From: Rhodospirillaceae bacterium Spongia-Bin9
GTDB taxonomy: Bacteria; Pseudomonadota; Alphaproteobacteria; Bin65
DNA length: 42,655 nucleotides
Assembly (NCBI GenBank): GCA_900197615.1
Contig: FZLR01000018.1
Span: forward strand, 1 to 42,655
Direction of reading: 5' to 3'
Below are positions 1 through 42,655 of the stretch, in pieces; position 1 is the stretch's first letter; each line of letters starts with the position of its first letter. The notes beneath the pieces were generated by a model. That model made no database searches, was not told the DNA's origin, and worked only from the letters and a program-made list of their open reading frames with translations. Both the position numbers and the translations under genes were made by a program.

Positions 1-56
1 TTCGGTGTTTCGGTGTTTCGGTGTTTCGGTGTTTCGGTGTTTCGGTGTTTCGGTGC
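1..56. repeat. 8-bp tandem repeat, about 7 copies
   Basis: Seven head-to-tail copies of TTCGGTGT run from the first base of the window. The last copy differs at one base (TTCGGTGC). The array may continue beyond the window edge. Period 8 is not a multiple of 3, so it is unlikely to be coding. It may be a variable-number repeat. No function can be assigned. Confidence 0.9.
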
Positions 57-106
57 TCTTGCCTGTTAGTTGATTCTCATTCAACAGCACTGCGTGGGTA
101 GGGCAA

Positions 107-125
107 TGTTGACTGAAAGTCAACA
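107..125. promoter_or_regulatory. Perfect 8-bp inverted repeat upstream of the aldolase gene
   Basis: The sequence TGTTGACTGAAAGTCAACA is a perfect 8+8 palindrome with a 3-base GAA centre. It is followed six bases later by a short T run (ACAATTTTGG). It could be an operator for a dimeric regulator of the aldolase/esterase pair. It could also be a weak terminator of a gene lying before the window. The region is clearly AT-richer than the genes that follow. Function is inferred only. Confidence 0.5.
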
Positions 126-240
126 ACAATTTTGGCTAATTTAACCGGTCCGTGATTTGGGTGGACTTGCGAGCGACAGCAGCTTGCTGGTTGCGGCCTC
201 TCTTGACACCAACATCGCCGATGCCTACGCCGTCCGCCTC

Positions 241-1011
241 ATGGACCTTCCCCGCAACCGCTTCAAACATGCCATCGCCGAAGGCCGGTTGCAGATCGGG
301 CTGTGGAGCACGCTGGGCAGCACGGTCGGGGCGGAAATCCTCGGCGACAGCGGCTATGACTGGCTGCTGCTCGATACCGAGCATTCGCCGAACGAGCTGC
401 CCGACCTGCTGGCCCAGATGCAGGCGCTCGGCCGCAGCGAATCCTCCGCGATCGTCCGCCCGGCCTGGAACGATACCGTCACGATCAAGCGCATCCTGGA
501 TATCGGCGCACAGAGCCTGTTGCTGCCCTATGTCCAGAATGCCGAAGAGGCGGCCGCCGCCGTCGCCGCGACCCGCTATCCGCCGGCCGGCGTGCGCGGC
601 GTCACCGGCAGCGGCCGGGCGGCGCGCTACGGCCGGGTGAAGGACTATGCCAGGCGCGCCCATGAGGAGCTTTGCGTCCTCGTGCAGGTCGAGACCCGGC
701 CGGCGCTCGGCGAACTGGAGGCCATCGCGGCCGTCGAGGGCGTGGACGGCGTCTTCATCGGGCCGGGAGATCTCGCCGCCTCCTTCGGCCTTGTCGGCCA
801 GCCGGGCCATCCGGACGTGCAGGCCGCGATCCGGGACGCCGTCGACCGGCTGAAAGCGGCGGGCAAGCCGGCCGGCATCCTGACGGTCAACCCGGACGAA
901 GCCCGGCGCTATATCGACTGGGGCTTCACCTTCGTCGCCGTCGGCATCGACCTGCTGCTGCTCGCGAGAGGCGCCGAGGCGCTGCGGGCCTCTTTCGGAG
1001 AACCCGCATGA
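241..1011 (+). CDS. HpcH/HpaI-family aldolase
   Basis: A class II, metal-dependent aldolase of the HpcH/HpaI family. Relatives cleave or form 2-keto-3-deoxy or 4-hydroxy-2-oxo acids, giving pyruvate plus an aldehyde. The 256-residue product fits the family length (about 250-270). Visible landmarks are the LLLDTEHSPN segment (H48, the position of the catalytic His in HpaI), the VQVETRP strand (E151) and IGPGDLAASFG (D177); E151 and D177 are the expected metal ligands. The ATG at 241 is chosen because family members begin a few residues before the RFKHAIAEG-like helix. The frame is also open from a TTG at 157, and no strong ribosome site supports either start. The stop overlaps the start of the downstream esterase (ATGA), so the two are probably co-translated. 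The physiological substrate is not predictable from sequence. Confidence 0.88.
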   Translation: MDLPRNRFKHAIAEGRLQIGLWSTLGSTVGAEILGDSGYDWLLLDTEHSPNELPDLLAQMQALGRSESSAIVRPAWNDTVTIKRILDIGAQSLLLPYVQNAEEAAAAVAATRYPPAGVRGVTGSGRAARYGRVKDYARRAHEELCVLVQVETRPALGELEAIAAVEGVDGVFIGPGDLAASFGLVGQPGHPDVQAAIRDAVDRLKAAGKPAGILTVNPDEARRYIDWGFTFVAVGIDLLLLARGAEALRASFGEPA

Positions 1012-1949
1012 CCATCGATCCCCAGATCGAGTGGGTGCTGGACCTGATCGAGAAGTCGCCCTATCCGCCGGTCTACACCCTGTCGCCGCCGGCCGCCCGC
1101 GCCCAGTACGACGAGACCGCCACCAAGCTGGATATCGATCCGGCGCCGATGGACTCTATCGTCGAGATCGCGCTCGGACGGGAGAGCCGGTTCGTGCGCA
1201 CCCGCCTCTACACGCCGCGGCAAACCGGAGAAGCCGATCCGCTGCTGGTCTGGCTCCACGGCGGCGGCTGGACCGTCGGCAGCCTCGATTCCTACGACCG
1301 GACCTGCCGCGGGCTCGCGGCGCAGGCCGATTGCCGGGTGCTGTCGGTCGATTACCGGCTTGCGCCGGAGCATCCGTTTCCCGCGGCGGTCGAGGATGCG
1401 ATGTTCGTGTGGGAGACCTTGCAGGCCCGGACGGCGGATTACGGCATCGATCCGGCGCGCATCGCGATCGGCGGCGACAGCGCCGGCGGGAACCTTTCCG
1501 CCGTGCTGTGCCACGAGGCCCGCAAGGCCGGCCTGCCCATGCCCTGCTTCCAGCTGCTGATCTATCCGGCGACCGACATGACCGGCGGCTTCCCGTCCCG
1601 AAAGACATTCGACGAAGGCTACCTGCTGGAAAAGGCGCACATGGCCTGGTTCGGCGACGGCTATGCCGGCGAGGCCGACCGCGCCGATCCGCGGATGTCG
1701 CCGCTGCGCTACCCGGATTTCGCCGGCCAGCCGCCCGCCGCCGTCCACACCGCCGGCTTCGACCCGCTGCAGGACGAGGGCATCGCCTATGCCGAAAAGC
1801 TCGAGGCCGCCGGCGTGCCGGTCGCCAGCCGCCACTATGCCGGCCTGATCCACGGCTACTTCAACATGGGCGGAGCCGTCGATGCGGCGCGGGCGGCCTT
1901 CGACGATGCCGCGGCCGACCTGCGCGCCGCGCTGCACCCCGAGACCTGA
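1008..1949 (+). CDS. Alpha/beta hydrolase, HSL-type esterase
   Basis: A 313-residue carboxylesterase/lipase-like hydrolase of the hormone-sensitive-lipase group. It shows the oxyanion-hole motif HGGGW (residues 84-88), the nucleophile elbow GDSAGG (S158), and a likely triad completed by D252 (GFDPLQDEG) and H282 (LIHGYF). There is no signal peptide, so it should be cytoplasmic. The ATG at 1008 overlaps the aldolase stop in an ATGA arrangement, which argues for translational coupling and a shared catabolic role. A plausible role is opening an ester or lactone that yields the keto acid handled by the aldolase, but that is inference. All catalytic positions appear intact. Confidence 0.9.
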   Translation: MTIDPQIEWVLDLIEKSPYPPVYTLSPPAARAQYDETATKLDIDPAPMDSIVEIALGRESRFVRTRLYTPRQTGEADPLLVWLHGGGWTVGSLDSYDRTCRGLAAQADCRVLSVDYRLAPEHPFPAAVEDAMFVWETLQARTADYGIDPARIAIGGDSAGGNLSAVLCHEARKAGLPMPCFQLLIYPATDMTGGFPSRKTFDEGYLLEKAHMAWFGDGYAGEADRADPRMSPLRYPDFAGQPPAAVHTAGFDPLQDEGIAYAEKLEAAGVPVASRHYAGLIHGYFNMGGAVDAARAAFDDAAADLRAALHPET

Positions 1950-2008
1950 CCGGCCGGACGGACCGGGGACGGAGGGATCTTTCCAACCGCCTGGTGGGAC
2001 TGGCCCCG

Positions 2009-3043
2009 CTACGCCGCCAGGGTGTAGAGCCTCACCGGCTCGGATCGACCGCGCAGTTCGACCGGTCCCAGGTCGGCGAAATCGCACCCAGCGACGCCGG
2101 CGAGCCGGTCGACAACGTCTGCCGAGACGAGAATATCCGCGTCGAGCTCCTTGCAGGCGGCTTCGATGCGCGCCGTCGTGTTCACGGTATCGCCGAGATA
2201 CACGATAGCCTGCTTCACCAACCCCATTTCGCCCGCCACCACCGGTCCCATGTGAAGGGCGGCACGGAATTCCGGTTCGATGCCGTAGGCATTCCGATAA
2301 GCGTCGCCCCGCCTTTCCAGCGCACGACGGACATCGCCGATACAGCGCACGCAGCGTCCCTGCTTCAAGCCGCGATCGGGCGTCCATGTCACGATAATTT
2401 CGTCGCCGACATAGTTATGGATTTCGCCCTGCGAAGCGAGAATCGGTTCGGTGGCGTCGCGAATGAAATCGTTCAGCAGGCGGTGGAACGCGACATGGCC
2501 GATCCGCTCGGCAATCGCGGTCGAATCGACCAGATCGACGAAAATGAAAATCCGCTCTTCCTCGCGCGGGCGGTAGTAGTAGCCGGTGAGGAATTTAACC
2601 AGCACGCCGCGCCCCAGCATCTGGCCGATCCGCACGATGGCGTTAATTGCGATACTTGCGGCAAACGAGGCCCCGACGGCGACCAGGAAGTTCGCCTCCC
2701 GCCAGCCCCACCCTTCGATTTCGACGCCCATGACAGGAAAGCTGGATCGGATCACGAGGGTGAAGACAGCGAGATAGAAAACCGAGCGCAGGATGACATT
2801 GACGAGGAACGGGGCGCGATTTAGCCAATGACGTGCCGCCGCACGCCGCGAATGCAATTCCAAACCGGCGACGATCAGGCTGATCAGAAACCCGTTGTAC
2901 GCACCGATCGCTACCGGCCCGGGGTCGAGAAACCCGCTCGGGCCGGTCATGGCGATCCCGAATGCGGCGCCGCCGATCGTCGAACAGGCAACGATAATTG
3001 CGAGCGTTCGTAGCGTATTTCGGTCCGTCGCGGTCAGGCCCAT
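2009..3043 (-). CDS. Membrane-anchored class III adenylate/guanylate cyclase
   Basis: The N-terminal half (residues 12-140) holds about four hydrophobic segments. The C-terminal half (about 160-340) is a class III nucleotide cyclase domain. The metal-binding Asp pair is visible in FVDLVDST (D170) and NYVGDEIIVTW (D214), and the later GDTVNTTARIE block is typical of these domains. The product should make cAMP (less likely cGMP) at the inner face of the membrane. The membrane part may sense a signal, but no named sensor domain is recognised. The gene is convergent with the upstream esterase and separated from it by about 60 bases. Substrate specificity (Lys/Asp versus Glu/Cys positions) was not resolved. 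Confidence 0.88.
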   Translation of the reverse strand: MGLTATDRNTLRTLAIIVACSTIGGAAFGIAMTGPSGFLDPGPVAIGAYNGFLISLIVAGLELHSRRAAARHWLNRAPFLVNVILRSVFYLAVFTLVIRSSFPVMGVEIEGWGWREANFLVAVGASFAASIAINAIVRIGQMLGRGVLVKFLTGYYYRPREEERIFIFVDLVDSTAIAERIGHVAFHRLLNDFIRDATEPILASQGEIHNYVGDEIIVTWTPDRGLKQGRCVRCIGDVRRALERRGDAYRNAYGIEPEFRAALHMGPVVAGEMGLVKQAIVYLGDTVNTTARIEAACKELDADILVSADVVDRLAGVAGCDFADLGPVELRGRSEPVRLYTLAA

Positions 3044-3088
3044 CCGGCACCAGTCCTTAGCCTGTCGGGTCGCTCATGCACGAACGGC

Positions 3089-4612
3089 CTAGACCCTGAC
3101 GAATGCACCGTGGAAACCCAGCGGCAGCGGATAGGGCAGCCAGGCCTGGGCGACCGGGCCAGCCGCAACCGCCCGTGCGTCGAACGCCGACAGACCGCTC
3201 ACGCCCTTCCGCCAGTCCAGCACCGTGCCGATCAGCCAGCCGTCGTCCTCGCGTTGGCCGCCCGGCTTCGGGACGAAGATATGCTCCTCCGGAATCCGGC
3301 CCGGCCCATAGTCGAAGCTTTCCACCCTGCCGCTTTCGAGGTCGCGCTTGACGACCGTGCGGAAATGCCAGCCCTCCGGATTGTCCGGGGCGCCCAGCGT
3401 GTAGACAAAGCGGTGCCGGCGGCCGACAGCGGCGGGCGCCACTTTGGCGAATTCCGCCTCTTCGCCGCGGCCGGCGATCCGGCCGTCGGTCTTCGGCGGC
3501 AGGACGATCTGCGCATAGCGCAGCGGCGCCGAGGGCCGGAACTCGCCCTTCATCGCATAACGCAGCGTCTCGGTGACGATGCCGGGATTGCCGGCGAGGC
3601 AATGGTCGAGCCGGATCGTGCCGTCGGCCTCTTCCCAGGCGTTGCCGTAATGGAAGCCGAAACAGGCCGGCAGGGCGTGCCAGCGGCGCTTGCCGAAATC
3701 GTCCTTGTCGACCACCAGCGCCCGGGTTTCCGCCTGCGGGTTCCAGACATGGGCATCGAGCACGCTGGCCCGTGCCGCCCGCGCAGGTTCGAACAGGAAG
3801 GGCTGGATCAGGATGACCAGCGATTTCCGGGTCACGACAAAATCGTGGATCAGCCCGATCGGGCCGGCATCGACCAGCCCGGCCTTCACCAGCTTGCCCG
3901 CCCGGTCGATATGGTAGAGCACGAGCGCCGGCCGCGGCAGCAGGTTGCAGCCGATGTTCCACAGGGTGCCGTCCGGATCGACCTTCGGATGGGCCGAGAA
4001 GGGGACGCCGCTCAGCCGCGGGCTCCAGCTCTTGAAGCCGCGCGCCGTCAGCGTCGCCTCGTCGAGCCGCGTGGCCGAGCCGCCTTCCCACAGCGCCATC
4101 AGTTCCCCGCCATGATGCAGGACGGAAATGTTCGCGGCGTTCATGCCGTCCGGTCCGCGGACCGGCGCGGCCTTGGGCAGATGGGTGCCGTAGCCGTTGT
4201 ACAGCCGCTTGCCGGCCGCATCCTCGCGATCGAGTTTCGGCGTCCGGATCGCCCGGCCGCGATGGGCGATGCGGCCGTCGGCGATGGCGAATTCCTGGAT
4301 CATGCCGTCGCCGTCGAACCAGTGGCGGTAGCGCTCGCCGAACCGGTCGTGGATCGACGGCCCGTTGCGGAAGAAGCGGCCCTTCAGCCCGGCCGGCCAT
4401 GTACCGGAAACGGTCAGGGCTTTCGCGTCGAGCCGGTCCGGCGGCGTTTTCCAGCCGAGCAGCATCGGGTTCCGCTCCAGGGCGGCGGCGAAGGTCTCGC
4501 CCCAGTCGTCGCCGGATGCGGCGAGCGCCGGTGCGAAGGGCGCAAGGCCGGCCAGCCCGGAAGCCGCCGAAGCGGCGAGGAAAGTGCGGCGGGAAATGTT
4601 CGTGTCGGTCAT
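3089..4612 (-). CDS. Carotenoid oxygenase (RPE65/CCD family), Tat-exported
   Basis: A 507-residue carotenoid cleavage dioxygenase-family protein, a seven-bladed non-haem iron enzyme that cleaves polyene or stilbene double bonds. The four expected iron-ligating histidines are visible: H208 (FSAHPK), H256 (LIHDFVV), H321 (FGFHYGN) and H501 (LGFHGAF). The N-terminus reads SRRTFLAA followed by a hydrophobic Ala-rich stretch, a twin-arginine signal, so the enzyme probably acts in the periplasm. The start is set by that signal. It lies 32 bases downstream of the DUF2141 gene on the same strand and is probably co-transcribed with it. The LytTR regulator gene is divergent. No carotenoid or retinal synthesis gene is in the window, so the substrate is open; lignostilbene-type substrates are an alternative. 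Confidence 0.93.
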   Translation of the reverse strand: MTDTNISRRTFLAASAASGLAGLAPFAPALAASGDDWGETFAAALERNPMLLGWKTPPDRLDAKALTVSGTWPAGLKGRFFRNGPSIHDRFGERYRHWFDGDGMIQEFAIADGRIAHRGRAIRTPKLDREDAAGKRLYNGYGTHLPKAAPVRGPDGMNAANISVLHHGGELMALWEGGSATRLDEATLTARGFKSWSPRLSGVPFSAHPKVDPDGTLWNIGCNLLPRPALVLYHIDRAGKLVKAGLVDAGPIGLIHDFVVTRKSLVILIQPFLFEPARAARASVLDAHVWNPQAETRALVVDKDDFGKRRWHALPACFGFHYGNAWEEADGTIRLDHCLAGNPGIVTETLRYAMKGEFRPSAPLRYAQIVLPPKTDGRIAGRGEEAEFAKVAPAAVGRRHRFVYTLGAPDNPEGWHFRTVVKRDLESGRVESFDYGPGRIPEEHIFVPKPGGQREDDGWLIGTVLDWRKGVSGLSAFDARAVAAGPVAQAWLPYPLPLGFHGAFVRV

Positions 4613-4644
4613 CGGATCGGTCCCGTTACGGTTGCCGGACAGGC

Positions 4645-5100
4645 TCAGTAGCCGATCGGCAGGTCGACGCCGGTCTTGCCTTCGACGGCAATGCTGGCGG
4701 CAGTGAAATCCGGCGGCCCGAAGCTGCCGGTCGCGCCGTTGCCGAAGCCGTAGCCTTCGGTGGGAACACCCAGCAGGTTGGTGTCGAGCTCGCCGTCGCC
4801 ATCGGTGTCGTGAAATCCGTTGACGGCGTAGCGGCCCGGCGCGAGTCCTGCGAAAGTGACTGAAAATCCGCCCTTTTGCGCCTTGCTCCAGGCGCCGGCG
4901 ACCGCGCCTTTCATATCGGGGAATTTCACGCCGGCGGCGGCGCGATGGAGAGCGACATAGATGCGGCCCTCGGCCGATTTGACGCCGCTCACCGCGATCG
5001 TCAGTTCGGCCGCCCGGGCCGTGTCGCTCATTGCGGGCGCAGCGAGCGCGAAAAAAACGGCGATGGCCGCCGCGACGGCGAAGCATGATTTTCGGTTCAT
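4645..5100 (-). CDS. DUF2141 exported protein
   Basis: A 151-residue protein with an N-terminal signal peptide (hydrophobic stretch at about residues 7-25). It is followed by a single beta-sandwich-like domain of the DUF2141 type, recognised by the pattern GRYAVNGFHDTDGDGELD and the closing GVPTEGYGFGN. The HDxDGDGELD segment resembles a calcium-binding loop. The ATG at 5100 is supported by a GGGAG ribosome site about 8 bases upstream. It is the first gene of the minus-strand pair with the carotenoid oxygenase. Its molecular function is unknown. Its genomic position suggests an extracytoplasmic partner, perhaps in binding or shuttling a lipophilic molecule, but that is inference. Confidence 0.85.
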   Translation of the reverse strand: MNRKSCFAVAAAIAVFFALAAPAMSDTARAAELTIAVSGVKSAEGRIYVALHRAAAGVKFPDMKGAVAGAWSKAQKGGFSVTFAGLAPGRYAVNGFHDTDGDGELDTNLLGVPTEGYGFGNGATGSFGPPDFTAASIAVEGKTGVDLPIGY

Positions 5101-5111
5101 CCTTGGGTACT

Positions 5112-5239
5112 CCCGTTCGAGTGCGTATCCTGCACCCGAGGAGTAGGTACGGCGGACGGCAATGACCAACGGCGGCTTCGCAAACGGGCCGGAAACTTCG
5201 CGAACGGTGCACGAAACGCCGTTCGCGCTTCGCGAATGG
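5112..5239. promoter_or_regulatory. Cluster of CCGTTCG / CTTCGCGAACGG repeats, candidate LytTR sites
   Basis: Three imperfect direct repeats of CTTCGCRAAYGG start at 5176, 5196 and 5228. The 20- and 32-base spacings are about two and three helical turns. Further CCGTTCG copies occur on the plus strand near 5112 and 5219. Read on the other strand, the 5196 copy contains ACCGTTCGC, close to the LytTR half-site consensus [TA][AC][CA]GTTN[AG][TG]. The cluster spans the divergent promoter region and the first codons of the LytTR gene. Autoregulation is inferred. Confidence 0.4.
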
Positions 5240-6025
5240 TTCACCTGGCGGCGGATGCGCTGGTACCTGGCCTCGCTTGCCGTTGCGATTCTGGTCCTGG
5301 GCTATCTCGGCCCGTTCGGCACCTATGTCCGCATGCCGTTCGGCGAGCGAATGGCGTATTGGGCCTGCGCGATGGCCGGCAACTGGCTGGTCGCCCTGGC
5401 CTGCATCCTGCCGACGATGACACGCCTCAGCGGCCGCTTGCCGGCCATCGCCTGCGTCCTGATCGGCAGCCTGATCGCCGCCGTGCCGGGGACGCTGCTC
5501 ATCGTGGCCATCGAGTTGCTGTTCGCCCACGCCGTGCCCGAGACGCTGTGGACCGGCGAATTGTTCCTTGCCGTCGCCCTGATCCATCTCGCGATGGGCC
5601 TGATCGTCTGGGGCACCATCGAGCTGCCGATGCGGCAGGCCGGCGGCGCACCCTTCTCGGAGTTGCCGGAGGCGGGAGCGCCGGACGGCGATTCGGACGG
5701 CGGCACAGCCGCGGCGGCGCCCCTGCTGGAGCGGCTGCCGGCCGACCGGCGCGGCCGGCTGCTGCATCTCCAGATGCGCGACCACTATGTCGAGATTTAC
5801 ACCGACCGGGGATCGGACCTGGTGCTGATGCGCTTCGGCGATGCGCTGAAAGAGCTGGGCGGAACGGAAGGGATGCAGGTCCACCGCTCGCACTGGATCG
5901 CGCGCACGGCCCTGAAGAAGGTTTCGCGGCGCGCCGGGCGGACGGTCGCCCTTCTGGCGAACGGCGCCGAGGTGCCGGTCAGCCGCCGCTACGCCAGAGC
6001 GCTGCGCGACGCGGATTGGGTCTGA
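5162..6025 (+). CDS. Membrane-anchored LytTR-family transcriptional regulator
   Basis: A 287-residue protein. About residues 30-160 contain four hydrophobic helices. Residues about 190-285 form a LytTR DNA-binding domain, seen in RGRLLHLQMRDHYVEIYTD, LKELGGTEGMQVHRSHWI and ANGAEVPVSRRYA. There is no response-regulator receiver domain, so DNA binding is probably controlled directly by the membrane part. The gene is divergent from the DUF2141/carotenoid oxygenase pair with only 61 bases between start codons, which makes it the obvious candidate regulator of that pair. A GAGGAG at 5138-5143 is rather far (18 bases) from the ATG, so the true start is slightly uncertain. The ligand is unknown. Confidence 0.9.
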   Translation: MTNGGFANGPETSRTVHETPFALREWFTWRRMRWYLASLAVAILVLGYLGPFGTYVRMPFGERMAYWACAMAGNWLVALACILPTMTRLSGRLPAIACVLIGSLIAAVPGTLLIVAIELLFAHAVPETLWTGELFLAVALIHLAMGLIVWGTIELPMRQAGGAPFSELPEAGAPDGDSDGGTAAAAPLLERLPADRRGRLLHLQMRDHYVEIYTDRGSDLVLMRFGDALKELGGTEGMQVHRSHWIARTALKKVSRRAGRTVALLANGAEVPVSRRYARALRDADWV

Positions 6026-6241
6026 ACCTTATCCGCCGCCGATGGAATCGCGGGGAAGGCGGGCCGCCGCCTTGGTTGGCGGTGAGAAACAAGCCCAAGC
6101 AAGAGAACTGGGCGGCAGTGATCCCCGAAAGGATGCAGGCTAGGACATTCGCATGAATCAAGTTCATGACCAACTAGCGAAATGGCTTGATTTTTGGAAT
6201 TCGTCCATCCATTGCTTCGCTTTTGATGTAGAGGAAAGCCG

Positions 6242-7435
6242 ATGAGCCTCTTGGAACCGGTACTGGCCTTAGCAACCATATTGATCGCGGTAGTTTCACT
6301 GGTCGCCATCATTCGTCCTATAGCTCGCCTTGGTCTTGGGACACGCAAACGAGCCTTGTCCGCTCTTGCCCTATCCTTCGTCGGCTTCGTCGCGGTAGCA
6401 ACTTTGTTTTCCGACGCTTCACCGGAGCCGCAATCGTCGAAATTGCAACCAACGCCTGCGACCACCGAAAAACAGCCAAGAAAGACGTCTCAATCTGATA
6501 CTGACGCCGACCCCAGCCCGAGCGTGCCAGCCAGTGATCCAATTTCGGGAAAGCAGGAACAACAAATAGCGACTGTCAGACCGAATTCATCGGCCTTAGT
6601 GAACGATAGCGACAAACATGTGCAGGATCATAGTTTTTCCATCAAGATTTCCAGGAAAAACAAAGCGGGCATCTGGCTTGCGGTGAACACGACGTTGCCA
6701 GACCATATAGACATCCGAGTTTCTATAAGCCGCGCTATTGTTAGGATTGAAGACAAGAAGATAGTTACCGATTCTGGAATAATTATGGAACAAGTACAGG
6801 AAAAATCCCTGTTCTCCTATTTTAATGAGAGAGAACGGCTTGAACAATGGAAGTCGCCGCGCTTCATCCTGATTGATGATTTGAAATGGCTTCAAGATCT
6901 GAAGAAGAATTTAGATGAAAAGTCCGCCGCCGGTATTCCCTATAAAGTTACAAATATCGCTGATGAAATTGAAATATCAGCATACACATATCGGAATAGA
7001 ATTGGCAAACCTTACGAAAAGAGAAAATTCAAAGGCCAATCAGATAGATACTTCAATACCAGATGGGACAAAAAAAGCGAGATTCAACTGCCTCGTTCTT
7101 GGACTGGTCCCGGAGTGACTGTATTGGAGCCTTCGATTGTAAACGCTTACTACTTGGAAGTGAACAAGACATACATATTGATTAAGGACGAAACTCCCAT
7201 CACAGAATCTAGGCGCGCCGCTGACTACAAAAATATGGAAAAAATGTTCGAAGGAATTCGATATTTACCAGCTGGAACACCGATTCGCGTCTTGGAAGTT
7301 GTCGGACACAAGGAAACCCGACCCTACCATCCCTCACCCCACTATCGTGTATCACTTCCAGAGTATTCGGATGTACAAGGCTGGATTCTGAGTACTGCTT
7401 TATCGCCAGATGGCGTAAAAGTTGTCACACAATAG
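6242..7435 (+). CDS. Unknown membrane-anchored protein with C-terminal SH3-like segment
   Basis: Not recognised as a named family. The 397-residue product has two hydrophobic helices near the N-terminus (about residues 6-27 and 38-58). A long Pro/Ser/Thr/Gln-rich, probably disordered linker (about 60-115) is followed by a mixed alpha/beta region rich in Lys and Ile. The last 60 residues resemble a bacterial SH3 fold (AGTPIRVLEVVG, YRVSLPE, GWILSTAL). A strong ribosome site (GAGGAAA) precedes the ATG at 6242 by about 6 bases. The reading frame is intact, in contrast to the decayed neighbours 7538-8279 and 8310-8516. Composition and codon use mark it as foreign. A cell-envelope or surface role is possible from topology alone. 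Confidence 0.75.
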   Translation: MSLLEPVLALATILIAVVSLVAIIRPIARLGLGTRKRALSALALSFVGFVAVATLFSDASPEPQSSKLQPTPATTEKQPRKTSQSDTDADPSPSVPASDPISGKQEQQIATVRPNSSALVNDSDKHVQDHSFSIKISRKNKAGIWLAVNTTLPDHIDIRVSISRAIVRIEDKKIVTDSGIIMEQVQEKSLFSYFNERERLEQWKSPRFILIDDLKWLQDLKKNLDEKSAAGIPYKVTNIADEIEISAYTYRNRIGKPYEKRKFKGQSDRYFNTRWDKKSEIQLPRSWTGPGVTVLEPSIVNAYYLEVNKTYILIKDETPITESRRAADYKNMEKMFEGIRYLPAGTPIRVLEVVGHKETRPYHPSPHYRVSLPEYSDVQGWILSTALSPDGVKVVTQ

Positions 7436-7537
7436 ATGATCGATTCATGAGTGTCTGTCACAGCGGCATTTAGCCTCTATTCGACATCTATGGGCTCTAC
7501 AGGTAATTTATGCTTGGCGCGATCGCCGAGAGGACAT

Positions 7538-8279
7538 ATGGATTCCTTAAGAATTCCGACTTGGCCTGTTAATGGAATAAACAGGCGATTGCCGTATTTG
7601 ATCCACTAGCTGGATAGCTGCAAACCTGATATCGTGGCGCTTTGAAAAATCCATGGATCGGCGAAGAGTTGGCCTGCAAAAGAATTGAATGGCATCGGCT
7701 ACTGTGCTGTCACGTTTCCGCCAAGTTTCTGCTAAGATTTCGGCGTTGGTATCTTGATTCGAAGACCCTCGGTTCGGCCGAAAATCCTCCAATGCGGTTT
7801 GCCTGGTCGGTAACATGATGGCGCAAGGTTATTGACGGTCGAAGTTGGTGATCTGATTTTCTCATCAATCTATGTGCCGGTAAAAAACACGAATAAGAAT
7901 AGCCAGTTTACGCGACTTTACAAAGTATGAAGATTGTTATCTCGACGCAACAAAGCGAATCGTTTTATGCGGTGACTTCAATATGAATGAGAAGTCGGCA
8001 ACGAAAGAGGAGCGACAGATTTTGGAATAAGTAACGGATGTGGTATATAAAGATTTGTACCCTTGTTCTTGCCCCAAGGAGGATGGCTTTAGCTTTGGGA
8101 AAAGTCGCCTTGGGCCGGTCGACGCCGGACTTAATTGGGTTCTAGGTACACAAGAAATTGTCGACAGTGTTCGAGTTGTTTGGGTGGATTTGAAATATCG
8201 GGGATCGATTCCACGATTGATGCGTGAGGGGTGGACGCTGAGTGCGCCGCTTATTGTGAACTTGGAAAGATACGTTTGA
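7538..8279 (+). pseudogene. Decayed exodeoxyribonuclease III gene (xthA-like)
   Basis: Translation of one frame from an ATG at 7538, preceded by GAGAGGA, gives an XthA-like order of motifs. These are PTWPVNGINRRLPYLIH, LDSCKPDIVAL, KELNGIGYCAV, FGVGILIRRP, GDLIFSSIYVPV, IVLCGDFNM and APLIVNLE. The remnant is about 247 codons long; intact XthA is about 255-270. It is broken by in-frame stops at 7607 (TAG), 7643 (TGA), 7733 (TAA), 7811 (TAA) and 8028 (TAA), and by a frameshift between about 7919 and 7958. The Glu of the LQET motif is gone (a stop followed by K), and the terminal SDH catalytic motif reads TLS. The GDFN motif survives. The gene is certainly non-functional as read. The short open frames inside it are fragments. 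Confidence 0.85.
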
Positions 8280-8309
8280 GGTCTGGTTGGTTAAGAGTAG
8301 CGATTACGA

Positions 8310-8516
8310 CTAAAACCTCACCGGCGATGGGCGGTTTTCCACACTCCAATCGTAACCCATTGCCCTGGAGATGATGCTTCCGAGGCTCTCCATCCCCTCG
8401 GCTAAATGCGCATCGGCTACATGAATGTAGTCGGCCGTGGTCCGGTGCCGACGGTAGCCGAGCAGCTTGATGACCAGCGGCAGGTTGTCGCCGGCCCGAC
8501 TGGCGGCGGTGGTTTG
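8310..8516 (-). pseudogene. Tyrosine recombinase (phage integrase) C-terminal remnant
   Basis: Read on the minus strand, 68 codons give a typical integrase tail: GDNLPLVIKLLGYRRHRTT, then ADYIHVAD, then LGSIISRAM. The nucleophile Tyr in YIHVAD is present, but the usual His of LLGH is Tyr. The upstream HxLRHT box is missing: an in-frame TGA lies at 8517-8519 and no integrase-like sequence continues beyond it. About 80% of the gene is therefore absent. The position at the right edge of the low-GC segment fits a relic of the island's own integrase. Confidence 0.75.
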
Positions 8517-8669
8517 TCACGATCCTGCCCGCTACCGCATTGTCCGTCGTATATGGCATCGTACCAATCCCTTCGTTAGGGGAGCGCCCGGAATTTTCCG
8601 CCTGCATCCGCTGCCAGCGGGCGATCAGTCGCGCTGGCGCGGACCCCGTCGCACGCCTAATCTGTCGCG

Positions 8670-8867
8670 ATGAAGACCGTTCTCATCGTCCTTACCGTCA
8701 TCGCCCTGATCGGCGTTGTCGGGGTGCTGTTCACCGGCGTCATCCTGATGGGCCGCGGCGGCGAGGCCAATTCCCGATGGGGAAACAAGCTGATGCGCGC
8801 CAGGGTCGGCCTGCAACTGGTCGCGGTGGTCCTTCTGCTTCTGCTGTTTGCCGTCTATCAGAGTTAG
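8670..8867 (+). CDS. Small twin-transmembrane protein (HIG1-like)
   Basis: A 65-residue protein with two hydrophobic helices (about residues 3-27 and 46-63) joined by a short basic loop, NSRWGNKLMRARVGLQ. The LMRARVGLQ-hydrophobic arrangement matches the small twin-TM/HIG1-type proteins common in alphaproteobacteria. They resemble the mitochondrial hypoxia-induced family linked to respiratory complexes. It sits 7 bases upstream of the cobalamin adenosyltransferase and is probably in the same operon. Its function in bacteria is not established. Confidence 0.75.
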   Translation: MKTVLIVLTVIALIGVVGVLFTGVILMGRGGEANSRWGNKLMRARVGLQLVAVVLLLLLFAVYQS

Positions 8868-8874
8868 GCGCGCT

Positions 8875-9444
8875 ATGGTCAAACTGGACAAGATTTACAC
8901 CCGCGGCGGCGACAAGGGGCTGACCAGCCTGGGCAACGGCGCGCGGGTCCCGAAGCACGACGGCCGGGTCGCGGCCTATGGCTCTGTCGACGAATGCAAC
9001 AGCGTCCTCGGCCTGGCGCGGCGTCACGCGGCCGGCGACGAAACCGCCGATGCCCCGCTCGCCCGCATCCAGAACGACCTGTTCGATCTCGGCGCCGATC
9101 TGTGCACGCCGCACGAGGAAAATCCGAAATGGCCGCCCCTGCGCATGTCGCAGGCCCAGGTCGACCGGCTGGAGGCGGAGATCGACGCGATGAACGCGAA
9201 TATCCCGCCGCTCAAATCCTTCATCCTGCCCGGCGGCTCGGCGCTTTCCTCCTGGCTTCACCTTGCGCGCACCGTCGCCCGGCGCGCCGAGCGGGAGATG
9301 ACGGCGCTGGCCGAGGACGAGACGGTCAATCCGCTCGCCATCGCCTATATCAACCGGTTGTCCGACCATCTGTTCGTCATGGCGCGGGCGCACAACGACG
9401 ACGGCGCCGACGACGTGCTGTGGACGCCGGGGGAGAACCGTTAG
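8875..9444 (+). CDS. PduO-type cob(I)alamin adenosyltransferase
   Basis: A 189-residue enzyme that transfers the adenosyl group of ATP to cob(I)alamin, making coenzyme B12 for mutases such as methylmalonyl-CoA mutase. The N-terminal ATP-binding motif YTRGGDKGLT (residues 8-17) is intact, as are YGSVDECNSVLG and the C-terminal YINRLSDHLFVMAR helix that lines the active site. The ATG at 8875 follows the small membrane protein by 7 bases. Length is normal for the PduO/MMAB family. No mutase gene is in the window. The downstream CitE-like gene begins 116 bases later. Confidence 0.93.
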   Translation: MVKLDKIYTRGGDKGLTSLGNGARVPKHDGRVAAYGSVDECNSVLGLARRHAAGDETADAPLARIQNDLFDLGADLCTPHEENPKWPPLRMSQAQVDRLEAEIDAMNANIPPLKSFILPGGSALSSWLHLARTVARRAEREMTALAEDETVNPLAIAYINRLSDHLFVMARAHNDDGADDVLWTPGENR

Positions 9445-9560
9445 CCTTTGCCCGACGGCACTGGCATGGATCAAGGGCCGCATTAACAGGTCCGGACAAA
9501 TGCTCTACACCTGCCGGCCATCGCCGCCCGTAGCCCAAATCCCGAAGCCCGCAGGTCGCC

Positions 9561-10415
9561 ATGCCCGAAACCCGTTACCGCCCGCGCCGCAGCATGATCT
9601 TTGCGCCGGGGGACAAGCCGCGCATGTGCCTCAAGGCCCTCGATACCGGCGCCGACATGGTGTGCATCGATCTGGAAGACGCCGTGGCGCCGGACGACAA
9701 GGACGCGGCACGCGACGGCGCCGTCAGCATTTTCCGCGATTTCACGCCGGATGCAGGCGGCCCCGAAACGCTCGTCAGAATCAACAGCCTGCATTCGCTG
9801 GACGGCCTGAAAGACGTCGCCGCGCTGGCCGATCTGCCCAGCCCGCCCGCCGGCTTCATGCTCGCCAAGGTCAAGAGCCTGGGCGAAGTCGCCATGCTGG
9901 ACGACGTGCTGAGCGAAGCCGGCGCCGCCTCCGTCCTGCACGTCATGATCGAGACCAACGAGGCGCTCGACCAGGCTTTCGAGATCGCGCGGTCGAGCAA
10001 GCGGGTGCGCTCGCTGATCTTCGGCGCGATCGACATGGCGGCCGATCTGCGGACGACCATCGACTGGGAGAATCTGCTCTTCGCCCGCTCCCGCGTCGTC
10101 CATGCCGCGGCGGGCGCCGAAATCGACCTGATCGACGTGCCATGGCTCGACCTGGAGGACATGGACGGCCTGCGCGAGGAAGCCCGGCGCTGTTCCAGCC
10201 TCGGCTTTACCGGCAAGGCCGCGATCCATCCGAAACAGATTCCGGTCCTGAACGAAACCTTCAGCCCGGCCGAGGAAGAGGTGGCCCGGGCGCGCGAGAT
10301 CATCGCCGCCTTCGAAGCCGGCGACGGCGGCCTTGTCGTTCACCGGGGCAAGCTGATCGAAAAGCCTGTGCTGCGCTCCATGCAGCGGATTGTCGCCATC
10401 GCCAACGCGCAGTGA
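9561..10415 (+). CDS. CitE-like CoA-ester lyase (HpcH/HpaI family)
   Basis: A 284-residue protein of the citrate lyase beta/malyl-CoA lyase group. Motifs seen are RRSMIFAPGDKPRM at the start, CIDLEDAVAPDDK (Mg-binding region), HVMIETNEAL (the metal-ligand Glu), FGAIDMAADL and GFTGKAAIHPKQI. With no citrate lyase alpha or gamma genes nearby, it is probably a stand-alone lyase or thioesterase acting on malyl-CoA, citramalyl-CoA or a related ester. The position just after a B12 adenosyltransferase recalls CLYBL, the mitochondrial citramalyl-CoA lyase tied to B12 metabolism. That parallel is inference. Exact substrate cannot be read from sequence. Confidence 0.88.
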   Translation: MPETRYRPRRSMIFAPGDKPRMCLKALDTGADMVCIDLEDAVAPDDKDAARDGAVSIFRDFTPDAGGPETLVRINSLHSLDGLKDVAALADLPSPPAGFMLAKVKSLGEVAMLDDVLSEAGAASVLHVMIETNEALDQAFEIARSSKRVRSLIFGAIDMAADLRTTIDWENLLFARSRVVHAAAGAEIDLIDVPWLDLEDMDGLREEARRCSSLGFTGKAAIHPKQIPVLNETFSPAEEEVARAREIIAAFEAGDGGLVVHRGKLIEKPVLRSMQRIVAIANAQ

Positions 10416-10514
10416 ATCGTCCGGTATCCGCCGGGCGCGCCGGGCTCGGGCGATATAGCCGGGAGCAGGATACTGTCTGAAACCGACCGAAATACCAGCG
10501 ACTCCTCCGATAGC

Positions 10515-11462
10515 GTGCCCCCGGTTCGCGTAGCGGTTGTCGGCTGCGGTTATTTCGGTGCCCTGCATGCCCGGAAATACGCCGCGCTGGATTCGGCGGA
10601 ACTCGTCGCGGTCGTCGATACCGATGCCGCGCAGGCGGAAAAGGCCGCCGCCGCGACCGGCGCCGAAGCTGCGACAGATCTCGAAGCCGTGTTCGACCGG
10701 GTCGAGGCGGTGAGCGTCGTCACGCCGACCACGACCCACCACGCCATCGCGAAACGCTGCCTGGACGCCGGCAGGGACGTGCTGGTCGAGAAGCCGATCT
10801 GCGAGACCCTGGAAGAGGCCGACGACCTGATTGCCACGGCTAAGGCCGGCGGGCGCATTCTCCAGGTCGGCCATCTGGAGCGCTTCAGCCCGATCATCGA
10901 GGATGTCAAGAAACTGGCCGACCGGCCCGGCTATATCGAGAGCACGCGCATCTCCCAGTATCGCGGCCGCGGCACGGATACGAGCGTCATCCTCGACATG
11001 ATGGTGCACGACATCGACAACATCATGACCCTCGTGCGCAGCCCGATAACGCGGATCGATGCCGTGGGCGTGCCGGTGGTCGGCCCGGCCGAAGACATCG
11101 CCAACGCCCGGATCGGCTTCGAGAACGGCTGTGTCGCGACGGTGACTGCCAGCCGGGTGAGCTCGAAGATCCAGCGCACCATGCGGGTCTTCCAGCGCAA
11201 TGCCTATATGGTTGCCGACATGGCGGAAAACCGGCTCGTCGTCATGAACCGCACCGGCGGCCGGGACGAGCCGCCGACCTTCGGCGCCGAGCAGCGCCAG
11301 TACGACAAGGCCGACCTGATCCTGATGGAGTGTGCGGACTTCCTCGATTGCGTGCGGACCCGGCGCGAGCCGGTCGTGAGCGGCGAGAGCGTGCGCGACG
11401 TGCTGGCGGCGGCGCTGACCGTAACCGACCAGTTGCGCGCCTGGCGCCGGGAGCTGCGCTGA
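10515..11462 (+). CDS. Gfo/Idh/MocA-family NAD(P)-dependent oxidoreductase
   Basis: A 315-residue sugar- or cyclitol-dehydrogenase-like protein. It has an N-terminal Rossmann fold (VAVVGCGYFGALHARKY, residues 6-22) and the family EKP motif (residues 92-94, with catalytic-type Lys93). The second domain contains GHLERFSP and DMMVHDIDN. The GTG at 10515 is the start that preserves the Rossmann strand. The stop abuts the GTG of the next gene (10515 and 11463 both start with GTG), suggesting one transcript. The family covers very many substrates, and nothing here fixes one. Confidence 0.88.
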   Translation: MPPVRVAVVGCGYFGALHARKYAALDSAELVAVVDTDAAQAEKAAAATGAEAATDLEAVFDRVEAVSVVTPTTTHHAIAKRCLDAGRDVLVEKPICETLEEADDLIATAKAGGRILQVGHLERFSPIIEDVKKLADRPGYIESTRISQYRGRGTDTSVILDMMVHDIDNIMTLVRSPITRIDAVGVPVVGPAEDIANARIGFENGCVATVTASRVSSKIQRTMRVFQRNAYMVADMAENRLVVMNRTGGRDEPPTFGAEQRQYDKADLILMECADFLDCVRTRREPVVSGESVRDVLAAALTVTDQLRAWRRELR

Positions 11463-12272
11463 GTGTCCGGCGCGCACGCTCAGACGGTGTTCGACGGCGT
11501 TGCGGCGCCGGCCCTGCTCGGCCCGGCCGATCCGCCGCCCTTTTCGGTGGCGAGCGGCGATGGCCGCGGGCGGACGCTGTTCGTCTGCGATCACGCCAGC
11601 AACCGGGTGCCGGAAGCGCTCGGCGCCCTCGGTCTCGCCGAGGATCGATTGCAGGAGCACATCGCCTGGGACATCGGCGCGGCGGCAGTGGCGGACCTGA
11701 TCTCCGACCGGTTCGAGGCGCCGCTGGTAAAATCCGGCTATTCGCGCCTGGTCATCGACTGCAACCGCCACCCTTCCGACGCAACCTCGATCGTCGGCGT
11801 CAGCGACGGCGTGCCGATTCCGGGCAACCGCAACCTGGACCCGCTGGCTGCCGCCGCCCGGGCCGACGGGATCATGACGCCCTATCATGCCGAGATCGAA
11901 CGGCTGCTGGACCGGGAGCGCGATCCGCCGTTCCACGCCTTCGTCTCGATCCACAGCTTCACGCCGGTGTTCGAAGGCCGGGCGCGACCCTGGCATGTCG
12001 GCGCGCTGTGGAACCGGGACGGCCGGATCGCCCTGCCCTTCATGGCGGCGCTGGCGGCGCGCGGCGATGTTTCGGTCGGCGACAACCAGCCCTACAGCGC
12101 GCGCAACAATTTCGGCTACACCGTGCACCGCCACGGCGAATTGCGGGGCCTGCCGCACCTGCTGGTCGAAATTCGCCAGGATCTGATTGCCGATGCCGCG
12201 GGCGCGGTGCGATGGTCCGGGATCGTCGGCGACGCGTTGCAGGCCGCCTTCGAGAGGCTCCCTCCGCCCTGA
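11463..12272 (+). CDS. N-formylglutamate amidohydrolase-like protein
   Basis: A 269-residue member of the N-formylglutamate amidohydrolase (FGase) family. Known members hydrolyse N-formyl-L-glutamate in histidine breakdown; many homologues outside hut operons have unassigned substrates. Visible blocks are LFVCDHASNRVPEALG near the N-terminus, DIGAAAVADLI, SRLVIDCNRHP, FVSIHSFTPVF and LLVEIRQDLI. The His/Asp/Glu positions are consistent with a metallohydrolase. It starts with GTG directly on the stop of the oxidoreductase gene and is followed 21 bases later by a carboxylate-amine ligase. The absence of hut genes argues against a simple histidine-degradation role. Confidence 0.87.
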   Translation: MSGAHAQTVFDGVAAPALLGPADPPPFSVASGDGRGRTLFVCDHASNRVPEALGALGLAEDRLQEHIAWDIGAAAVADLISDRFEAPLVKSGYSRLVIDCNRHPSDATSIVGVSDGVPIPGNRNLDPLAAAARADGIMTPYHAEIERLLDRERDPPFHAFVSIHSFTPVFEGRARPWHVGALWNRDGRIALPFMAALAARGDVSVGDNQPYSARNNFGYTVHRHGELRGLPHLLVEIRQDLIADAAGAVRWSGIVGDALQAAFERLPPP

Positions 12273-12293
12273 CGGGCGCAGGAGGATCGCACC

Positions 12294-13430
12294 ATGGCGC
12301 TCAGCGAACCCAGCTTTACCATCGGCATCGAAGAGGAATATCTCCTGATCGACCGGGAGACGCTCAACCTCGCCGCCGATCCGCCGGAGGCCCTGTTCGC
12401 CGAATGCGAAGACCTGCTTGGCGCCCAGGTCGCGCCGGAATTCCTGCGCGCGCAGATCGAGATCGGCACAAGGGTGTGCACCACGATGCAGGAGGCCGCC
12501 GCCGACCTGCGCCGCCTGCGCAAGACGGTCTCCGGCGTCGCGGAGAAACACGGCCTCGCCATCATGGCGGCCTCGACCCATCCCTTCGCCGCCTGGGGCG
12601 AGCAGAAGCGGACCGAGAAGGACCGCTACGCCATGCTTGCCGAAGACCTGCAGGGCGTGGTCCGCCGGCTGGTCATCAGCGGCATGCACGTTCATGTCGG
12701 GATCGACGACGACGACCTGCGCATCGACCTGATGAATCAGGTCTCCTATTTCCTGCCCCACCTGCTGGCGCTCAGCACCTCATCGCCCTTCTGGCAGGGC
12801 AAGGACACCGGGCTGCGCAGCTACCGGCTCGCCGTCTGGGATGAGCTTCCGCGCACCGGCCTGCCCGAGCAGTTCGAGAGTTTCGGCGAATACAACCGCC
12901 ATGTGCAGATGCTGATCGAAGCCGGCATCATCGACGAGCCGACGAAGATCTGGTGGGACATCCGGCCGTCCAACCGTTTCCCGACCCTGGAAATGCGCAT
13001 CTGCGACTTGTGCCCGAGACTGGCGGACACGGTGGCGATCGCGGCGCTCTACCGCTGCATCCTGCGCATGCTGTGGCGGCTGCGCCGGCAGAACCAGCGC
13101 TGGCGCCGCTACGCCAACATGCTGATTCGGGAAAACCGCTGGCGAGCCCAGCGCTACGGCTGCGACGGCGAGCTGATCGATTTCGGCATCCGGCGCATGG
13201 TGCCCTTTGCCGACCTGCTGGAAGAGCTGCTGGAAATGACCCGGCCGGACGCCGAACATTTCGGCTGCCTGACCGAGATCGAGCGCACACGCTCGATCCT
13301 GGCCCACGGCACGAGCGCCCGGCGGCAGGTGCAGACCTATGAGGCCGGGATTGCCGAAGGGCTGGAACCCCAGGCTGCTGTCGAAGCGGTCGTCCGCCAG
13401 TTAGTCGAGGAGACGGTGGCCGGGCTGTAA
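12294..13430 (+). CDS. Carboxylate-amine ligase, YbdK/GCS2 family
   Basis: A 378-residue ATP-dependent carboxylate-amine ligase related to glutamate-cysteine ligase type 2 (YbdK group). Landmarks are the N-terminal FTIGIEEEYLL (Mg-binding acidic cluster), QIEIGTRVC, GMHVHVGIDD, SNRFPTLEMRICD and the C-terminal basic segment NRWRAQRYG. Length is normal. A strong AGGAGG ribosome site precedes the ATG at 12294. It closes the run that starts at 10515. YbdK proteins show only weak gamma-glutamylcysteine synthesis, so a different amide or peptide bond may be the real product. Pairing with an N-formylglutamate amidohydrolase-like enzyme suggests linked amide metabolism. Confidence 0.9.
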   Translation: MALSEPSFTIGIEEEYLLIDRETLNLAADPPEALFAECEDLLGAQVAPEFLRAQIEIGTRVCTTMQEAAADLRRLRKTVSGVAEKHGLAIMAASTHPFAAWGEQKRTEKDRYAMLAEDLQGVVRRLVISGMHVHVGIDDDDLRIDLMNQVSYFLPHLLALSTSSPFWQGKDTGLRSYRLAVWDELPRTGLPEQFESFGEYNRHVQMLIEAGIIDEPTKIWWDIRPSNRFPTLEMRICDLCPRLADTVAIAALYRCILRMLWRLRRQNQRWRRYANMLIRENRWRAQRYGCDGELIDFGIRRMVPFADLLEELLEMTRPDAEHFGCLTEIERTRSILAHGTSARRQVQTYEAGIAEGLEPQAAVEAVVRQLVEETVAGL

Positions 13431-13455
13431 CCGGCGGCGGGCCGGCGGCGGTCGA

Positions 13456-16071
13456 TCAGAACGCCGGCTGGGTCTGGCGGCGGCGCTGCATCAGGATCAC
13501 GAAAATCAGCAGAATCAGCGCCGGGATGTAGAAGATTTCCTTCGCCATCCGCTCGTTCGGCACCAGGATCGCCTTGATCGTCGTCGGCGTGTCTCCGTAG
13601 AAGTCATAGCTTCTGGCCAGCGACTTGAGCGGGCTGGTCGGCAACGGCTCTTCCATCTTCGCCTGGCCCTCTTCGACCATGACCAGCAGCCCGGCGGCGC
13701 GCAGCCGCGCAAGGCCCGGACCCGCCTTGCCGAAGGGGATGGTCGCCGTGGTTTCGTCGATCCGGTCCGGATCGTTGAAGTTGGGCCCGGAAATCGTCAC
13801 CCGCAGCTTGCCGCCCTCCGGCATTTCTTGCGCTATCTGGACAATCTCTTTCCCCGGCCGCTCGGTATATTCGTCGGCAACCTGATCGAGCCAGAAGCCC
13901 GGACGGAACAGGCTGAAGGCGACCAGCAGCAGGATGGCGGTCTCCCAGATCCGGTTGCGGGCGAAGAAATAGCCCTGGGTTGCGGCTGCAAACAGCATCA
14001 TGGCAGCAACCGCAACGACAAAAACGATCACCGCCTTTCCGGCCGACACGTCGATCAGCAGCAGTTCCGTGTTGAAGATGAACAGGAACGGCAGCAGGGC
14101 AGTCCGGATGTCGTACATAAAGCCCTGCACGCCGGTGCGGATCGGATCGCCGCCCGAGATGGCGGCGGCCGCGAAGGCGGCAAGGCCCACGGGCGGCGTA
14201 TCGTCGGCCAGGATGCCGAAATAGAAGACGAACAGATGGACCGCGATCAGCGGCACGATCAGGCCGCTCTTGGCGCCCAGCGCCACGATCACCGGCGCCA
14301 TCAGGGACGAGACGACGATATAGTTGGCGGTGGTCGGCAGCCCCATGCCCAGGATCAGGCTCATGACGGCAACCAGCAGCAACATGATGATCAGGCTGCC
14401 GCCGGACAGGAACTCGACGAACTCGCCGACCACCTGGTGCGCCCCGGTGAGCGAGATCGTGCCGACGATGATGCCTGCCGCGCCGGTCGCGACGCCGATG
14501 CCGATCATGTTGCGCGAACCCGAGATCATGCCGTCGACGCACTCGGAAATGCCCTGCCGCACTGCCCCGACCATATTGCCGGTGCCGCGGAACAGGGCTT
14601 TCAAGGGATGCTGGGTCAGGGTGACGGCAATCATCGCCATGGTCGCCCAGAAGGCGGAAAGCGACGGCGAGAGCCGCTCCAACACGATGCACCAGATCAG
14701 GATGACGATCGGCAGGACGTAGTAGAGGCCGGTGATGGCTGTCGCGCCGGCCCGCGGCAGTTCGGTGATCGGCGCATCCGGCGGATCGACCACGAGATCC
14801 GGTTGGCGCGACGCCAGCCACAGGAGGACGAGATAGGTGATTGCCGCCAGCACCATGACAACGAAGAACGCTGCGTCGGGTGCAATGACCTTGATCCAGC
14901 CGAGGCCGAAATAGACCGCGATGCCAAGCAGGGCGATGCCGATGAACCCGCTGAGGAAACCGATCAGCTTCTGCGCCACCGTCATCGTCGTGGACGGTTT
15001 CGGCAGGCCCTTCAGCCCCATCTTCAGGGCTTCGAGATGCACGATGTAGACCAGCGCGATGTAGGATACGAGCGCCGGGATCAGCGCGTGCTTGATGATT
15101 TCCGTGTAGCTGACGCCGGTGAATTCGGCGATCAGGAAGGCCGCCGCGCCCATCACCGGCGGGGTCAGCTGCCCGTTGGTCGAGGAGGCGACCTCGACGG
15201 CGCCGGCCTTTTCCGGCGAGAAGCCGGTGCGCTTCATTAGCGGGATGGTGAAGGTGCCGGTCGTGACCGTGTTGGCGATGGAAGAGCCGGAGTAGAGGCC
15301 GCTCAGGGCCGAGGCGACGACGGCGGCCTTGGCCGGCCCGCCGCGCCGGTCGCCGAGCAGGGCGAAGGCGATCTTGATGAAGAAGTTGCCGGCGCCGGCC
15401 TTTTCCAGGATCGCGCCGAACATGACGAACAGGAAGATCAGCGACGCCGAGACCCCGAGCGCGACGCCGAACACGCCCTCGGTCTGCATCCAGAAATGCC
15501 ACATCGCCTTGCCGAAGGACGCGCCCTTCCACTGGACGGCGTCCGGCAGCCATCTGGCGTCGCCGAAGAAGACGTAGAGCACGAAGACCGAAGCGACCAT
15601 GACAAGCGGCAGGCCGAGCGCCCGGTACACGGCGATGGCCAGAACGATCATGCCGCAACTCGCGACGACGAGGTCGGTATCCGTCGGCACACCGGCGCGT
15701 TCGGCCAGCTCGTTCTTGTAGAGAATCATATAGAGGCAGGAGGCGATGCCGATCGCCGCCAGCAGCCAGTCGTACCAGGGGATAGTGTGGCGCGGCCCGC
15801 GTTTCAGCAGCGGGAAGGCAAAGGCGGCGAGCAGCAGGCCGAAGGCCAGATGGATCATGCGCGCTTCGGTGTTGGGCACAACGAAGGGCAGGCCGGTCCA
15901 TTCCTGCAGCGAGAACGGCAGGGCCGAAGCGATGTAAAGCTGGAAGAGCGCCCAGATGAAGGCGATGACCGGGATCAGGTTGCGCTGCCACCCCGTCGGC
16001 GCGCGCCCGCCGGTGTCGACGCTGCTGACCAGCTCTTCCGCCGATGCGCGTTGCGCGGCTGCTTCGGCCAT
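13456..16071 (-). CDS. TRAP transporter fused permease (4TM-12TM, DUF3394 tail)
   Basis: An 871-residue inner-membrane protein in which the small (DctQ-like) and large (DctM-like) TRAP permease parts are fused, as is usual for TAXI-type systems. The N-terminal 20% carries the DctQ-like helices. The central DctM-like part shows SGLYSGSSIANTVTTGTFTIP, SSTNGQLTPPVMGAAAF, LILGMGLPTTANYI and ADDTPPVGLAAFAA. The C-terminal 150 residues form a more soluble segment of the DUF3394 type and end with a last hydrophobic helix. It imports a carboxylate-type solute using an ion gradient together with the TAXI receptor encoded just upstream. An intrinsic terminator lies between the two genes. Confidence 0.93.
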   Translation of the reverse strand: MAEAAAQRASAEELVSSVDTGGRAPTGWQRNLIPVIAFIWALFQLYIASALPFSLQEWTGLPFVVPNTEARMIHLAFGLLLAAFAFPLLKRGPRHTIPWYDWLLAAIGIASCLYMILYKNELAERAGVPTDTDLVVASCGMIVLAIAVYRALGLPLVMVASVFVLYVFFGDARWLPDAVQWKGASFGKAMWHFWMQTEGVFGVALGVSASLIFLFVMFGAILEKAGAGNFFIKIAFALLGDRRGGPAKAAVVASALSGLYSGSSIANTVTTGTFTIPLMKRTGFSPEKAGAVEVASSTNGQLTPPVMGAAAFLIAEFTGVSYTEIIKHALIPALVSYIALVYIVHLEALKMGLKGLPKPSTTMTVAQKLIGFLSGFIGIALLGIAVYFGLGWIKVIAPDAAFFVVMVLAAITYLVLLWLASRQPDLVVDPPDAPITELPRAGATAITGLYYVLPIVILIWCIVLERLSPSLSAFWATMAMIAVTLTQHPLKALFRGTGNMVGAVRQGISECVDGMISGSRNMIGIGVATGAAGIIVGTISLTGAHQVVGEFVEFLSGGSLIIMLLLVAVMSLILGMGLPTTANYIVVSSLMAPVIVALGAKSGLIVPLIAVHLFVFYFGILADDTPPVGLAAFAAAAISGGDPIRTGVQGFMYDIRTALLPFLFIFNTELLLIDVSAGKAVIVFVVAVAAMMLFAAATQGYFFARNRIWETAILLLVAFSLFRPGFWLDQVADEYTERPGKEIVQIAQEMPEGGKLRVTISGPNFNDPDRIDETTATIPFGKAGPGLARLRAAGLLVMVEEGQAKMEEPLPTSPLKSLARSYDFYGDTPTTIKAILVPNERMAKEIFYIPALILLIFVILMQRRRQTQPAF

Positions 16072-16103
16072 CGCCTATTCTCCTCAAGCGCTGCGCTGCA
16101 AGC

Positions 16104-16136
16104 AAAAAAAACGGCGGGGCCGCAAGGGGCCCCGCC
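16104..16136 (-). terminator. Intrinsic terminator between TAXI receptor and TRAP permease
   Basis: On the minus strand, GGCGGGGCC and GGCCCCGCC form a perfect 9-bp GC stem with a 6-base loop. They are followed directly by G and eight T residues, a textbook rho-independent terminator. It lies after the receptor stop (16152) and before the permease start (16071), so partial readthrough would give more receptor than permease. It could also be an mRNA-stabilising 3' end. Confidence 0.85.
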
Positions 16137-16151
16137 AATCCGCTCGGGCTG

Positions 16152-17132
16152 TTATTTCATCCAGCCCTTTTCCTTGTAATATTTCGCCGCGCCGGCGTGC
16201 AGCGGGGCTGACAGCGAATCCGAAATCATTTCCTTTTCTTTCAGATTCCGGAACGCCGGGTGCAGCTTCCTGAACGCGCCGAAATTGTCGAACACCGCCT
16301 TGACGACGACATAGACGACTTCGGCCGGCACCTTGGCGCTGGTCACGAAGGTGGCGCCGACGCCGAAAGTGTTGATGTCGGCCTTGTTGTTGTACATCCC
16401 GGCCGGGATGGTGGCGCTACGATAGAACGGCCATTTCTTGACGAGGCCGGCGATCGCCGGGCCGGTGGCGTTGACCAGATGGGCGTCGCAGGTCGCCAGC
16501 GATTCCTGGGTCAGGGCCGACGGATGGCCGACCAGCCAGAAATAGGCATCGATCTTGCCGTCGCACATGGCGGCGCCGGTCTCGGCCGACTTCATTGCGG
16601 CGGCCAGTTTCAGGTCCGTGCGCTTCCAGCCCAGGGCGGCTTCCATGACCTCCCATGTGCCGCGCGTGCCGGAACCCGGATTGCCGATGTTGACCCGCTT
16701 GCCCTTCAGGTCGGTGACGTTCTTGATGCCGGTGCCGTCGCGCGCCAGGATCGTGACCGGTTCCGGATGGACCGAGAAGACCGCCCGCAGATCCTTGAAC
16801 GCGCCCGCCTTCTTGAATTTCGACGTGCCGTTGTAGGCATGGTACTGCCAGTCGGACTGGGCGACGCCGAATTCCAGCTCGCCAGCGCGGATCGTGTTGA
16901 TGTTGTAGATCGAACCGCCGGTCGATTCGGCCGAGCAGCGGATGCCGGTTTTCTTGCGCATCCGGTTGACGAGACGGCAGATCGCGCCGCCGGTCGGGTA
17001 GTACACGCCGGTCACGCCGCCGGTGCCGATGCTGATGAAACGCTGGTTCTGTGCCGATGCGCCGGTCGTCGTCCCTGAAAACGCCAGGGCGGCGACAGCG
17101 GCGGCGGCAACGAGCTTGATCGTGGTTGACAT
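16152..17132 (-). CDS. TAXI-family TRAP transporter solute-binding protein
   Basis: A 326-residue periplasmic receptor. A signal peptide (about residues 5-26, ending near GASA) is followed by the TAXI signature: [43 protein letters not shown] and a [15 protein letters not shown] phosphate-like loop. It captures the solute and delivers it to the fused permease. The ATG at 17132 is chosen because the signal peptide starts there and a GGAGG sits 5-6 bases upstream; the frame is open a little further. TAXI ligands include glutamate and other dicarboxylates. The substrate here is unknown. Confidence 0.93.
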
Positions 17133-17391
17133 GGTTCCTCCAGTAACCTCCGTGTGGAACTGATTATTTGCGCCCGGCAATGTCCGCGCGCCTGGCCAGC
17201 GGACCGGGACGCAGCCGCGGTCCGCCGAATGGGAAAATCCTAGCGCATAAACGGCGCGGGTGAACTATTAAATCCCGGCTTACCCCTGAAATCGGGATTC
17301 ATCCTCCATCGTTCGCACGGCGGATGGCAGAATCGAGCCGCTCCGGACGCCGACAGGCGCCGGCAACGGGCCGCGCGGCAGGCCGGCGGCG

Positions 17392-18495
17392 TTATCCCCG
17401 GGCGGCCTCGACGAAGCGGTCGACGTCGTCGGCATCGGTGTTGAAGGCGCAGACAAGCCGGATGCTCGGCCGGTCCGGATCGCCCCAGTCGTAGAAATCG
17501 AACCCGGCATCGCGGAGACGATCCGCCGTATCGCCGGGAACCGTCGCAAAGATCAGGTTGGCGTCGACCGGATATTCGATCGCCACCTCGTCGATCTCCG
17601 ACAGACCGGCCGACAGCCGCTCTGCCATGGCGTTGGCATTGGCCGCAAGCTGCAGCCACAGCCTGTCTTCGACATACCGGGCCAGTTGGGCGGAGACGAA
17701 GCGCATCTTGGAAAACAGGTGCCCGCCGCGCATGCGCCGGCGGCTCAGCGTGTCTTCCAGGTCTTCGTTGAACAGGACGACCGCTTCCGCCGCCATTGCG
17801 CCGTTCTTGGTCGCGCCGAACGACATGAGGTCGATGCCCGCGCGCCAGGTGAGCTCGGACGGTTCGCAGCCGAGCGCAGCGACAGCGTTGGCAAAGCGGG
17901 CGCCATCCAGATGGACGAACAGGCCGGTCGCCCGCGCCACGGCGCAGATATCGCGGATCTCCTCGACGGTGTAGACCGTGCCGCATTCGCTGACCTGGGC
18001 GACTGAGACCGCGGCGGCCTCCATGACATGGGGCAGGCGCGCACCGCCGCCGCCGACTTCGCCGATCGCCGCTTCCAGGGCGGCCGCGGTCATCTTGCCG
18101 TCCGTAGCGGGCACCGGCACCAGCTTGGCGCCGTTGGTGTAGAATTCCGGCGCACCGCCCTCGTCTTCGTAGGTGTGGCTGTGCTTCAGGCAATAGACCG
18201 TGTTGAAGGGCTGGGCGACCAGGCTCAGGCACAGGGCGTTGGCCGCGGTTCCGGTGGCGACCGGATAGACGCTCACCTCCGTGTCGAACAGGCCGGAGAA
18301 TTGCGCGTTAAGCCCGCCGGTCGCTTCGTCGTTGCCGTAGGGCCAGGCGCCCTGCGGCCCGTTGGCTTCGACGATCGCCTCCATGATTTCCGGCGCGACT
18401 CCGGTGACGTTGTCGGAAGCGAAATTGACCGGTTCGAAACCGTCCGGTTCGATGTTGACCGGGGCTGCCGCCGGCCGCAGTGTCGGTTCGTTCAT
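17392..18495 (-). CDS. ltaE: Low-specificity threonine aldolase
   Basis: A 367-residue PLP enzyme that splits L-threonine or L-allo-threonine into glycine and acetaldehyde. Seen in the sequence are NFASDNVTGVAPEI near the N-terminus, HSHTYEDEGGAPEF, FVHLDGARFANA and the PLP lysine in SFGATKNG (K230). Length matches the family (about 340-370). It is followed on the same strand by the TAXI receptor after about 260 bases, and its start lies close to the stop of the DUF6476-like gene (10 bases). The symbol rests on family resemblance; phenylserine aldolase is an alternative. Confidence 0.88.
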   Translation of the reverse strand: MNEPTLRPAAAPVNIEPDGFEPVNFASDNVTGVAPEIMEAIVEANGPQGAWPYGNDEATGGLNAQFSGLFDTEVSVYPVATGTAANALCLSLVAQPFNTVYCLKHSHTYEDEGGAPEFYTNGAKLVPVPATDGKMTAAALEAAIGEVGGGGARLPHVMEAAAVSVAQVSECGTVYTVEEIRDICAVARATGLFVHLDGARFANAVAALGCEPSELTWRAGIDLMSFGATKNGAMAAEAVVLFNEDLEDTLSRRRMRGGHLFSKMRFVSAQLARYVEDRLWLQLAANANAMAERLSAGLSEIDEVAIEYPVDANLIFATVPGDTADRLRDAGFDFYDWGDPDRPSIRLVCAFNTDADDVDRFVEAARG

Positions 18496-18504
18496 CGTAT
18501 CCGC

Positions 18505-18861
18505 TTACTTGCCGTCATTCGGGCCGGCGACGTGAATTCTGAACGGCGGCTGCCTGCGATTGGCCGGGACCACATAGACGACCTGTTCGCCGGAAGGCAG
18601 CAACACCAGCAGCGCCACGCCGCCGCCGACCGCTGTCATTCGCAAGACCTTCGAGGCCGCCGGCAGCCCGAGCGATACCGGGTCCGTACGCATGTTCCGG
18701 ACGGTCGCGGGCGGCGCCTCGCGGCGCGGGTCCATCGTCGCTTCCTGCCTGTCCGCTTCCCCAGCCTTGTAGACGATGCCGACGGCCAGCACGACCAGGC
18801 CGATCAGGATCAGCACTCCCATGCCGATCACGGCGCCCGTCAACAAACGCACACGCGTCAC
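18505..18861 (-). CDS. Small single-pass membrane protein (DUF6476-like)
   Basis: A protein of about 118 residues with one N-terminal hydrophobic helix (about residues 7-32: GAVIGMGVLILIGLVVLAVG) and a soluble C-terminal part that probably faces the periplasm. The conserved-looking motif is GLPAASKVLRMTAVGGGVALLV, then QVVYVVPANRR. A protein of this kind commonly sits next to an RluA gene in alphaproteobacteria and is catalogued, as far as I recall, as DUF6476. The GTG at 18861 places the helix right after the start. An ATG 14 codons further in (GMGVL) would cut into it. Function is unknown. It is divergent from the RluA gene and 10 bases upstream of the threonine aldolase gene. Confidence 0.7.
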   Translation of the reverse strand: MTRVRLLTGAVIGMGVLILIGLVVLAVGIVYKAGEADRQEATMDPRREAPPATVRNMRTDPVSLGLPAASKVLRMTAVGGGVALLVLLPSGEQVVYVVPANRRQPPFRIHVAGPNDGK

Positions 18862-18918
18862 GCTCAAAGTCCGACCTGCAATCTGATAGGATGACGCCGT
18901 CCAGCCTGGAAGCGGCCC

Positions 18919-19962
18919 ATGCACGACGACCTCCTGGAGATCGAGACAATAGCCGAACCGGACCCGGTGTCGAGGCGCGAGGTGAGAGCGGATGACGCAG
19001 CCGCCGGCCTGCGCCTCGACGCCGTTCTGGCGGCGGCGCTCGACGGCCTGTCCCGCACCCGCATCCAGGCGCTGGTGAAGCAGGGCGCCGTGAAGGACGG
19101 CGACGGCCAGGTCGTTGCAACGCCCTCGATGAAGGTTGCGGCCGGCCAGCGCTTTACGGTCGATGTGCCGCCGGCGGCGCCCGCCCGGCCCGCGGCGCAG
19201 GACATGCCGCTGGAGGTCGCTTTCGAGGACGATCATCTCATCGTGGTCGACAAGCCCGCCGGCCTGGTCGTGCATCCGGGACCGGGCAACCCGGACGGCA
19301 CCCTGGTCAACGCCCTGCTCGCACATTGCGGCGAGAGCCTGTCGGGTATCGGCGGCGTCGCCCGCCCCGGCATCGTCCACCGCATCGACAAGGACACGTC
19401 CGGCCTCCTGGTGGCGGCGAAATCGGACGCCGCGCACGCCGGCCTGGCGGCCCAGTTCGCCGAACGCAGCATCGAGCGGCGCTACACGGCGCTGGCCTGG
19501 GGCGAGCCCCGGCCGCTCTCCGGCCGGATCGACGCCGAAATCGGCCGCGATCCCGCCCACCGCACGCGAATGGCCGTCAGGCGCGACGGAGGACGGGCGG
19601 CCCGAACGTACTACACGGTAATGGAACGCCATGGCGGACTTTTCAGCCTGATCGAATGCCGGCTGGCGACCGGGCGGACCCACCAGATCCGGGTGCATCT
19701 GGCGCACCGTGGCAATCCGCTGGTCGGCGACTATCTCTAGGGCGGCCGGCGGCACCTGCCGCAACCCTGGCGGGATACGCCGCCGGCCGTTGCCGTGGAA
19801 ACCTTCGGGCGCCAGGCGCTTCATGCGACCGTCCTCGGCTTCGTCCATCCGGCGAGCGGCGAGGCCCTGTCCTTCCGGTCAGCATTGCCGCAGGACATCG
19901 CGGCACTGGTGTCTGCCTTGAAACCGTTAAAAAATGCCGGGCAACCTGCTGCGGAGCAATGA
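18919..19962 (+). pseudogene. RluA-family pseudouridine synthase split by one in-frame TAG
   Basis: From the ATG at 18919 the frame encodes an S4 RNA-binding domain (AGLRLDAVLAAALDGLSRTR) and the synthase domain with an intact catalytic motif GIVHRIDKDTSGLLV. It runs to GNPLVGDYL and then a TAG at 19738-19740. The same frame continues with no other defect for 73 codons: GGRRHLPQPW, FGRQALHATVLGFVHP and SALPQDIAALVSALKPL, ending at TGA 19960-19962. That downstream part is the normal family C-terminus; relatives read roughly GDPLYGGRR across the stop. The enzyme (RluD/RluC type, modifying 23S rRNA uridines) would thus lack its last 20% unless the stop is read through or is an assembly error. 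It is immediately upstream of rpoH. Confidence 0.85.
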
Positions 19963-19983
19963 GTTTCGCATTTTATGACCGAT

Positions 19984-20012
19984 CTTGAAAAGACAGGCGC
20001 CAATCCTCAAAT
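19984..20012 (+). promoter_or_regulatory. Candidate sigma-32 promoter before rpoH
   Basis: CTTG at 19984 is followed after 18 bases by CTCAAAT, close to the alphaproteobacterial heat-shock consensus CTTG-N17/18-CYTATNT. Transcription from it would begin upstream of the ATG at 20083 and fits RpoH autoregulation. Two positions of the -10 element deviate, so this is tentative. Confidence 0.35.
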
Positions 20013-20082
20013 ACCAGGTGGGCAAGAAAAAGCCGGCATCCCACCGGCGCGAGTGCCCGGAGGAAAGCAAGGCGAAACGAAA

Positions 20083-20994
20083 ATGGCGGCATCCACGGCG
20101 ATCGCAACATTGCCGGCGATCCCCTCCGTTGGACGGGACGGGAACCTGTCTGCCTATCTGGCGCAGATACGCAGGTTCCCGATGCTGGAACCGGAAGAGG
20201 AATACATGCTGGCGACCCGCTGGCGCGACCGCGAGGATACCGAGGCCGCGCACCGGCTCGTCACCAGCCATCTGCGCCTGGTCGCCAAGATCGCCATGGG
20301 CTATCGGGGCTACGGCCTGCCGGTCGCCGAGCTGATCTCCGAAGGCAATGTCGGCATGATGCAGGCGGTCAAGCGCTTCGACCCGGAGCGCGGCTTCCGC
20401 CTCGCGACCTACGCCATGTGGTGGATCCGGGCCTCGATCCAGGAATACATCCTGCACTCCTGGTCGCTCGTCAAAATGGGCACCACGGCAGCGCAGAAAA
20501 AACTGTTCTTCAACCTGCGCAAGATGAAGAGCCGGCTGGACGCGCTGGAAGAAGGCGACCTGTCGCCGGACAACGTCAAGAAGATCGCGACCGAGCTGAA
20601 GGTCTCCGAGGAAGAGGTAATCAACATGAACCGGCGCCTGGCCGCGCCGGACAATTCCCTCAACGCGCCCCTGCGCAACGACGGCGAATCCGGCGGCGAA
20701 TGGCAGGACTGGCTGGTCGACGAGAATCAGGAGAGCCAGGAGACGATCGTCGCCGACCGCGAGGAATTGCAGATTCGCCAGGCCATGCTGGCCGAAGCGA
20801 TGAAGATGCTGAACCCGCGCGAGCGCCACATCCTCACCGAACGCCGGCTTCAGGAAGAGCCGAAGACCCTGGAGGAGTTGTCCCAGGAATACGGCATCAG
20901 CCGCGAGCGGGTGCGCCAGATCGAGGTCCGCGCCTTCGAAAAGCTGCAGAAGGCGATGAAGAACATGGTGATCGAGCAGCAGGTCGCCCGATAG
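20083..20994 (+). CDS. rpoH: Heat-shock sigma factor RpoH (sigma-32)
   Basis: A sigma-70-family factor that directs RNA polymerase to heat-shock promoters. Region 1.2/2 begins at NLSAYLAQIRRFPMLEPEEE. Region 2 shows ISEGNVGMMQAVKRFDPERG and TYAMWWIRASIQEYIL. The diagnostic RpoH box QKKLFFNLR is intact, and region 4 ends with LEELSQEYGISRERVRQIE. With the ATG at 20083 the product is 303 residues, matching alphaproteobacterial RpoH N-termini; AAGG lies 10 bases upstream. An in-frame ATG at 19975 would add 36 unusual residues and would overlap the candidate sigma-32 promoter. The gene follows the broken RluA gene, the usual neighbour in this class. Confidence 0.95.
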   Translation: MAASTAIATLPAIPSVGRDGNLSAYLAQIRRFPMLEPEEEYMLATRWRDREDTEAAHRLVTSHLRLVAKIAMGYRGYGLPVAELISEGNVGMMQAVKRFDPERGFRLATYAMWWIRASIQEYILHSWSLVKMGTTAAQKKLFFNLRKMKSRLDALEEGDLSPDNVKKIATELKVSEEEVINMNRRLAAPDNSLNAPLRNDGESGGEWQDWLVDENQESQETIVADREELQIRQAMLAEAMKMLNPRERHILTERRLQEEPKTLEELSQEYGISRERVRQIEVRAFEKLQKAMKNMVIEQQVAR

Positions 20995-20997
20995 GAG

Positions 20998-21030
20998 CGC
21001 CGGCGGGGACGAAAACGCTCCCGTCCGGCG
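20998..21030. terminator. Hairpin between convergent rpoH and beta-lactamase-like gene
   Basis: CGCCGG pairs with CCGGCG and the inner GGGGACG with CGCTCCC, with small bulges and an AAAA loop. There is no T tract. It may act as a bidirectional 3' end for the two convergent genes. Confidence 0.4.
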
Positions 21031-21039
21031 ACAGACGCT

Positions 21040-22158
21040 TCAGCGGGCCGCTTCGAGCAGGCGGTCGGCGAACCCTTCGAGCCCTGTCACGCCGTCGGCA
21101 TTGGTCAGGACGACGACATAGTGGTCCGTGCCGGCTGCGGTATTCCGGTAAATCTTGTTGATCGACGAAAAACCCGGGATGCGGCCGATGGTGAAATAGG
21201 CCTGTCGCGCGCCCTGGCCGCGGACATACCAGCCGGCGCCATAGTGCAGGTTCCCCTGCCCGGCCCGGATATGTCCGCCGAACATGGCCCCTCTCGCCTC
21301 TGCCGAGAACAGTTTCCCGCGCATCAGCTGGCGATCGAAACCGATCAGGTCGACGACGGTCGAGGTCGCATCGGCGCTGCCGAGGAACATGGTCGGGTTT
21401 ACTTCGCGGCTCGGCCGGCCTTTCTCGTAGCCCTGCGCGCGCCGGCCCAGCGGCGTGGTGCCGAGGAACCCGGAGCGGGTCATCTCGTTCAGATCGTAGA
21501 TCTCGGTCTGGATATAGTCGTGGAAGAACACGCGCAGCCCGACCTCGACCACCTGTGCGATCAGGAAGTAGTTGGAGCGGCTGGGCTGGAATTTCTTTCC
21601 CGGGTCGAAAGCGAGATCGCGGCCCTTGATGAAATCGAGAATCCGGTGGGCCTTGATGCTGGAATAGAGCCGCTCCTCGAAAAACACGGTGTCGGTCAGC
21701 AGCGGCAGGCCGGACGTATGGGTAAGCAGGTGGCCGAGCTTCATGCCTTGCCAGTGGGCGACGCCGAAGAAATACTCGTTGACCGGATCGTTGACCCGGA
21801 CCGGGCCGGCATTCCGATACCGCCGGTCCTGCCACCACAGCAGGGCGGCGGCGGTAAACTGCTGGGTGATTTCGCCGATCGGGTAGATCGTGTTCCTGCC
21901 GGAGGGCAAACCCGGCCGGGCCTCGCCGAAACCGGTCGCGAGCAGCAATTTGCCGTTGCCGCCGATGCCGATCGACATCCCCCCGATGCCCTTTGCGCGC
22001 ATGAAGGCGCGCGCCAGCGCCGCCACCCGAGCCTGTTTGGCGGCGGGGACAAAGGATACCGTCCGCGCGTCGTCGACCCGCTGGGCCGCCGCAGGGCCGG
22101 CCAGGGCGGTCGCGACCAACGCCGCCAATGCCGTCTTGCCGATCAGTCTTCGCGCCAT
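21040..22158 (-). CDS. Exported beta-lactamase-fold protein lacking catalytic motifs
   Basis: A 372-residue protein with a signal peptide (about residues 5-25, AGPAAAQ) and the serine beta-lactamase/esterase fold, recognised by QFTAAALLWW, VNDPVNEYF, LGHLLTHTSGLPLL and IPGFSSI. The active-site motifs are degenerate. The SxxK position reads EITQ (E96, Q99). The YxN position reads PSR in KFQPSRSNYF. The HxG box before PGF reads TIG. It is therefore probably a non-catalytic, binding or structural periplasmic protein rather than a lactamase, peptidase or esterase. AAGGG sits about 7 bases before the ATG at 22158. It is the last gene of the minus-strand serC-serA-hisZ-purA run, 110 bases after purA. 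Confidence 0.83.
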   Translation of the reverse strand: MARRLIGKTALAALVATALAGPAAAQRVDDARTVSFVPAAKQARVAALARAFMRAKGIGGMSIGIGGNGKLLLATGFGEARPGLPSGRNTIYPIGEITQQFTAAALLWWQDRRYRNAGPVRVNDPVNEYFFGVAHWQGMKLGHLLTHTSGLPLLTDTVFFEERLYSSIKAHRILDFIKGRDLAFDPGKKFQPSRSNYFLIAQVVEVGLRVFFHDYIQTEIYDLNEMTRSGFLGTTPLGRRAQGYEKGRPSREVNPTMFLGSADATSTVVDLIGFDRQLMRGKLFSAEARGAMFGGHIRAGQGNLHYGAGWYVRGQGARQAYFTIGRIPGFSSINKIYRNTAAGTDHYVVVLTNADGVTGLEGFADRLLEAAR

Positions 22159-22268
22159 GCAGGAACCCTTATGAAAGGCGGCGGATGCCTGTCCGCGATC
22201 GCCGGAACGCCGGGAGGAACCGGGGTGCAGGGTACGGGCCGCGGTAGCCGCCGGGCAACCGTCTTGCG

Positions 22269-23561
22269 TCAATCCGCATAGGGATCGCGCACCAGGATTG
22301 TATCGTCCCTTTCCGGGCTGGTGGAGAGCAGCGCGACCGGCGTTTCGATCAATTCTTCGATACGGCGGACGTATTTTACCGTCGTCGCCGGCAGGTCGGC
22401 CCAGGAACGCGCGCCCCTCGTGCTGCCGGACCAGCCCTCGATCTCCTCCCATACCGGCTCGACCGCCGCCTGTTCGTTCTCGCTCGACGGAAAATGCTGA
22501 ATCAGCGCGCCGTCCAGCCGATAGCCGGTGCAGATTCTCAGGCTCTCGAAACCGTCCAGGACGTCGAGCTTGGTCAGGGCGATACCGTGGATGCCGCCGA
22601 TTTTGATCGACTGGCGGACCATGACGGCGTCGAACCAGCCGCAGCGCCGCGGGCGGCCGGTCACCGTGCCGAACTCGTGGCCGCGCTCGCCCAGCCGCGC
22701 GCCGGTCTCGTTGTCCTGTTCGGTCGGGAAAGGTCCGGCGCCGACCCGGGTGGTGTAGGCCTTGGTGATCCCCAGGACATAGCCTATCGCGCCCGGACCC
22801 TGGCCGCTGCCGATCGCCGCCTGGCCGGCCACGGTGTTCGACGAGGTGACAAAGGGGTAGGTGCCGTGATCGACATCGAGCATCGCGCCCTGGGCGCCCT
22901 CGTAGAGAATGCGCTTGCCATCCCGCCGCAGCCGGTTCAGCCGCTCCCAGACCCGCTCCAGGTACGGCGCGATCCGCGGCGCGATTTCCATCATGGTGTC
23001 GAACAGGGCGTCGCCGTCGACCGGCGCCGCCGCCATGCCGGCGCGCAGGGCGTTGTGATGCTGCAGGGCCCGGCCGATCCGGCTGCGCAGAACCTCCGGA
23101 TGCGCCAGGTCGCCGGCCCGGATGGCGCGGCGGCCGATCTTGTCCTCGTAGGCCGGGCCGATGCCGCGGCCGGTGGTGCCGATCCGTCGGCTTCCGCTCG
23201 CCGCTTCGCGCAGATTGTCGAGCTCCCGGTGCAGGGGCAGGATCAACGCGGCGTTTTCCGCAATGCGCAACCGCTCGGGATCGACCGCCACACCCTGAGC
23301 GGTCACGGTGTCGATCTCCTCCAGCAATGCCCAGGGATCGATCACCACGCCGTTGCCGAGCAGCGAGAGCTTGCCCGGCCGCACGATGCCGGACGGCAGC
23401 AGGCTCAGCTTGTAGGTAACGCCGTCGATGACCAGCGTATGGCCGGCATTGTGGCCGCCCTGGAAGCGCACCACGACATCGGCGCGCTCCGAGAGCCAGT
23501 CGACAATCTTGCCCTTGCCCTCATCGCCCCACTGGCTGCCGACGACTGCGACGTTCGCCAT
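22269..23561 (-). CDS. purA: Adenylosuccinate synthetase
   Basis: A 430-residue cytoplasmic enzyme that joins IMP and aspartate with GTP in the first step from IMP to AMP. The N-terminal [16 protein letters not shown] contains the catalytic Asp (D13), and GGHNAGHT holds H41. Also seen are the IMP-binding [14 protein letters not shown], the switch segment [11 protein letters not shown] and the C-terminal GARSWADLP and SPERDDTI. Length and motifs are complete. Its start is 3 bases after the stop of hisZ, so the two are tightly coupled. Confidence 0.98.
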
Positions 23562-23564
23562 GGC

Positions 23565-24761
23565 CTACTCCGGCGCTTCCGCTGCCCGCGCGCCTGCGGC
23601 GACGGCGCGCGGCGCCCCCCGGTCCAGAACCGCTTCGCAACCGAGCCGCCGGGCTTCGGCGTCGATGTCACCGGCCGGCTCCAGCCCGGCAACGACGATG
23701 CTGCCGTCCCGGCGCAGGACGTCGACGGTTTCCGGCGGCGTCCCGTGGGGCGCATACAATCGGGGCGACTCCTGCGGCGCCGGCAGGCTGCGGATGACGG
23801 TATCCAGAAACAGGGTAAAGCCGGTCGCCGGCTCGATCTCCCGGTCGGCGAAGCCGGAGCCGGCCAGATAGCGGCCGCCGGCGCCGATCTCGCCCCGGCT
23901 GCCGTTGCGATAGACGGTAAATCCGATGCCGGTGTGATATTCGAAACCGCGATATTCCACCGGATCGACGGTCAGAGCCAGATCGGGCGCGGCGGCGCGA
24001 AGCCGAGCCGCCACATCGGCCAGGTGGTCGATATCGGACCGGGATTCGGCGGGCAATCCGGCCTTCTCCAGCAATGCAAGGCCGGGCCCGGCCGGCCCGG
24101 TCGCATCGAGCAGCGCCAGAAAGGCCGCGCGGCCGGCCCGGTCTTCGCCCAGCGCCGCGGCAAGGGCGTGGCGGTCCTTGCTGTCGAGCGCCGCCCGCAC
24201 CGCGGCTTCCCGGCCGTCCGCAATGTCCAGGAACCGGCACAGGCTCAAGATCAGGGTCGGAAAGGTCAGGTCGACCGACAGCCGGTCGAGGCCGATGTCG
24301 CGCAGGGCCCGGACAGCCATCAGGATGACTTCGGTGTCCGCCGCCGGGCCGGCCGCGCCGATCAGTTCGCCGCCGACCTGTACGAACTGCCGTTCCGGGC
24401 GCAATTGCGAACCGCGCACCCTCAGGACGTCGCCGGCATAGGACAGGCGCAGGGGTCGCGCCTCCGCCTTGAGCCGGCTGGCCGCGATCCGGGCGATCTG
24501 CAGGGTCATGTCGGCGCGCACGCCCATCATCGCCTGGCTGACCGGGTCCATCAGCCGGAACGTCTCGCCGGCCATGGCCGCCCCGGCGCCTTCGAGCAGG
24601 GATGCCTCGAACTCGACGAGCGGCGGCTTGACCCGGCGGTAGCCCCACGCGGCGAACGTGCCGAGCAGCCGCTCGACGATCTCGGATTCGTGCGCGGCGT
24701 CCGGCGCCAGGACATCGCGCAGGCCGGCCGGCAGAAGGCCTCTGTTGTCGGAATTCGCCAT
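23565..24761 (-). CDS. hisZ: ATP phosphoribosyltransferase regulatory subunit
   Basis: A 398-residue histidyl-tRNA-synthetase-like protein. HisZ lacks tRNA charging and forms the regulatory part of the short-form HisG enzyme at the first step of histidine synthesis. Class II landmarks are LLPAGLRDVLAPDA at the start, motif-2-like RLSYAGDVLRVRGSQLRPERQF and YHTGIGFTVYRNG. The anticodon-binding domain is replaced by a short C-terminal segment with IVVAGLEP. Start ATG 24761 is preferred because the family begins just before the LLPxGLRD box. hisG is not in the window. The hisZ-purA pairing is seen in several alphaproteobacteria. Confidence 0.9.
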   Translation of the reverse strand: MANSDNRGLLPAGLRDVLAPDAAHESEIVERLLGTFAAWGYRRVKPPLVEFEASLLEGAGAAMAGETFRLMDPVSQAMMGVRADMTLQIARIAASRLKAEARPLRLSYAGDVLRVRGSQLRPERQFVQVGGELIGAAGPAADTEVILMAVRALRDIGLDRLSVDLTFPTLILSLCRFLDIADGREAAVRAALDSKDRHALAAALGEDRAGRAAFLALLDATGPAGPGLALLEKAGLPAESRSDIDHLADVAARLRAAAPDLALTVDPVEYRGFEYHTGIGFTVYRNGSRGEIGAGGRYLAGSGFADREIEPATGFTLFLDTVIRSLPAPQESPRLYAPHGTPPETVDVLRRDGSIVVAGLEPAGDIDAEARRLGCEAVLDRGAPRAVAAGARAAEAPE

Positions 24762-24801
24762 GGGATCGTTCGGACGCGCCGGGCGCCGGGAGGGCTGGCG
24801 G

Positions 24802-26391
24802 CTAGAAGCGCAGGACCTTCGCCTGTTTGACATGGGGCAGGGTGCAGAGCTGCATCAGGATCGGCTCCGTGATGTCGCTGTCGGCCGACACCAGGGCCAT
24901 GGCGTCGCCGCCGGGCTCCGATCGGCCGAGATGGAAGGTCGCGATGTTGACGCCGGCGTCGGCCAGCATCTTGCCCAGCGAACCGATCATGCCCGGCTTG
25001 TCCCGGTTGCGGACAAACAGGACGACCTTGCTGAGCGTGGCTTCCATCTGGATGCCTTCGATCTCGACGATGCGCGGCTGGTCGCCGTGGACCAGGGTGC
25101 CGGCGATCGAGCGCCGGCGCTTTTCGGTCGTGATCGCCAGGTGGATCCGCGTCTGGTAGTCGGTGACCCGTTCGTCGGTTTCCTCGGTCACCGCGATATT
25201 TTCTTCCCGGGCGAGATGGGGCGCGTTGACCGGGTTGATCCCGCCATAGTGCGGCGCCAGCAGGCCGGTGAGCAGCGATGCCGTCAAGGGACGGATATTG
25301 AGGTTCGCCGCCTGGCCTTCGTAGCGGATTTTCACGTCAACCAGCGAACTCTCGGTGATCTGGCCGGCGAAGCTGCCGAGCTGGCGCGTCAGTTCGACAT
25401 AGGGGCGCAGCCGGAAGGCCTCTTCGGCCGACACCGCCGGCATGTTGATCGGGTTCGTCACCGTGCCGTTCAGCAGGTAATCGGAAATCTGTTCTGCGAC
25501 CTGGACGGCGACATTCTCCTGCGCCTCTTCGGTCGAGGCGCCGAGATGCGGCGTCGCGATGACCTTTTCGGAGCCGAAGAGCGGGCTGTCCCGCGCCGGT
25601 TCGATTTCGAAGACGTCGAGGGCGGCGCCGGCGACTTGGCCTTCGTCCAGCGCCGCCTTCAGCGCGTCTTCGTCGATCAGGCCGCCGCGGGCGCAGTTGA
25701 TAATCCGCACCCCCGGCTTCATCCGGCCGATCGCAGCGGCATCGATCAGATGCCGGGTGCCGTCGGTCAGCGGCGTGTGCAGGGTAATGAAATCGGCGCG
25801 CTGCATCAGTTCGTCGACCTCCAGCTTCTCGACACCCATTTCGCGGGCGCGCTGCGGCGACAGGAAGGGATCGCTGGCAATCACCTGCATTTTCAGGCCG
25901 CGGGCCCGCTCGGCGACGTTCGAGCCGATATTGCCGCAACCGACGACGCCCAGCACCTTGCCGGTCAGCTCCACGCCCATGAAGCGGGACTTCTCCCACT
26001 TCCCGGCCTGGGTGCTCATGTCTGCGGCGGGAATTTGCCGGGCCAGCGCAAACATCAGCGCGATGGCATGCTCGGCCGTGGTAATGGAATTGCCGAACGG
26101 CGTGTTCATCACCAGCACGCCCTTCGAGGTCGCAGCATTGACATCGATATTGTCGACCCCGATGCCGGCCCGGCCGATCGCTTTCAGCCTGGCAGCCGCA
26201 TCGAGAATCTCGCTGGTCACCCGGGTGGCCGACCGGACGGCCAACCCGTCATAGTCGCCGATGACGCTCTTCAGTTCGTCGGGCGTCATGCCGGGTTTGA
26301 CATCTGCGTCGACGCCGTGCTGGCGGAATATTTCCGCCGCACGCGGACTCATCTTGTCGGAGATCAGCACCCTTGGCGTGTCTGAAGGCAT
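24802..26391 (-). CDS. serA: D-3-phosphoglycerate dehydrogenase
   Basis: A 529-residue NAD enzyme that oxidises 3-phosphoglycerate to 3-phosphohydroxypyruvate, opening the serine pathway. The NAD fold shows GVVGCGNIGSNVAERA (about residues 148-162). Catalytic R235, E264 and H282 are in place (NCARGG, FEIEP, TPHLGAST). The region 300-455 is the extra intervening domain of the long form. The last 75 residues form an ACT domain (KPGMIGSLGKMLADAGVNIA), the expected serine-feedback site. serC lies 57 bases upstream on the same strand, making a serC-serA unit. Confidence 0.97.
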   Translation of the reverse strand: MPSDTPRVLISDKMSPRAAEIFRQHGVDADVKPGMTPDELKSVIGDYDGLAVRSATRVTSEILDAAARLKAIGRAGIGVDNIDVNAATSKGVLVMNTPFGNSITTAEHAIALMFALARQIPAADMSTQAGKWEKSRFMGVELTGKVLGVVGCGNIGSNVAERARGLKMQVIASDPFLSPQRAREMGVEKLEVDELMQRADFITLHTPLTDGTRHLIDAAAIGRMKPGVRIINCARGGLIDEDALKAALDEGQVAGAALDVFEIEPARDSPLFGSEKVIATPHLGASTEEAQENVAVQVAEQISDYLLNGTVTNPINMPAVSAEEAFRLRPYVELTRQLGSFAGQITESSLVDVKIRYEGQAANLNIRPLTASLLTGLLAPHYGGINPVNAPHLAREENIAVTEETDERVTDYQTRIHLAITTEKRRRSIAGTLVHGDQPRIVEIEGIQMEATLSKVVLFVRNRDKPGMIGSLGKMLADAGVNIATFHLGRSEPGGDAMALVSADSDITEPILMQLCTLPHVKQAKVLRF

Positions 26392-26448
26392 GATTTCGCC
26401 GTGATTCGGGTTAGAGCGGAACGGGCGGCCGGGCCGGCCGACGGGCCT

Positions 26449-27627
26449 TCAGGCGGCTGCCCCGAGCCGGCCGGCCGCTTCACCATATGCCCAGTCGAGC
26501 CAGGGTAAAAGCGCTGAAATGTCAGCGGCTTCGACCGTCGAGCCGCCCCAGATGCGCAGACCGGGCGGGGTATCCCGGTAGGCGGCGATATCGTAGGCGA
26601 CGCCTTCGGCCGCCAGCAGGCCGGCGATCGATTTGGCAAAATCCCTCTGCACCGCCTCCGGCAGGCCGGCGACCTCCGGGTCGGCGAAGGCCAGGCATAT
26701 CGATGTGCAACTCCGGATCGCGGGGTCTTCGGCCAGGAAGCGGAAGGCCGGAGACGCGTCGACCCACCCGGCCATGGCGGCCAGATTGGCCTCGGCGCGG
26801 GCGGCCATGGCGGCATGCCCGCCGATCCCTTCCGCCCAGCGCAAGGCATCCAGCGCGTCTTCGACGCACAGCATCGACGGCGTGTTGATCGTCTCGCCCT
26901 CGAACACGCCTTCGATCAGGGCGCCGTTCTTCGTCAACCGGAAGATTTTCGGTAGCGGCCAGGGCGGCAGGTAGGTCTCCAGCCGCTCGACGGCGCGCGG
27001 GCTGAGCACGAGCATCCCGTGCTGGGCCTCGCCGCCCAGCACCTTCTGCCAGGACCAGGTGACGACATCCAGCTTGTCCCACGGCAGTTCCATTGCGAAG
27101 ACCGCCGAGGTTGCATCGCAGATCGTCAGGCCGCCGCGCAGGGGATCGATCCAGTCGCCGTCCGGTACGCGCACGCCGGAGGTCGTGCCGTTCCAGGTGA
27201 ACACAATGTCATGCGCGGGATCGGCCAGCGCCAGGTCCGGCAGTTCGCCGTAGGGCGCCTCGATCAGACGCATGTCGTCCAGCTTCAGATGCTTGGCGAC
27301 ATCGGTGACCCAGCCCTTGCCGAAACTCTCCCAGGCCAGCATGTCCACCGGGCGAGCCCCCAGCATCGACCACATCGCCATTTCGACGGCGCCGGTATCC
27401 GACGCTGCGACGATGCCGATCCGGTACTCTTCGGGAATGCCCAGGACGGCCCGCGTCCGGTCGATAACTTCCTTGAGCCGCGCCTTGCCCTCGCCCGAAC
27501 GGTGGGAACGCCCCAGCAGGGCGTTCTGCAACGCCTCGACCGACCAGCCGGGACGCTTGGCGCACGGGCCGGAGGAAAAATTCGGGTTGCCCGGCCGCAC
27601 GGCGGGCTTTGCGCGCTGTACTGTCAT
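26449..27627 (-). CDS. serC: Phosphoserine aminotransferase
   Basis: A 392-residue PLP aminotransferase that converts 3-phosphohydroxypyruvate and glutamate to phosphoserine. The family N-terminus [14 protein letters not shown] (about residues 14-27) is typical of the alphaproteobacterial type. [43 protein letters not shown] and the PLP-lysine segment [10 protein letters not shown] follow. The ATG at 27627 is the first Met before the conserved block. The frame stays open upstream without clear homology. It is the first gene of the serC-serA-hisZ-purA run. Confidence 0.96.
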
Positions 27628-27969
27628 GGCTGCCTCGCGGCGCGGCGCCGTCGCCTCAACCGGGCCGGCTGACGGGCCGGCTGACGGGACGGTCGACGGT
27701 CGACAAACGGCGTAGACGGTATGGGGCGGCCGGGAACCGGTCAAACGGGCTGCGGACGCGCTGACAATGTGCCGCAAGCGCCGTTTGCGGACAGGTCGGG
27801 GCCGGCCGCACCGGGCAACATCCGGCGCTTTGCCGGTAGCCGGCGCCAGCCCGTTCGGCGGCGTTCCGACCGGTTGAGCGGCCGCAGGACCGACCTATGT
27901 GAAACCCTGAACCGAATGTTCGAGATTGCCGGAGCCGTTGCCCCGGCGCCGACCGACGAAAGGCATGCC
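27628..27969. other. Intergenic region between divergent serC and GST genes
   Basis: A GC-rich 342-base region carrying both upstream regions. It contains two tandem copies of the 12-mer CGGGCCGGCTGA (27661-27684) and a doubled 7-mer CGGTCGA (27690-27703). No confident promoter was found. A structured serC leader RNA is known in some alphaproteobacteria, but I could not establish one here. Confidence 0.5.
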
Positions 27970-28665
27970 ATGACCCGAATTCTCTACGATCTCGCCGGCG
28001 CGGGCGACCGGCGCTTCAGCCCGCATTGCTGGAAGACCAAGATGGCGCTGAAACACAAGGGCCTCGATTTCGAGACCGAGCCCTGCACCTTCACCGAAAT
28101 AAAGGACAAGGTTGCCTTTGCCGGCGCCGAGCGGGTGCCGACACTGAAGGACGGCGAAAGCGGTATCGGAGACAGCTGGGCTATCGCTGAATATCTCGAA
28201 GAGGCCTATCCCGAGGCCCCCAGCCTTTTCGGCAGCCCGGACGGCAAGGCCTTTGCGCGCTTCGCCAACGAATTCGCCGACACGGCGATGCTGCCGCCGA
28301 TCGCCAACGCCATCGTCTACGACATCCACGAGTGGACCGTCGAAGCCGACCGCGCCTATTTCAAATCGTCCCGCGAGGAGATGATGCGGCGCAGCTTCGA
28401 GGAATTGCGCCCGGACAGGGACGACTTCGTCGGCCGCTTCCGGGCCGCCATGGTCCCGGTCCGCCGGATCGTCGGCCGCCAGCCCTTCCTGACCGGCGAC
28501 CGGCCGCATTATGCCGACTACTGTATTTTCGGAATGCTGCAGTTTGCGCGGGTCACCAGCGATTGCGAACTGCTGCGCGCGAACGATCCGGTGCTTGCCT
28601 GGCGCGGCCGGATACTCGACCTGTACGGCGGCTACGCCGCTGCCGAACCGGCCGTCGCCGCATGA
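27970..28665 (+). CDS. Glutathione S-transferase family protein (LigE-like)
   Basis: A 231-residue GST. The N-terminal thioredoxin-like domain begins ILYDLAGAGDRRFSPHCWKTK, a pattern close to the beta-etherase LigE/LigF-type proteins. It continues with AGAERVPTLKDGESGIGDSW (cis-Pro loop and glutathione-binding region). The C-terminal helical domain shows FLTGDRPHYADYCIFGMLQ. It should use glutathione to cleave or conjugate an aromatic or other electrophile in the cytoplasm. The ATG at 27970 is the first codon before the conserved strand. The stop overlaps the next start (ATGA). Substrate is unknown; true beta-etherase activity is only one possibility. Confidence 0.88.
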   Translation: MTRILYDLAGAGDRRFSPHCWKTKMALKHKGLDFETEPCTFTEIKDKVAFAGAERVPTLKDGESGIGDSWAIAEYLEEAYPEAPSLFGSPDGKAFARFANEFADTAMLPPIANAIVYDIHEWTVEADRAYFKSSREEMMRRSFEELRPDRDDFVGRFRAAMVPVRRIVGRQPFLTGDRPHYADYCIFGMLQFARVTSDCELLRANDPVLAWRGRILDLYGGYAAAEPAVAA

Positions 28666-29264
28666 TCCTTCGGCGCGTCTTTGCCGTTGCCGTCCTGCTG
28701 ATCCCGGCCGCGGCCGAAGCGCAGGACGGGAACCGCGGTTCGTGGGGGCCGCCCACGGTCGATTACAGGGCCGACATGGTCTTCACCGACGACCGCGGCC
28801 GGTCGCGCACCGCGCGGCTCTACTACACGGCACAGAGACAGCGCCTGGAATTCAAGTCGGGCAAGGAAATCGTCGCGATGGTCTACGACCGGCCGGCCGG
28901 GCGGGCGTTCCAGTTGCTGCTCAGCGGCCGCAGTTGGCGCCCGGTCGAGGCAACCGCGCCCCAGTTCAACTTCGGCCTGTCCGACCCGGAGTCCAGACGC
29001 GAGAAACTGGCCGACGAGACGATGGCCGGAAGGCCGGTCGCAAAATACCGGGTCGCGAGCGAAACCGTGACGGGCGACCGGTTCAACGGCCTCGCCTGGG
29101 CGACGAAGCAGCGCATCGTCGTCAGGATGGCGGGCACTGTGATGCGGGGCTCGAAGACGCAGCCGCTGACCCTGGAGCTGAAAAACCTGAAGATCGGTCC
29201 GGTCGACCCCACCCTGTTCGCGGTGCCGGCGGGCTACCGGAAACTGCCGCCGCTGAAGAAATAG
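28662..29264 (+). CDS. Exported protein, paralogue 1 of a tandem pair
   Basis: A 200-residue protein of unrecognised function with a signal peptide (about residues 4-21, PAAAEAQ). It has a beta-rich body: VDYRADMVFTDDRGR, ARLYYTAQRQRLEF, then a tail VDPTLFAVPAGYRKLPP. The closing F.VPAGY element is common in exported LolA-like/DUF4412-like lipid- or lipoprotein-handling domains, a resemblance that is only suggestive. Its ATG overlaps the GST stop. The next gene is a clear paralogue (same tail: L.NL..GP.DP.LFA.P.GY), so the pair arose by duplication. Confidence 0.72.
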   Translation: MILRRVFAVAVLLIPAAAEAQDGNRGSWGPPTVDYRADMVFTDDRGRSRTARLYYTAQRQRLEFKSGKEIVAMVYDRPAGRAFQLLLSGRSWRPVEATAPQFNFGLSDPESRREKLADETMAGRPVAKYRVASETVTGDRFNGLAWATKQRIVVRMAGTVMRGSKTQPLTLELKNLKIGPVDPTLFAVPAGYRKLPPLKK

Positions 29265-29327
29265 CTGCGGGCGCATCGAGAGCGGAGGCGTGCTCTGCAA
29301 CGGCACGATGGGAACGGGCATCCCGCG

Positions 29328-29942
29328 ATGTGGCGCAAAGCCGGTGCGATGGCGTTCGGCGCGGCGGCGTTCGGCGCGGTGCTGTCGGTCGTTGCTGCCG
29401 ACGCCGGGCGGGCGGCGGAAGATGCCGTGCGCCGGCCAAAGGTGCCGTTCACCGGCGACCTGATCGTGAAACGGCCGGGCGAACGCGTCGTCCGCATCCG
29501 CCTCCACTACGGCGTCGCCCGCCTGCGCATGGATGTGCCCTGGCCCGATCCCCGGGTCGCGACCGTGATCGACCGGCTGCGGCGGAAAGCCGTTATCCTG
29601 CTGCCGCGCCGGCGGGAGTTCGTGAACCTGCCGGCCGGCGCCTATGCCGACGCCATGGCGGACCGGCTGACCGCTGCGCGCGGCGGGCTGGAGCGCCTCG
29701 GCCCCGACCGGATACGGGGCATCGCCGCAACCAGATTTGCGCTCAAAACCCGCACCGCTGCCGGCACCGCCTTCGAAGGCCATGTCTGGCTGACCGACGA
29801 CAACATCATGATCCGGACCGCCGGCCGGACGCCGAAAGGGCCGGTCGATATCTCCCTCCGCAACCTGCGCCGCGGCCCGATCGACCCGTCCCTGTTCGCC
29901 ATCCCCTCTGGCTATACCGAGCGCAAGGCGGGAGGACGCTGA
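29328..29942 (+). CDS. Exported protein, paralogue 2 of a tandem pair
   Basis: A 204-residue protein with a hydrophobic N-terminus (about residues 8-28, probably a signal peptide). Its body is homologous to the preceding product: VPFTGDLIVKRPGERVVRIRLHYG parallels the YRADMVF...ARLYY region, and ISLRNLRRGPIDPSLFAIP parallels LELKNLKIGPVDPTLFAVP. The middle parts have diverged strongly, so the two are not recent copies. It lies 63 bases downstream on the same strand. Role unknown; both probably work in the periplasm or on the outer membrane. Confidence 0.7.
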   Translation: MWRKAGAMAFGAAAFGAVLSVVAADAGRAAEDAVRRPKVPFTGDLIVKRPGERVVRIRLHYGVARLRMDVPWPDPRVATVIDRLRRKAVILLPRRREFVNLPAGAYADAMADRLTAARGGLERLGPDRIRGIAATRFALKTRTAAGTAFEGHVWLTDDNIMIRTAGRTPKGPVDISLRNLRRGPIDPSLFAIPSGYTERKAGGR

Positions 29943-30034
29943 ACCGACTTCCCGGAAGACCGGGAGGTCGGCGTCAACGAAGACCGACGCGGTCACGCAG
30001 GTCTTCGCCCATCGGCGGATGCTCGACATGTGTT

Positions 30035-30068
30035 GTGTGAAAACATATTTAATAGTATGCTTTCCCAC
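30035..30068. promoter_or_regulatory. Inverted-repeat operator of the first VapBC module
   Basis: GTGTGAAAACATA (30035-30047) and TATGCTTTCCCAC (30056-30068) are inverted copies with two mismatches around an 8-base AT centre. The right arm ends on the base before the ATG at 30069. VapB proteins repress their own operons at such palindromes. The AT-rich centre (TTTAATAGTAT) offers a -10-like element, so the transcript leader would be very short or absent. Confidence 0.65.
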
Positions 30069-30305
30069 ATGAGGACGACGATCGATATCAACGACACGCT
30101 GCTGCGGGCGGCCAAGGCCCGCGCGGCGCGCGAGCGCAAGAGCCTGAAGGAGATCTTCGAGCAGGCGCTTCGCACGTTTCTCGCCGGCCCGGCCCCGGCG
30201 CCCTATGCGCCGCCGATCCCGAAGTTTCGCGGCCAGGGCGTCCAGCCGGGCGCGGACCTGACGGACAACGCAGCGCTTCAGGACATCATGGATGCAGAGT
30301 CCTGA
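30069..30305 (+). CDS. vapB: VapB-type antitoxin
   Basis: A 78-residue antitoxin. The N-terminus MRTTIDINDTLLRAAKARA is a ribbon-helix-helix DNA-binding segment. ERKSLKEIFEQALRTFL follows, and the Pro-rich C-terminus PPIPKFRGQGVQPGADL is the usual toxin-wrapping tail. An in-frame ATG at 30057 lies inside the operator palindrome, so 30069 is preferred. It overlaps the toxin gene by 14 bases, which assures coupled translation. It neutralises the PIN toxin by binding and represses the operon as a complex. Confidence 0.88.
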   Translation: MRTTIDINDTLLRAAKARAARERKSLKEIFEQALRTFLAGPAPAPYAPPIPKFRGQGVQPGADLTDNAALQDIMDAES

Positions 30306-30723
30306 CATCAATGTGCTGGTAAGCGCGTTTCGCGAGGACGCGGCCCATCACGGGCCGTGCCGCCGATGGCTGGTCGAAGCCACGTCGGGCCGGGAAGGCG
30401 TCGGCCTGTCCGAACTCGTGCTCAGCGGCGCGCTCCGGGTTCTGACGCACCCGCGGGTGTTCCATCCGCCCACGCCCGCCGAAACCGCTGTCGCGTTCGT
30501 CGACGCCCTGCTCGCCCAGCCGGGAACCGCGGCGCTGCGCCCGGGCGACGGCCATTGGCGCATCTTCCGCAGCATGGCCGCCGCGCTCCGGCTGACGGGC
30601 AACCGGCTGCCGGAGGCCTATCATGCGGCCCTTGCCATCGAGCACGGCTGCGAATGGGTGACTCTCGACCGCGGCTTTGCGATCTATCCCGGATTGCGCT
30701 GCCTCAACCTTCTGGACGGCTGA
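30292..30723 (+). CDS. vapC: VapC-type PIN-domain toxin (module 1)
   Basis: A 143-residue PIN-domain ribonuclease. Members cleave tRNA or rRNA with Mg2+ coordinated by acidic residues. D5 (SPDINVLVSAF), E41 (LSELVLSG) and D126 (VTLDRGF) occupy the expected places. The third acidic site, usually D in DAYLAAL, is E108 in LPEAYHAALA, a conservative change seen in some VapC proteins. The ATG overlaps the antitoxin end. The gene runs tail to tail against a second VapBC module, 66 bases away. Confidence 0.9.
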   Translation: MQSPDINVLVSAFREDAAHHGPCRRWLVEATSGREGVGLSELVLSGALRVLTHPRVFHPPTPAETAVAFVDALLAQPGTAALRPGDGHWRIFRSMAAALRLTGNRLPEAYHAALAIEHGCEWVTLDRGFAIYPGLRCLNLLDG

Positions 30724-30789
30724 CGGGCGGCGCAGGAAATCCAGATCAACGCCCGGAATCATTCCGGCATTGCGGAAACCGGTTGCAGA

Positions 30790-31167
30790 TCAGAAAGCGA
30801 TCCGACTGACACCATCGACGACGTCGAAATGGTTATCGTTGCTCAAGACCGGAAATCCGTGCTGCCGGGCGAGCGCCGCGATCCAGACATCGTTCGGCGG
30901 TATGGGCGCGCCGAGCCGTCTTAGTTCCAGGCGGATATCGGCGTAAGAATCGGCCGTCGCCGAAGTGACGGCCGCAATTTCTGTCAGCGGCAGATAGCGG
31001 GCCAGCCAGTCCTCGTAACGGCCTCGATAACGCGACCGGCGAATGCCGAAGAAATACTCGCCGAGAACGACGCTGGGCACGATCAGCCGGGCGGCCGCAC
31101 GAAGCGGGGCCTCGACCGCGGCGCGGCCCTCCGCCCATGCGGACAAGGCGTTCGTGTCGAGGATCAC
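30790..31167 (-). CDS. vapC: VapC-type PIN-domain toxin (module 2)
   Basis: A 125-residue PIN toxin with all four acidic positions: D4 (MILDTNALSAW), E37 (VVLGEYFFGI), D93 (PPNDVWIAALA) and D111 (VLSNDNHF). It belongs to a different VapC subgroup from module 1, judging by the N-terminus and the DxWIAA box. Its ATG overlaps the antitoxin stop by 4 bases (ATGA type). Likely a tRNA or rRNA endonuclease held inactive by the upstream antitoxin. Confidence 0.92.
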   Translation of the reverse strand: MILDTNALSAWAEGRAAVEAPLRAAARLIVPSVVLGEYFFGIRRSRYRGRYEDWLARYLPLTEIAAVTSATADSYADIRLELRRLGAPIPPNDVWIAALARQHGFPVLSNDNHFDVVDGVSRIAF

Positions 31168-31430
31168 GCGCGGTCTTCGAGCGGCAGCCTCTCGAACTCC
31201 TCCTCGATCGACGCGAGGACGCGGCGGTTTTCATCCGAGAGATCGGACAGCGCGCCGAACCCGGCCATCCATGGCGGTTCCCTGTCGTCGGCGCGGCCCC
31301 CCTGCGTACGGGGCCGGAGTCGCTCTTCCAGCGCTTCGGTGAAGAAACGCCGCAAGGTAATGCCACGGGCGGCGGCGAGCGCCTTGGCCTGCCGGAACAG
31401 GACGTCGGGAAGTTCGACAGTCGTTTTCAT
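31164..31430 (-). CDS. vapB: VapB-type antitoxin (module 2)
   Basis: An 88-residue antitoxin with an N-terminal ribbon-helix-helix: MKTTVELPDVLFRQAKALAA followed by RGITLRRFFTEALEERL. Its acidic C-terminus, LSDLSDENRRVLASIEEEFE, is likely to bind the toxin. It overlaps the toxin start by 4 bases. A perfect 9-bp inverted repeat ends on the base next to its start codon and is the presumed autoregulatory operator. The sequence is unrelated to the module 1 antitoxin beyond the fold. Confidence 0.88.
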   Translation of the reverse strand: MKTTVELPDVLFRQAKALAAARGITLRRFFTEALEERLRPRTQGGRADDREPPWMAGFGALSDLSDENRRVLASIEEEFERLPLEDRA

Positions 31431-31458
31431 GGACCCATAATTCCGTAAATATGGGTCC
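31431..31458. promoter_or_regulatory. Perfect inverted-repeat operator of the second VapBC module
   Basis: GGACCCATA (31431-31439) and TATGGGTCC (31450-31458) form a perfect 9-bp inverted repeat with a 10-base spacer. The left arm touches the minus-strand ATG (31430). On the minus strand AATTAT ends six bases before the start codon, a spacing expected for a leaderless transcript. Confidence 0.75.
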
Positions 31459-31570
31459 GAATCAATTAAATTCGGGCGTCATCGTGGCGATGCGTTCGGC
31501 TGAATCCGCCGCACGCTGCGTTCGCGTCAACCGGCTTCGGGTTGACGGACGGGCTCCGGGGCCATGAGTG

Positions 31571-32050
31571 TCATGTTGGCGACTGCCGCTTTTCGCCCCC
31601 GTTCCGGCATTGCAAAATGTGGGTGCATTCGCAGGAGAAGACGTCGGCGCCGTCCTGGTTGACCGTGCGGTGCAGCATGGCGACCGCGCCGCGGTCGGGC
31701 TTGGACTCGAAGCGGCGGACCGAAATGACTTCCGATACGACATGCAGCGTGTCGCCCGGGCGGACCGGCTTGAGCCAGCGCAGCTTGTCGATGCCGGGGC
31801 TCGCCAGCGCCGCCGCGCCGATCGTGCCGTCCATCTGGAACTGGCGGAAGGTCATGCAGACCGTGTGGAAGCCGCTCGCCATCAGGCCGCCCTGGGCCTC
31901 GGTGCGGGGGTGGCGTGCATTGGTGTGGTAGGGCTGCGGATCCCACTGCATGGCGAAATCGATCACCTGGCTCTCGGTCACCGTTTCGCCCTCGGTGACG
32001 AACCGGTCGCCGGGTTTGAAATCCTCCATGAAAAGATCGTAGCCGCCCAT
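31571..32050 (-). CDS. MaoC-family hot-dog hydratase
   Basis: A 159-residue MaoC-like (R)-hydratase-fold protein. Visible family features are FKPGDRFVTEGETVTESQVI, the catalytic-type segment FAMQWDPQPYHTN and the hydratase helix GLMASGFHTVCM. RWLKPVRPGDTLHV also matches. Members hydrate enoyl-CoA esters or act in mesaconyl-CoA and fatty-acid pathways. Length is typical for a single-hot-dog protein. The gene stands alone between the VapBC modules and an intergenic region of 350 bases. Exact CoA substrate is unknown. Confidence 0.88.
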   Translation of the reverse strand: MGGYDLFMEDFKPGDRFVTEGETVTESQVIDFAMQWDPQPYHTNARHPRTEAQGGLMASGFHTVCMTFRQFQMDGTIGAAALASPGIDKLRWLKPVRPGDTLHVVSEVISVRRFESKPDRGAVAMLHRTVNQDGADVFSCECTHILQCRNGGEKRQSPT

Positions 32051-32400
32051 CGCGCATCCCCTTGCCGCGCGCCATGATAGAGGTCTCCGCGCAACCCGGA
32101 AAAGGCGAAAAGCGGGGCGGCGGCGCGGCCCATCCCCGTCCGCAGGGGCCGCCCCGGCCCGGCGGCCGGACGGAGATGCAGGAAAAGCCTTGACAACCGC
32201 ACTGGAACATTATATGAACAAATTTGCGTCTTTGGCCGGCGGCTTCCGGCGGCCCGGTTCGGCAATTGGGCTTCGGACGGATAAGGACGGCGTGCAAAAA
32301 AACACTGTATATAGAACGGTCTGTCTTAGCGAATTGCGGCAAAAATGGGGCAGGAATGCAAAGCGAGCGGCGCGGCCATCGCGGCGGAACATGACATTTC
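32051..32400. other. Intergenic region with promoter-like and repeat elements
   Basis: No gene is supported here. A GC-rich 9-bp inverted repeat (CGGGGCGGC at 32113 and GCCGCCCCG at 32148) lies nearest the MaoC start. The right half is AT-rich with TATATA around 32308. At the end, CATGACA recurs every 10 bases (32390, 32400, 32410) up to and across the start of the next gene. Confidence 0.5.
32190..32218 (+). promoter_or_regulatory. Sigma-70-like promoter candidate
   Basis: TTGACA (32190-32195) is followed after 17 bases by TATGAA (32213-32218). The -35 is a perfect consensus and the -10 matches at four of six positions. It points toward the methyltransferase gene about 180 bases downstream. 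Confidence 0.45.
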
Positions 32401-33246
32401 ATGACAAATCATGACATGCCTGACCCCCGGCGGCTCGAATCGGCTCCGGCGCGGGGCATGGCGGTGACGGCTGAAAGGACGGACGCATGGGATCCGGCGC
32501 AGTATCTGCGCTTCGCCGGCCACCGGCTGCGCCCGGCGCTCGACCTGCTCGGCCGGGTCGATCTGGCGCAGCCGGAGACGGTCGTCGACCTGGGCTGCGG
32601 CGCCGGCAACGTCACCCGTTGGCTGGCGCGGCGCTGGCCGGACGCTGCGGTCACCGGGATCGACGGCTCGGCCGCCATGCTCGCAAAGGCGGCGGAAGCG
32701 CTGCCGGAGGTCGGCTGGCGGCAGGCCGACATCGCGGCCTGGACGCCGGAACGGCCACCGCACCTGATCTATTCCAACGCGGCGCTGCACTGGCTGCCGA
32801 ATCACGCGGCGCTGTTTCCGAAGCTCGCCGGCGATCTGGCGCCGGGCGGCGTGCTGGCGGTGCAGATGCCGCGCAATTTCGGCGAACCGTCCCACACCGC
32901 CATGGCCGACGCGGCGCGCGAGGGGCCGTGGATCGAAATCCTGGAGCCGATGCTCAAGCCCGCGCCGGTACACGAGCCGGCATTTTACCAGCAAGTGCTG
33001 GCGCCGCTGATGTCGGATATCGACCTGTGGGAAACGACCTACTTCCAGCAGCTGGAAGGCGAGAACCCGGTGGCGGAGTGGACCAAGGGGACCTGGCTGA
33101 AGCCGATGCTGGACGCACTGGACGGCGACCGGCGGAGCGGTTTCGAGGCCGCCTACCGCGCCCGGGTCGCCGCCGCCTACCCGCCCGGCCCGGACGGCCG
33201 GACGCTGTTCCCCTTCAAGCGCCTGTTCATCGTTGCCCGGCGATAA
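32401..33246 (+). CDS. tam: Trans-aconitate 2-methyltransferase-like protein
   Basis: A SAM-dependent methyltransferase of up to 281 residues. The domain begins at DAWDPAQYLRFAGHRLRPALDLL, with motif I VVDLGCGAGNVTRWLARRWP, YSNAALHWLPNHA and VQMPRNFGEPSHT. The C-terminal FPFKRLFIVARR is characteristic of Tam. The enzyme methylates trans-aconitate, removing a spontaneous inhibitor of aconitase. The start is uncertain: ATG at 32401, 32416 or 32458 all lie in frame, and family members begin shortly before the WDP motif, favouring 32458. No clear ribosome site decides it. Confidence 0.85.
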   Translation: MTNHDMPDPRRLESAPARGMAVTAERTDAWDPAQYLRFAGHRLRPALDLLGRVDLAQPETVVDLGCGAGNVTRWLARRWPDAAVTGIDGSAAMLAKAAEALPEVGWRQADIAAWTPERPPHLIYSNAALHWLPNHAALFPKLAGDLAPGGVLAVQMPRNFGEPSHTAMADAAREGPWIEILEPMLKPAPVHEPAFYQQVLAPLMSDIDLWETTYFQQLEGENPVAEWTKGTWLKPMLDALDGDRRSGFEAAYRARVAAAYPPGPDGRTLFPFKRLFIVARR

Positions 33247-33280
33247 CGGCGGGCTGCTGTGAATCGGAAGAGCGATAACC

Positions 33281-33321
33281 TGTCCGCAATAAGTTGTACG
33301 CAATAACTTGTCCGCAATACC
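33281..33321 (+). repeat. Three 14-bp tandem repeats before the sterol-reductase-like gene
   Basis: TGTCCGCAATAAGT, TGTACGCAATAACT and TGTCCGCAATACC follow each other without gaps, at a period of 14 bases. They lie 31 bases upstream of the ATG at 33352 and just after the methyltransferase gene. They may be an operator array or a local duplication. The intergenic position and regular phase favour a regulatory role. Confidence 0.7.
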
Positions 33322-33351
33322 GGGACAACCTCCGGGAAGGGGTGTTCGGTC

Positions 33352-34491
33352 ATGATTGAGTGGCTTGGCATCGGCCACCTTTTCGAGCTGTCCCGGACGG
33401 AAGCGATCGCCGGGTTCTTTACCCCTCTGGCGATCTTCGCGGTGTTTTTCCTGGCGCAGATCATTTTGCCGGGACGGCGCGTTCCCGGCTACGTCGTCGA
33501 TCCGCAGACCGGTGAGCCCCGCACCTATCGGCTGAACGGTCTTCCGGTGTTTGCGCTCGCGCTGATCGTGTGGGCTTTCGAGCTCACCGGGATGCCGCGC
33601 GACTGGTTCTACCGGTCCTCGATCTATGCTGTGGCCGGGGGAACGGTTTTCACCGCAATCTTCACCGTCGTAGCGGTCTACAGCCAGCCGCGGGGGAAGA
33701 CGAAAAATCCCATCGCGGACCTGTGGGTCGGACGGGCCCAGGAGCTGTCGTTCCTCGACAACCGCTTCGACGTAAAGATGTATTTCTATGTCGTCGGCGG
33801 GGCGATGTTTTCGCTCAACGCGCTCTCCGGGGCCGCGTACCATTACGAGCGCTTCGGCGAAAACGCCAATCCGGGCGTCTTCCTGTATGCGGCGTTCTTC
33901 ACCTTCTACATACTGGACTATTTCATCTTCGAGCGCGTCCAGCTCTACACCTACGATCTGATCCACGAGAAACTCGGCTTCAAGATGTTCTGGGGCGGAC
34001 TCGTGGTCTACGGGTGGCTGTTCATTCTCCCGTTGTGGGGCTTGGCCGCATATCCGGACCCCGGATTTTCGTCCCTGTGGACGTATGTCTGGCATATCGG
34101 AACGATTGCGCTGTTCCTGTTCGGATGGAGCATTTCGCGCGGCGCCAGCCTGCAGAAATACACCTTCAAGCGTTGGCCCGAACGCAAGTTTCTCGGGCTC
34201 ATCGAGCCCGAATACATCGAAGCGGGCGACCGCAAGATTCTGTGCAGCGGCCTATGGGGCGCCGCCCGTCATTTCAACTACCTGGGCGAGGGATTTCTTG
34301 CCCTTTCGATAGCCCTGGTATTCGGCTATTTCGCCAATCCCTGGGCCTGGACTTACTTTGTCTTCATCGTCTCGCTGTTTGTCGTGCGTCAACGTTACGA
34401 CGACAGATTCTGTGCCGAGAAATACGGCGCCGGGAAGTGGGCGGAGTATCGGACACGGGTGAAGTACCGGATTGTTCCCGGCGTCTATTGA
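33352..34491 (+). CDS. Sterol reductase-family (ERG4/ERG24/DHCR7-like) membrane protein
   Basis: A 379-residue multipass membrane protein with about 9-10 hydrophobic helices. The C-terminal third carries the sterol-reductase signature: ILCSGLWGAARHFNYLGEG, then VVRQRYDDRFCAEKYG, AEYRTRVKYRIVPGVY. This matches the NADPH-binding region of delta-14/delta-24(28)/7-dehydrocholesterol reductases. Of the HRxxRDxxxCxxKYG-type motif, the first Arg, the Asp, the Cys and KYG are kept, while the His is Val and the second Arg is Tyr. The enzyme should reduce a sterol or other isoprenoid double bond with NADPH. No squalene cyclase or epoxidase gene lies in the window. GGAAGGGG precedes the ATG by about 10 bases. 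Confidence 0.85.
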   Translation: MIEWLGIGHLFELSRTEAIAGFFTPLAIFAVFFLAQIILPGRRVPGYVVDPQTGEPRTYRLNGLPVFALALIVWAFELTGMPRDWFYRSSIYAVAGGTVFTAIFTVVAVYSQPRGKTKNPIADLWVGRAQELSFLDNRFDVKMYFYVVGGAMFSLNALSGAAYHYERFGENANPGVFLYAAFFTFYILDYFIFERVQLYTYDLIHEKLGFKMFWGGLVVYGWLFILPLWGLAAYPDPGFSSLWTYVWHIGTIALFLFGWSISRGASLQKYTFKRWPERKFLGLIEPEYIEAGDRKILCSGLWGAARHFNYLGEGFLALSIALVFGYFANPWAWTYFVFIVSLFVVRQRYDDRFCAEKYGAGKWAEYRTRVKYRIVPGVY

Positions 34492-34541
34492 GAGGGCTTC
34501 CTGCCGGGTCCGTGCAGGGCGCCTTCGATAGGTTGACCCGG

Positions 34542-35600
34542 CTAAAGGCGTTCGGCGACCGCCTCGCCCAGATCGGCGCAGCGCGCCGTGCCGCCCATGT
34601 CCGGGGTCAGGACCGCGCCCTCGGCAAGAACGGCCTCGAACGCGGCAACGACCGCCGCCGCGGCTTCCGGTTCGCCGAGATGGTCGAGCATCATGGCGCC
34701 GGACCAGATCTGGCCGACCGGGTTGGCAATGCCCTGCCCGGCGATGTCCGGCGCCGAGCCGTGGACCGGCTCGAACATCGACGGGTGATCGCGCTCGGGG
34801 TTGATGTTGCCGCTGGGTGCGACGGCGATGGTCCCGGTGGTGGCGGGGCCGAGGTCCGACAGGATGTCGCCGAACAGGTTGGAGCCGACGACGACGTCGA
34901 ACCAGTCCGGGTTGCGCACGAAATGGGCCGCCAGGATATCGATATGGAACCGGTCTGTCGTCACGTCGGGATAGTCGGCGGCGATGGCGGCGAAGCGCTC
35001 GTCCCAATAGGGCATGGTGTGGATGATGCCGTTCGACTTGGTCGCGGAAGTCAGGCGCCGGCGCGGCCGGCCCTGCGCCAATTCGAAGGCGTAGCGCATG
35101 ATCCGGTCGGTGCCGCGGCGGGTGAACACGGTCTCCTGCATCGCCAGTTCGGCGTCGGTGCCCCGGTGCAGCCGGCCGCCGATCTCGGAATACTCGCCCT
35201 CGCAGTTCTCGCGCACGATCAGGTAGTCGATGTCGCCCGGCCGGCGCCCTACGAGCGGGCATGGCAGGCCTTCGAGCAGGCGGACCGGGCGCAGGTTGAC
35301 ATATTGCTCGAAGCGCCGGCGGATCGGGATCAGCAGGCCCCAGAGCGAGACATGGTCCGGCACGCCGGGAAAGCCGACCGCGCCGAGGAAGATGGCGTCG
35401 AAGCCGGCGAGCCGGTCGAGCCCGTCCTCCGGCATCAGCCGGCCGGTCCTGGCGTAGCGTTCGCAGCCCCAGTCGAATTCCGTCCAGTCCCAGTCGATGC
35501 CGAAGCGGGCGCCGGCGGCCTCGAGCACCCGGATGCCCTCCGGCACGACTTCCCGGCCGATGCCGTCGCCGGGAATGACGGCGATCCGATGGTGGTTCAT
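34542..35600 (-). CDS. Tartrate / D-malate dehydrogenase (decarboxylating)
   Basis: A 352-residue beta-decarboxylating dehydrogenase of the isocitrate/isopropylmalate family, nearest in pattern to tartrate dehydrogenase/D-malate dehydrogenase. Seen are AVIPGDGIGREVVPEG at the start, VNLRPVRLL, IVRENCEGEYSEIGG (the arm typical of TTUC/DmlA), TSATKSNGIIHTMPYWDERF with the catalytic Lys, and NLFGDILSDLGPATTG. GSAPDIAGQGIANP closes the NAD site. It oxidises a 2-hydroxy dicarboxylate to a keto acid plus CO2 using NAD+ and Mn2+ or Mg2+. The start overlaps the thioesterase stop by 4 bases, so the two are coupled. Confidence 0.9.
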   Translation of the reverse strand: MNHHRIAVIPGDGIGREVVPEGIRVLEAAGARFGIDWDWTEFDWGCERYARTGRLMPEDGLDRLAGFDAIFLGAVGFPGVPDHVSLWGLLIPIRRRFEQYVNLRPVRLLEGLPCPLVGRRPGDIDYLIVRENCEGEYSEIGGRLHRGTDAELAMQETVFTRRGTDRIMRYAFELAQGRPRRRLTSATKSNGIIHTMPYWDERFAAIAADYPDVTTDRFHIDILAAHFVRNPDWFDVVVGSNLFGDILSDLGPATTGTIAVAPSGNINPERDHPSMFEPVHGSAPDIAGQGIANPVGQIWSGAMMLDHLGEPEAAAAVVAAFEAVLAEGAVLTPDMGGTARCADLGEAVAERL

Positions 35601-36664
35601 CCTGTGCTGCCGTCGATGTTCCCGGCGATCCTTTCGGGGAACCGGTGGGGAAGGCATGTGGCAGTGCCGCGCGCATAGACCGTGCCGTCCCTGTCGGTCA
35701 CGCTGGCATCGGCGACGGAGACTCGCCGGCCGTGCTTGACCAGCCGGCCGGTGCAGGTAACCGGCCCGGTATCGACCGTAATGGCACGGAAATATTGGCA
35801 GGTCAGCGAGACCGTCGAAAACGTGAAGCCGGCCGGCAGTTGCGTCAGGACGGCGCCGCCGGTCGCGGCGTCGATCAGGGTCGCGGGCATACCGCCATGT
35901 ATGCTCCCCATCGGGTTGTACAGGCGCTCGGTCGGCTCGCAGGCGAAAACGGCCTCGCCGTCGCCGACGGATTGGAGGTCGAAGCCGAGCGTCCGGCCGA
36001 CCGGCGGCTCCGGCAGCCGACCGTCCGCGATCATGGACATGGCCTCGAAACCGGTACGATCCGCCGAGGCGCGGGCGGTGGCGCCGGGATCGCCCCATTC
36101 TATGACAAGATCGCGCTCGACCGACGGCGGCGCCTCGCCGTCCGGCGGGGCGGAACCGTCGACCGGCACGATCATGAACGTGCCCTGGGCGCGGCCGTAC
36201 TCCCTGCCTTCGCGGTCGGTAATCGCAGCATCCGACACGATGATCTGCCGGCCGGTCTTGACGGTGCGGCCTTCGCAGAAAACCGTGTCCGAATCGGCGG
36301 TCAGCGGACGAAAGAAATCGACATTGAGGCGCACCGTCCGGGTCGCGAAGCCCTCATCCGTCCAGGACTGGGCCGCGATGCCGGCGGCCGAATCGAGGAA
36401 GATGGCATAGATGCCGCCATGGACCCCGCCGGCCGGATTGAGCATGTGCGGGCCGGGTTCGCACTCGAACCGGCAATAGCCGCGCTCGACGTCTATCAGG
36501 CGCATGTCCAGAACCGAGTACATCGGCAATCTGGGGATCTCGCCCCGGGCCATGGCCCGGAAATAGCTGAGGCCGCCGTGCTGCCCGCGCCGGTGGGCGA
36601 GCGCGCCGGCGTCGGTCCAGTGCAGCCTGCGGGTATTGCCGATGTTCAGCGAAGCGTCGGGCAT
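35597..36664 (-). CDS. Tandem hot-dog (PaaI-type) thioesterase-like protein
   Basis: A 355-residue protein with two 4HBT/PaaI hot-dog domains in one chain (about residues 40-170 and 210-345). Each has the HGG...D catalytic arrangement: NPAGGVHGGIYAIFLDSAAG and NPMGSIHGGMPATLIDAATG. VRLNVDFFRPL in the first domain parallels VSLTCQYFRAI in the second. PaaI-type enzymes hydrolyse aryl- or acyl-CoA esters. Fusion should give a built-in dimer. It is upstream of, and overlaps, the tartrate/D-malate dehydrogenase gene. Substrate is unknown; the linkage suggests aromatic or short acyl-CoA turnover. Confidence 0.87.
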   Translation of the reverse strand: MPDASLNIGNTRRLHWTDAGALAHRRGQHGGLSYFRAMARGEIPRLPMYSVLDMRLIDVERGYCRFECEPGPHMLNPAGGVHGGIYAIFLDSAAGIAAQSWTDEGFATRTVRLNVDFFRPLTADSDTVFCEGRTVKTGRQIIVSDAAITDREGREYGRAQGTFMIVPVDGSAPPDGEAPPSVERDLVIEWGDPGATARASADRTGFEAMSMIADGRLPEPPVGRTLGFDLQSVGDGEAVFACEPTERLYNPMGSIHGGMPATLIDAATGGAVLTQLPAGFTFSTVSLTCQYFRAITVDTGPVTCTGRLVKHGRRVSVADASVTDRDGTVYARGTATCLPHRFPERIAGNIDGSTG

Positions 36665-37022
36665 TGGGAACGGTTACGTTGCCGAAAGAAAAGCGCCACG
36701 GCCCGATCCGAGGCGGGCGGTGGCGCCTTGATACTCCAGGGACGGCTCCCGCCGCAATCGGCGGGACCGCATGCCGCGCCGGGAACGGGTCGATCCGGCA
36801 CGGCGCGGCGCGATGAAGGAGCGGCCGGCTCGGATCGGCGTTCAATGACCGGAAAGCAACCTGTATCCCGGCGTCCATCGGTTTGCGACCCGGCAGAATG
36901 CGTTGTGCAGCGCCGATCCGGCCTCGGGAAGAGACCGCGCGCCGCGTCGGCCCGGATCCGGTGGGCGCGCCGCCGATAGAAGTCGTAGTCGATCGATCCG
37001 CCGACGGTGCGCTTCAGCGCAG
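36665..37022. other. Region without a confident gene
   Basis: A GC-rich stretch upstream of the hot-dog gene. On the minus strand about 36930-36995 reads SIDYDFYRRRAHRIRADAA, reminiscent of short alphaproteobacterial proteins of about 60 residues, but no start signal or clean end supports a gene. I see no tRNA and no strong terminator. Confidence 0.4.
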
Positions 37023-37415
37023 GCGTCCGCTCGTCGATCCCCATCCGGTCGACGGCGCCCGCACCGGGCCGGTCCGGTCTTCGATTCCACCCCCGTCGCC
37101 CTGGAAGCAGCCCTGAACCATATCGGCATGGTCATCGCCGACCGGCAAATTCTGGCCCGGGAACTGGACGAAGGACGGCTGATCGAACCCTTCGACGTCC
37201 ACATGCCGGCGACGGCCGGCTACTACTTCGTCCATCCGCTCGGCAGCGGCGAGGACCCGCGCGTCCGGTCCTTCCGCGACTGGGTGCGGGAGGAGATTGC
37301 GTCGAGGCCGGGTGTCGGCGCAGCCGATCCGCTAGGCAGCCTGAGCCGAAAAGTCGAGGTCCGGGGCGACATCTTATCGACTGGCGTCGAATGGGACGCC
37401 GCTTCTCGGTCCTGA
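37023..37415 (+). pseudogene. LysR-family regulator, C-terminal remnant
   Basis: The frame from about 37077 reads FDSTPVALEAALNHIGMVI, LARELDEGRLIEPFDVHMP, YYFVHPLGSGEDPRVRSFRDWVREEI. This is the end of a GcvA-type LysR effector domain. The preceding sequence VDGARTGPV fits the same domain but is in another frame. A doubled CCGGT around 37067-37076 accounts for the shift. The helix-turn-helix half is absent upstream. After the match the frame runs on without homology to a stop at 37415. A non-functional relic, probably of a regulator for the neighbouring operon. Confidence 0.7.
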
Positions 37416-37550
37416 CACCCTTTAGCAGGATTTCGCTGTCGGCGGCGGAACCAGGATAAAGGACACGGCCGGAAGTCTGACGCGGTTGGACACGACGAAT
37501 GCCGGCGCGACATGGAAATGCCGTGCGCGCGCCCTGCCCGGCCGACCCCG

Positions 37551-38462
37551 CTAACCCCTCCGGTCCGCCCGCCGCTCGCGCCACATGATGAAGAGGCCGG
37601 ATGCGGCGATGATGAAGGCGCCGGCCAGCGTCATGGGCGGCAGGGTCTCGCCGAAGACGACGATGCCGAGGATTGCCGCCCAGATCAGCGACGAATAGTC
37701 GAACGGCGCGAGCGCCGAGGCCGGCGCCCGGGACAGCGCCAGGATCAGCGAGAAATGGCCGATGCCGCCGATCGCCCCCATCGCCAGCATGGCGAGAATC
37801 TGGCGCCAGTCGGGTGTCTCCCAGAAAAAGGGCACGATGCAGGACACCACCAGGGTGCCGGCGAATGTCGTGAATATGAGGGTGGTCGTGGCGGCATCGC
37901 CGGCCGTGACCTTGCGGGTGGCGATCTGCTGGAGGGCGTAACAGGCCGCCGCGCCGAACGGCAACAGCGACGCCCACTGGAAGGCTGCCGCGCCGGGCTG
38001 CTGGATCGTCAGCATGCCGCCGAAGCCGACCGCGACCGCCGCCCAGCGGAACGGGCCGATCCGTTCGCCCAGCATGGGCCCCGCCAGCGCGACCACGATC
38101 AGCGGCGCGACGAAGAAGATCGCCGTCGTTTCGCTGAGCGGCAGGGCCTCCAGCCCGGCGAAAAAGAGGAAGGTGGCGCCGAGCAGCAACAGCGACCGGG
38201 AGGTCTGCAGCCGCACATAGCGGGTGCGCAGGCGCCGGGGGAACGACGTGCCGAAGATCAGCACGAGCAGCAGGGTCTGGGCGGCGTAGCGGCCCCAGAC
38301 GATCATGACGAGGTCGATCTGGCCGGTCAGCCATTTGGCGACCGCGTCCATGCCGATGAAGCAGAACATCGCGAACAGGAACAGCGCCGCCGCGACCGGA
38401 AAATTCTGCGACGCTGCGACGTCGGAGGCCGGTGTCCGGTTGTGGGCGGGCGGCGCGTTCAT
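37551..38462 (-). CDS. EamA/DMT-family membrane transporter
   Basis: A 303-residue inner-membrane protein with ten predicted hydrophobic helices in two EamA repeats. The first repeat includes AKWLTGQIDLVMIVWGRYAAQ and LPLSETTAIFFVAPLIVVALAG. The second includes ALQQIATRKVTAG and APFDYSSLIWAAILGIVVFGE. Members export amino acids, nucleobases or other small metabolites. The ATG at 38462 is the last Met before the cytoplasmic N-tail; the frame is open further but lacks conserved features. It is divergent from ahcY with about 250 bases between starts. The exported compound cannot be named. Confidence 0.88.
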   Translation of the reverse strand: MNAPPAHNRTPASDVAASQNFPVAAALFLFAMFCFIGMDAVAKWLTGQIDLVMIVWGRYAAQTLLLVLIFGTSFPRRLRTRYVRLQTSRSLLLLGATFLFFAGLEALPLSETTAIFFVAPLIVVALAGPMLGERIGPFRWAAVAVGFGGMLTIQQPGAAAFQWASLLPFGAAACYALQQIATRKVTAGDAATTTLIFTTFAGTLVVSCIVPFFWETPDWRQILAMLAMGAIGGIGHFSLILALSRAPASALAPFDYSSLIWAAILGIVVFGETLPPMTLAGAFIIAASGLFIMWRERRADRRG

Positions 38463-38715
38463 GGCCGGCGCGGTTGACCACGGAACCGCCGGGCGCACAA
38501 GTGCGTTCCGCACATACGGCCATAGCGGGCGGCTTCGTTATTCCCTGCCGCACGGGTGGCCGGATAAGGAAATGGTTATATTTGCATGCCGGCCTGCCCG
38601 CTGCTAACACGGGCCGGAAGTTTCCCGCACGGCGCAGGCCTGTGCCGCCGCCACACCATCCCGATACGCCCTTTCACCCGGACGGCGCCGGCAGCGCGCC
38701 GCCAAAGGAGAGACG

Positions 38716-40119
38716 ATGAGCGAGGCCGCAAAGGACTATGTAGTCGCCGATATTTCCCTCGCGGATTTCGGCGACAAGGAAATCGCGCTGGCGGAAGCCG
38801 AAATGCCCGGCCTGATGGCGACGCGCGAGGAGTATGCCGCTGCCCAGCCGCTGAAGGGCGCGCGAATCGCCGGATCGCTGCACATGACGATCCAGACGGC
38901 GGTGCTGATCCAGACGCTGGAGGCGCTGGGCGCGGACATCCGCTGGGCGACCTGCAACATCTATTCGACCCAGGATCACGCCGCCGCCGCCATTGCGGCC
39001 AACGGCACGCCGGTTTTCGCCGTAAAGGGCGAGACGCTGGAGGAATACTGGGATTATTGCCACCGCATCTTCGACTGGGCCGACGGCGGCGAGCCGAACA
39101 TGATCCTGGACGATGGCGGCGATGCCACGCTGCTGGTCCATCTCGGCAAGAAGGCGGAGACCGATCCGTCGGTTCTCGACGATCCGCAGAACGAGGAGGA
39201 GGAAGCCGCCTTCGCGTCGATCCGCAATCGGCTGGCCGAAAAGCCGGGCTGGTATACCAGGGTCGCCGCCTCGATTCGCGGCGTCACCGAGGAAACGACG
39301 ACCGGCGTCCACCGGCTGTACGAAATGCAGAAAAAGGGCGAGCTGCTGTTTCCCGCGATCAACGTGAACGACAGCGTAACCAAATCCAAGTTCGACAATC
39401 TCTACGGCTGCCGGGAATCGCTGGTCGACGGCATCCGGCGCGGCACCGACGTCATGATGTCCGGCAAGATCGCCGTCGTCGCCGGCTACGGCGATGTCGG
39501 CAAGGGGTCGGCCCAGTCGCTGCGCAACGCCGGCTGCCGGGTGCTGGTCACCGAGATCGACCCGATCTGCGCGCTGCAGGCGGCGATGGAGGGATATGAG
39601 GTCGTGACGATGGAGGATGCCGTGCCCCGCGGCGACATTTTCGTCACGTCTACGGGCAACGTCGATGTCATCATCGTCGACCACATGCGCGGCATGAGGG
39701 ACGGCGCCATCGTCTGCAACATCGGCCATTTCGACAGCGAGATCCAGGTCGCCGCCCTGCGCAACATGAAGTGGACCAACATCAAGCCGCAGGTCGACCG
39801 GGTCGAGTTCCCCGACGGCCACAGCATCATCCTGCTGTCGGAAGGCCGGCTGGTGAATCTGGGCAACGCTATGGGCCATCCCAGCTTCGTCATGAGCGCG
39901 TCCTTCACCAACCAGGTAATCGCGCAGATGGAGGTCTGGCAGAATCCGGGCCGCTATGCGAAGGAGGTCTATGTCCTGCCCAAGCATCTGGACGAGAAGG
40001 TCGCCCGCCTGCATCTCGCCAAGGTCGGCGCCAGGCTGACCCAGCTCAGCGGGGCACAGGCCGACTATATCGGCGTCCCGGCCGCCGGCCCCTACAAGCC
40101 GGAACATTATCGGTATTGA
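38716..40119 (+). CDS. ahcY: Adenosylhomocysteinase (SAH hydrolase)
   Basis: A 467-residue NAD-dependent enzyme that splits S-adenosylhomocysteine into adenosine and homocysteine, closing the methyl cycle. The N-terminal substrate region has [20 protein letters not shown], and [14 protein letters not shown] follows. The NAD fold shows [17 protein letters not shown]. The active-site segment is [17 protein letters not shown]-like ([17 protein letters not shown]). The C-terminus PYKPEHYRY is the family end. AAAGGAGAG precedes the ATG at 38716. Upstream, TATATT near 38577 is a possible -10. I checked the leader for SAH or SAM riboswitch signatures and saw none. Confidence 0.98.
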
Positions 40120-40176
40120 TTTCTTTCGGCGGTCCGGGAGCCCCGCTGCCGATTTCCGCGAAGGCGCGCGCGCGTC

Positions 40177-40806
40177 CTAAGCCGCCAGGGCGACGCCCGC
40201 GGCCAGGGTTGCGCGCGCCGCGGCAACGAAAGCCTGCATCTTCTCCGGACATTTGCGCCCCGGTGCGCTTTCGACGCCGGTCGAAACGTCGACGGCGGCC
40301 GGCCTGAACCGGCGGATACGCCCGGCGACATTGTCCGCAGTCAGGCCGCCGGCCAGGATGAACCGCGGATCGCCGGCGAGGGCCGAGGCCGCTTCTTCGT
40401 CGGCCGGAAGCCCGGCGCCGCCGTATCGCTCACCCGCGTCGCCGTCGAGCAGATAGCCGGCGGTCCGGTATTCGAACACCTGCCGGCTGGGCACGGCGCC
40501 GCGGAAGGCCTTGATCGCCGGGCTCGGCAGCGCATGGGCCACGGCCGGGGGCTCGTCGCCGTGCAGCTGGATGGCGGTCAGGCCGACCTGCGCCCCGATC
40601 GACAGGATTTCGGCCGGCGGCAGATTCACGAACACGCCGACCCGAGCGACGAAAGGCGGCAGGCTGCGCGCGATCGCCATGGCCTCCGGGGCCGTTACGG
40701 CGCGCGGGCTATTCGGATAGAACACGAAACCGAGCGCATCGGCCCCGGCCTCGACCGCGGCGTGGGCGTCCCGCTCGTTCGTAATGCCGCAAATCTTGAC
40801 CCGCAT
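40177..40806 (-). CDS. trpF: Phosphoribosylanthranilate isomerase
   Basis: A 209-residue TIM-barrel enzyme of the tryptophan pathway (Amadori rearrangement of PRA to CdRP). It starts MRVKICGITNERDAHAAVEAGADALGF-like (catalytic Cys in KICGITN), and VGVFVNLPP and IQLHGDE are present. The C-terminal phosphate-binding FILAGGLTADNV and AVDVSTGVES are also present. The YGGTG loop reads YGGAG, a conservative change. It starts 3 bases after the trpC stop and is the last gene of a trpD-trpC-trpF operon. Confidence 0.95.
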   Translation of the reverse strand: MRVKICGITNERDAHAAVEAGADALGFVFYPNSPRAVTAPEAMAIARSLPPFVARVGVFVNLPPAEILSIGAQVGLTAIQLHGDEPPAVAHALPSPAIKAFRGAVPSRQVFEYRTAGYLLDGDAGERYGGAGLPADEEAASALAGDPRFILAGGLTADNVAGRIRRFRPAAVDVSTGVESAPGRKCPEKMQAFVAAARATLAAGVALAA

Positions 40807-40809
40807 GGC

Positions 40810-41625
40810 TCAGGCTGCCTCGCTCTCTAAAGGAGACCGGCGCGCCGAATCGCCTTGCGCCCGAAATTCGGCGATCAGCGCGCCGGGATTCTCTGCGGTC
40901 ATAAGGGAGGTTCCGACCAGCACGGCGTCGGCGCCGGCGGCGGCCATCCGCCCGGCGTCGGCGCCGGCGAATATACCGCTCTCGGCGACCTTGACGGTCT
41001 CCGGCGGAATGTGTGGCAGCAGCTGCTCGCACACCGCCAGATCGACTCTGAGGTCGGTCAGGTTCCGGTTATTGACACCGACGATGCGCGCACCGGCGTC
41101 CAGCGCGACGCGCAACTCGGCCTCGTCATGCACTTCGACCAGAGCATCCAGTCCGGCCTCGGCGGCGCGGCCCAGATAGTCCGGCAGCGCAGCGCCGAGC
41201 GCGGCGACGATCAGCAGGACCGCATCGGCGCCTGCCGCGCGGGCCTCGACGATCTGGTACGGATCGACCACGAAATCCTTGCGCAGGACCGGCGCAGTCT
41301 GCGCGTCCCGCACGATTTCCAGATCCTCGAGCGCGCCGCCGAAGTGATCCGGCTCGGTGAGCACGGAGATGGCCGCAGCGCCGGCATCGGCGTAGCGCCG
41401 CGCCGTCACGCCGGCATCCGCTTCGGCGGCCAATTCGCCGGCGGAGGGCGAGCGGCGCTTGACTTCGGCAATCACGCCGAGGCCCGGCGCCTTCAGCGTC
41501 CCGCCGAAGTCGCGGAAGGCCGGCGCCAGGGGCAGGCGATCGCGCAGCGCCTCGACCGGTACTGCACGCTTTGCAGCGACGACCGCTTTGCGCCGGGCCG
41601 CCAGGATCGGGGTCAGCCGGTTCAT
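40810..41625 (-). CDS. trpC: Indole-3-glycerol phosphate synthase
   Basis: A 271-residue TIM-barrel enzyme that converts CdRP to indole-3-glycerol phosphate. VIAEVKRRSPSAGEL holds the catalytic Lys and the anchoring motif, followed by AISVLTEPDHFGG, VLRKDFVVDPYQI and IVGVNNRNLTDLRVDL. AESGIFAGADA closes the phosphate-binding region. Length is typical. The start overlaps the trpD stop by 4 bases. Confidence 0.97.
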   Translation of the reverse strand: MNRLTPILAARRKAVVAAKRAVPVEALRDRLPLAPAFRDFGGTLKAPGLGVIAEVKRRSPSAGELAAEADAGVTARRYADAGAAAISVLTEPDHFGGALEDLEIVRDAQTAPVLRKDFVVDPYQIVEARAAGADAVLLIVAALGAALPDYLGRAAEAGLDALVEVHDEAELRVALDAGARIVGVNNRNLTDLRVDLAVCEQLLPHIPPETVKVAESGIFAGADAGRMAAAGADAVLVGTSLMTAENPGALIAEFRAQGDSARRSPLESEAA

Positions 41626-42647
41626 GCGGCGGCTGCCCGTTCTTCGGCGGTGTAGCCGATGCGGTCCAGGGTAGCCGCCGCCTGGCCGCTGTCGACGATG
41701 TGCGCCGCGAGGGCCGCGCCGTCCCGGAAGCTGTCCGCCGCCCCGGCGGCGTAGAGCGAAGCGGCGGCGTTCAACAGAATTCCGGTCCGCGCCGGCGCGT
41801 TTTCCCCGTCGATGACCGCGCGAATGATCCGTGCGTTGAAGGCCGGGTCGCCGCCGCGGACCGAGGCGATCGGCCGTTCGGACAGGCCGAAATCGGCCGG
41901 GGTCACGACACGCTCTGTCAGGGCGCCGCCGCTCAGCTCAACCATCCGCGTCCTGCCTACCGGTGCGATCTCATCGAGACCGCATTCGGCAGAAATAACG
42001 AGGGCCCGCTCAACTCCCAGACGTAACAGCGCCTCCGCCATGAAGCGGGTACGGGAGGGATGGAAAACGCCCACAACTTGCGTCGGCACTCGCGCCGGGT
42101 TGGTGAGCGGGCCCAGCAGGTTGAAGAGAGTCGAAACCCCGAGCGCCTTGCGGACCGGGGCGACACTCTTCATGGCAGGATGATAGTGCGGGGCGAACAG
42201 GAAGCTGAAGTTGCTGTCCCGGATCGCCGCCGCGGCTCCCTGAGGAGACAGGCCGGTGGGAACGCCGAGTGCATCGAGCACATCGGCGCTGCCGCACCGG
42301 GAGGAGACGGAGCGGTTGCCGTGTTTGGCCACCGGCACACCGGCAGCAGCCGCGATCAGCGCCGCTGCGGTCGACAGGTTGATCGAACCCAGCCGGTCGC
42401 CGCCGGTGCCGGCGGTGCACAGGATCGGCTGCACCGTATCCGGCAGGCGCACGGCGCGGTCGCGGAACGCCATGGCGGCGCCGACCAGTTCGTCGACGGT
42501 TTCGCCCTTGACCCGCAAGGCCATGAGAAAACCGGCGATCTGCGCGGGTTCGCAGTCGAAATCGACGAAGGCGCCGACCGCCTGCGCCATCTCGGCGGCG
42601 GACAGGTCTTCGCGGCGGGCGGTCTTTTCGAGGATATCGTTCAACAT
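41622..42647 (-). CDS. trpD: Anthranilate phosphoribosyltransferase
   Basis: A 341-residue enzyme that transfers the phosphoribosyl group of PRPP to anthranilate. The PRPP-binding GTGGD motif (residues 80-84) is present. KHGNRSVSSRCGSADVLDALG, FLFAPHYHPAMKSVAPVRKALG and FNLLGPLTNPA are the standard family blocks. Nothing is missing. It is the first gene of the operon in the window. trpE/trpG may lie beyond the right end. Confidence 0.98.
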   Translation of the reverse strand: MLNDILEKTARREDLSAAEMAQAVGAFVDFDCEPAQIAGFLMALRVKGETVDELVGAAMAFRDRAVRLPDTVQPILCTAGTGGDRLGSINLSTAAALIAAAAGVPVAKHGNRSVSSRCGSADVLDALGVPTGLSPQGAAAAIRDSNFSFLFAPHYHPAMKSVAPVRKALGVSTLFNLLGPLTNPARVPTQVVGVFHPSRTRFMAEALLRLGVERALVISAECGLDEIAPVGRTRMVELSGGALTERVVTPADFGLSERPIASVRGGDPAFNARIIRAVIDGENAPARTGILLNAAASLYAAGAADSFRDGAALAAHIVDSGQAAATLDRIGYTAEERAAAA

Positions 42648-42655
42648 TGCAGCGG

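Follow-up and report, generated by a model that had tools for sequence, protein, structure and literature searches.

A decayed exonuclease III-like gene in Rhodospirillaceae bacterium Spongia-Bin9 belongs to a distinct family with replaced active-site residues

Enzymes of the exonuclease III type (ExoIII, XthA) are covered by the profiles TIGR00633 and TIGR00195 and by solved structures such as 2voa, NExo (2jc4/6fk4) and the E. coli enzyme (1ako), in whose numbering catalytic positions are given here. The ExoIII fold is also found, with an altered active site, in the catabolite repression control protein of Pseudomonas, Crc (4jg3, 8bvj), which has no nuclease activity (PMC3662782). Crc retains Asp220 and His246 and has lost the Asp/Asn pair (PMC3662782), and it already provides one example of long selection after loss of the ExoIII catalytic residues.

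The locus described here, at positions 7538 to 8279 of a contig of 42,655 nucleotides (FZLR01000018.1, hereafter called the window), is a pseudogene of a distinct family of ExoIII-fold (EEP superfamily) proteins of about 250-270 amino acids. Members of this family resemble XthA in fold, length, collinear motifs and the presence of Tyr109, Asp151 and Asn153, but differ in having lysine in place of Glu34 and replacements of Asn7, Asp229 and His259. With family membership and decay observed, we infer the function, and consider it quite probable that the locus as a whole is best explained as the relic of a horizontally spread, nucleic-acid-binding family of ExoIII-fold pseudoenzymes.

ORF finding sees nothing in this region, yet it encodes a full-length ExoIII-like protein across two frames (Table 1), which are linked by a frameshift at approximately 7930-7950. 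The ATG is preceded by GAGAGG. An earlier note, made from the letters of the window alone, had proposed a broken exodeoxyribonuclease III gene of normal length, starting behind a ribosome site, and both points were borne out. With the stops written as X, TIGR00633 (xth) matched the first frame at E 1.2e-9 and the second at 0.0047, in register at profile positions 1-124 and 163-245 of 255, the scores of the two halves (38.1 and 16.5 bits) being below the curated cut-off of 99.05 bits. A blind search of the whole genome with the same profile recovered the locus at E 1.1e-8, and solved ExoIII enzymes were also matched by it. Pfam alone missed the pseudogene (E 0.0095), whereas NCBIfam detects it. 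The alignment to ExoIII relatives across the stops and both frames, which the note had suggested as a check, was collinear and full length; chance resemblance, which the note had also thought untenable, is therefore excluded.

Table 1 Features of the insertion and its flanks (positions in the window)
Feature	Position	Strand	Evidence or remarks
Left flank gene, 287-aa open frame, LytTR-like C-terminus by eye	5162..6025	+	Adjoins the empty site in congeners
Insertion, ~2.6 kb	6029..8590	.	Not present in G001-G005; edges accurate to within some tens of bases
Intact orphan open frame, 397 aa, inside the insertion	6242..7435	+	
ExoIII-like (EEP superfamily) pseudogene with ancestral active-site replacements	7538..8279	+	Profile matches, alignment, tree
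First frame of the pseudogene	7538..7936	+	Stops 7607 (TAG), 7643 (TGA), 7733 (TAA), 7811 (TAA), 7928 (TGA); family profile 109.7 bits
Second frame, past the frameshift	7947..8279	+	Internal stop 8028 (TAA), terminal stop 8277-8279 (TGA); CGDFN, WVDLKYRG...SAPLIVNL; family profile 50.4 bits
Truncated tyrosine integrase C-terminus (contains HRTTADY)	8313..8516	-	Near the right end of the insertion; weak profile matches
Right flank gene, 65-aa membrane protein	8670..8867	+	Conserved in congeners

The lesions amount to six in-frame stops, where the note had counted at least five, together with the one frameshift it had reported and small deletions, several motifs being deleted. As the genome assembly is in draft form, with 316 contigs, a sequencing or assembly error in a gene that is intact in the cell might be suspected. 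This would have to produce six stops of all three kinds, a frameshift and missing segments while leaving the neighbouring 397-aa frame of the AT-rich insert clean, and is very improbable. A functional split or recoded gene, depending on stop read-through or a programmed frameshift, has nothing specific in its favour and is harder still to credit, as all three stop codons occur inside the frame, several motifs are deleted and the other xth genes of the host read normally under translation table 11. A second copy of the family, in an Acidobacteria MAG (G397:C25:59460-60223), is also split across two frames, so that decay of the gene is recurrent.

The insertion carrying the pseudogene is foreign to its site, as in five congeners no more than about 30 to 260 bases separate the flanks; homology with these ends at 6023-6028 and is back by 8625, a shorter match beginning at about 8588. 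The core of the insert has a GC content of 0.45-0.49, compared with about 0.66 for the genome, and the integrase remnant is up to 64 % identical to open frames of 400-480 amino acids in the genus. The suggestion of the note that this is a foreign, AT-richer segment thus held. The insertion resembles the remnant of an integrase-borne island in its foreign composition, in the site being empty in relatives and in having a truncated integrase near one end, here a C-terminal remnant only, but differs in that neither a tRNA nor a direct-repeat attachment site (attL/attR) was found at its edges. The orphan frame (46 % GC, two membrane-like segments N-terminally) had no relatives in the genomes, family libraries or plasmids searched. 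Beyond the insertion, a cobalamin adenosyltransferase-like gene begins at 8875, after the membrane protein gene. The pseudogene came in with the foreign insertion and then decayed, or was already decaying on arrival.

In a first tree, of the read-through protein and the ExoIII proteins of the class, the pseudogene joined intact, divergent proteins of the congeners G002, G003 and G004 (support 99/98). These three proteins score 57-93 bits with TIGR00633, under its cut-off of 99.05. A profile made from them was run against 85,000 species genomes, with patterns that included LQK (PDIV[TA]LQK and SLLCGDFN were used) and with family seeds that had been found with the pseudogene itself. The scan yielded 23 loci (L070-L092), intact and of full length, in MAGs assigned to Alpha- and Gammaproteobacteria, Acidobacteriota and Gemmatimonadota, and an open frame spans the match in each of the 23. 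In all, the family is intact in the three congeners and at about 20 further loci. Two Afipia loci (L093/L094) considered as members were dropped, having partial matches of 28-30 % only. The combined tree supported the family, including the pseudogene, at 100/100; the pseudogene branch is long, so its placement within the family is unsure. By sequence, this K34 family stands apart from canonical XthA. No description of it was found in the largely non-subscription literature covered, on sponge xthA and on these bins, and the family is apparently so far undescribed.

The pseudogene scored 158.9 bits with the family profile and 85.2 bits with that of canonical ExoIII, which lists no match to the second half, and its tail, WVDLKYRGSIPRLMREGWTLSAPLIVNL, is that of the family (WVDLEYRKAVEGLRDCTWPQSAPVIVDL in L087). 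These results bear on the reading favoured in the note, namely that of a usual xthA repair gene, foreign in origin or redundant, which lost catalytic motifs as it decayed in place. That reading would account for a broken locus collinear with XthA and for the intact xthA elsewhere in the genome, which the note had proposed looking for and of which two were found, on C120 and C166. The pseudogene groups, however, with proteins that are already catalytically altered and shares with them SSIY, LCGDFN, a tail RxS.PRLMREGWTLSAP and, at the LQE site, a K behind the stop, all of which are absent from canonical XthA. A repair nuclease losing catalysis in place is therefore improbable. "Redundant xthA" is likewise the wrong description of a family whose members coexist with canonical-type xth.

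To compare residues, 22 intact family members were aligned with 21 canonical ExoIII proteins. Every catalytic residue was conserved in the canonical relatives (21/21). In the family, Glu34 was replaced by lysine in all 22 members, and none kept Asn7, Asp229 or His259; the Asp229 column holds His or Gln (H in 17/22) and the His259 column Ala or Ser. Tyr109, Asp151 and Asn153 were retained in 22/22, the retention of GDFN being partly by construction for members picked up through SLLCGDFN. Lys34 also occurs in members without an exact PDIV[TA]LQK (L077, L084-L086, L089-L092); several of these, such as L084, L085 and L091, were necessarily found via SLLCGDFN, so that the invariance of K34 is no search artefact. 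At positions 7, 34, 229 and 259 the pseudogene carries P, K, N and S, respectively; Y109, D151 and N153 are retained in it. The residues which the note had seen as two lost catalytic motifs are indeed altered, although at four positions (N7, E34, D229 and H259) and throughout the family. As intact, selected members lack the same catalytic residues, the catalytic loss predates decay and is ancestral; decay itself contributed only stops, a frameshift and certain deletions. Our own early assumption that the missing residues reflected decay was dropped after this alignment.

The intact genes are under purifying selection, with dN/dS between pairs of members of 0.11-0.40 (Nei-Gojobori; values at dS above 1 are rough). 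In the carrier genomes checked, a second, lower-scoring match of 120-190 bits was present, which is the range of canonical ExoIII, and family members thus appear to coexist with a canonical-type xth, typed by score range rather than by residues. Evidence on the fold comes from a model (AF2) of the intact relative L080 (pLDDT 87.4, pTM 0.89). Its best solved matches were ExoIII and APE enzymes, with TM of about 0.8, and it has the four-layer EEP fold; its confidence is low near the D229 loop, residues 202-210 having a pLDDT below 50. A basic pI, of 8-10, is found in most members. In L080, the family member is followed 0.6 kb downstream, at 7324-8241, by the gene of a further endonuclease/exonuclease/phosphatase-domain protein (306 aa).

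With Glu34, Asn7, Asp229 and His259 gone, ordinary metal-dependent hydrolysis by the family is unlikely, and lysine at a metal-ligand position together with the retained Tyr109, Asp151 and Asn153 suggests a metal-free phosphate pocket. From these residues we infer that the family consists of nucleic-acid-binding pseudoenzymes that do not cut. Lys34 would substitute for the metal used in catalysis, nucleic-acid phosphate would be gripped by a mostly basic surface and by the half of the pocket that is kept, and there would be no cutting without Asp229 and His259. Candidate targets are DNA ends, abasic sites or RNA, and binding might act by blocking or recruiting other factors. The intact members may, on the other hand, still be enzymes, for instance phosphatases, nucleases or phosphodiesterases, whose active site was rebuilt with Lys34 standing in for a metal ligand. 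Strong purifying selection and the presence of Tyr109, Asp151 and Asn153 in 22/22, beyond the strict need of a passive binder, speak for such chemistry, which Lys34 could support in altered form. Asp229 and His259 are, however, missing in all members, and no newly conserved acid or histidine was identified in their place, except for the H in the D229 column in 17/22, so that a rebuilt enzyme is considered unlikely, though not negligibly so. As regards the non-cutting pseudoenzymes, we tentatively propose, with not quite even expectation that all of its parts hold, that they form an accessory gene of sponge symbionts which moves as a single gene across phyla, is selected beside XthA and binds nucleic acid to regulate or protect it, the copy in the window being dead. 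The gene would be exchanged among bacteria of one habitat, probably sponges, and its loss from a single genome, as in the window, would be tolerated.

The family is similar to Crc in having an ExoIII fold with an altered active site, and the two kept opposite halves of that site. The profile score was 48 bits for Crc and 130 bits for ExoIII, and identity of the family with Crc was rejected on these scores. If the proposal is right, the family is a second, independent case beside Crc, with the other half of the active site kept, in at least three phyla and seemingly in one habitat; the ExoIII fold would then have been reused repeatedly as a non-cutting module, and sponge symbiosis would gain a common accessory gene that can be tested. 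It also carries a warning for annotation, because family members look like exodeoxyribonuclease III by profile and would pass as repair enzymes, and their decayed copies would pass for loss of DNA repair. The interest of the pseudogene in the window lies in the family of which it is a relic.

Many of the family MAGs can be traced to marine sponges, with a sponge origin documented for part of the bins only. The SB06xx bins are the Ircinia ramosa set, and the p16x bins, from a naming and accession series common with the jk18x bins, would also be sponge-derived. The jk18x bins are symbionts of Ircinia sponges (PMC9531527). Rhopaloeides odorabile is among the sponges of PMC8163846, and the RHO bins, as their names suggest, probably come from it. 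The family is likely to be confined to sponges.

The family gene tree crosses phyla, and the lineages have no neighbour genes in common besides the gene itself. The gene stands by itself among housekeeping or island genes that are unrelated from one locus to the next, among them those for citrate synthase, sulfatase, Apr proteins, an AbiEii-like protein, a Fic protein and an integrase. In the survey, the family was present in 3 of 385 alphaproteobacterial genomes, each belonging to the genus of the window, in 4 of 396 Acidobacteriota, and in one of 369 gammaproteobacterial genomes, which was the query genome itself. It was not found in phages and viral contigs, and the plasmids gave ordinary xth-level matches only (xth at <=34 % identity with the pseudogene as query). 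The family appears to spread horizontally. Some phylum assignments may be binning errors, as two cross-phylum pairs, L091/L092 and L080/L081, have kilobases of flanking sequence in common at 95-99.8 % identity. For L091 and L092, binned as Silicimonas and a gammaproteobacterium, the common region is about 10 kb, which points to either a binning error or a very recent transfer.

In G002 and G004 the family gene lies between a xanthine permease gene and aprA, at a site that is without the gene in four congeners. The dS between these two copies is 1.4, compared with 0.13-0.30 in the flanking genes, so that one copy was replaced or separately inserted. This junction is a small insertion hotspot: G003 has a different insert there (L098 840-1570; by eye, a methyltransferase-like membrane protein), G005 has one that is rich in repeats, and G000 and G001 have none. 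A dispersed palindromic intergenic repeat, CCCTTGTCACCCCGGA...TCCGGGGTGACAAGG, common to the congeners at the insertion site, is found in L072 (5400-5600) and in L099 (near 1180-1440).
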